From NCBI RefSeq assembly GCF_001747105.1, contig NZ_MDGQ01000003.1, positions 620,001-684,000 on the forward strand: 64,000 nucleotides of DNA, written 5' to 3'. This document shows positions 1-64,000 of the stretch, one piece after another. Each line of letters begins with the position of its first letter. Positions within the stretch are counted from its first letter, which is position 1. Made by a program: the position numbers and the translations under genes. Under the pieces are notes generated by a model. That model was not told the DNA's origin, did not search any database, and saw only the letters and a list, made by a program, of their open reading frames with translations. Source of the stretch: Roseivirga misakiensis. Its GTDB lineage: Bacteria; Bacteroidota; Bacteroidia; Cytophagales; Cyclobacteriaceae.

Positions 1-1
1 T

Positions 2-1192
2 ATCAAAAACCCGTCACAGTACTTTGAAAACACTACGCTGGCTAACCAGCGTGCAGATCTATTGATGATGGTGAATGGTTGGCGCAGATTTAATTGGGAT
101 GAGGTATTCATTGACAATCTTCCCGAACCCACACATTTCGTTGAACAAGGACTTACTGTAAGTGGAAGGCTTTATCGAAATGGAAAGGACATCGTGAAAG
201 ACGGGCAGGTGTTTATGTTCAGTTCGCTAGACCCCAACGAATCAAAAGATTTACAAATAACAAATGAGAAAGGTGAATTCACATTTACCAATAAAGTATT
301 CAATGACTCCACGGAGATTACAATTCAGGGATTCCATAAAAATGGCAGGAAAAACATCAACCTCGCACTAGATTCGAGTAAGTATGACGTACTTCCCTTA
401 ACGGTATACAACAAAAGCTATACACCGCCAGACACAACTCGTCTTTTTACCTTCAAAGAATACATGATAACATCCGTACGGGTCGATACCACCTACCGAA
501 GGGAAAATGGTGTAATTCTTCTTGGTGACGTAGTAGTAACAGCAAAAGATGGTCGCGAAGCGGTTTTGAATCAAAGAGAGAATAGGTCTATGAACGTATT
601 GATGGTAGAGGATCTCCCTTATGAAGAAAAACAAAATAGAGATGCCTTTGATATCATGCTAGGGCGAGTTGGGGGTTTTATGCTTTTGGCTTCCAATGGA
701 CCAAATGGTGTAGAAATTGGTATTCCTGTGCTGGGGATGGGCCGATGGCAATCTACTCCAGCGATTTTTCTGGATGGACAAGAAGTCGAATACACCGATG
801 TTCAAGGCATAAGTGCAACTCGAATTCAATATATTGGTGTTTATAAAGCTGCTGGCCCTCCGGGTGCTGTATACATCTATACACTACCACCAGAAATTTA
901 TTACGCATCGATCCCTAAAGGACCTAGCTATTTTACCGGCAAATTACCAGGTTATCATGTGGGTAAAGAATTCTATAAACCCATTCATGACGGTTCTGAG
1001 GAAGGTTCTTTCAAACCAGACATGCGAAACACCCTGCATTGGGAACCTAACATTGTCACTGATAAAGATGGAAAAGCAAAGTTAAGTTTCTACACCTCAG
1101 ATGACTTAACTGAAATCGCCATAGACATTCAAGGAGTTGCCGTTGATGGAGTTTCGGGCTTCGGATCATCAAGTTTCACTGTCAAAAAGTAA
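2..1192 (+). CDS. MG2/TonB-plug-type secreted protein, C-terminal part (cut by window edge)
   Basis: The frame is open from base 2, so the gene starts before the window and about 396 C-terminal residues are visible. Text from base 2 on matches the middle of the next gene (IKNPSQY, then LLMMVNGWRRF), so the first ATG at 62 is internal. Shared landmarks are TTYRRENG, a MLGRVGGF segment near visible residue 216, and a plug-like stretch with FLDG and YIGVYKAAG, as in TonB-receptor plug domains; the end resembles a macroglobulin-type domain. No beta-barrel follows, so it is not a transporter itself. Family members in Bacteroidota are exported and usually annotated as carboxypeptidase-regulatory or TonB-plug proteins of unknown role. 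It lies 38 bases before its paralogue, consistent with tandem duplication and co-transcription. Confidence 0.8.
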   Translation: MKNPSQYFENTTLANQRADLLMMVNGWRRFNWDEVFIDNLPEPTHFVEQGLTVSGRLYRNGKDIVKDGQVFMFSSLDPNESKDLQITNEKGEFTFTNKVFNDSTEITIQGFHKNGRKNINLALDSSKYDVLPLTVYNKSYTPPDTTRLFTFKEYMITSVRVDTTYRRENGVILLGDVVVTAKDGREAVLNQRENRSMNVLMVEDLPYEEKQNRDAFDIMLGRVGGFMLLASNGPNGVEIGIPVLGMGRWQSTPAIFLDGQEVEYTDVQGISATRIQYIGVYKAAGPPGAVYIYTLPPEIYYASIPKGPSYFTGKLPGYHVGKEFYKPIHDGSEEGSFKPDMRNTLHWEPNIVTDKDGKAKLSFYTSDDLTEIAIDIQGVAVDGVSGFGSSSFTVKK

Positions 1193-1230
1193 CATTTATG
1201 AGTATATTATGTAAAGTAAAACTTAGGCCT

Positions 1231-3774
1231 ATGAATTACATGAAGCACACACTTATCATTTGTCTTATCAGTTCAATCGCTTTTAGCTTATCGGCTCAAG
1301 ACAATAAATTTCAAAATTGGCTCAAAGACTTTGCACAATATCAAACCGAGTTGCCCACAGAAAAGGTTTTTCTTCACTTAGATAAGTCAGAGTACACCTT
1401 GGGGGAAACTATCTGGATGAAATCTTACCTAGTGGCTGGATCGGGCCATATCCCCTCACCTTTCAGCAAAAACCTTTATGTAGAGCTGGTCAATGAGGAT
1501 GGTGATATAAAAGAGAGGCTGAATTTAAGAAGTGAGGAAGGTTTCGCTAAAGCAAGTTTGGCCATACAGAAAAGCCTTGAACCTGGCTATTATTACCTAC
1601 GCTCTTACACCAACTGGATGAAGAATCAAGAACAAGAGTACTTCTTCAATAAAAAAATCAAAATCCAATCCTTGAAAGAAAATATACAGATCAAGGAGCA
1701 AAAGAGAGATAGACAATTACAGGTAAGCTTTTATCCTGAAGGTGGTGATATGATCAATGGAGTTGCTGGTAAAATTGCATTCGAAGTAGAAGGCATGACT
1801 AGTGATCAACTCCCAGTTTCTGGCAAAGTATATAACCGAAATGATGAAGAAGTAGCTGGCTTCAAAACTTCTCACGAAGGCAAGGGCTTGTTCCCTTTAC
1901 TACCCACAGAGGACGGATATTATGCGAAAATTGATGGAGTAGATGCAGTTTTTGACTTACCTGAAGTCAAGCAAACTGGTGTAGCCTTATCTGTCAATAA
2001 CCAGGGAGATACATTTATGAATATACTCCTGAAAACTGGTGCGCCTAGTACCGATTCTTACTATCTGCTTGTACACACACGTGGTTATATCACTTTTGCT
2101 TCAGAGGTGAAGATGAAAGGTATGAGGGGCATGAGTAGGGTAGACAAAAAGACCTTACCAGATGGTATTTCTCACATCACCTTGTTAGACGCAAGTATGA
2201 ATCCGGTAGCTGAAAGACTCGCATTTATCAATAACGATAAGCAACTTAATCTTAATGTCAGTACTACTTCGCCCAATTATGATACTCGTGAACTTGCCAG
2301 CATAGATTTAGCCGTGACAGATAGTGAAGGAAACCCCGTGCAGGGCTCCTTTTCTATGTCAGTTTTCGATGCCAACCTGGTACAAAACGATCAAATAGAC
2401 TACAACATCCGAGCGCATATGCTCTTGGGCTCCGACCTGAAAGGATATATCAAAAACCCATCGCAATACCTCAAGAACGATAGCGACACAAAGCAGAACG
2501 TTGACCTACTCATGATGGTTAATGGTTGGAGAAGGTTTGATTGGGAAAAAATTGGGAAACCAATTTCGGATCCAGCGTACAGCTTCGAAACAGGACTTAG
2601 TTTAGTCGGTTCGGTAACAAAGAAAGGTGGTTCAAAAATAAAAAACGGTAGAGTACTATTGATTAACCCGTCAGAAGAAACTGTACTACCGCGATTTTCA
2701 GAAACAGATGAGCTAGGCAATTTCAAGTTCGAGGAATTAGTCTACTATGACACCACCGAACTCACGTTACAAGGGTTTCAAAAAGACAGAGTAAAAAATG
2801 TCAACTTTCGCATAGAAGAAGGCTACGAGCAACTCGGACTTAAGAGATTTAATGTAAACCCTTCTGCCGATAATCCGGCCAGAATCAGCGCTTTAAAGAA
2901 GCAAGCGATTACCTCTATTTTCATTGATAGTACCTACCGAAGAGAAAACGGCATCATATATCTTGACGATGTCTATGTAACAGCGAGCAAACAAGAAGAA
3001 AGAAACAGGACCTTAAATTCACAATATGGTAAAGGAGAATCTTACTTAAATTTCGCCAAAATACCAGAGCGATTTAAGCAAGGTCGAGACCCATTTATCA
3101 TGATGCTTGGACGTATCGCTGGCTTTAGTTTAAGTAACCCGAGTAGTGGCGCCACAGCAAGTGGAAATTCCAATGTAAGAGTATCAGGTGGTGGCAGTGC
3201 TGGTAGTGGATCTGTAATCTCTGGTACGGGAGGAATCGGCGGCGCAGTTGGTCAGCCTCAAGGCGACCCAATGTTTAGAGTACCTACTTTAAGAAAAGGG
3301 CCATATCAAGGAACACCACTCATCCTTATTGATAACGTGCCAGTTAGTTTCGATGCCGTCTATGATCTAAGGGCATCAGAAATTGATTATGTAGAAGTTT
3401 ATAAGAGTGCTTCTGCAGCAGTATTCGGGGTGAACGGTTTCAATGGTGCTATTGCTTTTTACACCCTAAAAGGCGAAAAAATGTTCAAAAATCAAGAAAA
3501 GAGCTTCGACGTACTTTCCGCGAATGGATATCATGCAGCACGTGAATTTTATGCACCAAAATATGACGACTCGAACGATCAAAAATTTATTCCAGATGAG
3601 CGCTCCACACTATTTTGGGCGCCAATGATCACGACAGATGCAGAAGGTAAAGCAAGAGTACAATTCTATACCCACGATAAAAACACCAATGTGTTTATTG
3701 ATATTCAGGGTATCTCTAAAAATGGTATTACTGGCACGGGCGTATCGCGATTCAACATTAGAAAGAACCTTTAA
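1231..3774 (+). CDS. MG2-domain/TonB-plug secreted protein, tandem paralogue
   Basis: I place the start at the ATG at 1231 (or 1240), because the signal peptide begins with MKHTLIICLISS and ends near SLSAQ; the upstream ATG at 1198 would add a charged leader. The mature N-terminus has the macroglobulin-like MG2 pattern (EKVFLHLDKSEYTLGET, near residue 42) found in proteins that handle extended polypeptide at the cell surface. The C-terminal half has a carboxypeptidase-regulatory-like segment and a plug-like region ending in YVEVYKSASAAVFG. There is no beta-barrel. Residues about 639-682 are a Gly/Ser-rich insertion absent from the upstream copy. The exact function is unknown; the domain calls are by eye. 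Confidence 0.82.
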   Translation: MNYMKHTLIICLISSIAFSLSAQDNKFQNWLKDFAQYQTELPTEKVFLHLDKSEYTLGETIWMKSYLVAGSGHIPSPFSKNLYVELVNEDGDIKERLNLRSEEGFAKASLAIQKSLEPGYYYLRSYTNWMKNQEQEYFFNKKIKIQSLKENIQIKEQKRDRQLQVSFYPEGGDMINGVAGKIAFEVEGMTSDQLPVSGKVYNRNDEEVAGFKTSHEGKGLFPLLPTEDGYYAKIDGVDAVFDLPEVKQTGVALSVNNQGDTFMNILLKTGAPSTDSYYLLVHTRGYITFASEVKMKGMRGMSRVDKKTLPDGISHITLLDASMNPVAERLAFINNDKQLNLNVSTTSPNYDTRELASIDLAVTDSEGNPVQGSFSMSVFDANLVQNDQIDYNIRAHMLLGSDLKGYIKNPSQYLKNDSDTKQNVDLLMMVNGWRRFDWEKIGKPISDPAYSFETGLSLVGSVTKKGGSKIKNGRVLLINPSEETVLPRFSETDELGNFKFEELVYYDTTELTLQGFQKDRVKNVNFRIEEGYEQLGLKRFNVNPSADNPARISALKKQAITSIFIDSTYRRENGIIYLDDVYVTASKQEERNRTLNSQYGKGESYLNFAKIPERFKQGRDPFIMMLGRIAGFSLSNPSSGATASGNSNVRVSGGGSAGSGSVISGTGGIGGAVGQPQGDPMFRVPTLRKGPYQGTPLILIDNVPVSFDAVYDLRASEIDYVEVYKSASAAVFGVNGFNGAIAFYTLKGEKMFKNQEKSFDVLSANGYHAAREFYAPKYDDSNDQKFIPDERSTLFWAPMITTDAEGKARVQFYTHDKNTNVFIDIQGISKNGITGTGVSRFNIRKNL

Positions 3775-3821
3775 GGTATAGCTTCATTTTCTTCCCTATT
3801 TTTGACCTCTCAAATGGAGTC

Positions 3822-4259
3822 ATGTCAAGAATAAGAATAGAATTACCGGAAAATCAGGTGTTTGAAACCATACTTAGGGTTAGAATTTCTGATATCAACT
3901 ACGGAAATCATTTAGGCAATGATAGCGTCCTGAGCCTTATGCACGAAGCAAGGTTTCAGTTCTACAAAAGCCTTGGTTACACTGATGAACTGAACATTGA
4001 TGGCGTGGGTACGATTCAAGTGGACACCGCTATCCAATACAAAGGAGAGGGCTTTCATGGTGATGAAATAGTAGCCGCCATTTACCTGGGTGATACAACA
4101 GCCAAAAGCATGGATCTATTTTACAAATTAACGACCGGGTCTCCTGATCGTTTGATTGCTTTGGGAAAAACGGGGATTGCATTCTACAATTACGAAACTA
4201 GAAAAGTAAGTGCTATGCCTGAAGCGATCAAAAACAAGCTTGATGGATTAAGCGCTTAG
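3822..4259 (+). CDS. Hotdog-fold acyl-CoA thioesterase-like protein
   Basis: A 145-residue protein with the 4-hydroxybenzoyl-CoA thioesterase/YbgC-like pattern: an N-terminal strand, then DINYGNHLGNDSVLSLMHEA corresponding to the family's D-x-N-G-H-x-N-N helix start, and a central strand ending in GKTGIAFYN. Such enzymes hydrolyse acyl-CoA thioesters in the cytosol and normally work as dimers or tetramers. The family Asp is present (DINYGN). The substrate cannot be read from sequence. It is separated from the upstream secreted protein by 47 bases and from rlmN by 31 bases, so co-transcription with rlmN is likely. Length is usual for a single hotdog domain. Confidence 0.78.
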   Translation: MSRIRIELPENQVFETILRVRISDINYGNHLGNDSVLSLMHEARFQFYKSLGYTDELNIDGVGTIQVDTAIQYKGEGFHGDEIVAAIYLGDTTAKSMDLFYKLTTGSPDRLIALGKTGIAFYNYETRKVSAMPEAIKNKLDGLSA

Positions 4260-4290
4260 CCTTTAGCTGTTTAATACTACCTTTGCCTCT

Positions 4291-5337
4291 ATGAGATCAG
4301 TATCTGAAAAGAGAGATATCCGCCAGCTTTCATTAGACGACATTAAAGCCTTTTTCGAGGCTCAAGGTGAGAAAGCATTTCGTGCCAAACAGGTCTATGA
4401 ATGGCTCTGGAAGAAGTCTGCTAAAGATTTCGACCAGATGACGAACATCTCTCTAAAGATGCGCGAGAAGCTTAAAGAACATTTTCTCTTTAAACACATC
4501 AAGGTCGACCAGATGCAACGTAGTGCTGATGGTACGATTAAAAATGCGGTCAAGCTTCATGATAATTTAGTGGTAGAATCGGTATTAATACCTACCGAAA
4601 CCCGAATAACAGCATGTATATCATCCCAAGTCGGTTGCAGTCTAGACTGTAACTTTTGCGCAACAGCGCGACTTAAACGGATGCGTAATCTTAATCCAGA
4701 TGAAATCTATGATCAAGTAGTCGCCATCAAGGAGCAAGGTGATCTTTACTTTGAAAGACCCTTGACTAATATCGTATACATGGGCATGGGTGAGCCTTTG
4801 CTGAATTATAAAAACGTTTTGGCATCTATCGATAAAATCACCTCACCAGAAGGTCTCGGTATGTCGCCAAGAAGGGTTACTCTTTCTACGGTGGGCATTC
4901 CCAAGATGATCAAACAGCTAGCGGACGATGAAGTAAAGTTTAATCTAGCAGTATCGCTGCATTCCGCCATAGACGAATCTAGGTCGCGAATGATGCCAAT
5001 TAACGATAAAAGTAATTTAGCAGAGCTCGCAGAGTCCTTACAATACTGGCATAGAAAAACGAATCGAAAAGTAACTTTCGAATATGTGGTTTGGAGAGGC
5101 ATCAACGACGATCAAAAACACGCCAAAGCACTAGCAAAATACTGTGGAAAAGTAGCTTCAAAAGTCAATATCATTGAATACAACCCGATTGATGACGGGG
5201 AATTTCAACAAGCGGCTCCCGAAAGCTTAGATATGTACAAACGGATTCTTGAAGCCAAAGGCATTATTGTCAATGTTCGTAGAAGTAGAGGTAAAGATAT
5301 CGATGCAGCTTGCGGCCAATTAGCCAATAAGAATTAA
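4291..5337 (+). CDS. rlmN: Dual-specificity 23S rRNA (A2503-C2)/tRNA (A37-C2) methyltransferase RlmN
   Basis: RlmN is a radical-SAM enzyme that methylates C2 of A2503 in 23S rRNA and of A37 in some tRNAs. The radical-SAM cluster motif CSLDCNFC gives cysteines near residues 116, 120 and 123, and the conserved C-terminal Cys near residue 341 (in DAACGQL) accepts the methyl intermediate. The N-terminal accessory domain (FRAKQVYEWLWKK) and the MGMGEPL and GIPKMI segments are typical. At 348 residues the length is normal. The start is a clean ATG. A Cfr resistance enzyme is the main alternative, but the N-terminal domain and context fit housekeeping RlmN. Confidence 0.96.
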   Translation: MRSVSEKRDIRQLSLDDIKAFFEAQGEKAFRAKQVYEWLWKKSAKDFDQMTNISLKMREKLKEHFLFKHIKVDQMQRSADGTIKNAVKLHDNLVVESVLIPTETRITACISSQVGCSLDCNFCATARLKRMRNLNPDEIYDQVVAIKEQGDLYFERPLTNIVYMGMGEPLLNYKNVLASIDKITSPEGLGMSPRRVTLSTVGIPKMIKQLADDEVKFNLAVSLHSAIDESRSRMMPINDKSNLAELAESLQYWHRKTNRKVTFEYVVWRGINDDQKHAKALAKYCGKVASKVNIIEYNPIDDGEFQQAAPESLDMYKRILEAKGIIVNVRRSRGKDIDAACGQLANKN

Positions 5338-5340
5338 TTA

Positions 5341-5368
5341 AAAACCCCCAACCATGATCGGTCAGGGG
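5341..5368 (-). terminator. Probable rho-independent terminator of the lamin-tail/spondin gene
   Basis: On the minus strand an interrupted hairpin pairs CCCC with GGGG and ACC with GGT, and is followed by a run of T then TTAATTAATT. It sits 70 bases beyond the minus-strand stop at 5438, in the convergent gap with rlmN. The stem has a mismatch, so strength is uncertain. Confidence 0.5.
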
Positions 5369-5437
5369 CAATTAACAAAGTAAACAACATTCACTTATGT
5401 CATTAAAACATTGAGAAATTTGAATTCTCACTCTGAT

Positions 5438-7816
5438 TTAGTTCGGCTGAATATCAACTCTAATAATATTATAACCTCCTCTTGGGTCTCTTAGGTAAGT
5501 AGTTCCAGGGCCATTAGTAATCAAGCCTTTTCCAAACTGGACATCTTCAAGTTCTCCAACCCTTCTTATATCAGTATTTCCATCTGCTGAACCTTGGTTA
5601 GGGCCGCTTTGCCGTGGTGCTTGATTTGCACCAAAACCAACCGCCTCGTCATCTTCAGTACCTGCATCGTACAAGTATGTTCTCTGGCTATTAGAGGTAC
5701 CACTAGTTGGTGCACCATTGGCATCCCACAAAGCAACTCCGCTATTGTTGTAGGCAACAAACCAGTCATTAGTTTGAACTAACATGGTCCCTATTCCTAA
5801 TTTGTAGTTCTGACCTGCAGGCACTTCAATTGAAAAAGTTAAATCTTCGCCCGGAGCAATATTTACTGTTTCATTACTCGCAGCTACTGGTAAACCTAAA
5901 TTAGTGATGTATTCAACTGCTATCTGATTATTGCCATCTTCCGCTAGCTCTTCTATACCACTACCAGCTCTTGCAGCATCTCCCTGTGTAAATAAAGGGT
6001 CTGTTGTCGTATTGAATGCATAAACCAAACCTGGAGAAAAGACACTTAAGCTTGAAGATAGTCTCAGCGGCGCACCATTTGAACCCGTTTCTTTAAACCA
6101 ATCATATAATTCACTCGGCATACCATCTTCGGCAATTCTTTCAAGTCCAACAGCTCTATCTTCAGAACCTAGGGTAAAAAGTGGTTCTGGCAGGGCGTGT
6201 AATACAACCATACCTGGTGTAATTATGAATCCATTATTCTGGCTAGCAGCCTGATTCGCATCAGGCGCATTTGTTGCAGTAATAGTAAGGGTGAATGTTC
6301 CCGCTTCATTCTGAGCCCCTGCCGCATAGGTCAAAATAGCCGTCATATAGTCCGCACCTGTGCCTCTGCCTGAAACTAATCTTACAGTCGCATCTGAATC
6401 AGCAGGACCTACATTGGTACCTGCAGGTGGAAAGTTATTAGGATCATTGTCAGCTTCTGTCCCAAGATCGTATAACGAAAGTTGGTCGGCAATATCCACG
6501 CTATTCAAAGCAGTTCCATTAGGAAATAAATCAATACCCGCTAAATCGGTAGGTGCTAAAAACCAGTCATTGCTGTTTCCCATCATAGTAACAGGGGTAA
6601 ACTTGGTTCCTGCTACAGCCTTAAATTCAATCTGATATTGAGCACCATTTACTCCAAGTGGACCAGCACTATTAGCCCCAACCGGAGTAGTGAACGTATG
6701 TACATTCAGGTAATTGGTCATGTTGCTAATTGTTACATTAAATGTGGTGGTTTCCACAGCTTCATTATTTGGAGCACCTAAAGATGGGTTCACCTCTTCA
6801 GACCAGTCTGATGCTAAGCTACCATCACTTTCCATATTCACTTCAATACTGTAACTATCCAGCCTTACAGTCGGCACAAAGTTGCCTGCTGTCCATACAC
6901 CTGCAGTTACAGCTACATTTTCACGTGCACTTCCAGTGGCACCCCACTGTACAAAGTCCATAATAGCATCTGGGCTTGTGAATTGGTTCATAGAGTAAAG
7001 ACCTAATCCACCTTCGTCGTCAGGCATATTGAATGGCAATACTACAAAGTCACCAGCTTCTACTTGAATACTACCAAATTCCGGTGTCAAGTTTCCAATT
7101 TGCGCATAAGCACCCGGTCCTAAGCATAACCAATACGAACTTAGGTCTATAGTAACTTCACCATTGTTATACAACTCCACTAGGTTTCTATTGCCATATT
7201 GTACTTCACTTATCACTATTGAGCGTGCAGGCTCAGGAACTATCAATACATTCTCATTTCCGGGAGTAGGTTGAGCGGTTTCTGCCCAGTTAGCAGCACC
7301 ATTACCCTCTCCATCGAAAATAATACTGTTATCCTCGCTGCTCACAGTTGGCACGTACTCACCTGCAGTCCACAAGCCTGCTGAAACGGCTACATCTTCT
7401 CTGGCACTACCACCAGAACCCCACTGCACAAAGTCTACAATAGCAGCAGAATTTGTGAATTCATTTGAAGAGTACAACCCTAAACCACCATCTGTATCTG
7501 GCATTGTGTATGGTAATACTAAATATTCCCCGGACAACAGGTTTGTTACTGATCCTGTTTGTGGTGTAATCGCACTCAACTCCACATAAGAACCTGGGCC
7601 TAAGCAAAGCCAATAGTTACTTAAATCTGCAGGTGCAGAACCATTGTTGAATATTTCTATCCAATCACCAGAAGCATAATTTACTTCGTTCAATACAACG
7701 GTAACGTCTTGTCCCGCTGGATCTGTTCCGTTGTCATCTTCATTATCACATGCTGTGAATACTAAGGCGGAAAGCATCAGGGCCCCCATCATTCCCTTCT
7801 TTAAAAATTTTTTCAT
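5438..7816 (-). CDS. Lipoprotein with two lamin-tail-like and two spondin-type domains
   Basis: A 792-residue exported protein. Its signal peptide ends in a lipobox with Cys at residue 23 (LVFTAC), followed by acidic residues, which in Bacteroidota often marks surface lipoproteins. Residues about 38-195 and 200-350 are two copies of an LTD (lamin-tail) pattern, each with VxNYW/SxYWLCLGPG and FVQWG motifs. From about 357 (FNVTISNMTNYL) to the end are two spondin_N-like units, each containing NDWFxA and a later YDAGTE or YDLGTE. Spondin_N domains are best known in eukaryotic matrix proteins and also occur in bacterial secreted proteins. A surface adhesion or matrix role is inferred. There are no enzyme motifs, and it is transcribed alone. 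Confidence 0.85.
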   Translation of the reverse strand: MKKFLKKGMMGALMLSALVFTACDNEDDNGTDPAGQDVTVVLNEVNYASGDWIEIFNNGSAPADLSNYWLCLGPGSYVELSAITPQTGSVTNLLSGEYLVLPYTMPDTDGGLGLYSSNEFTNSAAIVDFVQWGSGGSAREDVAVSAGLWTAGEYVPTVSSEDNSIIFDGEGNGAANWAETAQPTPGNENVLIVPEPARSIVISEVQYGNRNLVELYNNGEVTIDLSSYWLCLGPGAYAQIGNLTPEFGSIQVEAGDFVVLPFNMPDDEGGLGLYSMNQFTSPDAIMDFVQWGATGSARENVAVTAGVWTAGNFVPTVRLDSYSIEVNMESDGSLASDWSEEVNPSLGAPNNEAVETTTFNVTISNMTNYLNVHTFTTPVGANSAGPLGVNGAQYQIEFKAVAGTKFTPVTMMGNSNDWFLAPTDLAGIDLFPNGTALNSVDIADQLSLYDLGTEADNDPNNFPPAGTNVGPADSDATVRLVSGRGTGADYMTAILTYAAGAQNEAGTFTLTITATNAPDANQAASQNNGFIITPGMVVLHALPEPLFTLGSEDRAVGLERIAEDGMPSELYDWFKETGSNGAPLRLSSSLSVFSPGLVYAFNTTTDPLFTQGDAARAGSGIEELAEDGNNQIAVEYITNLGLPVAASNETVNIAPGEDLTFSIEVPAGQNYKLGIGTMLVQTNDWFVAYNNSGVALWDANGAPTSGTSNSQRTYLYDAGTEDDEAVGFGANQAPRQSGPNQGSADGNTDIRRVGELEDVQFGKGLITNGPGTTYLRDPRGGYNIIRVDIQPN

Positions 7817-8249
7817 CTCTGTTTACTAATTATTGTTGTCTTATAATTTTCCATTTGAACCGGAGGTCGTTTTGTCTTGAATATTTTTAGACCGTTGACC
7901 TTGTCGCGGTTTCGATTGTGGTATACAGGAGGAAAGGATGCTTTGGCTGCTAAGTATTTTTTTTCTAGATAGGTTTATGTCTGTGTACTGACATATAAAC
8001 TCCTCCAATCGGTCGCTCTCAAAAAAATATTCAATGGCCAGTTTAAGAATTCAGCAAATAAGTTGACGGTATCATATTGCAGAGACCAGAGAATCGATTA
8101 GTAACCGATAAAAATTGTTCGTGAAGGTTCTTGACGAAAAAAAGTATCAATAAATATTTTTTCGACCAGCAGCTAAAATCAATTTGAGGTCTACTCTGTC
8201 TAAGATCACTCTTCAGATTATTTAGCTAAATTGGGTCTAACCCTGAGTC
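7817..8249. other. Intergenic region of 433 bases between divergent genes
   Basis: It separates the minus-strand lamin-tail/spondin gene from the plus-strand SRAP gene, so it should hold both promoters. I find no exact TAnnTTTG element for either. The only structure I see is an imperfect inverted repeat at about 7971-8000 (TTTATGTC facing GACATATAAA, with a two-base bulge). No open frame with coding character is present. Confidence 0.5.
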
Positions 8250-9098
8250 ATGTGTTATTCCCTCTCCGCAAAAATGAGCCATCAGCAATGGCTCGATATT
8301 CAAGAAATCTATGGAAAGCTTTCTGGAAATGAGTTTGAATCAATCATAAAAGAAGGCTTACAACCGCTCTACTTTATCGATGCTTATAAGGATTGGCATC
8401 CTGAATTGCCTGTGATTACTCAAAGTGAGCCCTCAGAAGTACAACTCCTGCGTTGGGGGGTAATTCCTCCTTTTGCAAAGTACATCGAGAAAAATGGTCA
8501 AACTTTACACCCATGGGATTTTGGTAATTACTACTCAAAAACGGCCAATGCTATGGCTGAAGGTTTAGCTGAAAAAGGTACTTGGAAGCGACTATATAAA
8601 GGCAATAGATGTCTCATTCTGGCAAGTGGATTTTATGAATTCTATCATATGGAAGGTAAAAAAATGACTTACCCTCACTTTATCACCTTAAAAAAACATC
8701 CCGTTTTTGCCTTTGCAGGTTTACACGACGAGTGGACCGACCCCACTACAGGTGAAGCCGTAAAAACATGCAGTATTATTACAACCAAGCCAAATGCCAT
8801 GATGGAAGTCATTCACAACAATCCAAAAGCACACAGTGGATCTAGAATGCCCGTAATGCTTGCTCCAGAAGAATGGCGCAAGTGGCTAGATGGAGAAATG
8901 GCTTACGAAGATGTATTAAGCTTCTGCGAACCATACCCCGAAGATGGCATGAAAGCCACACCAGTTCGGCAGGGATTGAAAAGCAATAAAGTGAACGCGA
9001 ATATTCCAGAGGTACAGGAACCCATGTACTACCCTGAGCTTGGCCAGCACTGGAGTAATTATGGAAAAACATCCGACCCTCAAACCTTATTATTTTAG
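8250..9098 (+). CDS. SOS response-associated (SRAP/HMCES-type) abasic-site protein
   Basis: SRAP proteins (YedK in E. coli, HMCES in humans) bind abasic sites in single-stranded DNA and form a thiazolidine crosslink through Cys2, shielding the lesion. The protein begins MCYSLS, so Cys2 becomes N-terminal after Met removal, which supports this start. Other landmarks are the LLRWGVIP segment, N in TANAMAE, the catalytic-Glu motif GFYEFY near residue 130, FAGLHDEW, and SRMPVML near residue 203. Length (282) is somewhat long for the family. The usual His just before the RMP motif is displaced (the sequence reads AHSGSRMP). It appears to be a single-gene unit. Confidence 0.93.
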   Translation: MCYSLSAKMSHQQWLDIQEIYGKLSGNEFESIIKEGLQPLYFIDAYKDWHPELPVITQSEPSEVQLLRWGVIPPFAKYIEKNGQTLHPWDFGNYYSKTANAMAEGLAEKGTWKRLYKGNRCLILASGFYEFYHMEGKKMTYPHFITLKKHPVFAFAGLHDEWTDPTTGEAVKTCSIITTKPNAMMEVIHNNPKAHSGSRMPVMLAPEEWRKWLDGEMAYEDVLSFCEPYPEDGMKATPVRQGLKSNKVNANIPEVQEPMYYPELGQHWSNYGKTSDPQTLLF

Positions 9099-9120
9099 TA
9101 TTCTATTTTTTTTAGTTTTT

Positions 9121-9134
9121 TACTAAATTTAGTA
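9121..9134. promoter_or_regulatory. Perfect 14-base palindrome upstream of the hypothetical gene at 9145
   Basis: TACTAAATTTAGTA reads identically on both strands and lies 11 bases before the GTG start at 9145. It may be an operator for that gene. There is no hairpin loop or T-run, so it is not a terminator. Confidence 0.35.
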
Positions 9135-9144
9135 GTATTGAAAT

Positions 9145-9561
9145 GTGAAGTTTCAAGAGGGTAAGTTTATAGCGAAAATGAAAAGTGGGGACCTCTATGA
9201 AAAGACCTTTTTCATGAAAGTATGGTTCCAAAGTGGTAGTTGGTTTCTAAAAGTAGATGATGGTAAACCTCAAAAAATTACCGAAGAAATCAGAGATAAT
9301 ATAGTGCAGGAAATAGACATGGTCACTAATCTAAGTGACGACTATCGGCCTGCATTTAAAAAGGTAAAAGTCACAATAGAAGCCACGTCCGATAAAGGTA
9401 CTGAGCATATCTGGACAAGAGTAAATGGCGAGGCGTTAGAGAAATTATTGAAAGTTTTCCCAGGTCTGGTTAACCGATTCTGGGCAGATACCCACAGAAA
9501 GGAAAAGATCGATAGTTACCTTAGTTTGAAGCATCACAAGCCGAAAAGTAGAAAGTATTAA
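9145..9561 (+). CDS. Hypothetical protein, 138 residues
   Basis: I do not recognise the family. The frame starts with GTG at 9145; an in-frame ATG at 9178 is an alternative start. The product is a soluble basic protein without signal peptide or membrane segment. It has alternating strand-like segments (GDLYEKTFFMKVWFQSGSWFL) and a Lys-rich tail (SLKHHKPKSRKY) that might bind nucleic acid. It is convergent with the rhomboid gene at 9583. A perfect palindrome lies just upstream. Consistent codon use and the full frame between neighbours support a real gene. Confidence 0.65.
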   Translation: MKFQEGKFIAKMKSGDLYEKTFFMKVWFQSGSWFLKVDDGKPQKITEEIRDNIVQEIDMVTNLSDDYRPAFKKVKVTIEATSDKGTEHIWTRVNGEALEKLLKVFPGLVNRFWADTHRKEKIDSYLSLKHHKPKSRKY

Positions 9562-9582
9562 AGGAAACTACAGTGAACCGCC

Positions 9583-10503
9583 TTAATCCTTGCTAGCATT
9601 AAATAGCTTCTGCTTTTCAGATTTACTGAGTGCATCATAGCCCTTTTCTGAGATTTTATCCAAGATCGCATCAATTTCAGCCTGGCTCGTTTCTTCTTTA
9701 CTTGGCTTGGCCTTTGGAGCCGCTTTTCTTCTGGAAGCTTGCTTCTTTTGAGTCTTCTCGCTTCGATAGGACACCTTGATTTTCGGTTGTGGCTTAAAAA
9801 GGCTCTTTACCCAAAGTACAAAGCCTACTACAGGCTTACTCCAGTCATTTCCTTGTTGCAGCTGTTTAATATTTAAATATCCAAGAAAAGCACCACCTAA
9901 GTGTGCAAACTCCCCTCCAGCATTAGCACCAGACGTATACAAGAAAGACGAAACAACAAAAAATGCTGCTATATATTTTAGTTTTACTAAACCTATAAAC
10001 AGCATCCTAACTTGATATTCTGGCTGAAAAGTAGCGGCACCCACGATGATAGCATTAACCGCTGCTGAAGCACCCAGGGCCTGAGCTGCAGCAACATAAT
10101 TACTAAACATAGGAATAAGATTGTAAGCTAGTATAAAAGTAACTCCACCACCAATGCCTCCCCAGATATATAAGCTTAGTAGTTTATTTTGCCCAAGGTA
10201 TTCAGTAATAATCCTCCCAAACATATACATGAAAACCATATTCCATAGTATATGCCCAATACTCGCATGCATAAACATATGAGTAATAATCGTCCAAGGA
10301 CGAAATACTAGTTTCCCTAAATTTGAAGGTAATTTGAAGAAACCCTCAATCACCGAATATAATTCTGAATTACCAGAAAAATCAAGAATTAGCCTAAATA
10401 CTCCAAAGAATATGAAAGCGACAACGTTGATTATAATAATCTGATTTAGAATATTACCATTTCGAAAAGAAACCTTAAAATCGTCTAGAATACTATTGAT
10501 CAT
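9583..10503 (-). CDS. Rhomboid-family intramembrane serine protease (second of a pair)
   Basis: Rhomboids cut transmembrane helices with a Ser-His dyad inside the membrane. Here the Ser motif is GASAAVN instead of the usual GASGAVYG, and the His lies in FAHLGGAF. The N-terminal transmembrane helix and the MFMHASIGHILWNM loop are also typical. A cytosolic tail from about residue 230 is Lys-rich (KKQASRRKAAPKAKPSKEE) and ends in a short helical segment. The ATG lies one base before the stop of the upstream rhomboid gene, so the two are co-translated. Substrates are unknown. The Gly-to-Ala change next to Ser may affect the oxyanion region, but the dyad is kept. Confidence 0.9.
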   Translation of the reverse strand: MINSILDDFKVSFRNGNILNQIIIINVVAFIFFGVFRLILDFSGNSELYSVIEGFFKLPSNLGKLVFRPWTIITHMFMHASIGHILWNMVFMYMFGRIITEYLGQNKLLSLYIWGGIGGGVTFILAYNLIPMFSNYVAAAQALGASAAVNAIIVGAATFQPEYQVRMLFIGLVKLKYIAAFFVVSSFLYTSGANAGGEFAHLGGAFLGYLNIKQLQQGNDWSKPVVGFVLWVKSLFKPQPKIKVSYRSEKTQKKQASRRKAAPKAKPSKEETSQAEIDAILDKISEKGYDALSKSEKQKLFNASKD

Positions 10504-10504
10504 A

Positions 10505-11296
10505 TCAAGAAAACACTCCTCCTTTTTTTTGCCAATACCTTAGTAACCCCCAAGCAAAGAGGGCCCCTCCTAAATGGGCCAAATGCGCTACATTATCACC
10601 TGGGGTTCTCTGAAATTCAGCAAAGATTTCTCCTATTATCAGAAAACCAACAATATACTTTATCTTAATTGGTGGTAATATCAATAACATTACTTGTCTA
10701 TTTGGAAAAAGAAGGCCTAACATAGCAAGGATTCCATATACAGCACCTGAAGCACCAACCATAGGGTAATTACCAAAATAAGCATAAAGGCCTCTCGCAT
10801 AGCCGATGGATCTACTGATTAACTCAGGATTATTCTCATTTCTTGAATATTGATCCGTAAATAAGTAGATATTTTGATTGTAAACATTATCAGAATGAGC
10901 CACCATCAACTCATTAAAACTCTGAGAATTTGGTGCACTGATATACCGATCTACGTCATTTTTAATAGCACTCATTTCTGCGTAATTAGCGGCAGTATAC
11001 AGGATACCTCCACCTAAACCAGTCACCATATAGAGAATTAAGAATTTCTTTGAGCCCAGCGAATACTCTAACATTGGACCTGCCAAAAACAATAGCAACA
11101 TATTACCTAGAAGATGCATATTGCTACCATGCAAAAACATGTAGGTAACAAATTGCACTGGCTTAAAATTTTCTGAATAAATGAAATAGAGGCCGAATAC
11201 CCGGCCAAGATCCATATTGAGGAATGTTGGCACCAAAAAAATGGCCACATTAATGATTAGTAGATTCTTTACAATTGGCGTGATACGTCCGAACAT
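10505..11296 (-). CDS. Rhomboid-family intramembrane serine protease (first of a pair)
   Basis: A 263-residue rhomboid with canonical GASGAVYG (active Ser) and AHLGGALFAW (active His) motifs, and the conserved FLHGSNMHLLGNM loop. About six transmembrane helices are visible. Compared with its neighbour it has a longer extramembrane stretch (about residues 115-165) between early helices. It starts five bases after mutL ends and is followed by the second rhomboid with one base between, so mutL and both rhomboids probably form one transcript. Confidence 0.92.
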   Translation of the reverse strand: MFGRITPIVKNLLIINVAIFLVPTFLNMDLGRVFGLYFIYSENFKPVQFVTYMFLHGSNMHLLGNMLLLFLAGPMLEYSLGSKKFLILYMVTGLGGGILYTAANYAEMSAIKNDVDRYISAPNSQSFNELMVAHSDNVYNQNIYLFTDQYSRNENNPELISRSIGYARGLYAYFGNYPMVGASGAVYGILAMLGLLFPNRQVMLLILPPIKIKYIVGFLIIGEIFAEFQRTPGDNVAHLAHLGGALFAWGLLRYWQKKGGVFS

Positions 11297-11301
11297 AAAT
11301 G

Positions 11302-13134
11302 CTAATTAAAGAACTGGCTTATCTTTTCCAATTCAAGAATAAAAGTAGTTTTCTTGCCATCCGGAGAATAATTCGGGTTTTTACAGGCAAATAGCTGATC
11401 AATTAACGATGACATCTCCTCTTGGGTTAACGCTTGACCAACTTTTATTGAAGATCTTTTGGCAATTGCCCGCGCTACATTCTCATCATTAGAAATACTT
11501 AACTCGGACTGATTTTGTTTAAACTGCTCAATAAAGCCTTCAAACAGCACCTTTTCATTCGTAGTTTTTAAGTCAGCTGGCACCCCATTAATCACTATCG
11601 TATTCGATCCAAAGTCAGAAAACTCAAAACCAATGGCGTTTAACTCATCCTTAATCTCTTGAATCAATGAAAAATTAGAAGGATTTAAGGTTAGCGTTTG
11701 CGGAAACAAACTCTGCTGAGATGCTCCTGATCTATTTTCTAATTGTAAGAGGAATTTCTCGTATAAAATCCGTTCATGGGAAGCCTGCTGATCAACAAGC
11801 ATAAGGCCTGATTTTACTTGCGTGGCCAGATAACGCTGATGAATTTGAAAATAAGGTTTTGCCTCTCTAGATGGCTCTGGAGCCAAAGAATTCGCTGCAC
11901 TGCCCAAAGTAATTGTACTTTGTGATTCAGGGTGAATGTCCAACTGTGCATTCTCCTGTTCCGTCTGCGAAATCTCTTTCTGTAGCCCCTCGTAAAGCTT
12001 CTCCCATTGGCCCACCTCTTGCTTCTTCTCGAAAGATTTGAATTGCCCATAATCTCTCTCAGCGGCTTTCATACCGCCTGAGGATGGGGGCGCTTGAAAA
12101 GACCGAAAGTTTACGTCTTGATTAAAGTCAATAGCAGGAGCAATATTATGTGTTCCCAAAGCCTGACGCACAGCAGCCTTTACAATGGCATAAACAGTGC
12201 GCTCATCGTCGAATTTTATTTCTGTTTTTGTTGGATGAACATTGATATCGATGTGTTTTGGGTCAATTTCAATGAACAGCGTGTAGAAAGGGTAAGTTGA
12301 CTCTTGAAGTAAGCCTTCGAATGCCGTTACTACCGCGTGATTTAAATAATTACTTTTTATAAACCGATCGTTGACGAAGAAGAATTGCTCACCACGGGTC
12401 TTTTTTGCAAATTCTGGTTTCCCAACATAGCCATAAACACGCATCACGTCAGTTTCCTCCTCGCAAGAAGCCATCTGATCTTGGTACTTCTTGCCAAAAA
12501 TCCCCACTACCCTTTTACTCAGCTTACCGCCAGAAAGCTGGTAAACCTCCATGTCGTTTTGATAAAGGGACATAGCCACTTCTGCGTTGGCCAAAGCTAC
12601 TCTTTGAAATTCATCAACAATGTGACGCATTTCCACAGCATTAGACTTCAGGAAATTCCTTCTGGCAGGTACATTAAAAAAAAGATTCTTTACACAGGTA
12701 GATGTACCCACTGGTGTAGCTACTGCTTCTTGAGATTTCACCTCTGATGCTTCAATATTGATCTGCACACCTAATTCATCTTCGGCGCGCCTAGATTTTA
12801 ATTCTACCTGAGCGATCGCGGCTATAGAGGCCATGGCTTCTCCCCGAAAACCCATTGTTTTGATCGCAAATAAGTCATCGGCCGATCGGATTTTTGAAGT
12901 AGCATGCCTTTCAAAGCACATTCGGGCATCGGTATTCGACATACCCACGCCGTTATCCACCACTTGGATTAGGGATTTACCCGATTCCTTCACAATCAAC
13001 TTGATATCCGTAGCACCCGCATCTATGGCGTTCTCTAGTAGTTCTTTCACTACAGAAGCGGGGCGTTGAACAACTTCACCAGCCGCAATTTGATTGGCAA
13101 TGTTGTCCGGTAATAACTTGATGATGTCGGGCAT
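11302..13134 (-). CDS. mutL: DNA mismatch repair protein MutL
   Basis: MutL is the ATP-driven mismatch-repair coordinator. The N-terminal GHKL ATPase motifs are clear: IAAGEVVQRPASVVKELLENAIDAGAT, DNGVGM and TMGFRGEAMASIA. The linker (about residues 340-420) is low in complexity, and a dimerisation domain follows to residue 610. In the C-terminal domain the endonuclease motif DQHA-x2-E-x4-E appears as DQQASHERILYE, with Gln for His, and the late CPHGRP-type motif is absent (the sequence there reads NPNYSPDGKK). Nicking activity is therefore doubtful. It is the lead annotated gene of the mutL-rhomboid-rhomboid run. Confidence 0.96.
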   Translation of the reverse strand: MPDIIKLLPDNIANQIAAGEVVQRPASVVKELLENAIDAGATDIKLIVKESGKSLIQVVDNGVGMSNTDARMCFERHATSKIRSADDLFAIKTMGFRGEAMASIAAIAQVELKSRRAEDELGVQINIEASEVKSQEAVATPVGTSTCVKNLFFNVPARRNFLKSNAVEMRHIVDEFQRVALANAEVAMSLYQNDMEVYQLSGGKLSKRVVGIFGKKYQDQMASCEEETDVMRVYGYVGKPEFAKKTRGEQFFFVNDRFIKSNYLNHAVVTAFEGLLQESTYPFYTLFIEIDPKHIDINVHPTKTEIKFDDERTVYAIVKAAVRQALGTHNIAPAIDFNQDVNFRSFQAPPSSGGMKAAERDYGQFKSFEKKQEVGQWEKLYEGLQKEISQTEQENAQLDIHPESQSTITLGSAANSLAPEPSREAKPYFQIHQRYLATQVKSGLMLVDQQASHERILYEKFLLQLENRSGASQQSLFPQTLTLNPSNFSLIQEIKDELNAIGFEFSDFGSNTIVINGVPADLKTTNEKVLFEGFIEQFKQNQSELSISNDENVARAIAKRSSIKVGQALTQEEMSSLIDQLFACKNPNYSPDGKKTTFILELEKISQFFN

Positions 13135-13149
13135 TCGAGACTCTGGAAT

Positions 13150-13506
13150 CTATTTTTTAAACTTCTTCCAAAGATAGAACGGAATATAGAGTAAGGCTAA
13201 ATAAAAGATGTCTGATCCTATGTAAACAAAACCACCTGCAAACATCACTAAAACAATCATGATGATGAGCCTAAGCATAGCCGTTTGGCCAATACCATCG
13301 CCTTTCGCATGCTTCATGTTTTTTCGAAAAGAACCAGAAATTTGAGAGGTGTATCCCAAGTCTGAATCATCGTCCAGCATTCCCAGCTCAGCTTTGATCC
13401 GAGAAGTTCTGTTTTCTATATCTTCTTTGATAGGATCATAGTAACGTGGAGTCACCTCGAAGCGCTGGTATTTCGCTTTCTTCATTAAACCCGGCAGTTT
13501 CAACAT
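13150..13506 (-). CDS. Small membrane protein upstream of mutL
   Basis: A 118-residue protein with a charged N-terminal half (YQRFEVTPRYYDPIKEDIENRT) and two closely spaced C-terminal transmembrane helices (about residues 75-110), ending in WKKFKK. Similar proteins beside mutL in Bacteroidota have been labelled 'riboflavin synthase subunit beta', but nothing here resembles lumazine or riboflavin synthase, so I leave the function open. It lies 15 bases upstream of mutL in the same direction and probably shares its promoter in the 80-base gap to the divergent gene at 13587. Confidence 0.75.
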   Translation of the reverse strand: MLKLPGLMKKAKYQRFEVTPRYYDPIKEDIENRTSRIKAELGMLDDDSDLGYTSQISGSFRKNMKHAKGDGIGQTAMLRLIIMIVLVMFAGGFVYIGSDIFYLALLYIPFYLWKKFKK

Positions 13507-13586
13507 ATTAATGCTCCTTTTTTAACGTTTTAACTATGTCCTAAAAATATAGTTTATTTATTTGTATTGAAAGTGCTTACGCTGCT

Positions 13587-16520
13587 ATGATTAAAAAAGT
13601 TACCCTACTCCTATTCGGTTTATGGATTGGAATTGCCTCTGTTAAGGGCCAAAAAATCTATCAGAAAATAGATACATTGGCGCAAGAGCAATGGGTAGAT
13701 AGCATTTTCAACGCCCTAACACCAGACGAACGTTTGGGTCAACTCTTTATGGTGGCAGCCTACTCCAACCGTGATGAAAAGCACTATCAAGAAATTGATG
13801 AGCTCATCACCAAATACAGCATCGGTGGACTCATATTTTTCCAAGGCGGACCTTACAGACAAGCTAAACTTAATGATCGGTATCAAGCCAAATCGAAAGT
13901 TCCTTTAGCCATAGCAATGGATGCCGAATGGGGCATTGGCATGAGACTAGATAGTGTCATGGACTTTCCGAAACAAATGACGCTTGGCGCCATAAAAGAC
14001 AATAAGTGGATTTACGAAATGGGCAAAGAAGTGGCAAGACAGTTTCACCAATTAAACATGCACATCAATTTTGCTCCTGTTGTAGACGTCAACGTTAACC
14101 CCAATAATCCAGTAATCGGTTATCGATCTTTTGGAGAGAACAAATACAAGGTTTCCGACAAAGGCATTGCCTACATGAAAGGGCTTCAAGATCATGGAAT
14201 TATGGCTAATGCCAAACATTTTCCCGGCCATGGTGATACTGGTGTCGACTCGCATTACGATTTACCTGTAATCACTCATTCTAAAGACAGAATGACAGAA
14301 ACTGAGCTTTACCCTTTCAAGCAATTAATGAAAGATAGCTTGATGAGTGTGATGGTGGCCCACTTGCAAGTCCCTGCCTATGATGATCGTAAAAATATGC
14401 CCACCACATTGAGTAATAAAGTGGTAACCGACTTATTAAGAAACGATCTACAGTTCGATGGTTTGGCGTTTACGGATGCCATGAATATGCAGGGCGTGGC
14501 TAAATATTACGATCCGGGAGAAGCAGACGTCAAAGCACTGCAAGCTGGAAATGATGTGATTCTTTTTCCGCTAGATGTGCCAAAAGCGATTAAGCAAGTC
14601 AAAAAAGCCATCAAAAAAAAGACTCTTGATCAAACATCGATAGATCTACGAGTCAAGAAAATCTTAAGGGCAAAATATTGGTTTGGTTTAAACGAATACG
14701 CGCCGATAAATACCACTAACCTCACGAAAAGGATTAACAACGACTATGCTCAGCTACTAAATAGAATTCTCTATCAAAAAGCCATTACTGTAGTAGATAA
14801 TCATGAGTCTCTCTTACCGATATTCGATTTGGGTGACAACCAGATGGCTTCTCTACAATTGGGTGAGGGAGAAAATGGTGAGTTCGAAAATATGCTTGAT
14901 AAATACGCACGTTTCGATCATGTAGCGCTGGATTCCTTGGACGAGTCAGCGCTTGACTCTCTTGCTGCATTTAATACCGTGGTAGTCGGCTATCATGGTA
15001 TTACCAATTCACCTAAAAATCAACACGGAGTTGATACGGCAGAAATCCAATTCATCAGGAAACTACAGGCAAGAACTAAGGTAATTGTAGTCGCCTTTGG
15101 CAATGCTTACAGCCTACAATACTTCAAAGGTGTGAAAAACCTCATATGTACTTATGAAGACAATGATATAACGCAAAACCTAGTGCCGCAAATAATTTTT
15201 GGTGCGCTAAAAGCCGAAGGTAAACTGCCGATTTCGGCCAGTGAAGACTTCAAAGCAGGACTGGGAATTGAAACGCTAACAACGTCGAGATTAAGTTATG
15301 GCCTACCTTCAGAAGTTGGTATGAATGTAGATTCTCTTCGGAAAATTGATACAATTATTGAGGAGGCCATCAAAGAAAAGGCAACTCCTGGCGCCCAAGT
15401 CATTGTGGCAAGAAAAGGCAAGGTGGTTTATCAGAAGAACTTTGGCTATCAGACTTACGACGAAGAAAAACCTATTGACGACAACACTATTTATGACATA
15501 GCATCGATCACTAAAGTAGCCGCCACCACACAGATCGTTATGAAACTCTACGAAGAAAAAAGGCTAGATATCAATAAACCGATCGGAGACTATTTAACGG
15601 AATTGGACAGCACAAATAAAAAAGACCTGATCATAAGAGATATTCTGACACATCAGGCTGGTTTAAAACCCTATATTCCCTTCTGGGAAAAGACGGTTAG
15701 CGATGGCGCTATGAAAGAGGAATATCTCATCGATGCGCAGGGTCCTAACCATAACTTTAAGATTGCCGAACAAAGAAGTCTCCCGCCATCATTAAGTGAT
15801 TCCGTATGGTATTGGACCATTGAGTCTGAATTGAGAAAGTTACCCAAAAAGAAAAAACGCTACGACTACCTCTATTCAGACTTAGGCTATACGCTGGTTT
15901 ATAAATTGATTTCAGAAATTATTGATGAACCTGTGGAAGACTATCTAAACCGAGAATTCTATAACCCATTGGGCTTGAGCAGTACGGCATTCTTACCGCT
16001 GGAAAAAGGATACAATGAAGAAATAGCCCCTACTGAAGTTGATGATTATTTCAGGAATGTTGTAGTCTGTGGAAATGTTCATGACCAAAACGCTACGTTG
16101 ATGGGTGGAGTCGCAGGGCATGCTGGTCTTTTCAGCAAGGCCAACGATTTGGCCATTCTCATGCAAATGAACATGCAAATGGGAGAGTATGCTGGTAAGA
16201 CCTACTTTAATAATTGGACCATCCCAATATTTACAAGTGCTCAGTTTTTAGAAAATCGACGGGGATTGGGTTGGGATAAACCAATTACGGGCACCGATGA
16301 GGGGCCTACAAGCCAATACGCGTCAGCTAGTACTTTTGGTCATACTGGCTTTACAGGAGCCGCAGTTTGGGCTGATCCGGCAGAAGAACTCGTTTTTATA
16401 TTCCTGACCAATAGGACATATCCCGAAAGTGATAACTTTAAATTGATTGAAGAAAACGTGAGAACTCGCATCCATGATTTGCTTTACCAGTCAATTTTTG
16501 AACCTAAAGTCGAAGAATAG
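13587..16520 (+). CDS. Secreted glycoside hydrolase family 3 / serine beta-lactamase fusion
   Basis: A 977-residue exported protein (signal peptide ending near VKGQ). Residues about 30-370 form a GH3 N-terminal domain of NagZ type: KHFPGHGDTGVDSHYDLP (from residue 210) carries the His-Asp dyad of beta-N-acetylglucosaminidases, and LAFTDAMNM carries the nucleophile Asp. A GH3 C-terminal-like domain follows to about 570. Residues about 580-970 form a class-C beta-lactamase/transpeptidase-like domain with SITK (Ser640, Lys643), YSD (from 763) and a late GHTGFTG motif. The pairing suggests cutting of peptidoglycan fragments by one active site and peptide or ester hydrolysis by the other. It lies 30 bases upstream of bshA. 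Confidence 0.92.
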   Translation: MIKKVTLLLFGLWIGIASVKGQKIYQKIDTLAQEQWVDSIFNALTPDERLGQLFMVAAYSNRDEKHYQEIDELITKYSIGGLIFFQGGPYRQAKLNDRYQAKSKVPLAIAMDAEWGIGMRLDSVMDFPKQMTLGAIKDNKWIYEMGKEVARQFHQLNMHINFAPVVDVNVNPNNPVIGYRSFGENKYKVSDKGIAYMKGLQDHGIMANAKHFPGHGDTGVDSHYDLPVITHSKDRMTETELYPFKQLMKDSLMSVMVAHLQVPAYDDRKNMPTTLSNKVVTDLLRNDLQFDGLAFTDAMNMQGVAKYYDPGEADVKALQAGNDVILFPLDVPKAIKQVKKAIKKKTLDQTSIDLRVKKILRAKYWFGLNEYAPINTTNLTKRINNDYAQLLNRILYQKAITVVDNHESLLPIFDLGDNQMASLQLGEGENGEFENMLDKYARFDHVALDSLDESALDSLAAFNTVVVGYHGITNSPKNQHGVDTAEIQFIRKLQARTKVIVVAFGNAYSLQYFKGVKNLICTYEDNDITQNLVPQIIFGALKAEGKLPISASEDFKAGLGIETLTTSRLSYGLPSEVGMNVDSLRKIDTIIEEAIKEKATPGAQVIVARKGKVVYQKNFGYQTYDEEKPIDDNTIYDIASITKVAATTQIVMKLYEEKRLDINKPIGDYLTELDSTNKKDLIIRDILTHQAGLKPYIPFWEKTVSDGAMKEEYLIDAQGPNHNFKIAEQRSLPPSLSDSVWYWTIESELRKLPKKKKRYDYLYSDLGYTLVYKLISEIIDEPVEDYLNREFYNPLGLSSTAFLPLEKGYNEEIAPTEVDDYFRNVVVCGNVHDQNATLMGGVAGHAGLFSKANDLAILMQMNMQMGEYAGKTYFNNWTIPIFTSAQFLENRRGLGWDKPITGTDEGPTSQYASASTFGHTGFTGAAVWADPAEELVFIFLTNRTYPESDNFKLIEENVRTRIHDLLYQSIFEPKVEE

Positions 16521-16550
16521 AGTTAGTCATAGCGTAACGCTACATTTTTC

Positions 16551-17687
16551 ATGAAAATAGGAATCGTATGCTACCCAACATTCGGAGGAAGTGGGGTGGT
16601 CGCAACTGAACTGGGTAAAGGCCTGGCGAAAAATGGTCATGAGGTGCACTTCATAACCTATTCGCAACCAACAAGACTAGATTTTTTTAATGAGAACCTT
16701 TTTTACCACGAGGTTAACATTCGATCTTATCCACTTTTCAAATATCCGCCATATGAGTTAGCACTTGCCAGTAAAATGGTCGATGTGGTGAAATTCGAAA
16801 AGTTGGATCTATTACATGTGCATTACGCAATTCCTCATGCCTCGGCAGCGGTTATGGCCAGACAGATTCTGAAATCTGAAGGCATTGACATTCCTGTAGT
16901 TACTACGCTTCATGGTACAGATATTACACTTGTAGGAAAAGATCCATCTTACGAACCTGTCGTAACCTTTAGCATTAATCAATCCGATGGCGTTACTGCA
17001 GTATCAGAAGACTTGAAGAAAGATACCTACAAGCATTTTAATGTAATGCGTGAGATTGAGGTAATACCAAACTTCATAGACCTGACCAAATTTAAAAGAC
17101 AACGAAAAGATCACTTCAAAACGGCTATTTGCCCCAATGGAGAGAAATTAGTCGTGCATACGTCTAACTTCAGGAAAGTAAAACGCGTGGACGATGTTGT
17201 AAGAATCTTCCATAAGATTTCAGAAACAGTTCCCGCTAGACTTTTACTAGTTGGCGATGGACCTGAAAGAGGGCATATTGAAGCCTTATGCAGAGAACTT
17301 GGCATATATGATGAAGTCCGCTTCTTAGGTAAACTAGAGGCTGTAGAAGAAGTACTTTCTGTAGCAGATTTATTCCTTATGCCTTCTGAAAAAGAGAGTT
17401 TTGGATTGGCTGCTCTAGAAGCTATGGCGTGCGAAGTACCTGTCATTTCATCTAATGCGGGAGGTATTCCTGAATTGAACATTAACGGTGTCACAGGCTT
17501 TACGTCTAACGTCGGAAATATCGAAGAAATGACTAAAAATGCGCTTCACGTGCTCAGTGAAGAACATTTAGAAAAATTTAAGGCCAACGCGCTCGAACAA
17601 GCCAAGACTTTCGACATAGAGGTGATTTTACCGATCTACGAGAAATTCTATAGCGACGTAGCGGCAACCGTATTAGCAAGCTCTTAA
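16551..17687 (+). CDS. bshA: N-acetyl-alpha-D-glucosaminyl L-malate synthase BshA
   Basis: BshA is the GT4 glycosyltransferase that makes GlcNAc-malate, the first step of bacillithiol synthesis. The N-terminus KIGIVCYPTFGGSGVVATEL, the LHVHYAIPHA segment and HGTDITLVG are diagnostic, and the donor-binding E-x7-E region reads EKESFGLAALEAMACEVPV. At 378 residues the length is normal. It lies just downstream of the GH3 fusion and ten bases before the SDR gene. No bshB or bshC is in the window. Confidence 0.95.
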   Translation: MKIGIVCYPTFGGSGVVATELGKGLAKNGHEVHFITYSQPTRLDFFNENLFYHEVNIRSYPLFKYPPYELALASKMVDVVKFEKLDLLHVHYAIPHASAAVMARQILKSEGIDIPVVTTLHGTDITLVGKDPSYEPVVTFSINQSDGVTAVSEDLKKDTYKHFNVMREIEVIPNFIDLTKFKRQRKDHFKTAICPNGEKLVVHTSNFRKVKRVDDVVRIFHKISETVPARLLLVGDGPERGHIEALCRELGIYDEVRFLGKLEAVEEVLSVADLFLMPSEKESFGLAALEAMACEVPVISSNAGGIPELNINGVTGFTSNVGNIEEMTKNALHVLSEEHLEKFKANALEQAKTFDIEVILPIYEKFYSDVAATVLASS

Positions 17688-17697
17688 CCTTTCTAGC

Positions 17698-18489
17698 ATG
17701 ACGATAGGCATAATCGGTTGCGGTTGGCTTGGATTACCTTTAGCTAAGGCTCTCATCAACGAAGGTCATAAAGTCATCGGCAGTACAACGAGCCAAGAGA
17801 AACTATCAACTCTATCGGACGCTGGTATTGAACCAATACTACTCAAGCTTGAACCAATGCCCGTTGGGGAGTCATTTTATAGACTTTTTGAGGCCGAACT
17901 AATCATCATTAATATTCCGCCGGGAAGAAAAAGGAATACTCCAGAGTTCTATGAGGAGCAAATCAAGTTTCTCAAATATCAATTGCAGCAAAGCACAGTC
18001 AAGAAAGTAATCTTCATTAGTTCTACCTCTTACTACCCAAATACAGATGGTTTGGTAGATACTTCTACTAAGCCTGACTTTGACAATGGATCGTCGAAAG
18101 GCGTTGTAAAAGGAGAAAATCAGATCAAACAGATCGAACAAGAACTAATCATTTATCGCTGTGGGGGATTGATGGGAGGCGAAAGGATTCCTGGTAAATG
18201 GTTCTCAGGGAAAGTTACTCAAGGCGCAAATACTCCTGTAAACTATATACACCGAGATGACATTATTAGAATTATTTCGAGTCAGATAACCCAGTGGCCT
18301 ATTCAAGAACAGCAACAAGTCTATAATTTAGTTTCTCCCGACCATCCTACGCGCCAAGAAGTTCATGAAAAGATGGCCGAAAAGTATGGGTTTACCCCTC
18401 CGATTTGGGGTGAAGAAGCCTCTACACCATCCAAAATCGTGGACAGTGACTTTAAAGAATCGAACTTAAAATCGCCGTTAGACTTTTAA
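17698..18489 (+). CDS. NAD(P)-binding SDR-type epimerase-like protein
   Basis: A 263-residue Rossmann protein of the extended, atypical SDR type. The dinucleotide loop is GIIGCGWLGLPLAKAL. The segment FISSTSYYPN includes the Ser and Tyr expected in the active site, though the SDR Lys three residues after the Tyr is not evident. A later IYRCGGLMGGERI segment resembles YeeZ-like proteins. No signal peptide is present. It follows bshA by ten bases, so a link to thiol or sugar metabolism is possible but unproven. Its stop codon overlaps the stop of the small minus-strand gene at 18486. Confidence 0.8.
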   Translation: MTIGIIGCGWLGLPLAKALINEGHKVIGSTTSQEKLSTLSDAGIEPILLKLEPMPVGESFYRLFEAELIIINIPPGRKRNTPEFYEEQIKFLKYQLQQSTVKKVIFISSTSYYPNTDGLVDTSTKPDFDNGSSKGVVKGENQIKQIEQELIIYRCGGLMGGERIPGKWFSGKVTQGANTPVNYIHRDDIIRIISSQITQWPIQEQQQVYNLVSPDHPTRQEVHEKMAEKYGFTPPIWGEEASTPSKIVDSDFKESNLKSPLDF

Positions 18490-18662
18490 GCTTCGATCAG
18501 TTCTAAAAATAACTCACCTTGCTTTAATTGCTGGTAAGCTTTGATTTGGTTCAGTCTGTTTTTAACCTCTAGGAACCTTTCATATTCCTGCTGTGCCTTT
18601 TGGAAACCCGTTTTATAAGATTTAGGTGAAGACACTGAACGCTTCATTTTGCTCATTTTCAT
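18486..18662 (-). CDS. Small hypothetical protein, 58 residues
   Basis: This short frame starts at the ATG at 18662 (further in-frame ATGs at 18656 and 18647) and ends in a TAA that overlaps the stop of the convergent SDR gene. It begins MKMSKMKRSVSSPKSYKTGF, is basic at the N-terminus, and then turns into a Gln/Glu/Leu-rich stretch (QQEYERFLEVKNRLNQIKAY) that should form one amphipathic helix or coiled coil. I do not recognise it. Natural-looking composition and the tight junction with its neighbour favour a real gene, but conservation cannot be judged here. Confidence 0.5.
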   Translation of the reverse strand: MKMSKMKRSVSSPKSYKTGFQKAQQEYERFLEVKNRLNQIKAYQQLKQGELFLELIEA

Positions 18663-18722
18663 GGTATTGTTTTAATGATATACCACACCCTTTAAATTTC
18701 CCTACCCCCGAAGAACGTAGAA

Positions 18723-18839
18723 TTGGGTAAGATTAGTTCATTACCCAAAGTATTGGTGTCTATAGTATAGACGTTTAAAACATCATATACACTTAGACAC
18801 CAAAAAGTATTATGAGGTTAACAAGCCTCTTATTTTATT
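18723..18839. repeat. Cluster of inverted repeats, possible small RNA or operator region
   Basis: Four symmetrical elements lie within 117 bases. TTGGGTAA at 18723-18730 faces TTACCCAA at 18741-18748. TTGGTGTCTA at 18753-18762 faces TAGACACCAA at 18794-18803. Nested in the latter is the odd palindrome GTCTATAGTATAGAC at 18758-18772. Finally GAGGTT at 18814-18819 faces AGCCTC at 18824-18829 and is followed on the plus strand by T-rich sequence, like a terminator. The region lies between two minus-strand genes. Confidence 0.45.
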
Positions 18840-18856
18840 GTTCTAACGCCGCCTGA

Positions 18857-19285
18857 TTACTGCCAAGCACCTAAAATCACACCTACTATTGTATAGGCCA
18901 AAACGTGGTACCCTGAATCGATTAGAATGTAACTCATAGATTTTTTGGCAAAAGTATAGTTCATGCCGATAGAAGGAAATAAGAAGAAAATGCCAGTCAT
19001 GAGGCCGTACATCGCGCCCATACCTGCCGTCATCTCTACTTCACAGCCTGGTTCTGCGGGAAAGCCAAAAAAGAATATGGCCATCCCTACCGCTATCAGT
19101 AAGGCAAATATGAATGCCGTACCAAAGGTCTTTCCCATATTGCTGTTCTTAATATCATCATCGGTAAGTCCGGCGCCCTTTTGCCAAGCCTTACCAAAAA
19201 TAGGCCCATACCAAATTGCCCCTAATGCAAAAAAAGCGATCGCCGCTACTGCTACCGCAAGCCAGTTAATAGCTGAAAAATCCAT
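18857..19285 (-). CDS. DUF1761 family membrane protein
   Basis: A 142-residue integral membrane protein with four predicted transmembrane helices. The N-terminal pattern NWLAVAVAAIAFFALGAIWYGP and FGKAWQKGAGL match the DUF1761 family, whose function is unknown. It appears to stand alone, with 264 bases upstream to the TonB gene's stop and about 190 bases downstream to the next gene. Confidence 0.85.
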   Translation of the reverse strand: MDFSAINWLAVAVAAIAFFALGAIWYGPIFGKAWQKGAGLTDDDIKNSNMGKTFGTAFIFALLIAVGMAIFFFGFPAEPGCEVEMTAGMGAMYGLMTGIFFLFPSIGMNYTFAKKSMSYILIDSGYHVLAYTIVGVILGAWQ

Positions 19286-19549
19286 ATCAAAAAAATTTAG
19301 TTAAAGTTGAATTCAATTGGTTCTCCCCTACTGCCTGAAACACTACTTTAAATTGATCCAGTAAACTAGAAGTAAACAAAAAGAAGTTGAAAATAGACAG
19401 TAATCTCTGTTGGTTCATAGAAAGCGAAAAACCATTAAGCACTGGTTTTCAAAAAGTTGAACCCTTGAATATAAGAAAAAAGATAGAATTGAACCTTCAA
19501 ATAAACCCCACGAACTCTGGACACGCAGGACTATGGTTACCCATTTAGG

Positions 19550-20323
19550 TTATTTCATTCGAAAATAAATCTTGAAGGTAATATTGCTTTCAACGGCTTC
19601 GCCATTAAAAGTAGCAGGCTCCCAGTTTTTGTATTTCTTTATTACCCTGATTGCCTCATTATCGAAAGCTGTACCGAGTGATTTTCTAATCTTAAAGTTT
19701 GTCGCTTCACCTTTACGATTTATCGTCCAAAAAACCTCAACATACCCTTCTACATTCTTAGCCTCATTATTACCAACAGCAATTTGATCAGCTGGATAAA
19801 TCAGCTCATTATCGATGAATGACTTGAAAGCACTAATACTCGGTAGTGGCCGAGCATTTGTCTTTATGTCTTCATACTGTATTTGAGCAGGGTCTTGTAT
19901 AGCTGGCTTTACAACAGGTTTACTAACTGGCTTTGGTTTTGGTACAGGCTTTTTCTGAACTGGTACGACCGGTTTTTGCTTCGGTGCACTCGCAATGGAA
20001 TCTTTTGTAACTGGAGTAATTAACTCTTCTTCTTTAGGTTCCTCTTCTATTTGAATTTCCGATGGTACTAAATGCGCTGTGTTATTCTCCTTTGGCTTAA
20101 AGACATCAGTTGTTGTACCCACCACAATGGCTGTTGCAACTACAACAGTACTAGTACCTGCCACAACGGTCGTCGTAGCCTTTGCTCCTAACTTCAATAG
20201 CGCTGAACCAAGTTTGAACCCAGCCCACACAGAAGCACCTTTCACCACATTATCAAAGTTCATCTGAGCTTTGATATCATCAGGTGTTAAATTTTTCGCC
20301 TTATCTACAAATTTGTATTTCAC
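19550..20323 (-). CDS. TonB-like protein encoded with an ECF sigma factor
   Basis: A 257-residue protein. Residues about 1-45 look cytosolic (DKAKNLTPDDIKAQMNF). One membrane segment lies at about 49-71, followed by a Pro/Lys-rich periplasmic linker (PKQKPVVPVQKKPVPKPKP) and a TonB C-terminal domain from about 165 (VEGYVEVFWTINRKGEA, ending FKIYFRMK). TonB proteins transmit proton-motive energy to outer-membrane receptors. The GTG start overlaps the TGA of the sigma gene by four bases, so the two are translationally coupled. The position suggests the cytosolic N-terminus might act as an anti-sigma element; this is inference. Confidence 0.85.
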   Translation of the reverse strand: MKYKFVDKAKNLTPDDIKAQMNFDNVVKGASVWAGFKLGSALLKLGAKATTTVVAGTSTVVVATAIVVGTTTDVFKPKENNTAHLVPSEIQIEEEPKEEELITPVTKDSIASAPKQKPVVPVQKKPVPKPKPVSKPVVKPAIQDPAQIQYEDIKTNARPLPSISAFKSFIDNELIYPADQIAVGNNEAKNVEGYVEVFWTINRKGEATNFKIRKSLGTAFDNEAIRVIKKYKNWEPATFNGEAVESNITFKIYFRMK

Positions 20324-20889
20324 GATGTACTACGCTTAAAATATCTTTTCAACCTCTTTAGGATTCTGTAAGTCCGGGTTTTGGCATTGCCCTCCGTAAT
20401 ATCCAGAATGTATCCTATCTCCGCGAAACTCTTACCCTCAAAAAATCGCAACTCTATTAGTTCTAATTCAGCGGGTTTAAGTTTCTCCAACACGTCTGGC
20501 AACATAGTTAGCCAGAGCTCCTTCTCATTCTCCTCAATTTCAATTTCGAAGACGATATCGTGTGATATGTAATTTTCCAACGACACGTGCCGTTGCTTTT
20601 TCTGCGACCTGAAATAGTCATAGCAACTATTTAATGCTATTCGCGCCAACCAAGCAGATAAAGGGTATCCTTTATACTTATAATCATCTAAATGAGACAG
20701 TGCCTTTCCGAAAGCCTCGGAGGTAATATCTCCTGCCAAATCTACATCTTGAACTCTAGAAAAAACTAATCTAAAAACTTGCTCATAATACTTCTTATAA
20801 AGGGGTTCAAAGAACTTCTTATCCCCTTTAGCCTTCTCAATTAGCTCTATTTCCGTAAGTTCCGATATGGTCGATTTAGTCAAAATCAA
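20320..20889 (-). CDS. ECF-type RNA polymerase sigma factor
   Basis: A 189-residue sigma-70 family protein with only regions 2 and 4. Region 2 includes FEPLYKKYYEQVFRLVFSR, DLAGDITSEAFGKAL and AWLARIALNSCYDYFR; region 4 includes ELIELRFFEGKSFAEIGYIL. No ATG lies near the N-terminus: upstream an in-frame TAA closes the frame, and the best start is TTG at 20889 (another TTG is at 20883). It is coupled to a TonB-like membrane protein that may sense a signal for it. Confidence 0.93.
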   Translation of the reverse strand: MILTKSTISELTEIELIEKAKGDKKFFEPLYKKYYEQVFRLVFSRVQDVDLAGDITSEAFGKALSHLDDYKYKGYPLSAWLARIALNSCYDYFRSQKKQRHVSLENYISHDIVFEIEIEENEKELWLTMLPDVLEKLKPAELELIELRFFEGKSFAEIGYILDITEGNAKTRTYRILKRLKRYFKRSTS

Positions 20890-21077
20890 GCTTGGTTTAA
20901 CGCTTAGGCTTTAAATAGTTGGACATAAAACGATATCGTAATCAAAAGAAACACAGCAATCTAATATATTTGATCGAATTAGGTAACCAATTACCTAACT
21001 AATTGATTTTACAGACTTTACAAATCTTGTATTCTTCTTTAAACCAATTCAGAGAGATTGGTGTTAATTAAAAACTT

Positions 21078-22175
21078 ATGAAGGGATACCGGTTTTCTAA
21101 ATATATACCTGAAAAAGCGCAAGGTGATTCAGCCTTCGATAACCTACTCAATATTTTTCTACAGCTAATCAGCATTACTGGCGGCGATGTCTCGGAAACA
21201 CTGTCTTGGCTGACCAATATTGACAAGCAATACTCAATTACGGACGATAATTACGGGATAGGAGACTTTATTGACGAACTAAAGGAAAAAGGATATCTCA
21301 CTGAACAAAATCAGGATGGGAAATTTGAAGTAACTGGTAAAACAGGTCAGGAAATCAGAAAGTCTTCTTTAGAAGAAATCTTTGGCAAACTGAAGAAGGC
21401 GGGTAAAGGTCAACATAAAACTAATTTCTCTGGTACAGGTGATGAAACCGGTACTGACCGAAGGCCTTTCGAGTTTGGTGACTCCATACAGCAAATTGCG
21501 ATGACCGATTCGATCAGGAATGCCCAAATCAATAATGGTTTCGGAGATTTTATGATGACCGAAAATGATCTGGAAGTCGTAGAGACAGAATATAAAACCC
21601 AGACCTCGACCGTCCTTATGATCGATATTTCTCATTCCATGATTTTATATGGTGAGGATAGAATTACGCCAGCGAAAAAAGTGGCGATGGCCCTTGCCGA
21701 GTTAGTGACCACTAAGTATCCGAAAGACACGATTGACGTAATTGTATTCGGAAACGATGCCTGGCAAATAGAAATCAAAGACCTCCCCTATCTACAAGTT
21801 GGTCCGTATCACACCAATACCATAGCAGGATTAGAATTGGCTATGGATATTCTGAGAAGGAGAAAAAACCCAAACAAGCAGATTTTCATGATCACGGATG
21901 GGAAACCTACTTGTATGAAAGTGGGCATCAAGTACTATAAAAACGCATTTGGTCTAGACCCTAAAATTTTAAACAAAACATTGAATTTGGCTACGCAATG
22001 CCGTAGACTCAATATCCCAGTAACCACGTTCATGATTGCATCCGACCCTTACCTAAAGCAATTCGTGCAAGAATTCACGACGGCCAATAATGGAAATGCC
22101 TACTACAGTAGCTTAAAGGGATTAGGGCACATCATATTTGAAGATTATAAACGCAATAGAAGAAAAAGATTCTAA
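21078..22175 (+). CDS. VWA-domain protein partnered with an AAA ATPase
   Basis: A 365-residue cytosolic protein. The C-terminal half is a von Willebrand A domain with an intact MIDAS metal site, DISHS (Asp183, Ser185, Ser187), and MITDGKPT later. The N-terminal half is helical and Gly-rich in the middle (about residues 105-130). Such proteins pair with MoxR/magnesium-chelatase-type AAA ATPases in chaperone-like metal-insertion or protein-remodelling complexes. The partner gene follows one base later. The substrate is unknown. Confidence 0.88.
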   Translation: MKGYRFSKYIPEKAQGDSAFDNLLNIFLQLISITGGDVSETLSWLTNIDKQYSITDDNYGIGDFIDELKEKGYLTEQNQDGKFEVTGKTGQEIRKSSLEEIFGKLKKAGKGQHKTNFSGTGDETGTDRRPFEFGDSIQQIAMTDSIRNAQINNGFGDFMMTENDLEVVETEYKTQTSTVLMIDISHSMILYGEDRITPAKKVAMALAELVTTKYPKDTIDVIVFGNDAWQIEIKDLPYLQVGPYHTNTIAGLELAMDILRRRKNPNKQIFMITDGKPTCMKVGIKYYKNAFGLDPKILNKTLNLATQCRRLNIPVTTFMIASDPYLKQFVQEFTTANNGNAYYSSLKGLGHIIFEDYKRNRRKRF

Positions 22176-22176
22176 G

Positions 22177-23697
22177 ATGAGCTATAAAGCACTGACATCA
22201 GATCAATTATTATCTATAAAAACACTTAAAGAACTCAAGGAAGCTGGTTACGAAAGTAAATCAGTGAAAGATGAGTTAAGAGATAACCTTATTTCCAAGC
22301 TTAAAAACGGGGAATCTACTTTTGAAGGTATTTGGGGTTATGAAGATACTGTTATACCTGATATTGAGAGAGCCATTTTGTCCAAACACAATATGAACTT
22401 GTTGGGTTTGAGAGGGCAGGCGAAAACAAGAATTGCTCGGCAAATGACCGAATTACTGGATGAATATGTGCCAATTATTGAGGGGTCTGACCTGAATGAT
22501 GATCCACTGAATCCATTGGGACGATTTGGAGCTGACCTGATCAAAGAAAAAGGTGATGATACCCCGATCGCATGGTTACATCGTTCCGATCGCTATGCTG
22601 AAAAATTAGCGACACCAGATGTTTCGATTGCGGACCTTATTGGAGACGTAGACCCTATAAAAGCAGCAACGCTAAAACTGCCCTATTCAGATGAACGCGT
22701 TATTCATTATGGTCTAGTTCCAAGGTCACATCGGTGTATTTTCGTCATTAATGAGCTACCCGATCTACAGGCTAGAATCCAAGTGGCGTTGTTCAATATT
22801 CTTCAAGAAGGTGATATCCAAATCAGAGGCTTTAAACTTAGAATGCCCCTGGATATTCAATTTGTATTCACCGCTAACCCAGAAGATTATACCAATAGAG
22901 GCAGCATTGTAACGCCACTAAAAGATAGAATCGATAGTCAGATTATCACCCACTACCCTAAAACCTTAGAAATCAGCAAGCAAATCACCACGCAAGAAGC
23001 GGATATCAAAGGTGAGCAAAAGGAAAAAGTGGTGATCAATGAAATTGCTCAAGACCTCATCGAGCAAATTGCCATTGAAGCAAGAGATAGTGAATATGTG
23101 GACGAAAAAAGTGGGGTTTCAGCCCGGTTGACAATTTCGGCCTATGAAAACCTTGCCAGTGCTGCCGAAAGAAGAGCATTAATAAACGGAGAAAACCAGA
23201 CTTATATTCGTATCTCCGATTTTGTAGGAGTGGTGCCAGCCATCACGGGAAAAGTGGAATTGGTTTATGAAGGCGAACAAGAAGGCCCTGGCATTGTAGC
23301 TCACAATTTAGTGGGCAAGGCCATTAGAACCATGTTCACAGAGTATTTCCCAAAACCAGATGATAAGTCTAAAGAGAAATCAGAAAATCCGTACAAAAAA
23401 ATCATAGAATGGTTTGGCGAAGGCTACACACTAGACCTCCTCAATGACCTGAAAGGATCGACTTATGAAGAGGGCTTAAAAGCTGTTCCAGGGTTGGCAG
23501 AATTGGTGAAAGCCAAACATCCTAAAGCTAACATGCATGAAACACTATTCCTGATGGAATTTGTACTACACGGATTAGCAGAGTATAGTAAACTCAGTAA
23601 ATCAGCACTTGACACAGGAACAAGATTTAAAGACTTACTCAGTAGTATGTTTTCTATGCCAGATTTGGATGATCTAACTGAAGATGATTTAGAATAA
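22177..23697 (+). CDS. Magnesium-chelatase/MoxR-like AAA+ ATPase
   Basis: The start is the ATG at 22177 (MSYKALTSDQL), one base after the VWA stop; the longer in-frame start at 22138 lies inside the VWA gene. The 506-residue product has a Walker A-like GLRGQAKT (residues 77-84), CIFVINELPD as Walker B, and FVFTANPEDYTNRG as sensor 1, in the style of ChlI/BchI and MoxR proteins. The C-terminal part (after about 300) is helical. It probably forms a hexamer that works with the VWA protein. No tetrapyrrole genes are near, so a chelatase role is unlikely. Confidence 0.9.
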   Translation: MSYKALTSDQLLSIKTLKELKEAGYESKSVKDELRDNLISKLKNGESTFEGIWGYEDTVIPDIERAILSKHNMNLLGLRGQAKTRIARQMTELLDEYVPIIEGSDLNDDPLNPLGRFGADLIKEKGDDTPIAWLHRSDRYAEKLATPDVSIADLIGDVDPIKAATLKLPYSDERVIHYGLVPRSHRCIFVINELPDLQARIQVALFNILQEGDIQIRGFKLRMPLDIQFVFTANPEDYTNRGSIVTPLKDRIDSQIITHYPKTLEISKQITTQEADIKGEQKEKVVINEIAQDLIEQIAIEARDSEYVDEKSGVSARLTISAYENLASAAERRALINGENQTYIRISDFVGVVPAITGKVELVYEGEQEGPGIVAHNLVGKAIRTMFTEYFPKPDDKSKEKSENPYKKIIEWFGEGYTLDLLNDLKGSTYEEGLKAVPGLAELVKAKHPKANMHETLFLMEFVLHGLAEYSKLSKSALDTGTRFKDLLSSMFSMPDLDDLTEDDLE

Positions 23698-23735
23698 GCA
23701 TAATTCGCTTTCAGTATTACCCTAAGCGTAGTTAA

Positions 23736-24383
23736 ATGGATTTAGCTCACTTAAGCAGAATAACAATTAAGGGGGAAGGTCAGTTTCTCGAATTCAAGAA
23801 AAAGGCTAATTACCCTGAAAAAATTGTTAAAGAGATAGTAGCATTCGCCAATAGCAATGGTGGAAAGCTATTGCTCGGTGTTGACGATGATGGAACCATT
23901 TCAGGGACTAGAAATATTGAAGGAGAAGCCTTTGTTTTAGAAAAAGCTATCGAAGAACTAATAAAACCACACATTGACTATCAGTTGGAGCTATTAAAAA
24001 TCAATGATAAAAAAGGCGTAGCTATTTTTAATATCCCAGAAGGGAGTCAAAAGCCATATCGCGCTTCAGAAAATACTCAACAAGAAATAGGCACTGCGTT
24101 TATTCGGTGTGGTGACGAAAGTGTAAAAGCGTCTAAAGAAATGCGTCAAATTCTTAAGCGAAAAAATGATGCTAGAGATGAGCGCTTTAATTATGGAGAA
24201 AAAGAAAAAATTCTGATGCAATTGTTAGAACAAGACAAGTTTACCAATGTATCAACGTTTGCAAAACAAGCCAATATCCCAAAGTTTATAGCATCCAGAA
24301 CATTAGTAAAGTTAGTCTTGGCAAACTTGCTTACGATTGAACCTTCTGCCCAAGGCGATAAATATTTTGTGAAAGAAACATGA
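23736..24383 (+). CDS. AlbA_2 (Schlafen-type) ATP-binding protein with C-terminal HTH
   Basis: A 215-residue protein. Residues about 5-140 are an AlbA_2 domain, shown by GEGQFLEFKKK, IVAFANSNGGKLLLGVDDDG, and an AFIRCGDESVKAS segment. The last 70 residues look like a winged-helix region (STFAKQANIPKFIASRTLVK). Such proteins are putative DNA- or RNA-binding regulators. The stop overlaps the SYLF start in ATGA, so the two genes are coupled; 38 bases separate it from the AAA ATPase gene. Confidence 0.85.
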   Translation: MDLAHLSRITIKGEGQFLEFKKKANYPEKIVKEIVAFANSNGGKLLLGVDDDGTISGTRNIEGEAFVLEKAIEELIKPHIDYQLELLKINDKKGVAIFNIPEGSQKPYRASENTQQEIGTAFIRCGDESVKASKEMRQILKRKNDARDERFNYGEKEKILMQLLEQDKFTNVSTFAKQANIPKFIASRTLVKLVLANLLTIEPSAQGDKYFVKET

Positions 24384-24928
24384 TGAAACGTTTAAGAATA
24401 GTTCCCCTAGTTTTTATAAGTCTTTTCATATGGAACATTGAGGCTGAAGCCCAACGCAGAAAGAAGCACGACCCGCAAAAGGCAGAACAAACACTTGCTG
24501 AATTTGAAAAAGTAGATCCTGGATTCGCAAAACTTGCAGCAGAAGCTTACGGATATGCTATTTTCCCTTCGATTGGTAAAGGAGCGATCGGAATAGGAGG
24601 AGCTGCTGGTAAAGGGGTAGTTTACAGAAAAGGTGACGTTGTAGGCGGTGTAAATATGACTCAAATATCATTTGGTTTTCAGTTTGGAGGCCAAGCCTAT
24701 AGCGAAATCATATTCTTTGAAAATGCTGATGCTTTTAACCGCTTTCAGGAAAATGAATTACAATTCGCCGCTCAGGTATCGGCGGTGGCCTTAAAGTCAG
24801 GTATCTCCGCAGACGCCAAGTATACAGAGGGAGTCGCCGTTTTTACGATGGCCAAAGGAGGTTTAATGTACGAGGCTGCCGTTGGTGGTCAACGCTTCAA
24901 GTTTATTCCCCCAAATAAGATGAAGTAA
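24380..24928 (+). CDS. Exported SYLF (DUF500) lipid-binding domain protein
   Basis: SYLF domains bind phosphoinositides in eukaryotes; bacterial members are exported and of uncertain role. This 182-residue protein has a signal peptide ending near AEAQ, then the family's AYGYAIFPSIGKGAIGIGG and GGVNMTQISFGFQFGGQ stretches and a Gly-rich end (GLMYEAAVGGQRFKF). The start ATG at 24380 overlaps the stop of the AlbA_2 gene; the following ATG at 24383 is equally possible. Confidence 0.9.
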   Translation: MMKRLRIVPLVFISLFIWNIEAEAQRRKKHDPQKAEQTLAEFEKVDPGFAKLAAEAYGYAIFPSIGKGAIGIGGAAGKGVVYRKGDVVGGVNMTQISFGFQFGGQAYSEIIFFENADAFNRFQENELQFAAQVSAVALKSGISADAKYTEGVAVFTMAKGGLMYEAAVGGQRFKFIPPNKMK

Positions 24929-25031
24929 TCATATCATTCTCATTTATACTATTTCAATTATTAACAATACCTAGCGTTACCATTATCAATTTTTGCGTTA
25001 TAATTATTATAATTGTATAAGGCAAAATAAA

Positions 25032-28000
25032 ATGATCAATACTGCACTAAGATTTTTATTCATACTGTTTTCGTTTTGTTCCTTTGCCATTATCGCTCAA
25101 GAGCAAGTTACTGACCCCAATAATGCTATAAAAATAGCGCGCGAATTAGCCAGTGTTAAACAATACGACTCCGCATCGAACTACTTTCAAAAGACCATTC
25201 AGCTCTCCATTGAAATAGAAGATAATTGGAATAAAACGCTAGCTCAGGCAGAACTAGGTAGAAATTGGATTTACCAAAGAGACTATGAAAAGGCAAAAGA
25301 GATATCAGAAGCAGTCTTAGAAAATAGAGGGGCAGCTATTAGAGCGAAGATCATTGCACACCAAAACCTTGGTCGTCTTTACGCAAGAAACCCTCAAGAT
25401 TATGATAAAGAAAAATACCATAACCATAAGGCCCTCAAGATAGCCTCAGAAGAAATTCCTAGACGTTTTTCAGCTAAACGCAAGAATGACTCTCTGAAAA
25501 CAAGTAATGTAATCAGAGGTCTTCAAGTCTTGTCTTACATGCACCGAGACTTACGGTCGTATGATTCGGCTCAATATTATATGGATCGAATTATTGATCT
25601 TTCGGAAGAAAAACAACCGGCTAACATTTACCAATTAGCCTATAACCAGCTCGACCAACTTTGGTTGTATGTCAATCAAAACAGATTTAGTGACACTAAA
25701 ATAGAGATCGACAGAACGCAACCCCTTATCGACAATCTTTCTTTAAACACTCAAGGTGAGTTCAACTTAGCCGCTAATTACTATAATCTACTAGATGTTT
25801 ACTACAGCAGAACTAGGAATACTGATTCTTCATTTGCCGCAAGAGTTAAACAAGAGCAAATAATATCTGCTAGCCCGAGAATAGACTCAACTCAATTAGC
25901 GCAACTTCAGACCAATATGGGAATTGGTTACTATACCACGGGGGACATAAACAAAGCTTTTGAATATGAGAAAAAAGCGCTCAAACTAAAGGAAAGAGTT
26001 CTCCCTGTTGATGACCTCGGTTTTGCTGCCAGTTATAAGATGTTGGGTATTTATAGAATAGATCAAGCTTTTGCTGGAGAAGAGGCAACGGAATACTTCA
26101 GAGAGGCGCTTAGAATAAATTTAAAACATCTTGGTAGACTTAATCCCACTACTGCTGATGCCATGTATAACTTATCCTACGGCCTCAACACTGCTGGAAA
26201 GTTTGCCGAATCTTTAGAAGTCGAAAGAGAGGTACTTGATATTTTTGCTGAAATAGGAGTAGGAGACTATGTCAAAGGATCCGTGTTAGCAGGAATTGCC
26301 ACCAACCTAGCATCGCTCGATAGCTTACAAGAAGCCATCTTCGCGTATAATGAACTAGTCAAATTTTCAAATATGTCTAAGATAGACATGTCGATCTATA
26401 AGGTAAAAGCCGAATCAGGATTAGGATTCTGTTATTTAAAAATGGATGAATATGACAAAGCTCTCAAACATTTCAAGGTTGCCGAAAGACTGTTAGTTCA
26501 AATGAGTGGCCCTGGCAATTCTGGACTAGCCGCAATTTATAATGGGATTTCGAAAGGCCTTAATGAACAAAATCGTTTAGATGAGGCATTGGTAATGATT
26601 AAAAAAGCAATTGAAGTCAATTCATACGACAAACTTCTTTTTAGTATTGACCCGATTCCACTTGATCTGTTAGCTAAAAAACAAATTCAATTTGTAGACT
26701 CATATGTCATTTACACTCAAATTCTTAAGCACAGAACAGAAATAGAAGAAAATCCTGATTTCGAAGAGTTCTGGAAAGTCTTTAATAATTCAATCGAAGT
26801 CATTGAGAGCTCCATTTCTGAACAAACTAACAGTGCCGATGTCATCTCACTCCTATCTGCTAATAAAACTTTGTACTCTGCTGGAATAGATATCCAATGG
26901 TTAATGGACAGTGTCAATATTGAATCGCAAGAATCACTTAAAATGTGGCAGCTCTCAGAAAAATCAAAAGCAATCAACCAAAAACTAAAAGACAGAAAGA
27001 GGCAAGCTACCTCTCCATTAAGCACCGATATTAAAATACAAGAAGGATTAACAGCAATCAGCGATCAAATAGCACAATACAAATCGTTGGCGATAAACGG
27101 AAATGACCATGATTCGGTAAGTGCTGGTTTGTTTAAGGCACTACAGGCAAAAAAAGAATATAAAGAGAAGATAAAATCAGATTTTCCTCGAGATTATTTA
27201 CTGAAGTACTTAACGGATGATATCTCATTTAATGATGTGAAAGTTTTTCTTGGCCCGAATCAAGTGATCTTAGATTATTTTATTGCAGGTGAAAATCTAT
27301 ATGCCTTCGTAATCAATGAACATGGTATTGACTCTTTCAAATTTGATTGGTCTACTTCGTTAAAAGCTAATGTATCAAGTTTTAAAAAGCATTTGGTCAA
27401 TGATTCTTTGAACCTATTTTATCAAGCAAGCAGGGACATTTATCAAGAGATATTTAAGCCCTTGGAATCAGCGATAACCGGAAAAAACGTCATAATTGTG
27501 CCTGACAAAACGCTTTGGAATGTAAACTTTGACCTTCTATTAACCAATTCAGGTAAAGAAATGCCAAAACCGAATGATTTTCTCATTTCGAAATATGCAT
27601 TCAGTTATAATTACTCAAGCGATTTGTTAGTGAAAAATGTTAAAAAAGAAGAATCGAAAAGCCAAGTACTTGGCTTTTCCTATGCTGACGACAATATCAC
27701 AGAACTTCAAGTAAGCAACTTAAGAGATAAGGCCAAGGCAAACCTTCCTGGAACTGCTCTAGAAGTGAGAAATTTAGCAGAATCTTTATTAGGCACATTT
27801 TATTTCGGAAAACAGGCTAGCGAAGAAGTCTTTAAGAAAAAGGCTTCAGCGTTTAGTGTCTTACACTTGGCACTTCATGGTGAAGTAAACGATAAAGATC
27901 CCGATAATTCTAAACTGTTTTTTGGAGGTAATGGTGATTTAAGTGATGAAGACAATACTCTTCACAGCTTTGAGCTTTACGATATGAACCTTAATGCCGA

Positions 28001-28409
28001 ACTTGCGGTATTGAGTGCTTGCAATACGGGAGCTGGGAAAATAACTGATGGAGAAGGCATAATGAGTCTCGGCAAAGCCTTTCAGTATGCCGGTGTAAAT
28101 AGTGTATTACTTAGCCAATGGGAAGTATCAGATGCCGTGGCACCTGAAATTATTGAGGCCTTTTATAAGTATCTGAAAGAAGGTCAGACCAAAGCTGAAG
28201 CATTACGATCTGCGAAACTAGACTTTCTCAAAACATCCAACAATATTACTTCAAACCCTTATTATTGGGGAAGCTTTTTCATACTAGGTAGCACAGAATC
28301 AATTGATTTTAAAACAAGTGATCAGAAGTGGTTCTGGTTACTAGGAGTTTCATTGATACTAGTTATCCTAATTTTCAGAAAACGAAAAATTATTAGAACT
28401 ACATCTTAG
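25032..28409 (+). CDS. Exported, membrane-anchored TPR-CHAT protease
   Basis: The start is the ATG at 25032; the frame also opens with TTG at 24993, but MINTALRFLFILFSFCS begins a signal peptide ending near IIAQ. Residues about 30-560 are TPR-like helical repeats (ATYFREA-type units), then a coiled region, and a CHAT domain from about 740. The caspase-like dyad is visible: His949 in HLALHGE and Cys997 in LSACNTG, followed by GEGIMSLGKAFQYAG and LSQWEVSD. A C-terminal transmembrane helix (WLLGVSLILVILIF) and basic tail follow. The protease domain should thus lie in the periplasm. Its stop overlaps the stop of the convergent gene at 28406. Confidence 0.92.
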   Translation: MINTALRFLFILFSFCSFAIIAQEQVTDPNNAIKIARELASVKQYDSASNYFQKTIQLSIEIEDNWNKTLAQAELGRNWIYQRDYEKAKEISEAVLENRGAAIRAKIIAHQNLGRLYARNPQDYDKEKYHNHKALKIASEEIPRRFSAKRKNDSLKTSNVIRGLQVLSYMHRDLRSYDSAQYYMDRIIDLSEEKQPANIYQLAYNQLDQLWLYVNQNRFSDTKIEIDRTQPLIDNLSLNTQGEFNLAANYYNLLDVYYSRTRNTDSSFAARVKQEQIISASPRIDSTQLAQLQTNMGIGYYTTGDINKAFEYEKKALKLKERVLPVDDLGFAASYKMLGIYRIDQAFAGEEATEYFREALRINLKHLGRLNPTTADAMYNLSYGLNTAGKFAESLEVEREVLDIFAEIGVGDYVKGSVLAGIATNLASLDSLQEAIFAYNELVKFSNMSKIDMSIYKVKAESGLGFCYLKMDEYDKALKHFKVAERLLVQMSGPGNSGLAAIYNGISKGLNEQNRLDEALVMIKKAIEVNSYDKLLFSIDPIPLDLLAKKQIQFVDSYVIYTQILKHRTEIEENPDFEEFWKVFNNSIEVIESSISEQTNSADVISLLSANKTLYSAGIDIQWLMDSVNIESQESLKMWQLSEKSKAINQKLKDRKRQATSPLSTDIKIQEGLTAISDQIAQYKSLAINGNDHDSVSAGLFKALQAKKEYKEKIKSDFPRDYLLKYLTDDISFNDVKVFLGPNQVILDYFIAGENLYAFVINEHGIDSFKFDWSTSLKANVSSFKKHLVNDSLNLFYQASRDIYQEIFKPLESAITGKNVIIVPDKTLWNVNFDLLLTNSGKEMPKPNDFLISKYAFSYNYSSDLLVKNVKKEESKSQVLGFSYADDNITELQVSNLRDKAKANLPGTALEVRNLAESLLGTFYFGKQASEEVFKKKASAFSVLHLALHGEVNDKDPDNSKLFFGGNGDLSDEDNTLHSFELYDMNLNAELAVLSACNTGAGKITDGEGIMSLGKAFQYAGVNSVLLSQWEVSDAVAPEIIEAFYKYLKEGQTKAEALRSAKLDFLKTSNNITSNPYYWGSFFILGSTESIDFKTSDQKWFWLLGVSLILVILIFRKRKIIRTTS

Positions 28410-29104
28410 TCTTGCAACGCATTAATTAGCTTTCGTGAGTCTGCATATTTGAATTCGCTTACCTCAATCTGGTTCAAAATTTCTATAGCAGAATTAACGT
28501 CGCCGACTTGCCAATAAGCCAATCCTAGATACCATTTTATCTGCTGGTAATATTTATTTAGGGAGTCTTTATTCAATTCCTCAAGTATTTGAACTGCCTC
28601 AATTGATCTTGAACTTCCAAGGGCGCTAATGGCCAAATAAAATTTAAGCTCATTATTTAGACTGTCAATTTGTTCCAAAGCAACATATGCCTTATTGTAA
28701 TCTCTAATACTATATGCCTCTAATCCCACTGAATAGTCTGTGGAATCTGATTCTCGCAAGGTTACATATTGGTCGAAATGATTAAAGTAATCTATAAAAT
28801 TTGGTTGAGAAGGCTTTAAAAGAAGATAAGAAAATGACACAAGTAGAACTAATGTAGCTGCTGCCGACCATAACTTGAGTCTAAAATTCCGACTCGTTTT
28901 ATTGGCTACTTGTAGGTGAATACTCTTGAAACTCTTCTCTAAATCCAACGCCTTTAATTGAATAGTAAGGTTCTCGAAATCTTCCAAAGCGATCTTGAGT
29001 TCCTCCTCAGAAACCGGCATACCATCATAATTGAGCACCCTCTCAGAAGATATCTCTCCATTCTTGAATTTTTCAAGCAACCTTATATCAATCTTCTCAT
29101 TCAT
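28406..29104 (-). CDS. Membrane TPR protein coupled to ECF sigma, candidate anti-sigma factor
   Basis: I choose the ATG at 29104 (MNEKIDIRLL), which overlaps the sigma gene's last codons by eight bases; a longer in-frame start at 29128 lies inside the sigma gene. The 232-residue product has a helical cytosolic N-terminus of about 78 residues, one transmembrane helix (about 79-97, LWSAAATLVLLVSFSYLLL), and a C-terminal region of TPR-like repeats (AYVALEQIDSLN, GLAYWQVGDVNSAIEIL). This layout and the coupling match sigma/anti-sigma pairs. No HxxxCxxC zinc motif of the classic ZAS domain is present, so the function is inferred. Confidence 0.78.
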   Translation of the reverse strand: MNEKIDIRLLEKFKNGEISSERVLNYDGMPVSEEELKIALEDFENLTIQLKALDLEKSFKSIHLQVANKTSRNFRLKLWSAAATLVLLVSFSYLLLKPSQPNFIDYFNHFDQYVTLRESDSTDYSVGLEAYSIRDYNKAYVALEQIDSLNNELKFYLAISALGSSRSIEAVQILEELNKDSLNKYYQQIKWYLGLAYWQVGDVNSAIEILNQIEVSEFKYADSRKLINALQD

Positions 29105-29675
29105 TTTCAGAAAAGTCGGATCTTTCAAGCTTATGTTTATTTACTAATTCAATCAAGCCTTTTAAGCACCTGTACTTTTTATTTTTCATTGCTGCTTCAC
29201 TTCCTAAACCGTACTTTTTTGTCAATTCAGCCATAGATGTTTTTAAGAAATAAAAATCCTCGAGAATCCTTTTACAGGAATCTCCTAACAACTTAAGAAC
29301 CTTTTTTAGTTTCTTGTGCGAGGCTAATATATCGTCTTCTTCAAAATAGTCTTGTTTGTCATCCAAGCTTGTGAAAATTGACAACCTTCTCTTCTTTAGT
29401 TCTTTAAGCCAAAGGTTTCGTGCAATTGAAAACAAATAGCCCCCTATGCTCCCATCCAAAAAATACCGGCCTTTTTGCACTTTGATAAAAAAAATGATCA
29501 AGGTCTCTTGAAATACCTCCTCCGCATAAGAGTCAGTTCCACTATTAGAGTTAACAAACTTTCTAATAGGTTGATAATTCCGACTGTAGAGATTGTAAAA
29601 GGCCTTGTCAACCTTCTTTTTCTCATCTGACTTAATCAAATCAACTATGTCTATATCGGACAAAACCTCCTTCAA
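29097..29675 (-). CDS. ECF-type RNA polymerase sigma factor
   Basis: A 192-residue sigma-70 family protein with region 2 (FYNLYSRNYQPIRKFV, YAEEVFQETLIIFF, GYLFSIARNLWLKELKK) and region 4 (LTKKYGLGSEAAMKNKKYRCL). No ATG exists at the N-terminus: upstream an in-frame TAA closes the frame, and TTG at 29675 is the best start, as in the other sigma gene here. The downstream gene overlaps its end. The gene ends beside the CHAT protease gene in convergent orientation. Confidence 0.93.
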   Translation of the reverse strand: MKEVLSDIDIVDLIKSDEKKKVDKAFYNLYSRNYQPIRKFVNSNSGTDSYAEEVFQETLIIFFIKVQKGRYFLDGSIGGYLFSIARNLWLKELKKRRLSIFTSLDDKQDYFEEDDILASHKKLKKVLKLLGDSCKRILEDFYFLKTSMAELTKKYGLGSEAAMKNKKYRCLKGLIELVNKHKLERSDFSENE

Positions 29676-29858
29676 ATTAATTATTTACGAGCACCTATAA
29701 GAATATCTCAAATCACGATTTAGCTGGAATTGAAAGATTATTAAAAAAATCTTAAAAAAAAACATCAGTTCGTGATGACCTTTTGCTGAAGCTGAGAATA
29801 TACCTATAAACCTGATAGATATTAAAGTTTCAATCAGTAAGTCACTTTAAAAACACAC

Positions 29859-30344
29859 ATGAATAAATCTAGCTTACATAAACATATACCTATTGTGGTA
29901 CTAATAGTAGTTCTGGTTACTAGTTGCAATAATCAGAAAAAAATAATTAGTGAATTGGGTTCAGTACTTCAAAATAAATCATCTAAACTCGGAATTGACT
30001 TTAACAAGAAAGAAGTCCTCGTCATCATTCCAAGAACTGGCTGCTCTGATTGTATAGGTACAGCAGACCTTTACTACAAAGAAGCATCCTACGACCCTTC
30101 AAGAATTCAATTTGTTTTTACAAGAATCCAGTCAGTAAAAACACTTAAAATAAGAATGGGAAAAGATATTGTCAGAAAAGAATTTGTGCATATAGATTCT
30201 GAAAGTCGCTTTTCAACAGGGAAACTTCATTCCATTTATCCCTTGATAGTCCGCCTTGAGGAAGGCGAAATAAAAGGCATTGAATACCTATCACCTGATA
30301 AAAAAAATCTGATTGATGAATTACGTGATAGGGTATCACTATAA
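29859..30344 (+). CDS. Thioredoxin-like lipoprotein with CxxC motif
   Basis: A 161-residue lipoprotein: the signal peptide ends VLVTSC with the lipid-carrying Cys at residue 23. A strand (EVLVIIPRTG) leads into Cys62-Ser-Asp-Cys65, placed as a redox-active CxxC after the first strand of a thioredoxin-like fold. The late segment YPLIVRLEEGEIKGIEYL could be the family's cis-Pro strand. I cannot assign a known family. It is divergent from the sigma gene (183 bases apart) and precedes the DUF4221 gene by 49 bases. It may make or break disulfides in the cysteine peptide at 31583; this is inference. Confidence 0.65.
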   Translation: MNKSSLHKHIPIVVLIVVLVTSCNNQKKIISELGSVLQNKSSKLGIDFNKKEVLVIIPRTGCSDCIGTADLYYKEASYDPSRIQFVFTRIQSVKTLKIRMGKDIVRKEFVHIDSESRFSTGKLHSIYPLIVRLEEGEIKGIEYLSPDKKNLIDELRDRVSL

Positions 30345-30393
30345 TCTCAAATTAGACTCGATTAGATGAACTATTAATTAATGTACCTATACA

Positions 30394-31557
30394 ATGAACC
30401 TAAATAGAATAAAAACATTGATTCTTGGCATAGCAGTCATTTTCGTAAGCATATCAAGTTGCGCAAGAAATTCCGAAGTCGATGAATATATCGACCCAGA
30501 GTTAACCCATACTCTTCAGAAAATTGGGGAATATGAAATTCCAGTTGACAGCATGACAACAACAAATTTCATACACTATCAGCACATTCAAGAAGGAGGG
30601 AAAGAATACTTTTCAATGTTGAACAACATCAAACAAGAAATCAACTTTTATGATGTTAAAAAACGAGAATTAGCATTCAAAATCCCGCTTATTATTGAAG
30701 GACCAAATGGAGTCGGGAATTTAGATGGCTTCAATTCAGGATATTATGTTCACAACCTAGACTCAATATTTGTACTAAACAGAAATAGAAGAGAATTTTT
30801 TCTCATTAATCGTCAATCAGAACTCATAAACAGCTTTGACGCATTCAGAGACAAAGACGTTCCCTCAGCAGTGATAGCCCCTTTTGCCCCAATGATTGTT
30901 CACAACGACGAAGCAATTCTGTTAAACATTCAGAATGGCATGAAATACTTTTCACGGAACAAAAGCTATAGAACTGACTATGCAACGAAAGTCGGATTGA
31001 CTAACCGTGATACTGAGTATTTTCTTTCCTATCCGGACATATTCACCACTGGTTCTTGGGGATTTGACCTTCACAGAATCTCATGGGCATTTGACCTAGA
31101 ACGGGAAAGAATTTTAGTTGGCTATCCATTAGATCATAATATTTATACACTCGATTTTGATGGAAGACTCTTAGAGAAAGCTCCCGCCAGAATTGAATCC
31201 GTCAAGAATGTTATATCTATCTCGAAACGTCAATTCAAATCAAAAAGTGGCCCACTCGAATATTATTTAGAACAGCCGAGGTATGGCCAAGTATTTTTTG
31301 ATTCTAAGCGAAGAATTATTCTCAGGGACTATACAACTGGTGTATCAGTAGAAAAACAAAAACAAGGAATTATTCAAGGTGAAAGGGTATTGGTAATTCT
31401 CGATGAAAATTTAAAGAAAACAGCTGAAGTAAAAGAGACCTCTCTTGGAATGATGGTTCTCTTCTTTAATGAGGATGGGTTACATAAGTATATTCCTTCT
31501 GACGATGAGAACAAGCTGAAATTTGAACTGTATGACTACGTAGTGATTAATAAATAA
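30394..31557 (+). CDS. DUF4221-type lipoprotein (likely beta-propeller)
   Basis: A 387-residue lipoprotein with lipobox Cys at residue 23 (VSISSC). The body has repeating strand-rich units (FYDVKKRELAFKIPL, YVHNLDSIFVLNRNRREFF, LVGYPLDHNIYTLDFDG) and resembles DUF4221, a Bacteroidota family grouped with six-bladed propeller lipoproteins. Related propeller lipoproteins are often encoded beside very short secreted peptides, and here a 73-residue peptide gene follows 25 bases later. No catalytic motif is visible. Confidence 0.75.
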   Translation: MNLNRIKTLILGIAVIFVSISSCARNSEVDEYIDPELTHTLQKIGEYEIPVDSMTTTNFIHYQHIQEGGKEYFSMLNNIKQEINFYDVKKRELAFKIPLIIEGPNGVGNLDGFNSGYYVHNLDSIFVLNRNRREFFLINRQSELINSFDAFRDKDVPSAVIAPFAPMIVHNDEAILLNIQNGMKYFSRNKSYRTDYATKVGLTNRDTEYFLSYPDIFTTGSWGFDLHRISWAFDLERERILVGYPLDHNIYTLDFDGRLLEKAPARIESVKNVISISKRQFKSKSGPLEYYLEQPRYGQVFFDSKRRIILRDYTTGVSVEKQKQGIIQGERVLVILDENLKKTAEVKETSLGMMVLFFNEDGLHKYIPSDDENKLKFELYDYVVINK

Positions 31558-31582
31558 ATGTTAAATCTTAATTAAAATTAAA

Positions 31583-31804
31583 ATGAAAAAGTTTTTAAGT
31601 ACACTAATGGTATCAGCAGCTATGGTTGCGATAATTAACCCTTTATCAGCACAAAACTGCGATTGGGAGCCAGAATTAGAAACAGTGCTATATGGTAAAT
31701 GCATCAACCTTATTGGGCCAGGTGGCACTATGGGTTATTATTGTGACACAATAGCTTTTGGCGAAAATGGTGCTGATTGTACCAAAAATAACCCTTGGTA
31801 TTAA
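31583..31804 (+). CDS. Small secreted peptide with four cysteines
   Basis: A 73-residue precursor. Residues 1-23 form a signal peptide ending PLSAQ, leaving a mature peptide of about 50 residues with Cys26, Cys40, Cys54 and Cys66, spaced 14, 14 and 12. Gly and acidic residues are common (GPGGTMGYY, FGENGADC) and it ends NNPWY. The four cysteines could form two disulfides. It is the last gene of the 29859-31804 run and is followed by a strong terminator. It does not carry the NVEALA motif of the known small peptides next to propeller lipoproteins. Confidence 0.65.
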   Translation: MKKFLSTLMVSAAMVAIINPLSAQNCDWEPELETVLYGKCINLIGPGGTMGYYCDTIAFGENGADCTKNNPWY

Positions 31805-31815
31805 TAGAAAAGTAT

Positions 31816-31847
31816 AAAAAGGGTGTCTCAATGAGACACCCTTTTTT
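31816..31847 (+). terminator. Strong rho-independent terminator
   Basis: GGGTGTCTC at 31821-31829 pairs perfectly with GAGACACCC at 31833-31841 across a three-base loop, and A-run and T-run flank the stem. It ends the DUF4221/peptide unit and, being symmetrical, may also serve the minus-strand YbjQ gene. Confidence 0.9.
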
Positions 31848-31870
31848 AGGATAGAAAATATTTATACCTC

Positions 31871-32191
31871 TTATTGGTATGTGACAGCGGTTCCACTTGC
31901 AGTTACCATCAGCATACTGCTGCTCTGACCGATGGTTTCATAATCCAAATCGATGCCGATAACGGCATTTGCCCCAAGTGATCTTGCATGATGCTCAAGT
32001 TCCATCATTGCATTTTCTTTCGCTTCACGAAGCACACGCTCATATGAGCCTGATCGTCCACCAACCAGGTCGGTAATGCTCGCGAAAATATCTTTAAAAA
32101 GGTTGGCACCAATAATTGCCTCACCTGTAATTACTCCATGGTAGTTGGTTACCACATGGCCTTCAATTGTATTAGTTGTCGTTAGTATCAT
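31871..32191 (-). CDS. YbjQ/UPF0145 family protein
   Basis: A 106-residue protein of the YbjQ (heavy-metal-binding domain) family. The start [12 protein letters not shown], then [29 protein letters not shown] and the end with [15 protein letters not shown] are typical. The family forms pentamers; its biological role is not known. It is transcribed towards the peptide terminator and stands alone. Confidence 0.92.
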
Positions 32192-32227
32192 TAATATTTG
32201 AGTTTTTGAATTGAACCTGTTACCAAG

Positions 32228-32746
32228 TCACTTTTTGTTATTCGTGAATTGTTGAATTAAAGTTTGATACTCAGGATAAACGGATGACAGACCCTCCCGA
32301 TCGGCTAATTCAAAATCCTGAAATTCAAAACCAGGTGCTACAGTACAACCCACTAGAATATATTCGGATGCGATAACTTCGGCTGCAAACCAATGACCTC
32401 TGGGGATCGTCATTTGAAGTGAGTCTCCTGAGGTTAAATCGCTTCCTATTCTTTTAGAAGATAGTTTGCCTTCAGGCGATATCATATGGATTATAGCGCT
32501 ACCACCTTGATGATAATGCCAGATTTCATCAGAATTCAATCGGTGAAAGTTGGAGACGCTATCTGTAGTCAATAAAAAATAAATTGATGTTCCAAAAACA
32601 CGATCTGCTTGATATCGCTCAGGTAAATCCTCCTTTTTTATCGCTTCTTCAGATCGATAAGTTTCGTTAAAATAGCCTCCTTCAGGGTGTGCCTGTAGCC
32701 GAAGTTGCTCGATCCAATAATTAGCTGATTTCTCGCTCATATGCAT
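32228..32746 (-). CDS. Cupin-domain (DUF985/ YML079w-like) protein
   Basis: A 172-residue cupin. HPEGGYFNETYRS and the metal-site-like IWHYHQGGSAIIHMI followed by a second strand set (RGHWFAAEVI, GCTVAPGFEFQDFE) match the DUF985 family. ATGs at 32746 and 32740 are both possible starts; either overlaps the end of the upstream kinase gene. The family has no settled function. It is the last gene of a three-gene run with the kinase and nucleotidyltransferase. Confidence 0.88.
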   Translation of the reverse strand: MHMSEKSANYWIEQLRLQAHPEGGYFNETYRSEEAIKKEDLPERYQADRVFGTSIYFLLTTDSVSNFHRLNSDEIWHYHQGGSAIIHMISPEGKLSSKRIGSDLTSGDSLQMTIPRGHWFAAEVIASEYILVGCTVAPGFEFQDFELADREGLSSVYPEYQTLIQQFTNNKK

Positions 32747-33743
32747 TCATTTTTTCTAGTAGTGTCATTTGATTCTGTGCCCTAACTAAGTTCTCCTTTT
32801 GGAAAGTCGTCTTAAAATAAATATCTCCATTGATGTAATCGGTAAGAAACCTCACAGCCATCATATAGGTCATGTATTGGCCACCAAAGAAGAGGTGTTC
32901 AATTTCTAGATTCTTTAATACAGGTGACGCCGTTTTCAGAAAGTTCTCTTTAAGGGTTTCGAAAAACTCAGGCCTAAACTGAATTTTTGATGTGTCTGAC
33001 TCATTTTCAGCAGCGTTGGACACTGTTGTGCGCATTAAATCGCCAAAATCATATAAAACTGAACCTGGACCGACGGTGTCTAAATCGATTACTTTTTGAA
33101 ATGAAGCATCTGATTTAGCCAAAAGACTGTTGTTGAGCTTTGTATCATTGTGACACAGCCTTACAGGCAAACCATCAGCTTTGAGGGCTTTCATTTTATT
33201 GGAAATAGCGCGGTTGTTGATCACCTTACTCGAAAAATCACGAACCTCATTGCATCTACCAAACAAGTCACTCTTCAAGGCTTGATCCAATTGTGTCAGC
33301 CTCCATTCAAGGTCATGAAAGCGTGGAATTACTTCATGAAATTGATCTACTTGGCAGGTATCAGTAAACGCAGTAAAAGATCCAAAACCTTCTGCAGCGG
33401 CCGCAACCTCGGCCAAACTATCTGCAGTTTGAGGTGAGTATGCATCTGCCAAAAACAAAGTCAGTCGCCAAAGGCCTGACTCGTTTCGGTAATGATAGGC
33501 TCCACCGTCAGTTTTAAAATGGTCGACAAAAAGTGAAGATTTCTGTCGTAATAAATGATCAAGATTATGCTCTATGTAATGAGCATTTGTGAAAACATTC
33601 TCGTTGAGCCTTTGAAGCAAATATTCATCGCCACCAACTCTAATGCGATAGGTATCATTGATATGACCAGAACCAAAAAGAGCAATCTCATCGACTGCTC
33701 CTTTAATATTAAATGCTTTAACTGCCTCTTTAGCGGCTTTCAT
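32721..33743 (-). CDS. Aminoglycoside-phosphotransferase-like sugar kinase
   Basis: A 340-residue APH-fold kinase. The catalytic loop is LCHNDTKLNNSLL and the metal-binding segment is VIDLDTVGPGSVLYDFGD. The early GSGHINDTYRI and YLLQRLNENVF match N-acetylhexosamine 1-kinase (NahK)-like proteins. The upstream gene is a sugar-1-phosphate nucleotidyltransferase overlapping by one base (TAATG), which supports a kinase acting on the anomeric carbon of a hexose or hexosamine. The precise sugar is unknown. Confidence 0.85.
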   Translation of the reverse strand: MKAAKEAVKAFNIKGAVDEIALFGSGHINDTYRIRVGGDEYLLQRLNENVFTNAHYIEHNLDHLLRQKSSLFVDHFKTDGGAYHYRNESGLWRLTLFLADAYSPQTADSLAEVAAAAEGFGSFTAFTDTCQVDQFHEVIPRFHDLEWRLTQLDQALKSDLFGRCNEVRDFSSKVINNRAISNKMKALKADGLPVRLCHNDTKLNNSLLAKSDASFQKVIDLDTVGPGSVLYDFGDLMRTTVSNAAENESDTSKIQFRPEFFETLKENFLKTASPVLKNLEIEHLFFGGQYMTYMMAVRFLTDYINGDIYFKTTFQKENLVRAQNQMTLLEKMNAYEREIS

Positions 33744-34633
33744 TACTTTACTTCCTTCGGATAAACGCCGTCAGCAATCATTTGATTGATACCATTTACC
33801 ACATGTGGTTTATCTTCTTGATAGGTGACGCCTAGCCATGAAGCAGATGTAGGTACCACTTTCACTGTAGCCTTTCCTTCTTTCATAAGATTATCGACCT
33901 CAACTGGAATAAAACACTCCGCCTTAGGATCTTCATTATTATGCTTTACAAATTCAATGAATTTTTCTTCAAAAAGAGGTAAAACAGATGCAGGGAATCC
34001 CCAAAAGTTCATGGAAACGTAGGTATCTGGCTTAAGTGTATGCTTAACCCCATCCTCTTCATAGGAAATCTCATCACCATCTTTACCAATGGCAAGGGTT
34101 TCTTTGATACCAGTTAAATTCATGGCTTCATCCACTTGACAAACTCCTCTATTTACGGTTCCATGATCGGAAAGTGTGTTTACTAATTCATACCCCATAA
34201 TGAGGTGCTCGTTTTCCTTTAAACCTTTAATGGCAGTCACTGCTTCACCGAAGGACTCGGTTCCATAGTAATCATCTGCATTAATCACCAAGAATGGCTC
34301 ATTAATGAGGTGCTTCGCTGCTAGAATCGCGTGAGTAGTTCCCCAAGGCTTTTTTCTATTGCTTTCGTAAGCCGCAGTATGCTCAGTATACTCATTCTGG
34401 AAAGCGTATTCCATTTTTATTTTACCCTGAAACCTTTCTGCATAATGTGACTCGAAGGCTTCCTTTAAATCAGTTCTAATGATGAATACTACTTTGGTAA
34501 ATCCAGCATTGATAGCATCATGAATGGAATAGTCCATGATGATTTCACCATTCGGTCCAATACCGTCTAATTGTTTGTTTCCTCCATATCGACTCCCCAT
34601 TCCGGCGGCCAGCACTACTAAAGTCAAATCCAT
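33743..34633 (-). CDS. Sugar-phosphate nucleotidyltransferase-like protein
   Basis: A 296-residue NTP-transferase. The nucleotide loop is LAAGMGSRYGGNKQLDGIGP, and VINADDYYG provides the metal-binding Asp residues. It resembles glucose-1-phosphate or N-acetylhexosamine-1-phosphate transferases. Together with the adjacent kinase it could turn a free sugar into NDP-sugar. It is divergent from the symporter gene, with a 21-base inverted repeat between them. Confidence 0.87.
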   Translation of the reverse strand: MDLTLVVLAAGMGSRYGGNKQLDGIGPNGEIIMDYSIHDAINAGFTKVVFIIRTDLKEAFESHYAERFQGKIKMEYAFQNEYTEHTAAYESNRKKPWGTTHAILAAKHLINEPFLVINADDYYGTESFGEAVTAIKGLKENEHLIMGYELVNTLSDHGTVNRGVCQVDEAMNLTGIKETLAIGKDGDEISYEEDGVKHTLKPDTYVSMNFWGFPASVLPLFEEKFIEFVKHNNEDPKAECFIPVEVDNLMKEGKATVKVVPTSASWLGVTYQEDKPHVVNGINQMIADGVYPKEVK

Positions 34634-34668
34634 AATTTCGTCCTAAAATTCTTTATATATTGGTGGGT

Positions 34669-34689
34669 CGAAGTTGACGAAAAACTTCG
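34669..34689. promoter_or_regulatory. Inverted repeat in the divergent nucleotidyltransferase/symporter promoter region
   Basis: CGAAGTT at 34669-34675 faces AACTTCG at 34683-34689 with seven bases between. It lies 36 bases from one start codon (34633) and 29 bases from the other (34718). An operator shared by both directions is plausible; there is no terminator-like T-run. Confidence 0.4.
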
Positions 34690-34717
34690 CGGAAGTCAAT
34701 TTAACTTTTGATTAAAT

Positions 34718-36502
34718 ATGAATCTCTCATCTCTTGACCTGACCATCATTATTCTATTTTTTGTGGTCTTCTTGGTCATAGGGCTATTCGTTTCGAAAAA
34801 AGCTGGCTCTAGTTCAAAGGAATTTTTTCTCTCTGGCCGAAATATGCCTTGGTGGCTTTTAGGAATTTCTATGGTAGCCACAACCTTTTCTGCGGATACA
34901 CCTAACCTCGTGGCTGATATTGTCCGTCAGAACGGTGTTGCTGGAAACTGGGTTTGGTGGGCATTTCTAATTACAGGTATGCTCACCGTTTTTGTTTATG
35001 CCAAACTATGGAGAAAATCGGGGGTTTTAACTGATTTAGAGTTTTATGAAAAACGTTATAGCGGTAAAGAGGCTGCATTCTTAAGAGGTTTTAGAGCCAT
35101 TTACCTTGGAGTTTTCTTTAATATTATGATCATGGCTTCCGTTTGTTTGGCAGCCATTAAGATTGGCGAGGTTATGTTTGATCTCGAACCTTGGAAAACT
35201 GTTGTTTATGCGTCTTTAATCACGGTGGCTTATAGCTCGTTAGGCGGATTGCGCGGTGTAATACTTACCGATTTTCTACAATTCATAGTCGCTATGGTCG
35301 GCTCAATTGCAGCGGCGATTTATATCGTGAATCTGCCTGAAATCGGAGGCCTAACTGCTTTAGTTGAAAGACCAGAAATCGCGTCGAAACTCAGTATTAT
35401 CCCAGATATTAATAATCGAGAACTGTTTATTTCACTATTAGTTATACCGATCGCTGTGCAGTGGTGGAGTGTTTGGTATCCTGGGTCTGAACCAGGTGGT
35501 GGCGGCTATATCGCGCAACGTATGTTATCGGCGAAGAACGAGAAGAATGCTGTTTCCGCTACACTTTTATTCAATATCACGCATTATGCATTAAGGCCGT
35601 GGCCATGGATAATCATTGCCTTAGCTTCATTGGTCGTTTACCCAGATTTAGCTTCCATTCAAACGGCTTTCCCAAATGTATCGCCCGATAAACTCGGAAA
35701 CGACTTAGGTTACTCTGCAATGCTACTCTCCTTACCTAAAGGCTTGCTCGGCATAGTGGTTGCCTCGCTGATTGCGGCATTTATGTCCACCATTTCAACG
35801 CATTTGAATTGGGGCTCATCATATGTAGTATTTGATTTTTATCAGCGATTTGTAAAACCTGAAGCAACAGATAAGGAATTAGTACGTGTCGGACGATTTT
35901 CCACAGTCATTCTGATGGTACTTGCTGGGTTATTTGCCCTTGTATTGACTAATGCCTATCAGGCTTTCCAAATTCTGCTTTCCATCGGTGCTGGAACAGG
36001 TTCTATTTTTATTCTCAGATGGTTTTGGTGGAGAATTAATGCCTACTCTGAAATCACAGGCATGGTCGTCTCCTTTATCCTAGCGCTATTCTTAAATGTG
36101 GAGGGTTTTAGCCCTTCGGCACTTTTTGAATTGTCTAATGACTATAAATTGCTCATTAGTGTGGGGGTCACTACCATCGCTTGGGTTAGTGTTACCTTAA
36201 TGACTAAACCGACAGATCATAGTGTATTAGCATCTTTCTATAACAAAGTAAAGCCATACGGATCGGGATGGAATGGTTTTAAAATATTAGCTAAGCAAGG
36301 AAAAATCGATTTAGAAGAAGGAACTGGCAGACTTAGCATTGACATACTCGCCATGTTTCTGGGCATTATCATCGTTTACAGCGCCTTGTTCTCCACAGGG
36401 ATGTTTATTTATGGCAACTTGACAAATGGAGTTATTCTTTTAGTCATTTCACTCGGTGCGGCATTACTTTTAAAGAATACTTGGAAGAAGTTAAAGTTCT
36501 AG
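34718..36502 (+). CDS. Sodium/solute symporter (SSS family)
   Basis: A 594-residue inner-membrane protein with about 13-14 transmembrane helices. SGRNMPWWLLGISMVATTFSAD, SLGGLRGVILTDFLQF and SSTHLNWGSSY-like helix ends (ISTHLNWGSS) are typical of sodium/solute symporters (SGLT-like). The substrate may be a sugar, given the divergent kinase/nucleotidyltransferase genes, but cannot be read from sequence. The long non-hydrophobic stretch near residue 490-530 is a normal cytosolic loop. Confidence 0.93.
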   Translation: MNLSSLDLTIIILFFVVFLVIGLFVSKKAGSSSKEFFLSGRNMPWWLLGISMVATTFSADTPNLVADIVRQNGVAGNWVWWAFLITGMLTVFVYAKLWRKSGVLTDLEFYEKRYSGKEAAFLRGFRAIYLGVFFNIMIMASVCLAAIKIGEVMFDLEPWKTVVYASLITVAYSSLGGLRGVILTDFLQFIVAMVGSIAAAIYIVNLPEIGGLTALVERPEIASKLSIIPDINNRELFISLLVIPIAVQWWSVWYPGSEPGGGGYIAQRMLSAKNEKNAVSATLLFNITHYALRPWPWIIIALASLVVYPDLASIQTAFPNVSPDKLGNDLGYSAMLLSLPKGLLGIVVASLIAAFMSTISTHLNWGSSYVVFDFYQRFVKPEATDKELVRVGRFSTVILMVLAGLFALVLTNAYQAFQILLSIGAGTGSIFILRWFWWRINAYSEITGMVVSFILALFLNVEGFSPSALFELSNDYKLLISVGVTTIAWVSVTLMTKPTDHSVLASFYNKVKPYGSGWNGFKILAKQGKIDLEEGTGRLSIDILAMFLGIIIVYSALFSTGMFIYGNLTNGVILLVISLGAALLLKNTWKKLKF

Positions 36503-36516
36503 TCAGAACCTTTTTT
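36496..36516 (+). terminator. Possible terminator of the symporter gene
   Basis: GTTCT at 36496-36500 pairs with AGAAC at 36505-36509, followed by six T. The stem is only five bases and overlaps the stop codon, so it is weak. Confidence 0.4.
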
Positions 36517-36687
36517 GATCGGCTAATAGAGATGCACGCATCCATCATGTGAACTAAATCGTTCATTCACAGTAATTTAAAAATAGGCGAATATTAAATA
36601 ATTATTAAGGCCTTCTAGTACACTTGTTTGAATTGTTTTTTTCATAACTTAATTCAACGTTCTACCTAATAATGATCATCTCCTTAT

Positions 36688-38034
36688 ATGCCGAGAGCTA
36701 AGAAGACCGAAAGGAAGATTTTTGTACTAGACACTTCCGTAATCCTTTTTGAACACAATGCCATTATGAATTTCGAAGAGCACGATGTAGGCTTGCCTAT
36801 TACGGTGCTTGAAGAATTGGACCAATTCAAAAAAGGAAATGATACTAAAAACTTTGAAGCGAGAGAATTTACACGGCTGCTTGATAAGCTAGCCAAAGAC
36901 AAATCTCTTCAAGACTGGATTCCACTAAATGGGAAAACCAGAGGAAGCTTTAAAGTGGTAATGGAAGCCGGTACTGGTGATGCCCTTGATGCCAATCAGG
37001 TTTTTGGTGAAAAGAAGAATGATCACCGAATTCTAAATGCCGCTTTGCGCCTACAGGATGAGAATGCTGGCCGACCTGTAATCCTCGTTTCGAAAGATAT
37101 TAACCTTCGATTGAAAGCTAAATCGATGGGGCTTCGAGCAGAAGATTATGAAACGGGTAAAATCAAGAATGTCGATTCGATTAAGAATGGAAAGATTGAG
37201 ACCGAAAAGGTTGCGTCGGATGTAATCAACCATCTTTATGAAGATGGCACTTTATCGCCTGATGAAATTTCGAAAACCAAGAAGTCTAAATCGAACAAGT
37301 ACTTTATTCTAAAAAGTGACAGAAGTTCGGTTTTAGCTTATCATAACGCGGCTGATAATTCAATTCAAAGAATTGATAAAAGACCCATTTCTGGGATCAA
37401 GCCAAGAAATGCGGAGCAAACATTTGCGATTCATGCCATTATGAATCCAGATGTGAAACTTGTGACTATACAAGGCGTGGCTGGAACTGGTAAAACACTT
37501 TTAACACTCGCTGGTGCATTAGAACAAAGAAGAGATTATAAGCAGATTTACCTAGCACGCCCAATAGTGCCTTTAAGTAATAAAGACATTGGCTACCTTC
37601 CTGGTGATATCAAGTCAAAGCTTAACCCCTACATGGAACCGCTTTGGGACAATCTAAAATTCATTCAAAATCAATACAAAGAGACGGATAAAGAGTTTAA
37701 GGCCATTACAGAAATGGTCAACAAGGAAAAGCTTTTGATTACACCTCTCGCCTATATCAGAGGACGAAGTTTATCTAATATCTATTTTATAGTCGATGAG
37801 GCTCAAAACTTGACACCCCACGAGATCAAAACTGTGATTACGCGAGCAGGCGAAAACACCAAGATCGTTTTTACGGGTGATGTTAATCAAATAGATACGC
37901 CATATCTAGATTCTCAATCTAATGGCCTGTCTTACTTAATTGATCGCGTAAAGGATCATCCATTATATGCCCATATAACTTTAGAAAAAGGCGAACGCTC
38001 TGAACTTGCCAATTTGGCGAATGAGATGCTATAA
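36688..38034 (+). CDS. PhoH-family ATPase with N-terminal PIN domain
   Basis: A 448-residue fusion: a PIN RNase domain (residues about 10-150; FVLDTSVILF and DHRILNAAL carry the acidic residues) and a PhoH ATPase domain from about 230 (Walker A GVAGTGKTLLTLAGAL, Walker B FIVDEAQNLTP, TGDVNQIDTP). This PhoH2/YlaK-like architecture unwinds and cuts RNA in related proteins. It is convergent with the histidine kinase gene six bases away. Confidence 0.93.
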   Translation: MPRAKKTERKIFVLDTSVILFEHNAIMNFEEHDVGLPITVLEELDQFKKGNDTKNFEAREFTRLLDKLAKDKSLQDWIPLNGKTRGSFKVVMEAGTGDALDANQVFGEKKNDHRILNAALRLQDENAGRPVILVSKDINLRLKAKSMGLRAEDYETGKIKNVDSIKNGKIETEKVASDVINHLYEDGTLSPDEISKTKKSKSNKYFILKSDRSSVLAYHNAADNSIQRIDKRPISGIKPRNAEQTFAIHAIMNPDVKLVTIQGVAGTGKTLLTLAGALEQRRDYKQIYLARPIVPLSNKDIGYLPGDIKSKLNPYMEPLWDNLKFIQNQYKETDKEFKAITEMVNKEKLLITPLAYIRGRSLSNIYFIVDEAQNLTPHEIKTVITRAGENTKIVFTGDVNQIDTPYLDSQSNGLSYLIDRVKDHPLYAHITLEKGERSELANLANEML

Positions 38035-38040
38035 GGTGTA

Positions 38041-39378
38041 TTAGATCGTCAACTTAAAAGTAGTCCCAGCCTCACTGCTTTCGACAGTTATGTCACCTTT
38101 GTGGGCTTTCATAATTTGCTTGGAAAGGCTTAAGCCAATGCCATTACCTTCGGTTTTAGTAGTGAAGAATGGCACGAAAACCTCCTCCAAGATATTGGCA
38201 GGAATACCTGGGCCATTATCGGCAACGATCAGTTGAGTAGAGTTTTCACTATTTACCACACCGATCGCTATTTTCGGAGACTCCATTCCTTTCATTGCTT
38301 CAGCGGCATTCTTCAATAGGTTAATCAACACCTGACTCATCAGTTTTTCGTCCATATTCACAAAGTGCCCCTCATCTATTTCACGGTCTATCTCAACGGA
38401 AACACCTGCCATTTCTGTTTTAAATATCTGTAGTGTATCATTTAACCAAGAAAAGAGATTCACCTTGGCTATTTCGGGTACGGGTGGTCGCGTATAGTCT
38501 CGATAAGCCTTTACAAACCCCAACAATCCTTGCCCTCTCTTTTCTATAGCCACCATACTCTTGAAAATGTCTTCTAAATCCTCTCTCGGAAGGGCATCGG
38601 ATTTTAATTGGCCTGTTTCATCTTGCATAATCATTTTCACAGCAGTAGTCAGCGAAACAACTGGCGTCACAGAATTCATGATTTCATGAGTAAGCACTCG
38701 AATCAGTTTCTGCCAAGCATCCATCTCCCTTTCTTCTAATTCAACTGAAATGTCTTGAAAGGAAATTAGTGTGTAATCCTCGTTGGCCAATTTGAAGTAT
38801 TTACTCGATACTGCCAGCTTAAGCTTACTTGTAGCAGGCACAATAACGGTTTGTTCGCCAGCCTCTAGCGATTGCAATTGCTCCCACAATTTTGGATCAT
38901 GATTTTCTAATTGATCTACTTTTCCCAATGATGGTACCCCCAACAATTGCGCTGCGGCCTTATTCATTAGGTCTATTCGCCCATCTGCTTTATAGCTAAT
39001 CAAGCCTACAGAAACATGTTCATTGACCAATTTCAAGTATTGATATTGCTCCTCCCTTTCTAAAGACATGGCCTTAAAGGTTTTCAATACATTATTAAAA
39101 GCCACCTTTAATTCGTCCTTGCTTTGGCCTAGTACATTTTCATTGTAAGACTTGTTAAAGTCCCTGTCGTCAAAGGATCTAAAGAAGACCAAAAGATCAT
39201 TGCGCGTTTGATTAATATAGTAAAACAGCATGCCAAACTGAGCAATGGTTAGTACAGTGAAACCAATCGGAGACATGTAAGTGTTGGTTTCAAAATAAGA
39301 CCATATACCAGCAAACATGGTGACGCCAATCAGTATTAACCTAATGGCAACCAACACTGAAAACCTATTGAAAACCAT
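38041..39378 (-). CDS. NtrB-like sensor histidine kinase
   Basis: A 445-residue sensor with two N-terminal transmembrane helices (about residues 5-55), a HAMP-like and PAS segment (about 110-220), then HisKA with LTHEIMNSVTPVVSL (His in HE), and a HATPase domain with LLKNAAEAMKG, DNGPGIPANI and GNGIGLSLSKQIM. Its start overlaps the upstream NtrC-like gene by 14 bases, so they form a two-gene unit. The signal is unknown. Confidence 0.95.
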   Translation of the reverse strand: MVFNRFSVLVAIRLILIGVTMFAGIWSYFETNTYMSPIGFTVLTIAQFGMLFYYINQTRNDLLVFFRSFDDRDFNKSYNENVLGQSKDELKVAFNNVLKTFKAMSLEREEQYQYLKLVNEHVSVGLISYKADGRIDLMNKAAAQLLGVPSLGKVDQLENHDPKLWEQLQSLEAGEQTVIVPATSKLKLAVSSKYFKLANEDYTLISFQDISVELEEREMDAWQKLIRVLTHEIMNSVTPVVSLTTAVKMIMQDETGQLKSDALPREDLEDIFKSMVAIEKRGQGLLGFVKAYRDYTRPPVPEIAKVNLFSWLNDTLQIFKTEMAGVSVEIDREIDEGHFVNMDEKLMSQVLINLLKNAAEAMKGMESPKIAIGVVNSENSTQLIVADNGPGIPANILEEVFVPFFTTKTEGNGIGLSLSKQIMKAHKGDITVESSEAGTTFKLTI

Positions 39379-40741
39379 ACTTCTCTAATTTTCTGTATAG
39401 CGTAGTTCTACCAATTCCCAATTCCTTGGCTACCTGGCTCATATTGCCTTCGTTAGACTTGATCACTCGTTCGATGGTCAGCCTTTCCAATTCTTCAAGG
39501 TTCGTCGTGCTAATGAAACCCTCGGATTTTACTGTTTTTTTAAGGTTAAAGTCCTCAGACATTAAGCGTACTCCATCACTGAGTATAATGGCGCGTTCTA
39601 CTGCGTGTTCTAATTCTCGAATATTTCCTGGCCATCGATATTTCTTAAGTTTTGCAATGGCTTCTGACTGAATTTCCGGGATGTTTTGGCCATATTTCTT
39701 ACAGAATTTTGTGATAAAAAAATCGACCATTGGCGGAATATCTGCTAAACGATCGCGCAAGGGAGGTAAGTCAAATTCTATTGTATTTAGTCGATAAAAA
39801 AGGTCTTCCCGAAATTCACCTTTCTCAATCATAGCCTCTAAATCTGAATTTGTGGCGGCGATAATTCTAACATCAAATGTCCTTGTTTTATTTTCTCCAA
39901 CACGAGTTAGTTCTCTGTTTTGGATTACTGTCAATAGCTTCGACTGCATAGCGGACGTAAGATTGCCTATTTCATCTAAGAAAATTGTTCCACCATCAGC
40001 GGCTTCAAAACGCCCCATTCTGTCTTCTTTGGCATCTGTAAATGCTCCTTTTTTGTGTCCAAATAATTCAGATTCAAAAAGCGACTCCGTGATTGACCCT
40101 AAATCCACAGACATGAATACTTCTGCCGACCTTGGGGACAATTCATGAATGAGTTTGGCCATCAGCCCTTTTCCCGTGCCATTCTCTCCAAGCAGTAGTA
40201 CATTGGCATCGGTTCTGCTGACCTTTTCCGCCATTTGAAGCACCGATTTCATCTCTTTTGACTCTGCAATAACTTGATCAGACTTGATCACCAAATTTTG
40301 CTTCAGCCCCTGTTGCTTACTTTCTAGCCTAATAATCTCTTTTTCCGTCCGGGCGAGTTTTAGAGCATTACTAACCGAAACTTGGATTTTCTCATATTCC
40401 CATGGCTTAGTCACAAAATCTGTGGCTCCGCGTTTCATGGCTTCAACAGCTAGCGTTAGCTCACCATAAGCAGTTATAATGATTATTTTAATTTCTGGAT
40501 AAAGATCATTGATTTTAGAAATCCAGTCTAAGCCCTCCTTGCCATCGTTAGCACCAGGTGAATAATTCATATCGAGCAATAAAACTTCTACCTCACCAGT
40601 ATCTAGAATGGACTTTGCCTTTTCTGGGCGATCAACGCAAGAGACCTTACTAAAACGTTGTTTCAAGACTATTTCACCAGTGAGCAGAATATCAGGATCA
40701 TCGTCAATTATCAGGATATGAGCCGTTTCCTTTTGTTTCAT
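39365..40741 (-). CDS. NtrC-like sigma-54-dependent response regulator
   Basis: The start is the ATG at 40741 (MKQKETAHILIID); the frame continues upstream to 40777. The 458-residue protein has a receiver domain (LLLDMNYSP has the phosphoacceptor Asp), an AAA domain with Walker A GENGTGKGLMAKL and the sigma-54 contact loop GAFTDA, and a Fis-type helix-turn-helix (MSQVAKELGIGRTTLYRKL). It is co-translated with the NtrB-like kinase and should activate sigma-54 promoters; candidates lie nearby. Confidence 0.95.
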   Translation of the reverse strand: MKQKETAHILIIDDDPDILLTGEIVLKQRFSKVSCVDRPEKAKSILDTGEVEVLLLDMNYSPGANDGKEGLDWISKINDLYPEIKIIIITAYGELTLAVEAMKRGATDFVTKPWEYEKIQVSVSNALKLARTEKEIIRLESKQQGLKQNLVIKSDQVIAESKEMKSVLQMAEKVSRTDANVLLLGENGTGKGLMAKLIHELSPRSAEVFMSVDLGSITESLFESELFGHKKGAFTDAKEDRMGRFEAADGGTIFLDEIGNLTSAMQSKLLTVIQNRELTRVGENKTRTFDVRIIAATNSDLEAMIEKGEFREDLFYRLNTIEFDLPPLRDRLADIPPMVDFFITKFCKKYGQNIPEIQSEAIAKLKKYRWPGNIRELEHAVERAIILSDGVRLMSEDFNLKKTVKSEGFISTTNLEELERLTIERVIKSNEGNMSQVAKELGIGRTTLYRKLEKYGFQ

Positions 40742-40758
40742 AAGAATAAGTTTAAAAA

Positions 40759-40824
40759 ATGTTCTCGTTTGGAACATGAATCTGTTTCAGATCGGAACAA
40801 CATTTCTAGAGAATCTCCAGAAAT
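40759..40824. promoter_or_regulatory. Tandem inverted repeats, candidate NtrC-type enhancer sites
   Basis: Two 17-base sites with the same layout, TGTTC-N7-GAACA at 40760-40776 and TGTTT-N7-GAACA at 40783-40799, lie 23 bases apart, about two helical turns. A third near-perfect palindrome covers 40802-40824 (ATTTCT, GAGA-A-TCTC and AGAAAT, with one mismatched pair). They sit between the regulator gene and the divergent hydrolase gene. Confidence 0.6.
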
Positions 40825-40861
40825 GATTTGCATACACCTGATTATCAAATAGTTAAAAAAA

Positions 40862-40877
40862 TGGCATATGGGTTGAC
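40862..40877 (+). promoter_or_regulatory. Possible sigma-54 (-24/-12) promoter of the hydrolase/permease unit
   Basis: TGGCATATGGGTTGAC fits the TGGCAY-R-N4-TTGC pattern except A for C at the -12 GC. A start site about 12 bases on would leave an extremely short leader before the ATG at 40890, so this is tentative. Adjacent inverted repeats would serve as enhancer. Confidence 0.4.
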
Positions 40878-40889
40878 ATTAATGAAGGC

Positions 40890-41966
40890 ATGAAACAGAT
40901 TCTTCTAATTCCACTTATAGCGATACTGTCATTCACAAGCCATGAAGGTCACTCGCAATCAGAAATCGACAACGTCTCTAATTTAGAGTCTTATTTAAAC
41001 AGTCAAAAATTTTCTGGTGCTGTACTTACCATAGACTCACAAGGAAAAGAGCTAAGAGCCGCCGCGGGGTTCAGTGATTTTGATAACACCCAGGCGATTG
41101 ACTTAAATGCCAAATTCAAAATTGCCTCTATTACAAAGTTATTCACTACCGTAATGGTAATGCAGCTAATCGATGAGGGTAAACTGACGCTTGACACCAA
41201 AGTTGGTGATGTATTAACGAATAGCGAGATCACGAATGCCAATAAAATTTCTATAAAACACCTCTTACAGCATACCTCTGGGCTAAGAAAGGAAAGCAGA
41301 ACATCTTTTCTTAGTAGCTTCAGTGCTGATGAAATGATCGGTAAGTTTGCCTCTAAAAAGGCTTCTTTTCAACCTGGCAAAGACATTAGGTATAATAACA
41401 TAGACTTTATAGTCGCCGGTAAAATAATAGAAGTGCTTACCGGTAAGTCGTTTACAGAAAATCTCAATCAAAGGATTTTAGACCCTGTTGGTTTAAAAAA
41501 CACTGGGCTTTTAACCAGCAATGACTTACCAACCGACGTAACCTCTTCTTTTCAAATACAGAAGGGAACAAAGAAAGAAGAATTTAAAATCCATATCGAA
41601 AACTTTGGTGCTGCGGGTAGTATGTATTCTACTATTCAAGATTTGGTAAGCTTTACAAAAGCATTGAAATCAGAGCTTTTGCTTTCCGACAGCGCTAAAG
41701 CTTCCCTTTTTAATTCCAATCCTAAACTAGGTTATGTGGCACTTGGGTGTTGGACGTTCAATTCACCCTTTATAGCGAATAGTCCCAAAATATTGGAAAG
41801 ACGAGGTGGCATTTTAGGGTCTACTTCTGTGATTATGACCTCACTTGATGGTCCTGAAACACTCATTGTACTCAGTAATACCGATGGCTTTAATCCTGAT
41901 ACTTTCGGACAGGCCGATAATATGAAAGAGTATTTATTCAAACAATTATTCACTGCTAACCATTAA
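40890..41966 (+). CDS. Exported serine hydrolase (class C beta-lactamase-like)
   Basis: A 358-residue protein with a signal peptide ending near GHSQ. SITK (Ser80, Lys83) is the nucleophile motif, YNN in IRYNNIDFIVAGK is the second motif, and the late ERRGGILGS probably replaces the K-T-G strand. Such proteins act as esterases, D-aminopeptidases or penicillin-binding enzymes. It is followed 11 bases later by the ABC permease, suggesting one unit under the adjacent NtrC-like regulator. Confidence 0.88.
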   Translation: MKQILLIPLIAILSFTSHEGHSQSEIDNVSNLESYLNSQKFSGAVLTIDSQGKELRAAAGFSDFDNTQAIDLNAKFKIASITKLFTTVMVMQLIDEGKLTLDTKVGDVLTNSEITNANKISIKHLLQHTSGLRKESRTSFLSSFSADEMIGKFASKKASFQPGKDIRYNNIDFIVAGKIIEVLTGKSFTENLNQRILDPVGLKNTGLLTSNDLPTDVTSSFQIQKGTKKEEFKIHIENFGAAGSMYSTIQDLVSFTKALKSELLLSDSAKASLFNSNPKLGYVALGCWTFNSPFIANSPKILERRGGILGSTSVIMTSLDGPETLIVLSNTDGFNPDTFGQADNMKEYLFKQLFTANH

Positions 41967-41977
41967 ATTATAACGTC

Positions 41978-44383
41978 ATGTTCAAGATATTTTTCAAAAC
42001 CGCCTTCAGAAATTTAGTCCGAAACAGGGTAAACACTGGAATCAATCTACTGAGTTTGACAATCGGTTTAACGGTAAGTATTGTCATCTTCACACTCATC
42101 AAGTATCAATATACTTTTGATCATTATCATGAAAATGCTGATCGGGTTTATCGCGTAAACTATATAGAGAAAACCAATTGGGGAACAAATTATGCCAGCG
42201 AAACGCCTGAGCCTTTACACAAGGTACTGCGTGAAGACTATCCTCAGATAGAGGCAGTTTCAAGAACTATAGGTCCGTTAGAAACTAGAATTTTCATTGA
42301 AGAGGCAAAGTTCGACGAAGGTAATGCGCTATTTGTTGATGAGAATTACTTTAAAATGTTCGATCAAGAATGGCTTCGGGGTAACCCTAAAGATGCTTTT
42401 TCCGATCCACAAGCAATTATTCTCACTGAAAGTGCCGCTACAAGATTTTTTGGTGATAAGGACCCAATGGGAGAAACACTTGATTTCGCGAGAAGAGCTA
42501 AAGGCGTAGTTCGTGGAATTATTAAAGACCCACGTTACAATACTAATCTGCCGTATTCCCTCCTCGGAAACATTGCAATGATGCCAAAAGTGCAGGAGTT
42601 CTACGTTAGAAATAATTGGGGTATCACGAGCGTAGGTACTACATGGGTTATGTTACCGGAAACAGTAGAGCCACAAGCGCTTGCCAATCAGTTTTCTGAA
42701 ATAATCGTTGATAATATAGGTGAAGAGGCTTCGGAGACCCTCTCTTTTGAATTAGGTCCACTAAAATCTCTGCATACGGATTCTCGTTATAGCGGGCTCA
42801 ATTATACCATCCCTGAAAACTCGATCTATGGGTTGATAATCATAGGGCTAATTATTTTGATAACATGTACTATAAACTTTGTCAACCTTTCTACTGCACA
42901 GGTTTTGAAGAGAAGCCAAGAGGTTGGTATTAAAAAGATTATCGGGTGTGCTAAACATCATTTGTCAAACCAGTTCTTTTTTGAACTCTTTCTTATCACG
43001 TTAACTTCTACTTTCTTTTCGCTTTGGATCGCGGAAGTGCTCTTAAATGGCATCAATACAAGCCTATCCATTATCAGTATCGATCTCAGGTTAGAGTTAT
43101 CTTCTGTCATTTTTGCCTTAGCGCTTGCTGTTATCATTACTTTATTAGCCGGCCTCTATCCTGTAGGAATGCTGGTGAAGTTTAAACCATTAGAAGTGAT
43201 CGGCAGCAAGTTTACCCAAGTTAGGGGCAGTAAAGCGGTGGTTCGAAATTCACTTTTGACTGTCCAGTTTATTGTAGCTCAAATCTTGGTGATTACGGTG
43301 CTTATATTCAATAGCCAGTTCTCTTACATCAAAGACAAAGACCTTGGGTACAACACTGAAGACATCCTGACATTTGGCAACTTTGTTCCAGGCGGTTATC
43401 GTGTTAATGGTGACTTACTAAACAGTGCCAAAGCACAACTTTTGGAGAGCCCTTATATAGAAGCCGCTTCATTTGGTACGGGAGGCCCTAATGCTATTAA
43501 TCCATGGAACACCACGCTAATCGACGTTGAAAGCGAAGAGAGGAATGAGGTAGACTGTGACTATAAACATGTAGACATTGACTATAAGGAATTGTTCGAC
43601 TTGAAGGTAATCGCTGGTAGCTGGTTTAATGAAGCGAATTATCAAGGGGGAATTCAGAAGGTTTTGATCACAGAAATGGTCATCGAAAAACTTGGCTGGG
43701 AAAGTCCTGAGGCCGCGATCGGTAAGCGTGTAAACGTAAATGGTATTTCGCAAGATGCTATTGTAATCGGTGTGTTAGCAGATTTCCATTCTGATAATTT
43801 GAGGAACGAGATTAAACCTTCAGTATTCGAAGGCGATTTTGAAGGGTATAATCAAGGTTTTGTGAAAATTAAGGATGGCTACTACTCAGAAGCTGTTCAG
43901 CACTTGGACAAGGTATCTGCTAGAATGAACGCTGACTTTGTCCCTAATTACAGAGTTTTCACGGACGAAATCGCCATTGACTACACGGTTGATCAGACTT
44001 TATTCAACTTTATCAATTTCGCGGCTATCATAGCCATTATGATCGGTTGTCTTGGCTTATATAGCTTAATAGCGTTTGTGGCACAGCAAAAGACAAAAGA
44101 ATTAGGTATAAGAAAGGTAGTAGGCGCAAGCACGAATAACTTGGTACTAATGCTTTCTTCTAATTACGCATGGTTAATCCTTTTAGCAACCATCATAGCG
44201 GTACCTTTTGGTTACCTTGGTACTCAAGAGTGGTTAGACTCTTTTGCTTATCATATTAATGTAGGTCCAGGCATATTCGTGATTTCATTTTTGGTGACTG
44301 CGGTGATTTCTTTCTTATCAGTTTCTTATCGCGCGTTCAGAGCAGCCAATGCCAACCCTATAAAAGCACTTCGGTACGAGTAG
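41978..44383 (+). CDS. MacB/FtsX-type ABC transporter permease
   Basis: An 801-residue permease with duplicated halves, each with an FtsX domain: N-terminal FKTAFRNLVRNRVNTGINLLSL then a MacB-type periplasmic domain, three helices near residue 280-400, a second periplasmic domain, and final helices ending ANPIKALRYE. RSQEVGIKKIIG and KTKELGIRKVVGAS are the coupling segments to an ATPase, which is not encoded here. Such permeases serve mechanotransmission or export of peptides and lipids in Bacteroidota. A strong terminator follows. Confidence 0.93.
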   Translation: MFKIFFKTAFRNLVRNRVNTGINLLSLTIGLTVSIVIFTLIKYQYTFDHYHENADRVYRVNYIEKTNWGTNYASETPEPLHKVLREDYPQIEAVSRTIGPLETRIFIEEAKFDEGNALFVDENYFKMFDQEWLRGNPKDAFSDPQAIILTESAATRFFGDKDPMGETLDFARRAKGVVRGIIKDPRYNTNLPYSLLGNIAMMPKVQEFYVRNNWGITSVGTTWVMLPETVEPQALANQFSEIIVDNIGEEASETLSFELGPLKSLHTDSRYSGLNYTIPENSIYGLIIIGLIILITCTINFVNLSTAQVLKRSQEVGIKKIIGCAKHHLSNQFFFELFLITLTSTFFSLWIAEVLLNGINTSLSIISIDLRLELSSVIFALALAVIITLLAGLYPVGMLVKFKPLEVIGSKFTQVRGSKAVVRNSLLTVQFIVAQILVITVLIFNSQFSYIKDKDLGYNTEDILTFGNFVPGGYRVNGDLLNSAKAQLLESPYIEAASFGTGGPNAINPWNTTLIDVESEERNEVDCDYKHVDIDYKELFDLKVIAGSWFNEANYQGGIQKVLITEMVIEKLGWESPEAAIGKRVNVNGISQDAIVIGVLADFHSDNLRNEIKPSVFEGDFEGYNQGFVKIKDGYYSEAVQHLDKVSARMNADFVPNYRVFTDEIAIDYTVDQTLFNFINFAAIIAIMIGCLGLYSLIAFVAQQKTKELGIRKVVGASTNNLVLMLSSNYAWLILLATIIAVPFGYLGTQEWLDSFAYHINVGPGIFVISFLVTAVISFLSVSYRAFRAANANPIKALRYE

Positions 44384-44404
44384 AAGTGTTCCAATACCAA
44401 TCAT

Positions 44405-44433
44405 AAGGTGTACTATTTTCGTACACCTTTTTT
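44405..44433 (+). terminator. Rho-independent terminator of the hydrolase/permease unit
   Basis: AAGGTGTAC at 44405-44413 pairs perfectly with GTACACCTT at 44421-44429 across a seven-base loop and is followed by T. Confidence 0.85.
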
Positions 44434-44479
44434 CGTTCAAAAATGTACACATGATTTTATTACACTGATTTACAGTCAC

Positions 44480-44506
44480 TTACAATTTGTGGCACAGCCA
44501 TTGTAA
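44480..44506 (+). promoter_or_regulatory. Possible sigma-54 promoter with inverted repeat before the acidic protein gene
   Basis: TGGCACAGCCATTGTA at 44490-44505 fits TGGCAY-R-N4-TTGC with T for C in the -12 element. It is overlapped by an inverted repeat, TTACAAT at 44480-44486 facing ATTGTAA at 44500-44506. A start about 12 bases downstream would give a leader of about 30 bases before the ATG at 44546. Confidence 0.45.
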
Positions 44507-44545
44507 ATTAATTGGCAGGTCAGTTAATAATTAAAAAACAAAATC

Positions 44546-44929
44546 ATGAATAGCCCAATAGTCAAAAACAACAGAAGCCCGAAAGTCAAAAACGTAAGCG
44601 CTTTAATCGCTGTATTGCTTGCAGCAGTTACACTACTTCAAGCTGGTAACTTGAAATCTGAAGATTTAAACAGCACTAAGATGTCAGTGATGGAAGCACA
44701 ACTCATCGCTGAGGTTGAGCAGTTCTACGCTGAAGAGGAACTAACCCTAGAAGAAGAAATTTACCTAGAAATGGAAGAGGAAGTTGAGCAAGTGAGCATC
44801 TTCGATAACCAAAACAATCTTGTTTCAACAGGAAACCCTGCAGAAGATAACGAATTAAGAAAGCTTGTAAACAAAGCAGATTACATGAGCGAATTTGCTG
44901 GTAAGAAATACTACAGACTTTCTGAATAA
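44546..44929 (+). CDS. Small acidic membrane-anchored or exported hypothetical protein
   Basis: A 127-residue protein. A basic N-terminus (NNRSPKVKN) leads into one hydrophobic segment (VSALIAVLLAAVTLLQAG, about 18-35) that could be a signal peptide or anchor. The rest is strikingly acidic (EEELTLEEEIYLEMEEEVEQ) and likely helical, followed by a short FDNQNNLVSTGNP strand-turn. I recognise no family. It has its own upstream promoter-like site and its own terminator, so it is a single-gene unit. Confidence 0.7.
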   Translation: MNSPIVKNNRSPKVKNVSALIAVLLAAVTLLQAGNLKSEDLNSTKMSVMEAQLIAEVEQFYAEEELTLEEEIYLEMEEEVEQVSIFDNQNNLVSTGNPAEDNELRKLVNKADYMSEFAGKKYYRLSE

Positions 44930-44975
44930 GAAAACAACTATCTAGTCAATAGTTATTAGGGTTAAATCTTGGTTT

Positions 44976-45003
44976 AAAGCCGGTCAGTCGATCGGCTTTT
45001 TTT
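44976..45003 (+). terminator. Rho-independent terminator of the acidic protein gene
   Basis: AAAGCCG at 44976-44982 pairs with CGGCTTT at 44993-44999, followed by T. It lies between convergent genes and its A-run on the other side could serve the minus-strand hydrolase too. Confidence 0.75.
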
Positions 45004-45008
45004 ATGCC

Positions 45009-46292
45009 TTATTCTGAAAGCTGGAACAAGTCTTCCGAAGGCCAATCTTGCACGAGTTTTATACCTTCTCTAATGGCCCACCTACTTGTATTGGGGAAAC
45101 CTCCTCTTCTTGGCGTTGTATTGGCCACAATTACCCAAGAATACCCGTTTATATCTCTTGTTAGCAGGGCCGATGTGCCCGACAGTGTGCCTGTTCGCCA
45201 CCAATGTTCTCCTCTAACACTTCTCCAGCCTAAAGGCCGTTTAATACCTCCTACACCGTTGACCATTTTATCAATTAAATCAGGACTCAGAATATCTTTG
45301 TAACGTTTAGAGTAGCCATCTACCAAAACAAGTAGCCTCATTAAATCGACTCCGGTAGCCAACCAACCACCCGCAGGACCCAGCATTTCAATGTCATCGG
45401 CACCATAAGGCTTATAAATTTTCTTTCCAGAGCCATCAAAAGCTAGAATCTGATTGTCAGGGCTGTTGTCGTAGTATTTCACCTCATTCTTATCTCTATC
45501 ATTTTCAAAGCTTCCCGCGATCTTCATATTCTTAATACCATTCGGGCTTAGAATCTCTTCTTTAATCCAGTCTTCATAATCATCGCCACCAACCTCTTCA
45601 ATTACTCGGCCCAGTAGCGTATAGCCAAAATTAGAATACTCGAATCGGGTTCCAGGTCTATAAGGCAGGTGCCTTTTCAGAACGAACCGAATAACATCGT
45701 CAAATTCAATGGGATACTTTACATTATCCATTTTATGAATCTTATGCGGTATAAACATGGGATCCCCGTAAGTGATCAGGCTCCAACCTGCCGTATGGTT
45801 TAGCAAATGCTTTACCTTGATCTGGTAAACATTTCTGTTTTTGATATTATCGTAAGGCTTTCCCTTTAAAACACCTCTGTCGCCAAATACGTAATCGTCG
45901 AGGCTCAACTTTCCATCATTGACCAGTTTCAATACACCGATGGCAGTAACCAACTTAGAAACTGAACCAATTCTGAAAAGATGGTAAGGCTCAACTTTGA
46001 TTTTATTCTCCTTGTCAGCGTAACCGAAGCCTTTTGCGTAAACGAGCTTTTCATCTTTAACAACGGCCACCGTAGCCCCTGTGAGCCTAAGACTCCTCAT
46101 GACTCTATTAACCATAGAATCCACAGGTTCTAGGCCTTTAAAATCAGACATCTCGTTGGTCAATGGTACCTTATCGATTAGGGGGATCGCTGGTTTCGCT
46201 GGTTCGATCGGCTCATACCGATTGACTGCCGTGAGCGTAATAACGATGATAATGAGGGAAAAAGCTGTTACCAGCCAGGTACGAATTGACAT
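45009..46292 (-). CDS. Membrane-anchored serine hydrolase (beta-lactamase-like)
   Basis: A 427-residue protein with an N-terminal hydrophobic anchor (about 5-23). The nucleophile motif is SVSK (Ser110, Lys113), and the second motif is YSNFGY. Tail strands (WWRTGTLSGTSALLT) provide the third motif region. Beta-lactamase-family hydrolases of this kind have diverse peptide or ester substrates. It is transcribed alone. Confidence 0.9.
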   Translation of the reverse strand: MSIRTWLVTAFSLIIIVITLTAVNRYEPIEPAKPAIPLIDKVPLTNEMSDFKGLEPVDSMVNRVMRSLRLTGATVAVVKDEKLVYAKGFGYADKENKIKVEPYHLFRIGSVSKLVTAIGVLKLVNDGKLSLDDYVFGDRGVLKGKPYDNIKNRNVYQIKVKHLLNHTAGWSLITYGDPMFIPHKIHKMDNVKYPIEFDDVIRFVLKRHLPYRPGTRFEYSNFGYTLLGRVIEEVGGDDYEDWIKEEILSPNGIKNMKIAGSFENDRDKNEVKYYDNSPDNQILAFDGSGKKIYKPYGADDIEMLGPAGGWLATGVDLMRLLVLVDGYSKRYKDILSPDLIDKMVNGVGGIKRPLGWRSVRGEHWWRTGTLSGTSALLTRDINGYSWVIVANTTPRRGGFPNTSRWAIREGIKLVQDWPSEDLFQLSE

Positions 46293-46379
46293 TCTTACAG
46301 TAGACCTTTGAGTTGAGTCTACAATTATAAGAAATAGTGATCAGAAATGCAGATTGAGCACTTTTAGCGAAGAATGAAT

Positions 46380-46415
46380 AAAAAAAGGAGCCGAATAGTT
46401 AATACTCAGCTCCTT
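46380..46415 (-). terminator. Rho-independent terminator of the DUF547 gene
   Basis: On the minus strand AAGGAGC pairs with GCTCCTT (46385-46391 and 46409-46415), followed by seven T. It lies just beyond the stop at 46423. Confidence 0.85.
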
Positions 46416-46422
46416 GGGTTTA

Positions 46423-47196
46423 TTAATTAGACTGGTTCAAATCCCAGTTATAGCTCATAAATTTCACTTTGGCTTTATCATTAATCTCAACATCGGTGTA
46501 TCGGTTAATGAATTGTACCAAGGTTTGCCCATTCTTAAAATCTCCACCGAACCAAGAGAAGATTTTAGACACCGTAATTCGATCTGGTGTAATGGTATTT
46601 CTAGTAGTATCGTTCAAGAATAATTTTGCCTGTTCTTCTAGTTGAGCATCCAATTTAGTAGCCGTATAGGCTTCATTTCTCAAAACTGGACAAGAAATAG
46701 AAGCACAATTCACTGCAAAATGTATTCTAGGTTCTTCAAAATCCTTGCGGAGAATCTTATGTTCTATTCTGTCAAGACTAAAGTCTTCGCCTCCTATTTG
46801 AAACCATTCCTTCGTCCAAACGCTGCGTATAGTAGGAATAGCCAGAGAAGGGTTAAGGTCTTTGATACTTTTAACTGGGTAGTTATCGACAATTAGTTTA
46901 ACTGTAAATACATTATATGCATTGATCCAGTAAGCAATTTTTTCTTCGTCCGACCAGTCATCTGCTGGTGCATTCTTGCTTAAATAATCGGCATAAGCAT
47001 TCAGTTTGTCTTTATCCTTTACAAAGCCTTTGTAATCAACAAGACCATCTGCTTTCACGTGCTTTGCTAAAAGCGCCGTCCAATCAGTATGATCTGGTTT
47101 AATATCACTTTTACTAGCGAATGTATTGTTAGAATTTGAACAGCCTATCACGAACAATATGGCGAGCACTATAATTGTATTTACTCTTTTTTGCAT
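46423..47196 (-). CDS. DUF547-domain lipoprotein
   Basis: A 257-residue lipoprotein (lipobox Cys at residue 19, LFVIGC). The DUF547 pattern is clear: YWINAYNVFTVKLIVDNYP, RIHFAVNCASISCPVL with paired cysteines, and FSWFGGDF near the end. The family resembles papain- or transglutaminase-like folds, but activity is unproven. It stands alone, with a palindrome about 170 bases upstream. Confidence 0.92.
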   Translation of the reverse strand: MQKRVNTIIVLAILFVIGCSNSNNTFASKSDIKPDHTDWTALLAKHVKADGLVDYKGFVKDKDKLNAYADYLSKNAPADDWSDEEKIAYWINAYNVFTVKLIVDNYPVKSIKDLNPSLAIPTIRSVWTKEWFQIGGEDFSLDRIEHKILRKDFEEPRIHFAVNCASISCPVLRNEAYTATKLDAQLEEQAKLFLNDTTRNTITPDRITVSKIFSWFGGDFKNGQTLVQFINRYTDVEINDKAKVKFMSYNWDLNQSN

Positions 47197-47366
47197 GGTT
47201 CTTTTGTTTGCCCTAGATGAACCTTCAGAATCTCAAAAAAGTTGCAGTGCGCTAACGGAATTGATCAGAATGGCCTAAAATCAAAGATTTTGGTAGAAGA
47301 TTTTACCTTTTCGTGATATTTGAATTAGACTTCTGTGATGTCAAAAGTCGCAATATCTACCGGTTT

Positions 47367-47380
47367 CTAGTCTAGACTAG
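47367..47380. promoter_or_regulatory. Perfect 14-base palindrome between DUF71 and DUF547 genes
   Basis: CTAGTCTAGACTAG reads the same on both strands. It lies 16 bases beyond the B12 operon's last stop and far upstream of the DUF547 start. Without loop or T-run it is more likely an operator than a terminator. Confidence 0.3.
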
Positions 47381-47395
47381 TATAAAATTATGATG

Positions 47396-48091
47396 CTACA
47401 TTAAATCTTGAAACCAATAGGTGACAGTGTTTTCTGGGTTACCTTTTGAGAGTTCATATGCCTTGCCTACAACTTCACCTTTTTCGAACTTAACAGGTGC
47501 TTTAAAAATTGGGCCATCAAATACAAAAGTGTGGAATTCGCCATTTTCGCCACAAGGGTCTACATTTTCTGGAAGATCATTCAGAAAGTCTTCGTCTAGG
47601 ACTCTCCCTGCAAAAGACTTGTCGAGTTTGCTGCCGTCAATTGCCACGACTAGTGTTTTGAACCCTAAAGACAGAAACTCTTGTATAAGCTCATTGGTGT
47701 CTCTTTTCCAAAGTGGAAAATTTCCTTCTAATCCAACTTCTTTTAGCCGTTCAACTCGATAGTTTTTCAAATCTTCCAGAAAAATATCCCCGAAAATAGA
47801 ATGAGTGACGCCTTTTTCACGTAATAGGCTAAGCTCTTTTTTCATCACGGCGTCGTAAGAAGCCATATCGATATCGGTAGGCAAAGAGATTATGGATAAG
47901 GGTAATCCGATCGCTTGAACTTGCTTTTGAAGCATTGATTTCCGAACACCATGCATAGAGATCCTTTCTAAATCAGCATTGACTGTTGTAATCAGTTCTC
48001 GGATTTCAAAAGCATGATTATTCAACGTATGATAAAGCGCCAACGCACTATCTTTCCCTCCACTCCAATTAAAAATTGCCTGTTTCTTCAC
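47396..48091 (-). CDS. DUF71/COG2102 PP-loop ATPase, B12-salvage type
   Basis: A 231-residue PP-loop ATPase: FNWSGGKDSALALYH is the adenylation loop, and HSIFGDIFLEDLKNYR and DPCGENGEFHTFVFDGP are the conserved family blocks. Eukaryotic/archaeal relatives (Dph6) amidate diphthine, but bacteria lack diphthamide, and B12-linked bacterial members have been predicted to act in B12 salvage. The location at the end of a cobalamin-riboswitch operon fits that. The start is GTG at 48091; an in-frame TAA closes upstream. Its direct substrate is unknown. Confidence 0.88.
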   Translation of the reverse strand: MKKQAIFNWSGGKDSALALYHTLNNHAFEIRELITTVNADLERISMHGVRKSMLQKQVQAIGLPLSIISLPTDIDMASYDAVMKKELSLLREKGVTHSIFGDIFLEDLKNYRVERLKEVGLEGNFPLWKRDTNELIQEFLSLGFKTLVVAIDGSKLDKSFAGRVLDEDFLNDLPENVDPCGENGEFHTFVFDGPIFKAPVKFEKGEVVGKAYELSKGNPENTVTYWFQDLM

Positions 48092-48101
48092 TTTCTTGTT
48101 T

Positions 48102-48337
48102 TCACGTTAAAAGTAATCCTGATACCATCACAATGGTCTTATCAGCTTTTCTTCCTCGATATTGGTCCAACGTTCATCACGATCGGCTTTATGTCTATCA
48201 GTCCTTTTTTCATAGTCATTATCCCAATGCCGTGAAGTAGCCAGATAAACAGGGCTATCCGACAACTCTAGAGCTAACCGTTGAGCATAACTTGATTTTC
48301 CGGATCGTTGACCTCCTGTGATAAAGTAGATCATCAT
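48102..48337 (-). pseudogene. cobU: Broken cobU (adenosylcobinamide kinase/guanylyltransferase), central part deleted
   Basis: The visible frame (48128-48337) encodes 69 residues: IYFITGGQRSGKSSYAQRLA with the P-loop, then VYLATSRHWDN and RHKADRDERWTNIEE, as in the first third of CobU (normally about 170-180 residues). It then stops. In another frame immediately downstream, bases 48102-48134 encode IVMVSGLLLT and a stop, which resembles the CobU C-terminal strand (VSGIPL-type). About 100 internal codons are therefore missing and the join is out of frame. The start overlaps the preceding DUF71 gene in ATGATGA. Confidence 0.82.
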
Positions 48338-49008
48338 AGTTCTAAGGCTATGAATGAATAGTGTTCATGTTGAATAAAATGACCTGTTTGGATATTCAAT
48401 GGTCTTACGTGTTGAGGGCCGTCAAGTACCAAGGTATGATACTCTCCATTCTCTCCACATTCATCGATGCCCAATCGCTGAAATTCTGTTACCAAATCAC
48501 GGTTGATGACTTTACCTAAAATACTGGATGCGAGATGCGTCTGACATGAGACAACCATAGCTTCAATACCCATTTCTAACATTTCGTAAACCAGCGAAAG
48601 TCTTTCTTGCCGCCACAAAGGAAGGATTGGTTTTAGCGAAGCTGCTTCGGAGACCTTCTCCTCCCATGCGCGATGTGAGGCGATATCAATATCCCCAAAA
48701 ACTGCATGATCAATGTCGTATTCAGCTTTGAGTTCTTTCAGTCTGGTAATAAACTTGGTCTCATAATCCGTCCAAGTTGAAGCGATGAATTCCATCGGAA
48801 GCTTCAGGCAAGCTGCTTGCGCATATAGTATATCTTTTGGTATACCGTGCGACCTTGAGTTTTCTCCAAACTCATTCAGCACATTGAATAATAAACGAGG
48901 TGATAAGCCTAATTCAATGGCCTTGCAGTAGGCTAAATAGCTGTCCTTTCCTCCACTCCAAGAGCAAAGAAAAGAACCGCTATTTGTTATGTTGTGCTGC
49001 TCTTTCAA
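48334..49008 (-). CDS. DUF71/COG2102 PP-loop ATPase, B12-salvage type (second copy)
   Basis: A 224-residue paralogue of the gene at 47396, with CSWSGGKDSYLAYCK as PP-loop, HAVFGDIDIASHRAWEE and DECGENGEYHTLVLDGP. No ATG is available; the best start is TTG at 49008, directly after the btuB stop and in the same frame as btuB. The gene lies inside the B12 operon and overlaps the cobU remnant by four bases. Having two DUF71 copies in one B12 operon suggests different corrinoid or side-chain substrates, which is inference. Confidence 0.87.
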   Translation of the reverse strand: MKEQHNITNSGSFLCSWSGGKDSYLAYCKAIELGLSPRLLFNVLNEFGENSRSHGIPKDILYAQAACLKLPMEFIASTWTDYETKFITRLKELKAEYDIDHAVFGDIDIASHRAWEEKVSEAASLKPILPLWRQERLSLVYEMLEMGIEAMVVSCQTHLASSILGKVINRDLVTEFQRLGIDECGENGEYHTLVLDGPQHVRPLNIQTGHFIQHEHYSFIALEL

Positions 49009-50886
49009 TTACAACTTAAGGGATACACCGAAAGTGACATTAGCTGGTCTAGTTGCAAATCCATAAACCCCTACAAAATCTTCATCAAATAGGTTATTTA
49101 CTGCACCAGAAAGCACCACTCGACCATCATTTAGTTCATGAGAAATCGACAAATCAACAAGATTATAACTATCCAGTGACACTAAAAATGGCGCTGAGAA
49201 TATGGCTGCCGTTCTTTCTCCAAAGTGCGTATATTTCAATCTAACATTCGTATTCTTCGCGATGGTGTACCCCACATTCAACCCGTATTTAATATCTGGA
49301 ATTCTATAAAATTGAGTTTCATCTCCAAATTGGTAGCTAGCATAGTGAAGCTGGACATTTAAATCTTCTGTCACATTCCAGTCCAAATCGGTCTCAATTC
49401 CATCGATTTGTCTTTCACCATTAACATTTTGATATCCACCGCCGATAAAATTCCCCATTCCATCGAATTGGGAGACAAATTCAATCGCATTTTCTTCTGT
49501 TCGATCAAAGTATTCCACATTTAACGTAAGCTTGTCGCCTAAGTAGAGTGAAGCACCGAATTCAATTGATTGTGTCTCTTCGGCGTCCAAATTAGTATTT
49601 CCGAAACCTGATGCGAATAGCTGAAAAAGGCTCGGCGCCACAAATGCTGTAGAATAGGAGCCAAATAGCTTCAACTTATCATTCTCACTTAATTCGAATA
49701 GGTAAGATGGGTTCAAATTGTAAACAAAGTTGTTTCCATACTCACTATGATTATTCAACCTGACTCCAGCGTTTAAAGTAAATGCATCTGATAAATCAGC
49801 TGAAAGGTTTAGGTAAGGATCAAAGTTGGTAGCTTTTGGTTCTTCTGCTCCGTTTTGAAATTGAAACCGCTGATATTGGATACCTGCAATCGCTTTAATC
49901 TTATCGTTAAAGAAAAACTCGTTCGTAAAATCCGCTTGAAGGTTTTTCCCTAAGGCACTGGACGGAAAGGCGGACATAAACTCTCTTTTTACTCTATTAA
50001 AGTTCAGTTTTAGCTGTGCTCGACCACCTTCGTAGTTGTATTGTGGTTGCAAACCGTAACTCACTTGTGTAATGCTAAATGTGTTATCGGCGTCGAAAAA
50101 AGCACCACCATCATAATCTGATCTCACCCGATCATATGATAGATTAGCACCAAGTTTAAAGCTTTCCGTAAAGTCATATGTAAGTTTTGTTCTACCGGAA
50201 TAGCGCTCAAATCCGTCATCGCCAAAAGTCTGGGTAGGGTCTGTATCTTCCGCCGCCGAAAAGCCTTCACTGGTTGAAAAAGCTGCTCCTGCCAAATAAC
50301 TCAGTTTATCGCTTCTTCCATTGACATCTAGGTTGGTATTTCCCGTTTCAAAAGAACCAACGGTTTGCGTGAGTGTCACTTCAGGTTTAGCTGAAGTTCC
50401 CTCTTTCAGCTTTATGTTAATCACACCGGCTGCTGCACCAGTACCATAAAGTGTGCTTGCTCCTCCTTTTAGTACCTCTATGTATTCCACTGAAGCACTA
50501 TTTAATAACCTAAGGTCATAATCGTTTGCTATAGATGATGGATCGTTGATCGGAAGCCCATCCACTAGAATTAGTGTTTGCCTATTTCTACCTCCTCTTA
50601 AATTATAGTCTAAGTTCGTTCCCGGTGTACCGAAAGCACCATCTATATTAATGCCTGGCAATTGATTCAATAATTCTGCAACTGTAGCACCAGGTGTTTT
50701 TCTAATGTCTTCTGCAGTCAGTTTGTAGATGACCTTTCCAGACTTTTCAATTGGCGTTACAAAACGGGTTCCCGTTACCACAACTGCTCCTAAATCTGTT
50801 GTATCCTTTTTCTCTTGTGCATAAGAAAAAAGGCTGGTACCTAACAATACACCAAGTATTGCTCCCCTCAATCTAATTTTTATCAT
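49009..50886 (-). CDS. btuB: TonB-dependent outer-membrane receptor, BtuB-like
   Basis: A 625-residue receptor with a signal peptide ending near FSYAQ. The N-terminal TonB-box region (DLGAVVVTGTRF), the plug (TVAELLNQLPGINIDG, RGGRNRQTLILVDGLPINDP, VEYIEVLKGGASTLYGTGAAAGVINI) and a barrel of about 22 strands ending VTFGVSLKL are complete. Substrate is inferred as corrinoid from the riboswitch operon. The start overlaps the btuD end by 14 bases. Confidence 0.93.
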   Translation of the reverse strand: MIKIRLRGAILGVLLGTSLFSYAQEKKDTTDLGAVVVTGTRFVTPIEKSGKVIYKLTAEDIRKTPGATVAELLNQLPGINIDGAFGTPGTNLDYNLRGGRNRQTLILVDGLPINDPSSIANDYDLRLLNSASVEYIEVLKGGASTLYGTGAAAGVINIKLKEGTSAKPEVTLTQTVGSFETGNTNLDVNGRSDKLSYLAGAAFSTSEGFSAAEDTDPTQTFGDDGFERYSGRTKLTYDFTESFKLGANLSYDRVRSDYDGGAFFDADNTFSITQVSYGLQPQYNYEGGRAQLKLNFNRVKREFMSAFPSSALGKNLQADFTNEFFFNDKIKAIAGIQYQRFQFQNGAEEPKATNFDPYLNLSADLSDAFTLNAGVRLNNHSEYGNNFVYNLNPSYLFELSENDKLKLFGSYSTAFVAPSLFQLFASGFGNTNLDAEETQSIEFGASLYLGDKLTLNVEYFDRTEENAIEFVSQFDGMGNFIGGGYQNVNGERQIDGIETDLDWNVTEDLNVQLHYASYQFGDETQFYRIPDIKYGLNVGYTIAKNTNVRLKYTHFGERTAAIFSAPFLVSLDSYNLVDLSISHELNDGRVVLSGAVNNLFDEDFVGVYGFATRPANVTFGVSLKL

Positions 50887-51871
50887 TGTTTATTTTTAAG
50901 TAGTTAATCAGTAATTCTAATGTTATAAATGATTTATTTTCTTTCATTAATGTCCAGCAAGGGGCATCATCTCGATTGATTATCTCAATCTCAACTTCTC
51001 TTAAACCGTTCGGAAAAGCTCTTTCCAGAGCACTTTTGGTCCACTTTGTATAAATAGGGCTCCCCGTAATCGAAAACTCGTTGGTTAGCTCCTCCTCATT
51101 TCGTCTGAACCTTCCTTTCAAATAGTCAAATGACAGTTTTTCGGATCCGAAGGCGTTTTCGAGAGACTTATTTAGTATTAAGTCTTCTGGTAACCCAGTC
51201 GAAATGGATTGACCAGGCATGGCCAACCACATGTTGTCACTATGCTCTATGGCCATATCTATTTCGTGTGTGGAAATGAGTATAGTTTTACCCGTTTTCA
51301 GCGTGAGTTCTCTTAACAAATGGAAGATCTCGATGCGGTTCGGTGAATCTAAATGGGCGGTAGGCTCGTCGAGAATAATGATGTCGGTATCTTGAACCAG
51401 CGCTCTGGCAATCATCACTTTCTGTTTTTCACCATCGCTCAATTCACCGATATGTCGGTTAGTAAATTCAGCCGTCCCTGTTACTTTCAGCGACCATTGA
51501 ATGAGTTTTTGATCCTCTTCATTGAGTGTTCCTAACCAACCTGTATAGGGAAATCTACCGAGAGAAACCAAAGCATAAACGGTCAGGTTTCCTGTTGCCA
51601 TCCGATCGGTTAGTACCAAACTGAGTTGATGCGCAATCTGCTTTTGGTTATAAGACTGTAAATTTTTACCGTTTAGTTCAATTGTACCAGAAAGTGGTTT
51701 CTGGATTCCGGTTAGCGTTCTTATTAATGTCGATTTACCAGCTCCATTTGGCCCAAGTAGGCATGTTAATTGGCCCTGATTTAATTCTAGGCTTAAGTTG
51801 AAAAGGACTTGTTTATCCTTGTAACCGATGGTTAGCGTACTTGCTTTCAATATAGTCTTGCCGATATCCAT
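50873..51871 (-). CDS. btuD: Corrinoid ABC transporter ATP-binding protein with C-terminal extension
   Basis: The start is the ATG at 51871, overlapping the permease stop by one base (TGATG); a TTG one codon earlier is the longer option. Walker A GPNGAGKSTLI, a signature LSDGE (usual LSGGQ), Walker B IIILDEPTAHLD and the H-loop STHEIDMA are present. Residues about 255-332 form an extra domain (ALERAFPNGLREVEIEII) not found in short BtuD proteins. The FecE-type ATPase partners the BtuC-like permease. Confidence 0.92.
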   Translation of the reverse strand: MDIGKTILKASTLTIGYKDKQVLFNLSLELNQGQLTCLLGPNGAGKSTLIRTLTGIQKPLSGTIELNGKNLQSYNQKQIAHQLSLVLTDRMATGNLTVYALVSLGRFPYTGWLGTLNEEDQKLIQWSLKVTGTAEFTNRHIGELSDGEKQKVMIARALVQDTDIIILDEPTAHLDSPNRIEIFHLLRELTLKTGKTILISTHEIDMAIEHSDNMWLAMPGQSISTGLPEDLILNKSLENAFGSEKLSFDYLKGRFRRNEEELTNEFSITGSPIYTKWTKSALERAFPNGLREVEIEIINRDDAPCWTLMKENKSFITLELLINYLKINNDKN

Positions 51872-52926
51872 CAAAAAGAAGACTTAAGATTCCTTCGTTT
51901 CACAATGATCCATATGACTATGGGCGAGCCGATCATAGCCGTAATGGCATTGACTGGAAGTACAGTGTTACTACCGGGGACTTGCGAAATAATGTCACAG
52001 AATAGCATCAGAATAGCACCGACTAATACACAACTTGGTATCAAAACTTTGTGATCGGAAGTATTGAGAAAGCTTCTGGTCAAGTGCGGTACCGCGATGC
52101 CCACGAAGCCGATCGGCCCGCAAAAACCTGTAATAGAACCTGCAAGTATACTCGTCACAAGTATCACCCCAATTCTCGACCGCCTAATATTCAACCCCAT
52201 ACTCTGGGCATAATCCTCACCTAGTAGAAGGGCGTTGAGTGTCTTCGACAATAAAAAGGTCATGAAAATTCCGAATACAACGATGATACTCAGAATGGAT
52301 AGTTGATCGGCAGTAACGCCCCCAAGGCTACCAAAAGTCCAGAAAATATATTCTTGAATTTGTTCAGGGTCACTGAAATACTGCCAAATACTTACAATCG
52401 CGATGGTAATATTGGCCACCATAATCCCTACGATCAGCATCACTACATTATCCCTGATTTTGTAGGATATGGCCAGAATTGCCAAAAGTACGAGCGCTGC
52501 GCCCACGGTCGCCGCAAGTATGATGAGCCAGCTTCCACCCAAGCCCAATTGTCTGACCGTAAAGGCTGTGGTTGCGGTACCAGCGGCTAACATAACGGCC
52601 GCTACACCCAAACTTGCTCCCGCAGTAATTCCCAAAACTGAGGGTCCTGCTAAAGGGTTTCTAAAGAGGGTTTGCATTTGTAATCCTCCAACGGATAACG
52701 CCGCGCCAGCCAGTATGGCGGTAATGGTTCTTGGCAATCGAATTTTGAGAATAATTGCCTGCCAAGCTTCATTTTCTGTCGGTTGGCCCAGCAGAATTCT
52801 AGCTACTTCACTGGTTGGTATTCTCACTGAACCCAAGCCTAAATCAAGCAGAATCAATAGCACAACAACTATGATCAGAATGATCATTAACTGCCACTTT
52901 ACCCCCCCGTTTTTAGGGCTGTTCAT
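51871..52926 (-). CDS. btuC: Corrinoid ABC transporter permease (BtuC/FecCD family)
   Basis: I choose the ATG at 52926 (MNSPKNGGVKWQ); the frame can begin seven codons earlier with TTG at 52947. The protein is about 351 residues with about ten helices; RLPRTITAILAGAALSVGG, LAGPSVLGITAGASLG and GPIGFVGIAVPHLTR are the family landmarks, the last coupling to the ATPase. It follows the binding-protein gene by 26 bases and couples to btuD by one base. Confidence 0.93.
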   Translation of the reverse strand: MNSPKNGGVKWQLMIILIIVVVLLILLDLGLGSVRIPTSEVARILLGQPTENEAWQAIILKIRLPRTITAILAGAALSVGGLQMQTLFRNPLAGPSVLGITAGASLGVAAVMLAAGTATTAFTVRQLGLGGSWLIILAATVGAALVLLAILAISYKIRDNVVMLIVGIMVANITIAIVSIWQYFSDPEQIQEYIFWTFGSLGGVTADQLSILSIIVVFGIFMTFLLSKTLNALLLGEDYAQSMGLNIRRSRIGVILVTSILAGSITGFCGPIGFVGIAVPHLTRSFLNTSDHKVLIPSCVLVGAILMLFCDIISQVPGSNTVLPVNAITAMIGSPIVIWIIVKRRNLKSSF

Positions 52927-52952
52927 TATGGTTTCAGGTCGATTCAAATGGG

Positions 52953-54158
52953 TTATTTGAGGCGGTTGTAGTAGACTAGCTCGTGATCGGGTAAGAGATC
53001 CGGATGAAAAATTTTGATGTTGTCTTTCAGGACAATATGCGGTTTTACCACTGCTGATTCGTAGTAATCATTTCCGCCACCCTCAGTATATCGGCCATAG
53101 ATATTGTATATGGTCCTATTCTTAAAAGCCTTGAAATCGGCATATCGTGCATCCGCTTGGAGAATTTCATCGAGCGTCTTAACGGCACCTGGCACCAACC
53201 AAAAATCAGATTTAAGTCCTTCTAGGTAAACCGTCTCGAAGTCTAATTTGAGACTTCCCGTAGACTGATCGCCCGCCCATGGGTAATTCACTTTGGCTAG
53301 GTCTAAAATGTGATAGGCAAAACTTTTACCCCCCGACACAAACCAAGAGTCGCCTTGTGCAATTCCAGTAATGGTAGATGGCCCTTTTTGAACATTACTA
53401 TTAACAATTTGAAGAACCGCTTCATACTCGCTCACCATATCGGCAAACTGTTCATTGACTAGTGCTTCTTTATTCAATAGTACCGCGAGTAACTTGATCC
53501 ATTCCGCCCGACCCAAAAGGTCTTTCTCTTGCCAATCGGCATTGAGTAGTACTGGCACCCCAGTATTTTCTAGTTCTTGGTAAGCTTCATTTTGAGAATT
53601 AGGGTAGCCTACACCAAGGAGTGCATCAATACCCAATGACACGGTTAATTCTGTATTGAGCATACCTGCGGGAGACAATTCTGTGATCTCGCCTGTCTCA
53701 ACAAGGCTTTTTACTCGACTATTACTGATGTATTGAGCAGTTTCAACTCCTTTTAATTGATCGAAAGCATCTAACAGGTCAAACATACCCAAGTGAGTGG
53801 TAGATAATGACCCAAGACCTTGGGCAGGAATATTAACAATTCGTTCCTTAGCAAAACCATCGGGTGCTGGTGTGTCGCGTTGGACTAAAGCAAACTTTAC
53901 TGTATCGATAAAGTCGTTGTAATGCCTAAACATTTGGAGTTCCTTCCAATGTTTATGATAGACAATATCGAAACCGATCGCATAGTCAATCGAAGTTTTT
54001 ACTGGGAAATAGTCTTTTTGGGGATCGAAATCACTAGCTAAATCACTATTACTTTTTGGGGAAGTACAGCTTACTAAAAAAGCTAGTATTAAGACTGGAA
54101 GCCACGTCAGGGTATTATCCGCCCTGAGATGGGTAATCTCGTTTTTGTTTCTTTTCAT
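52953..54158 (-). CDS. btuF: Corrinoid-binding lipoprotein of the ABC transporter (BtuF-like)
   Basis: A 401-residue periplasmic binding protein (PBP type III, BtuF/FhuD-like). A long charged leader precedes the hydrophobic stretch, and the lipobox Cys is residue 31 (FLVSC). Landmarks are GLGSLSTTHLGMFDLLDAF, INALLGVGYP-like (GIDALLGVGYPNS) and ESAVVKPHIVLKDN near the end. It is the first gene of the operon, about 42 bases after the riboswitch. Confidence 0.9.
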   Translation of the reverse strand: MKRNKNEITHLRADNTLTWLPVLILAFLVSCTSPKSNSDLASDFDPQKDYFPVKTSIDYAIGFDIVYHKHWKELQMFRHYNDFIDTVKFALVQRDTPAPDGFAKERIVNIPAQGLGSLSTTHLGMFDLLDAFDQLKGVETAQYISNSRVKSLVETGEITELSPAGMLNTELTVSLGIDALLGVGYPNSQNEAYQELENTGVPVLLNADWQEKDLLGRAEWIKLLAVLLNKEALVNEQFADMVSEYEAVLQIVNSNVQKGPSTITGIAQGDSWFVSGGKSFAYHILDLAKVNYPWAGDQSTGSLKLDFETVYLEGLKSDFWLVPGAVKTLDEILQADARYADFKAFKNRTIYNIYGRYTEGGGNDYYESAVVKPHIVLKDNIKIFHPDLLPDHELVYYNRLK

Positions 54159-54199
54159 AACGCTGGCTTTTCCTCAGAAAGCGTGTTAATTCTTAAAAA

Positions 54200-54374
54200 C
54201 AAAGGCAGGTCTTCTGACTTCCCCGGTTTTACTGAGCCTTCCCGACAGTAATATTCACTGACAGTGGCAAATTTCAGTAAACCTTAAAAATGGGTTTACA
54301 GCAGCTGGGACTGTTCAGGACTTACACCTGATTCCCTTTTAATTTCTAAATCAACTTGACTTAGAAAACCCTTG
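54200..54374 (-). ncRNA. Cobalamin (B12) riboswitch
   Basis: On the minus strand the leader contains GGGAATCAGGTGTAAGTCC, a GCCACTG core element, and the B12 box AGTCAGAAGACCTGCC (about 54204-54219). The outer helix P1 can form between CAAGGGT (54368-54374) and GCCTTTG (54200-54206). It precedes btuF by about 42 bases. Being close to the start codon, it likely acts by blocking initiation when adenosylcobalamin or a related corrinoid is bound. Confidence 0.95.
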
Positions 54375-54381
54375 CGTGAGC

Positions 54382-54389
54382 CAAAGGTA
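54382..54389 (-). promoter_or_regulatory. Bacteroidetes-type -7 element of the B12 operon
   Basis: TACCTTTG matches TAnnTTTG and lies eight bases before the first P1 base, placing the transcript start at the aptamer's edge. I do not see a good -33 element. Confidence 0.6.
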
Positions 54390-54490
54390 GAAAAAGTTTA
54401 TGACATGGTAGTTAATTCTTGAAATGCTCCGTTTGTGGAATTATCAGAATTTGGTAGAAACTTATTAGTTTTAAGGCGTTAAATAAGCAT

Positions 54491-55144
54491 ATGAAAGCAT
54501 TCATCTACTCTACACTTGTACTCGTTTTTTTAGCTACTGGAAGTATCAACGTTCATGCGCAGAAAATTACCGAACGTTATGAAAGTGGGGCAAAAAAGTA
54601 TCAGGGCAAGATCAAAAAAGGGCGTAAAACTGGCAAACACGAGTTTTGGTATGAAAGTGGCCAAATTCAGAAAGAAGAGAAGTATGACAAGCGTGGTATT
54701 TTAATTCAAGTAAAAGAATGGGACGAAGATGGGAAGCTTTTAAAAGATTTTAACCCTGAAAAAGCGGTTGAAAAGCTTAGAAGTAAGCAGTTTGCCGATA
54801 TGAAATGGTTTTTGGTCCGAGATGGTCTCTCTTATTACAAAACGAAGGGTAAACAGATCTATCAGCCTATAAATGGTCGTAAAAACATGATGCTTAACTA
54901 TGCCACTTACACCATGAGTGGTAAGGAGGTAGATAGTTCTTTCCGTAGAAAAGAGCCAATTAATGTTCAACTCATTGGTGGGCCTTATATCAAAGGGTTC
55001 TTAATGGCCCTTTCCTATTTTGAACCAGGTGATAGTGGGTTTATTAGAATTCCTTCGGAACTGGCTTATGGCAGATTAGGTACTACTAATGTTCCTGCCA
55101 ATGCAGTCCTTGTTTTCCAAGTAAGTGTTATCAGTGTCAACTAA
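54491..55144 (+). CDS. Exported FKBP-type peptidyl-prolyl isomerase with MORN-like repeats
   Basis: A 217-residue protein with a signal peptide ending near VHAQ. The first part (residues 25-80) contains MORN-like repeats (YESGAKKYQGKIKKGRKTGK, EFWYESGQIQKEEKYD). The C-terminal half is an FKBP domain, with GKEVDSSF, GFLMALSYFEPGDSGFIRIPS, AYGRLG and NAVLVFQVSVISV. FKBPs catalyse proline isomerisation in folding proteins; here in the periplasm. It diverges from the B12 operon. Confidence 0.87.
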   Translation: MKAFIYSTLVLVFLATGSINVHAQKITERYESGAKKYQGKIKKGRKTGKHEFWYESGQIQKEEKYDKRGILIQVKEWDEDGKLLKDFNPEKAVEKLRSKQFADMKWFLVRDGLSYYKTKGKQIYQPINGRKNMMLNYATYTMSGKEVDSSFRRKEPINVQLIGGPYIKGFLMALSYFEPGDSGFIRIPSELAYGRLGTTNVPANAVLVFQVSVISVN

Positions 55145-55155
55145 ACACTCTTTTC

Positions 55156-55419
55156 ATGTTTGATGGTCCTGATTACAGAAAGTCCTTAGACGAGGACGTT
55201 TTTGACGAGTGGCTTGAGGCAGGCCGATCCAGCAAATTGAATTCAGAGTTTATGTTGGTGGTCTGGGACGATCAAGATCAAAATTACTATCCTGAATATG
55301 TCCGAGATAGAGCCGCTATTGAAACAAGCGGCCTTGAGTACTACGGGCAAACAAATGACATCCGCTCGGTTGTGGCCATTTATCACCTGTATTCAGAATC
55401 GAGGGTGAGCTTTGGCTAA
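55156..55419 (+). CDS. Small hypothetical protein, 87 residues
   Basis: An acidic soluble protein (FDGPDYRKSLDEDVFDEWLEAGRS...) without signal or membrane segment, containing VVWDDQDQNYYPEYV. I do not recognise it. It follows the FKBP gene by 11 bases, and its stop overlaps the stop of the giant convergent gene. Confidence 0.65.
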   Translation: MFDGPDYRKSLDEDVFDEWLEAGRSSKLNSEFMLVVWDDQDQNYYPEYVRDRAAIETSGLEYYGQTNDIRSVVAIYHLYSESRVSFG

Positions 55420-58400
55420 TCTGTTACCAATAACTTGAATCGAACCAATTGACCCTCCACGGGAACAACTACAACATAAATCCCTTTAACCAGCTTCGAT
55501 GTATTTATCTTAAGGCCTTTTGGTGTCAAGATTATTAGCGCGCTTTCTTGTTTACCGCTCACGTTATATAACCTGACCAAACTTGGTTCTAATTCTTCTT
55601 GTATATCAATAAATACATCACGGCCTGGTTGTGCTGGATTAGGATAAAGTTTTGGAATAGAGTATTCTTTGGTATATCTCACAGATACTATTTCTGATAG
55701 ATTTTCGATTCCATTAAAATCAATATCCACTAGTCTATAGAAGTTTAAGCCATCAGCAGGGTTAGGATCAACAATTGAGTACTCGTTGATTACATTGGAA
55801 TTTCCTGCTCCAGCAATAGTTTGAATGATGATGAAATTTATACCATCCGTAGACCTTTCTACTCGGAATGAACCATTATTAATTTCTGCAGAAGTTGACC
55901 AGTTAATGTCGACCTGATCATCATTCAAACTTGCAGCAAATGACAGCAATGTGATTGGTAAAGCACCCAACTCACCAGAGCCTAAGGTGAAAAAGACACC
56001 ATTGGATAAATCTACTTGAAAAATGACTTCTCCATCATCGTTGACTTCGAACGACTGAGATACAGTAATGGCACCTTCGCTGAAGTCTCCATCGGCATCC
56101 ACTAACAAGAGAATCTCTGATTCATCATTAGTTCCAACACCTTCTGGCCCCAACAAATTACCGACATCAAAAATAATATTGACCGTTCCGATGGTACCAG
56201 TCTCGCGAACTCTCCATTCTCTATTGAGCCTAGTTCTTACTTGCGAGTTATCAAATTCTTGGTTATTGATATCATATAGAGCGGCTCCATCATGTCCCCA
56301 AACCAGTGCCGATAAGTCTGTTCCAAAAGCACTTTCGTTCAATGCGTTGCTTGACTCTAAACCATCATCGTTGTCGTCTAGACCGATAGTAACAATGGCA
56401 TCTGAATTTTCACTTTTAGACTGGAGTTGGACTAAACAACTTTCGTCATCACGAACAATTCCCGCTATATTATTTTGGAAGTTAGAAAAGTCGGATGCAT
56501 CCCAAGCAGTTGTCCCATCTGACAATAAATAATCGCCTTCAATTCCTTCTTGTGCATTACCATCACCATCGGTGTCATCGGATAGCGTAATACCATATTT
56601 TAAGGCTAAATAGCTCTCAATCTTCTGTCTGTCGTTTGGCGTACTCAACAATTGATTATAAACTATTACCTCAGCTATTTCTCCATTAAATTGATTCGTT
56701 CCGGTACCAATTGCACCTATTTGAAAGTTGTTTGAGGATTCTGAACCGTGGTCAGCGGTGAAATTCAAGAAGCTTTCTCCATTAACGAAAACCTCAGATC
56801 CGCTACTTGCATCCTCATTAAAAATAACGCTTGAAATAGTCGTACTTCCATTAGAGAAAAGGCCTGCAATATCACTTTCTACCCCAGTTCCATTACTGAC
56901 TGCGTTATTCTCTCCAGATACGTCTTGCTGGTACCTGTCGAAGCTACCATCATTTTCTCCCCAAACGGCACCAGCATCATCTGCACTTGGTCTGTAAACA
57001 GTGATCACCGCGAGATCTGGGTTAGTACTTGCATTTATACTTAGGTCCGAAGTGTAAAAAGTACTTCCATTAAAAACATTGGTAGGGTTAAAGTTCATCG
57101 AACCAACGGTGGCGGTACCTGTCCGAATTAAAGAGACAAAATTATTGGATTGGTCAAGCCAGTTTGTACCTCCTTCATCTGCTCTCAACCATAACATAAG
57201 ATTAGTATCGACCTCGCCAGGAGCACAGGTAACATTGTTAATTTCTCTCCAATCTCTTTCGCTTGTTTTATCGGAAGTGGTAACATCTGGAAATGAATTG
57301 GCAGATTGATTATTGCTGACATTGGTGGTGGAATTTAACCCAGCCACATTATCAAAAGCGTCATCCAAACCATCAGCATCAGCATCGGTTCCTAGTGGTA
57401 CCACATTAGGCGCAAAATTACCATCGGTATCCCAACCTTCAATGATATCATTTAATCCGTCATTATCAGAATCGGTGTCCAAATGGTCGGGAGTTGTATC
57501 AGAAAATGCAAAGGCTCCATCTGTATTGACCGGTACCGTTGGCACGCCAGTGGTACCACCGCAAGGAGCGCAATTTATGTCAAAAGCATCATCTATACCA
57601 TCTTGATCAGAATCTACTCCAATTGGAACAATAGGTGTACCTGTGGTCGCTTGGGATTCAATCACATCGACTATGCCATCTCCATCGCTATCAATATCGA
57701 TTCTATCATTAAAACCATCACCATCTGTATCTGCATCGGTAAGTGCTGTTCCACCATTATCACTATCGAAAGTATCAGCCCAACCGTCAAGATCAGTATC
57801 TGTATCATCATCAACTCGTCCATCTTGATCAACATCCGTTCCTCCTGCTTCAGCTATATCAAAAATCCCATCGTTGTCTGAGTCCAGATCCAACCTATCC
57901 ACAATACCATCACCGTCGGTATCGCAATCTGCCTCGGCAGTTAATACAGAAAAAGGAATAGCTGTTTTAGCTATTGTAGCAGATTCATAAGAAACAGTGA
58001 GGCTAGCCCCTACAATATTTTCATAAAAGAGTACCTCAAAGCCGTAGATTCCTGGAGTTAATGCTATGGCACCTGAAGCCTCTATGTCCCCATGATCCCC
58101 ATCGTTATTGACCACTTCGGTACCATTGACAAAGAGCTTAGAACCATCGTCGCTTGAAGTAAAGAAAGTATATGTTTCGCTTGTGGAAATTTCTATAAAA
58201 CCATAATACCTTATCCCATAAGTATCCGCATCTCCTGGATCTAATAATGCCTGAAGGTCGTTGACAAGAAAATCTGTAACTGTGCCAGACCCAAGGGCAC
58301 TGCTGTTAGGAATATTTTCAACAGTTGGCGTAAATGTTCCATCGAAAAACTGATAGTTCAAACTATTGGTAAGGCTTGAAGGAGTAGAGGCACAATTAGC

Positions 58401-61400
58401 CTCGAAGATATCTAGAATACCGTCATTATCATCATCAATATCGTCTGAATCAGGGATGCCATCGAGATCGGTATCTATAATATTTTCTTCACGCCAATCT
58501 CTTTCAGCCGTACCGCTAGTGGTTTGGTTAGGGTAGTCATCGGAACTATCAGTTCCTCCAGGGGTATCATAGACATTAGTCGTACTATTCGGACCGACAA
58601 CATTATCGTAACTATCATCCAACCCGTCATTGTCAGTATCATCACCAGAAGCCGTGGTGTTTGGTGATGAGTCTCCATTGGTATCCCAACCTTCTACTGC
58701 ATCTACTAATCCATCATTATCAGAATTTAAGTCTAGGTAATCAGGTGTGCCATCTCCATCTGTATCAACAGGTACCGTTGGTGTTCCTCCATCATCATCA
58801 TCGAACTCGTCGTCAATACCATCATTGTCATTATCATTTCCTGTAGGTAATATTGGAGATGACGTACTTGCTTGAGATTCTATAATATCGATAATACCGT
58901 CACCGTCACTGTCAATATCTACTCTATTGGGGAAGCCATCGCTATCAGAATCTGGATCACTTAAAGGACTACCACTATTGTTGATATCGAAATCATCGGC
59001 AATACCATCATTATCACCGTCAGTATCATCATCTACTCGACCATCGGTATCTAAATCTAATCCGCCGGCTTCTAGAATATCGAAAAGACCGTCATTATCA
59101 GAATCTAAATCTCTGAAGTCTTTTAGACCATCATTATCAGTATCTAGGTTTGGTAAATTTGAACTATTGCCACTAAGTGGTTCAAAAACACTTGCCAACC
59201 CATCGGGACCATTTCCTTCTATATAATTGTCTACTCGTCCATCATTATCTGCATCAAAACTACCACCACCAGCTTCTGTAATGTCCAATATTCCATCGTT
59301 GTCTGAGTCCAAGTCTAATCTGTCGACAATGCCATCCCCATCAGTATCAACATCAGCCGCTGAACAAGTAAAAGAAATAGTTAAGAAACCATCTGATCCA
59401 GCGGCACCAGCGGCACCACCTCCACCATCTGTACCAGCCGTAACTGACCCTGAGACATAAGCTGGATCAGCAGTATTCAAGAAGGAACCGCCACCGCCGG
59501 CACTACCTGCGTCGCCCGCTGCACCGCCTCCAGAATAGCCGCCGCCACCACCTGACCAAGAACCATCCGCCCCACCGCCGCCGCCAGTGAAACCAGCTCC
59601 TCCAGCTGTCGAGCCACCACCTAAAGGTGTTCCTCCAGCCACTAATGTAACACCGTCTCCAGGTGTCAAATCAGCAGCAGCACCGCCTGTCGCTCCACTT
59701 CCATTCGACGTTCCAGCAGCGTTGATACCGCCACCACCACCGCCACCACCAGCAGTTGATGACGCACCGCCACCAGATCCAGAAGTACCACCGGCTCCGG
59801 GGCCAGTTCCTGTACCTGTATCACCTGCAGTTCCTGAATTTGCTCCTAAACCAACGGCTCCACCACTATTATCGCCACCGGCTCCACCACCAACAACCAT
59901 CATCAGCGTGTTATTAATGAATAAACCCGAACTACCTGCACCTCCTGCCGAATTCGAACCGGTACCTGAACTACCAGCCCCTACTACGTAGCGAATCACA
60001 TCACCATCTGATACATTAAATACTGCATTCGTAATGGTAGCACCTGAGCCACCAGCAGTAGCGGATCCTCCTCCACCATCTCCACCATTAATAGAAATTG
60101 TTACCTGACCATCACCAACTACGGTATAAGTACCTGTACCTGATAACGATACATCAACTTCTAAAGAAGGAGTGCAAGGTCCACCTTCATCGATGTCTGT
60201 AATTCCATCATTGTCGTCATCGATATCAATACTATCTGGAATCCCATCAAAATCAGAATCAGTTTCTCCATCAGTTTCTCTAAAGTCAAATTCTCCATCA
60301 GAATCCTCATCTGGAAGGCTTACGTTGGATGAACAGACAAGTGCAGGTCCGCCTGCAAGAGAGATTGAAAGTATGGTAGGATCATCTTCGGCTGTCCTTG
60401 TGCCAGATGGTCCCGTAAAGATCAAAACAAGAGAATTACCGTTTGACCAACCTGGTTGACCCACAATTTCTTGAATAATAGAAGAAATATCGACAGTTCT
60501 CTGATCGCTACCAGCTTCGCCAACTGTATTCCAATCTGCAGGACTCCAACTTTCAGAAGCCATTGTTCGCGTACGGCTAGAAACATTATTAGTCGCAGTG
60601 GTAAAGGCAGCAGCATTATCGCTAAGTTGACCCTCAATGGTTATGGTGAGGGCACCAGTTGAAGTTTCATCCGTCTGGAACTGAACCGTAGCGGCGGCTA
60701 TAGAAGCTCCTTGGTCAATAGTAACATTGGTAAAACGGATGCCAACAGTTTGATTATTAGATTCGTCTACTAATTCAAGGTCACTGCTTCCAAGATCTAT
60801 TGATCCGTCTGTATTGTCTTCTTCTGCGTGATCGGATAGTGAAAAATCCGTAGAAGCTCCTGCAACTACACAACCGGGGTCAAAGACATCATCCAAACCA
60901 TTCTCATTAGCATCCACGCCAGAATTGTCCTCATCAGCTACTCCGTTAAAATCAGCGTCATTCCCTTCTATGAAGTCGCTTTCAGTATCATTATCGGAAT
61001 TTATATCAATATAATCTGGTGTGCCGTCAAAATCATTATCAAATGGTATTATCGGATTTAGGCCTGAGGAAACATCCCAAAAATCGATGATACCATCTTC
61101 ATCAACGTCAGTAATAATGCTCGGGAAACCATAACCAGAAGTACTTTGTCCTTCTCTAGTGTCGTCAATTCCATCGGCATCTGAATCTATATCAATGTAA
61201 TTGGGTAGTAGGGTTAATCCATTTGGAGTCTCATAAGTAGATTCATCGGTATTTGGTAATGAAAACCCAGGAACTTCTAGCGAATCGGCATAGCCATTAT
61301 TATTTGCATCTACGGGATTATCTATTTGACCATCTCCATCCACGTCTGTTGAAATACCTCCTTCCCTAATATCTAAAATACCATCATTGTCGGAGTCTAG

Positions 61401-62978
61401 GTCTAGATAATCTGGGTAAATGTCTGCGTCTGAATTAAAAGGATCAGGTAGTACCCCATCATCAGCGACTCCCTCAATAGTGTCAACAATACCATTGGTA
61501 CCAACAGCTCCCGTGAGATTACCATCGGCAGACACAAATTCCGCTCTTATTACTCCTCTATTGGCTTCGACAGCATCAGGTATTCCATCATCATCCGAGT
61601 CTCTGTCTAAATAATTTGGAATACCATCATCGTCGAAATCATCTGCCCCTTCTATATCGTCTCGTATACCGTCATTATCTGAATCCAGATCGCATTGGTC
61701 TTGTATACCATCACCATCAGAATCAATTGTTCCTTCAAAGAAATCTGGTAAGCCATCACCATCACAATCTTCAGCGGGTATAAAGTCGTTTAGCCCAAAG
61801 TCATTGTCAGTGTCAGATTCTCCAAAGTTCACCCCATCGGTAAAAACGGCAGTTTCTAAGTTATCAGTCGTTATGGCTCTTGTAGTTCCTCCCGCATCCC
61901 AAGTTGCTGGGTCAGTTGACATAAGTAAAGTACCTGTGGTGACATAATAAAACTCATAATCACCATTAACATCTGTCACTGTAGATTGAATTCTTGAATC
62001 CTCTGGATCAATCTGACCGTCATTGTTTTGATCTAAATACAAATAAACAGTTACTCCTTCGATACCACCTGCCCCATCGTCATTTAAACCATTTCTGTCC
62101 GTATCATCGAATACTGTTCCCGAGATTAAGTTCGCGTCCGCTACTAGAGCTGCCAAAGATTCGACATCCGAAGCTCCTGTAAAGGTTTGGAAATTTGAAA
62201 AGACTCCTGTTGCAATATCAATCTCGCCTAATCTGTTTTCTGAACCTCCATCTGATCCATAAAGTCGACCATCATTGCTGAACGATAAACCTTCAATATC
62301 ATTTTCACTTAATGTTGAAATAATTTCAAAGACCCCCGTAGCGCTGTTCACCCTGAATAGTTGATCGCCAGTACCGCCACTATTCGTATTACCGTAAATC
62401 TCTCCTGTTGTAGGGTCTATAGCTAAATCATCTACGTCTACATTAATTCCAGGACCCGTGATTTCTAAGTAGTCTACCCCTGTACCGAATGCGTCAGCTA
62501 CAAACTGTCCAGTAGTCCTATTAATCTGAAATAATAAATCTGGATCTCCACTCCTTCGTTGAACAGCCCATAGGACTAATGACTGACCATCGAGCATCAA
62601 ACCATCCACATCATTCAAAGACTGTGCTCCATCTGAGCCATTCGCAGTACCTCCTCCATCAATATCTCCAATTGTTGTAAATGCGCCAGTAGACGTATTG
62701 ACTGACCCAAACGTACCACCGTTTGCGGCATACAAAGTCTGTTGACCGGGAATGGGAAAATAAGCCAATGCCTCAATATTGCTGGCGGTTGGCCCAATAT
62801 CTACAACAGCCCCAGTACTTCTATTAATAGAATATAAACGATTGTTACCGTCAGATACGTAATAGAATATATCAGGATTTTGTGCATCTAGAGAAAAAGA
62901 AGATAGGAATAGGATAAATAGGAATAGTGAATTACGCCATACTCTAGACGAGGCCATTGAAAGAAGGCCGATATTCAT
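55416..62978 (-). CDS. Giant T9SS-secreted multidomain surface protein
   Basis: I place the start at 62978 (or 62957), since the frame upstream of it lacks a signal; MASSRVWRNSLFLFILF leads to cleavage near LDAQ. The product is about 2520 residues. Order: a propeller-like region (about 40-283), an SdrD-type B repeat (286-393), Asp/Gly-rich thrombospondin type-3 calcium repeats (399-696), a CBM96-like region (699-886), a very Gly-rich region (940-1196), more type-3 repeats, a PA14 domain (1530-1673), more type-3 repeats, a LamG-like region (1916-2329), a FN3-like region (2339-2429) and a T9SS type-A sorting domain (PKLYPNPAQPG, 2438-2520). A surface adhesin or glycan-binding role is inferred. 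Confidence 0.93.
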   Translation of the reverse strand: MNIGLLSMASSRVWRNSLFLFILFLSSFSLDAQNPDIFYYVSDGNNRLYSINRSTGAVVDIGPTASNIEALAYFPIPGQQTLYAANGGTFGSVNTSTGAFTTIGDIDGGGTANGSDGAQSLNDVDGLMLDGQSLVLWAVQRRSGDPDLLFQINRTTGQFVADAFGTGVDYLEITGPGINVDVDDLAIDPTTGEIYGNTNSGGTGDQLFRVNSATGVFEIISTLSENDIEGLSFSNDGRLYGSDGGSENRLGEIDIATGVFSNFQTFTGASDVESLAALVADANLISGTVFDDTDRNGLNDDGAGGIEGVTVYLYLDQNNDGQIDPEDSRIQSTVTDVNGDYEFYYVTTGTLLMSTDPATWDAGGTTRAITTDNLETAVFTDGVNFGESDTDNDFGLNDFIPAEDCDGDGLPDFFEGTIDSDGDGIQDQCDLDSDNDGIRDDIEGADDFDDDGIPNYLDRDSDDDGIPDAVEANRGVIRAEFVSADGNLTGAVGTNGIVDTIEGVADDGVLPDPFNSDADIYPDYLDLDSDNDGILDIREGGISTDVDGDGQIDNPVDANNNGYADSLEVPGFSLPNTDESTYETPNGLTLLPNYIDIDSDADGIDDTREGQSTSGYGFPSIITDVDEDGIIDFWDVSSGLNPIIPFDNDFDGTPDYIDINSDNDTESDFIEGNDADFNGVADEDNSGVDANENGLDDVFDPGCVVAGASTDFSLSDHAEEDNTDGSIDLGSSDLELVDESNNQTVGIRFTNVTIDQGASIAAATVQFQTDETSTGALTITIEGQLSDNAAAFTTATNNVSSRTRTMASESWSPADWNTVGEAGSDQRTVDISSIIQEIVGQPGWSNGNSLVLIFTGPSGTRTAEDDPTILSISLAGGPALVCSSNVSLPDEDSDGEFDFRETDGETDSDFDGIPDSIDIDDDNDGITDIDEGGPCTPSLEVDVSLSGTGTYTVVGDGQVTISINGGDGGGGSATAGGSGATITNAVFNVSDGDVIRYVVGAGSSGTGSNSAGGAGSSGLFINNTLMMVVGGGAGGDNSGGAVGLGANSGTAGDTGTGTGPGAGGTSGSGGGASSTAGGGGGGGGINAAGTSNGSGATGGAAADLTPGDGVTLVAGGTPLGGGSTAGGAGFTGGGGGADGSWSGGGGGYSGGGAAGDAGSAGGGGSFLNTADPAYVSGSVTAGTDGGGGAAGAAGSDGFLTISFTCSAADVDTDGDGIVDRLDLDSDNDGILDITEAGGGSFDADNDGRVDNYIEGNGPDGLASVFEPLSGNSSNLPNLDTDNDGLKDFRDLDSDNDGLFDILEAGGLDLDTDGRVDDDTDGDNDGIADDFDINNSGSPLSDPDSDSDGFPNRVDIDSDGDGIIDIIESQASTSSPILPTGNDNDNDGIDDEFDDDDGGTPTVPVDTDGDGTPDYLDLNSDNDGLVDAVEGWDTNGDSSPNTTASGDDTDNDGLDDSYDNVVGPNSTTNVYDTPGGTDSSDDYPNQTTSGTAERDWREENIIDTDLDGIPDSDDIDDDNDGILDIFEANCASTPSSLTNSLNYQFFDGTFTPTVENIPNSSALGSGTVTDFLVNDLQALLDPGDADTYGIRYYGFIEISTSETYTFFTSSDDGSKLFVNGTEVVNNDGDHGDIEASGAIALTPGIYGFEVLFYENIVGASLTVSYESATIAKTAIPFSVLTAEADCDTDGDGIVDRLDLDSDNDGIFDIAEAGGTDVDQDGRVDDDTDTDLDGWADTFDSDNGGTALTDADTDGDGFNDRIDIDSDGDGIVDVIESQATTGTPIVPIGVDSDQDGIDDAFDINCAPCGGTTGVPTVPVNTDGAFAFSDTTPDHLDTDSDNDGLNDIIEGWDTDGNFAPNVVPLGTDADADGLDDAFDNVAGLNSTTNVSNNQSANSFPDVTTSDKTSERDWREINNVTCAPGEVDTNLMLWLRADEGGTNWLDQSNNFVSLIRTGTATVGSMNFNPTNVFNGSTFYTSDLSINASTNPDLAVITVYRPSADDAGAVWGENDGSFDRYQQDVSGENNAVSNGTGVESDIAGLFSNGSTTISSVIFNEDASSGSEVFVNGESFLNFTADHGSESSNNFQIGAIGTGTNQFNGEIAEVIVYNQLLSTPNDRQKIESYLALKYGITLSDDTDGDGNAQEGIEGDYLLSDGTTAWDASDFSNFQNNIAGIVRDDESCLVQLQSKSENSDAIVTIGLDDNDDGLESSNALNESAFGTDLSALVWGHDGAALYDINNQEFDNSQVRTRLNREWRVRETGTIGTVNIIFDVGNLLGPEGVGTNDESEILLLVDADGDFSEGAITVSQSFEVNDDGEVIFQVDLSNGVFFTLGSGELGALPITLLSFAASLNDDQVDINWSTSAEINNGSFRVERSTDGINFIIIQTIAGAGNSNVINEYSIVDPNPADGLNFYRLVDIDFNGIENLSEIVSVRYTKEYSIPKLYPNPAQPGRDVFIDIQEELEPSLVRLYNVSGKQESALIILTPKGLKINTSKLVKGIYVVVVPVEGQLVRFKLLVTD

Positions 62979-63156
62979 TTTTTTGTTAACAATTAAGCAT
63001 AGAAGATCTTTCAACCAAAATAAGTTGATATTTCTATTCCAATATGCTTTTAACTGTTTTATCAAAACCTCTAACCCAATGGGATAATACTACAAGATAT
63101 AATAGGCTATACCCTATACTTAAATAATAAATTGGTCAGGTTGAGGTTAAAGCACC

Positions 63157-63177
63157 ATATGTATTTTACATACATAT
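63157..63177 (-). promoter_or_regulatory. Perfect 8-base inverted repeat in the giant gene's leader
   Basis: ATATGTAT at 63157-63164 faces ATACATAT at 63170-63177 around five bases. In the predicted transcript it forms a hairpin about 10-30 bases after the start site; it could equally be an operator. Confidence 0.4.
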
Positions 63178-63194
63178 TATTGCATTTTGAAACA

Positions 63195-63226
63195 CAAAAG
63201 TAGTAATACAAAACGAGCTTACCAAG
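63195..63226 (-). promoter_or_regulatory. Bacteroidetes-type promoter of the giant gene
   Basis: On the minus strand TACTTTTG (63195-63202) matches TAnnTTTG and is preceded, after about 20 bases, by CTTG, close to the TTTG -33 element. The leader to the start codon would be about 210 bases. Confidence 0.55.
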
Positions 63227-63652
63227 TTATTCTCAACCACTTGTGTGTTAGGTTCAGAAGTTTCTCTTACTATGAAAGTACGCTTTCTTTATCTAGAACA
63301 ATCTAAAAGAATATTGCAGAGGAAAAGACAATAAGTTAGTAGCCTCGCTAGGAATTCCTACTTCTTTGATTCCCTTACACTTACAAGTGATCTGTAAAAC
63401 ATACAGGTAAACAGTCTTGAAGAAACCCCTTAATGGTCTAGGAAAATAATAGCCGTATCCAGAAAAAGAAAAAATGAACTAAGACGCATTTCATCATGAT
63501 CATTTCCAAAATCATACTCCTATTAAGAATAAGTAGCTTCGACGGTCGGGTTAAACTGTTGTAGACATAATTACTTGTTATATTCCTAGGCAAACACTGT
63601 GGGAACAAACATCAAGGTATCTTTCTCGATACCCCATAAGAGGTAGTTCATT

Positions 63653-64000
63653 ATGAGAGACCATTCAATTACTTTTAAATACATTAAGAACAGGGTTCGT
63701 GAGTACTCCAAAGACGAAATGCTAGGTTTTTGTCTCAACCTACTCGAACAGAAGAAAAAAGAAGTTTTTCCTGTTTGGTTTGTCTTCACTTTAATGAAGT
63801 GGACCATTATATATGGCGGCCAGAACTATCCAAGTAAGAAGCTCACACCTGAGAAATTTTCAAGGCTTTTTAACAAAGTACAAGACTTTAATACGCAGCA
63901 CGTTTCAAGCTTTTTGAAAAGTAAACAAATACACAAGGCCTTTCAAATCCTCTACAATCAACAGTTCTACCTCCAGAAAACAGTCTATACAGAGATTCTT
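63653..64000 (+). CDS. Hypothetical protein, cut by the right window edge
   Basis: An open frame of 116 codons runs from ATG at 63653 to the edge without a stop, so it is not complete. It begins MRDHSITFKYIKNRVREYSK and continues with hydrophobic VWFVFTLMKWTIIYGG, then Lys/Phe-rich helices. I do not recognise the family. The shorter open frame on the other strand over the same bases looks like a shadow. Confidence 0.6.
   Translation, partial: MRDHSITFKYIKNRVREYSKDEMLGFCLNLLEQKKKEVFPVWFVFTLMKWTIIYGGQNYPSKKLTPEKFSRLFNKVQDFNTQHVSSFLKSKQIHKAFQILYNQQFYLQKTVYTEIL

Follow-up and report, generated by a model that had tools for sequence, protein, structure and literature searches.

In the type III-E CRISPR system (Craspase), the TPR-CHAT protease Csx29 cuts Csx30, the inhibitor of an ECF sigma factor (CASP-sigma), within a small loop (PMC10028731, PMC9729208), so that a sigma switch driven by a CHAT protease is already known from CRISPR biology. 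Csx29 acts in the RNA-guided Cas7-11 complex, and the CHAT cuts described have Leu at P1 or fall at 427–429, beside Met427. In the structure entries for DdvA-DdvS of Myxococcus xanthus (8rot, 8rw5), an ECF sigma is paired with its transmembrane anti-sigma factor; the 8rot molecule is named CHAT domain-containing protein, and from these names the CHAT domain apparently lies within the anti-sigma factor itself. DegS-RseA-RpoE and RsiW involve membrane anti-sigma factors with a first cut outside the membrane, DegS being an HtrA-family serine protease. In Runella, a caspase-like protease cuts its neighbouring partner, the pore protein gasdermin, in a loop, with Leu at P1 and Gly at P1' (PMC9079055). 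Among the ECF sigma factors of Bacteroidetes, no more than 6% were found to have a class I anti-sigma gene nearby (PMC7406223).

Here we describe a locus from Roseivirga misakiensis (contig NZ_MDGQ01000003.1), within an analysed stretch of 64,000 nucleotides, hereafter the window. The initial annotation had reported a CHAT gene with an intact His949/Cys997 dyad, and the open reading frame, the domain search and the alignment of relatives all bear this out. The TPR-CHAT gene lies at 25032–28409 on the forward strand and encodes 1125 aa from its ATG; an alternative TTG start at 24993 gives an open reading frame of 24993–28409, and the residue numbers 949 and 997 correspond to the ATG start. A Pfam scan matched CHAT (PF12770) with 191 bits at residues 813–1100 in TTG numbering, as well as TPRs. 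The catalytic His949 (27876–27878) and Cys997 (28020–28022) are each conserved in 116/116 CHATs. With both the CHAT profile and the catalytic residues, the protein is a CHAT peptidase of predicted activity.

The signal peptide, TPRs and C-terminal membrane helix claimed for this protein are likewise present as sequence features, the topology being a prediction. The N-terminus reads MINTALRFLFILFSFCSFAIIAQ, and a signal peptide is predicted at about residues 1–22 (25032–25097), followed by Q23, whose conservation across 48 aligned sequences is 90% or higher. At the C-terminus, a hydrophobic stretch forming the membrane helix (28320–28391) precedes a basic tail, RKRKIIRTTS. The predicted architecture is thus a signal peptide, a TPR superhelix, the CHAT domain and a membrane anchor. 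In the AlphaFold model (pLDDT 79.5), an N-terminal helix is followed by long helical repeats, some with pLDDT below 50, by mixed domains containing both His949 and Cys997, and by a C-terminal helix at 1097–1124. Its best PDB matches are DdvA (8rot_A, 1.9e-14), Csx29 (8eex_B, 7.1e-14) and human separase (2.9e-13); the Csx29 chain 8d9f_A aligns with a TM-score of 0.61 on the chain, and DdvA is also the best match of the CHAT profile (7.5e-7). PADLOC, run on five proteins, returned weak TPR matches in two of them and nothing more.

Tail-to-tail with this gene, as the open reading frame coordinates confirm, stands a pair of reverse-strand genes whose downstream member ends in a stop codon (28406–28408) overlapping that of the CHAT gene (28407–28409). 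The upstream member, at 29097–29675, encodes a 192-aa ECF-type sigma factor with a Sigma70_r2 match of 27.9 bits (cut-off 24); region 4 gave no match at E 0.01 in the Pfam scan of this protein, and in two paralogous sigmas of the same genome region 4 scores below the cut-off. The downstream member, at 28406–29104, encodes a 232-aa membrane protein from its ATG (alternative TTG start at 29128), and with the ATG start the two genes overlap by 8 nt. The reported coupling of an ECF sigma gene to that of a membrane protein whose TPRs face the periplasm holds as a layout, with topology predicted. The AlphaFold model of the membrane protein, built with relatives (mean pLDDT 90), comprises cytosolic N-terminal helices including one at 33–69, a single membrane helix at residues 74–95 (28820–28885), a short helix at 103–106, a coil at 107–121, and helices to residue 231 that make up a predicted periplasmic TPR domain. 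This last part resembles TPR folds, its best match being 2xev_B with an E-value no better than 1.6e-3 and a TM-score of 0.79 on the chain.

We infer from this layout that the single-pass protein is an anti-sigma factor. Its predicted cytosolic N-terminal domain and single membrane helix, with the gene beside that of a sigma, follow the layout of a class I anti-sigma factor, and zf-HC2 is matched in 2 of 34 members of the anti-sigma-like family; in one of these (L020) the N-terminus passes the cut-off, which supports the reading. The window protein itself matched none of the anti-sigma Pfam families in the scan.

The locus resembles the Csx29-Csx30-CASP-sigma system in its TPR-CHAT protease, its ECF sigma and an inhibitor proposed to be cut in a loop, and differs from that system in several respects: a signal peptide and an anchor in the membrane are features of the CHAT protein, the candidate inhibitor has a membrane helix, and the residue at the putative site is a different one. 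An identity with type III-E CASP/Craspase was rejected on the signal peptide and anchor, and on the absence of Cas families from the Pfam hits of the eight window proteins scanned. Nor is the locus of the DdvA type, as far as the DdvA entry names tell, since CHAT and anti-sigma-like protein are here encoded by two separate genes; a hydrophobicity screen for a membrane helix at 70–220 found no fused DdvA-like CHAT among the fetched CHATs. With DegS-RseA-RpoE and RsiW it would share a membrane anti-sigma factor first cut outside the membrane, the proposed protease being a separase-like cysteine enzyme; with Runella gasdermin, a neighbouring protease that cuts its partner in a loop, the partner here being a candidate anti-sigma factor. 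The initial annotation had offered its model, a CHAT protease cutting the periplasmic part of the anti-sigma factor, as one not seen described. No description of the trio was found in the titles, abstracts and some passages of the open-access papers searched; the idea has precedents in Csx29/Csx30/CASP-sigma and DdvA. The present system stands apart from these in its membrane layout, in having separate genes, in its candidate Arg/Met site and in how widely it is spread across the phylum.

All three CHAT genes found in the Roseivirga genome (4.45 Mb) adjoin genes for an ECF-type sigma and for a TPR protein with one membrane helix; gene order is convergent in the window and in L005 and all in line in L004. 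The genome holds 43 sigma-region-2 matches, which gives each CHAT gene a chance of about 0.056 of having one within 3 kb; two of the three CHAT genes adjoin one of the 43, and by hand calculation the chance of at least two is about 0.009. A value of 1.8e-4 for three such adjacencies was discarded as too small, the sigma-like gene beside the third CHAT gene (L005) scoring below the Pfam cut-offs. The adjacency of CHAT, sigma and anti-sigma-like genes is not due to chance.

We extended the comparison to 59 related genomes, of which 50 contain a CHAT. From the matches listed, 100 stretches were picked by hand (the majority of the same-family ones, together with a selection of the others), and 116 CHATs from these and the Roseivirga genome were kept, 4 of 120 hits being left out as too short. 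In a FastTree phylogeny of the 116, all 51 CHATs with a C-terminal membrane helix belong to a single clade (support 97) that has 53 members; L015, which runs off its stretch, and L098 make up the difference. Sigma and anti-sigma-like genes lie within six genes of 34/51 anchored CHATs versus 1/65 of the others (p 1.7e-15), and the 17 anchored CHATs with no such pair in reach include some at loci that end early.

The association is also recovered from the other side. We built a profile, A1, from 34 anti-sigma-like proteins, leaving out 8 of the first 42 hits, of which four were spurious and four had no TPRs (L038, L058, L085, L105). A1 was searched in the relatives, and 60 stretches outside the CHAT-derived loci were taken, which contain 60 anti-sigma-like genes matching with at least 60 bits over at least 150 positions; a sigma gene lies within two genes of 53 of these 60 and a CHAT within six genes of 39. 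In a class sample of 395 genomes, at a cut-off of at least 95 bits over at least 190 positions, A1 is matched in 57 of 142 CHAT-bearing versus 4 of 253 CHAT-less genomes, and with a similar cut-off in the relatives, in 32/50 versus 1/9. In genus g53, a full-length A1 match stands about 3 kb from a CHAT on the same strand in 12 of 15 genomes searched; of the three genomes with no full-length match, two have no CHAT and the third has just a fragment. Many genomes of family f13 also carry A1 matches, but of 12 inspected that have a CHAT, all except G616 have it at a distance from the anti-sigma-like gene.

Within modules, the partners have diversified together. Over 62 modules from 28 genomes the distance correlation between CHAT and anti-sigma-like protein is 0.69, versus 0.22 ± 0.06 after partners are swapped within genomes, with none of 2000 swaps as high. 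The correlations of CHAT with sigma (0.60) and of anti-sigma-like protein with sigma (0.79) behave alike under swaps, and such co-variation would also be expected of linked genes inherited together. As a raw count, the nearest CHAT module is also the nearest anti-sigma module in 22 of the 62 modules. Because the CHAT gene is opposite in strand to the anti-sigma-like gene in 49/62 modules, it is seldom part of the anti-sigma operon.

Across the 34 anti-sigma-like proteins, where mean column identity is 22%, two columns are invariant: A83, in the membrane helix, and R117 (28754–28756, reverse strand). R117 lies in a predicted coil between the short helix and the first TPR, on the side of the membrane predicted to be periplasmic, and is a candidate P1 residue (YVTLR/ESDS, with the slash at the putative cut). 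In 94 aligned proteins, the R117 column holds Arg in 70/72 that have a CHAT within six genes, the remaining two having Met, and in 16/22 that have none. In an alignment of 151 proteins, gaps blur the single-column count, Arg scattering over neighbouring columns and occupying one column in 70 of 107 with a CHAT near. An alignment-free count, whose window is permissive, scored 105 of 108 linkers near a CHAT as having an R site, and a residue control (R versus K) was therefore added: anchored on the aromatic motif that precedes the site, 99 CHAT-near linkers have R in 93% and K in 19%, the R mostly lying 10–12 residues past the motif. The residue that follows, counted in 90 linkers with Arg in the column, is Gly in 33, Ser in 28, Asp in 8, Asn, Glu and Ala in 5 each, and Val, Leu and Thr in 2 each, so that the candidate P1' is Gly or Ser in 61/90.

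Loss of Arg in CHAT-less genomes was considered as support and set aside as weak. Six such genomes have a readable hit; the alignment-free count finds no Arg site in five of them and one off the motif in the sixth (L160), and the motif-anchored window finds R in 2/5; of the six hits, three have no adjoining sigma and two come from family f13, where CHATs are unlinked.

A minority of linkers carry Met at the site, in DPGLPVPM/S or a similar sequence; in seven further partners read in g53 the sequence is always DPGLPV[PA]M, with S or G as the next residue. Between CHATs beside Arg-type partners and those beside Met-type partners (Arg-type and Met-type CHATs), the clearest difference in acidic residues is at residue 911, which is Glu in 64 of 66 Arg-type proteins and acidic in 0 of 14 Met-type ones, 11 g53 CHATs having been entered as Met-type in this first comparison; the one g53 CHAT outside it (L287) has the same remodelled loop. 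In a stricter set of 109 CHATs, residue 911 is non-acidic in 9/10 Met-type proteins versus 1/99 others. L304, the remaining Met-type CHAT, carries Asp where the alignment has gaps, and the exception among the others (L151) was scored as Arg-type; counted back from the first TPR, its Met aligns with that of L156, a post hoc reading that is not applied in the figures of 9/10 and 1/99. The ten Met-type CHATs comprise one clade of seven and three others, so independence is thin: the Met/Glu switch occurs about 3–4 times on the tree, and an independent-pairs test has 2–4 pairs, too few for significance.

E911 (27762–27764) sits in the motif LPGT..E, 38 residues before the catalytic His, and is Glu in 116/116 CHATs sampled first, whether or not a sigma gene is nearby. 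It is a candidate S1 residue; metacaspases and caspases have their S1 residues in what we take to be the corresponding loop. For Craspase, D543 is named as one of the residues that through their contacts keep the catalytic residues from being accessible, and it stands 42 residues ahead of the His; separase reads P1 Arg through D2151, the Csx29 counterpart being K670. By a hand count on the alignment, the equivalent of D2151 in these CHATs is the position W+8, where the residue varies and is not acidic in any of the 33 sigma-linked proteins. The invariant Asp of the W.V.D motif (D1034) was dropped as an S1 residue, the separase residue lying four positions on, at a site variable here. Together, conserved R117 and covarying E911 would fit a cleavage site and its S1 pocket, on few independent switches.

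These matched changes in the CHAT and the anti-sigma-like protein suggest that the CHAT cuts its partner, and the existence of a candidate site together with a protease residue that covaries with it makes this the best-supported model. The trio is rather probably a transmembrane signalling module in which the CHAT cuts the anti-sigma factor in the periplasm to free the sigma. The anti-sigma factor would keep the sigma at the membrane, with the CHAT protease facing the periplasm, until a signal, perhaps received through the TPRs of either protein, permits cutting of the juxtamembrane loop after R117 (or after Met, in the few modules that have it), the basic residue at P1 being recognised by E911. 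The TPR domain would then be shed, the stub exposed to an intramembrane (site-2) protease, and the sigma freed. The initial annotation had proposed cutting of the periplasmic part of the anti-sigma factor; R117, the covarying E911 and the conserved trio now support that proposal in part, and the anti-sigma function, the meeting in the periplasm, the cut and the release are steps that we infer.

The main rival holds that the CHAT does not cut, and instead binds the TPRs or juxtamembrane loop of the anti-sigma factor and signals by conformation, R117 being a binding residue; CHAT and anti-sigma would then be like a DdvA-type CHAT-bearing anti-sigma factor in separate pieces. The top structural match of the CHAT model is indeed DdvA, a transmembrane anti-sigma factor, and both the co-diversification and the match between R/Met and Glu911 would suit binding equally well. 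A mere binder, however, has no need of the His and Cys present in every one of the 116 CHATs, and an Arg followed by Gly or Ser in a coil resembles a protease site, so that we regard this reading as unlikely. Cutting of the anti-sigma factor at another place, with R117 serving, for example, in docking of the loop, would agree with the non-basic P1 of known CHAT cuts, which by analogy also speaks against cutting after Arg; since a role for general positive charge would accept Lys, the preference for R over K in CHAT-near linkers makes it very improbable.

Two further readings do without the anti-sigma factor as substrate. The sigma could switch on the adjoining CHAT protease as an output directed at another substrate: sigma regulons frequently take in neighbouring genes, and some anchored CHATs stand alone. 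This account fits poorly with the opposite orientation of the CHAT and anti-sigma genes in most modules, and it leaves unexplained both the R/Met-Glu911 match and the tracking of CHAT by the anti-sigma family across genomes; we think it improbable. That the adjacency reflects neutral linkage or a sampling artefact is scarcely credible: the loci were picked through CHAT or anti-sigma hits among the matches listed, yet the CHAT-side and anti-sigma-side surveys agree, and the unanchored CHATs of the same genome set provide a control.

Beyond the single locus, it is an even call whether the anchored separase-like CHATs are, Bacteroidota-wide, a family of dedicated site-1 proteases of ECF anti-sigma factors that recognise Arg by way of Glu911 or Met by way of a remodelled pocket; if each has co-evolved with its own anti-sigma factor, several insulated proteolytic switches could operate per cell. 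If cutting by the CHAT is right, the module would be one common answer to the control of Bacteroidetes ECF sigmas, with a named candidate site and pocket residue, and would bring the separase/Craspase protease family into everyday envelope signalling, linked to the CRISPR sigma switch. Among the best 80 named loci of the matches listed, some of which end at contig ends, the sigma/anti-sigma pair is in reach of 29/76 anchored and 2/10 unanchored CHAT genes, at 27/80 loci; the other 47 anchored CHATs include some at loci that end early. Conservation of the neighbourhood in relatives, on which the switch proposal had been staked beforehand, was found in related and distant Bacteroidota alike, the named loci with the pair including Winogradskyella, Aquimarina, Kordia, Fulvivirga, Saprospiraceae and Bacteroidales.

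Immediately upstream of the TPR-CHAT gene (25032-28409, plus strand) lies a gene for a SYLF-domain protein (24380-24928). At the other end of the module, 29859-31557 lies divergent from the ECF-type sigma gene (29097-29675, minus strand) and holds two possible targets, a lipoprotein-like ORF of 161 aa and a gene for a DUF4221 protein.

Several anchored CHATs, those with a C-terminal membrane helix, occur in Aureispira records (L205, L206, L236, L239, L243) on stretches free of a sigma/anti-sigma pair, and distant anti-sigma factors may be their partners. Three same-genus genomes (L121, L122, L124) retain a pair resembling that of L005, another CHAT module of the R. misakiensis genome, including the arginine equivalent to R117, the candidate P1 residue of the window's anti-sigma-like protein; no CHAT gene lies within six genes of these pairs.

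Alignment reveals a second anti-sigma-like type, without TPRs (L038, L058, L085, L105), which ends C-terminally in a YxFxDTL-like region and is encoded close to ECF sigma genes and CHATs lacking the C-terminal anchor. The 4.1 Mb genome of one relative, G037, holds 33 CHAT matches (49 first-look candidates), arranged partly as tandem rows; all of its CHATs in the five stretches fetched (L100-L104) lack both the C-terminal anchor and a sigma pair.

Elsewhere in the window, at 19550-20889, a further ECF sigma gene is coupled to one whose product combines a TonB_C domain with a hydrophobic stretch, a partner layout unlike that of the module, and a 2549-aa ORF occupies 55416-63065 on the minus strand.
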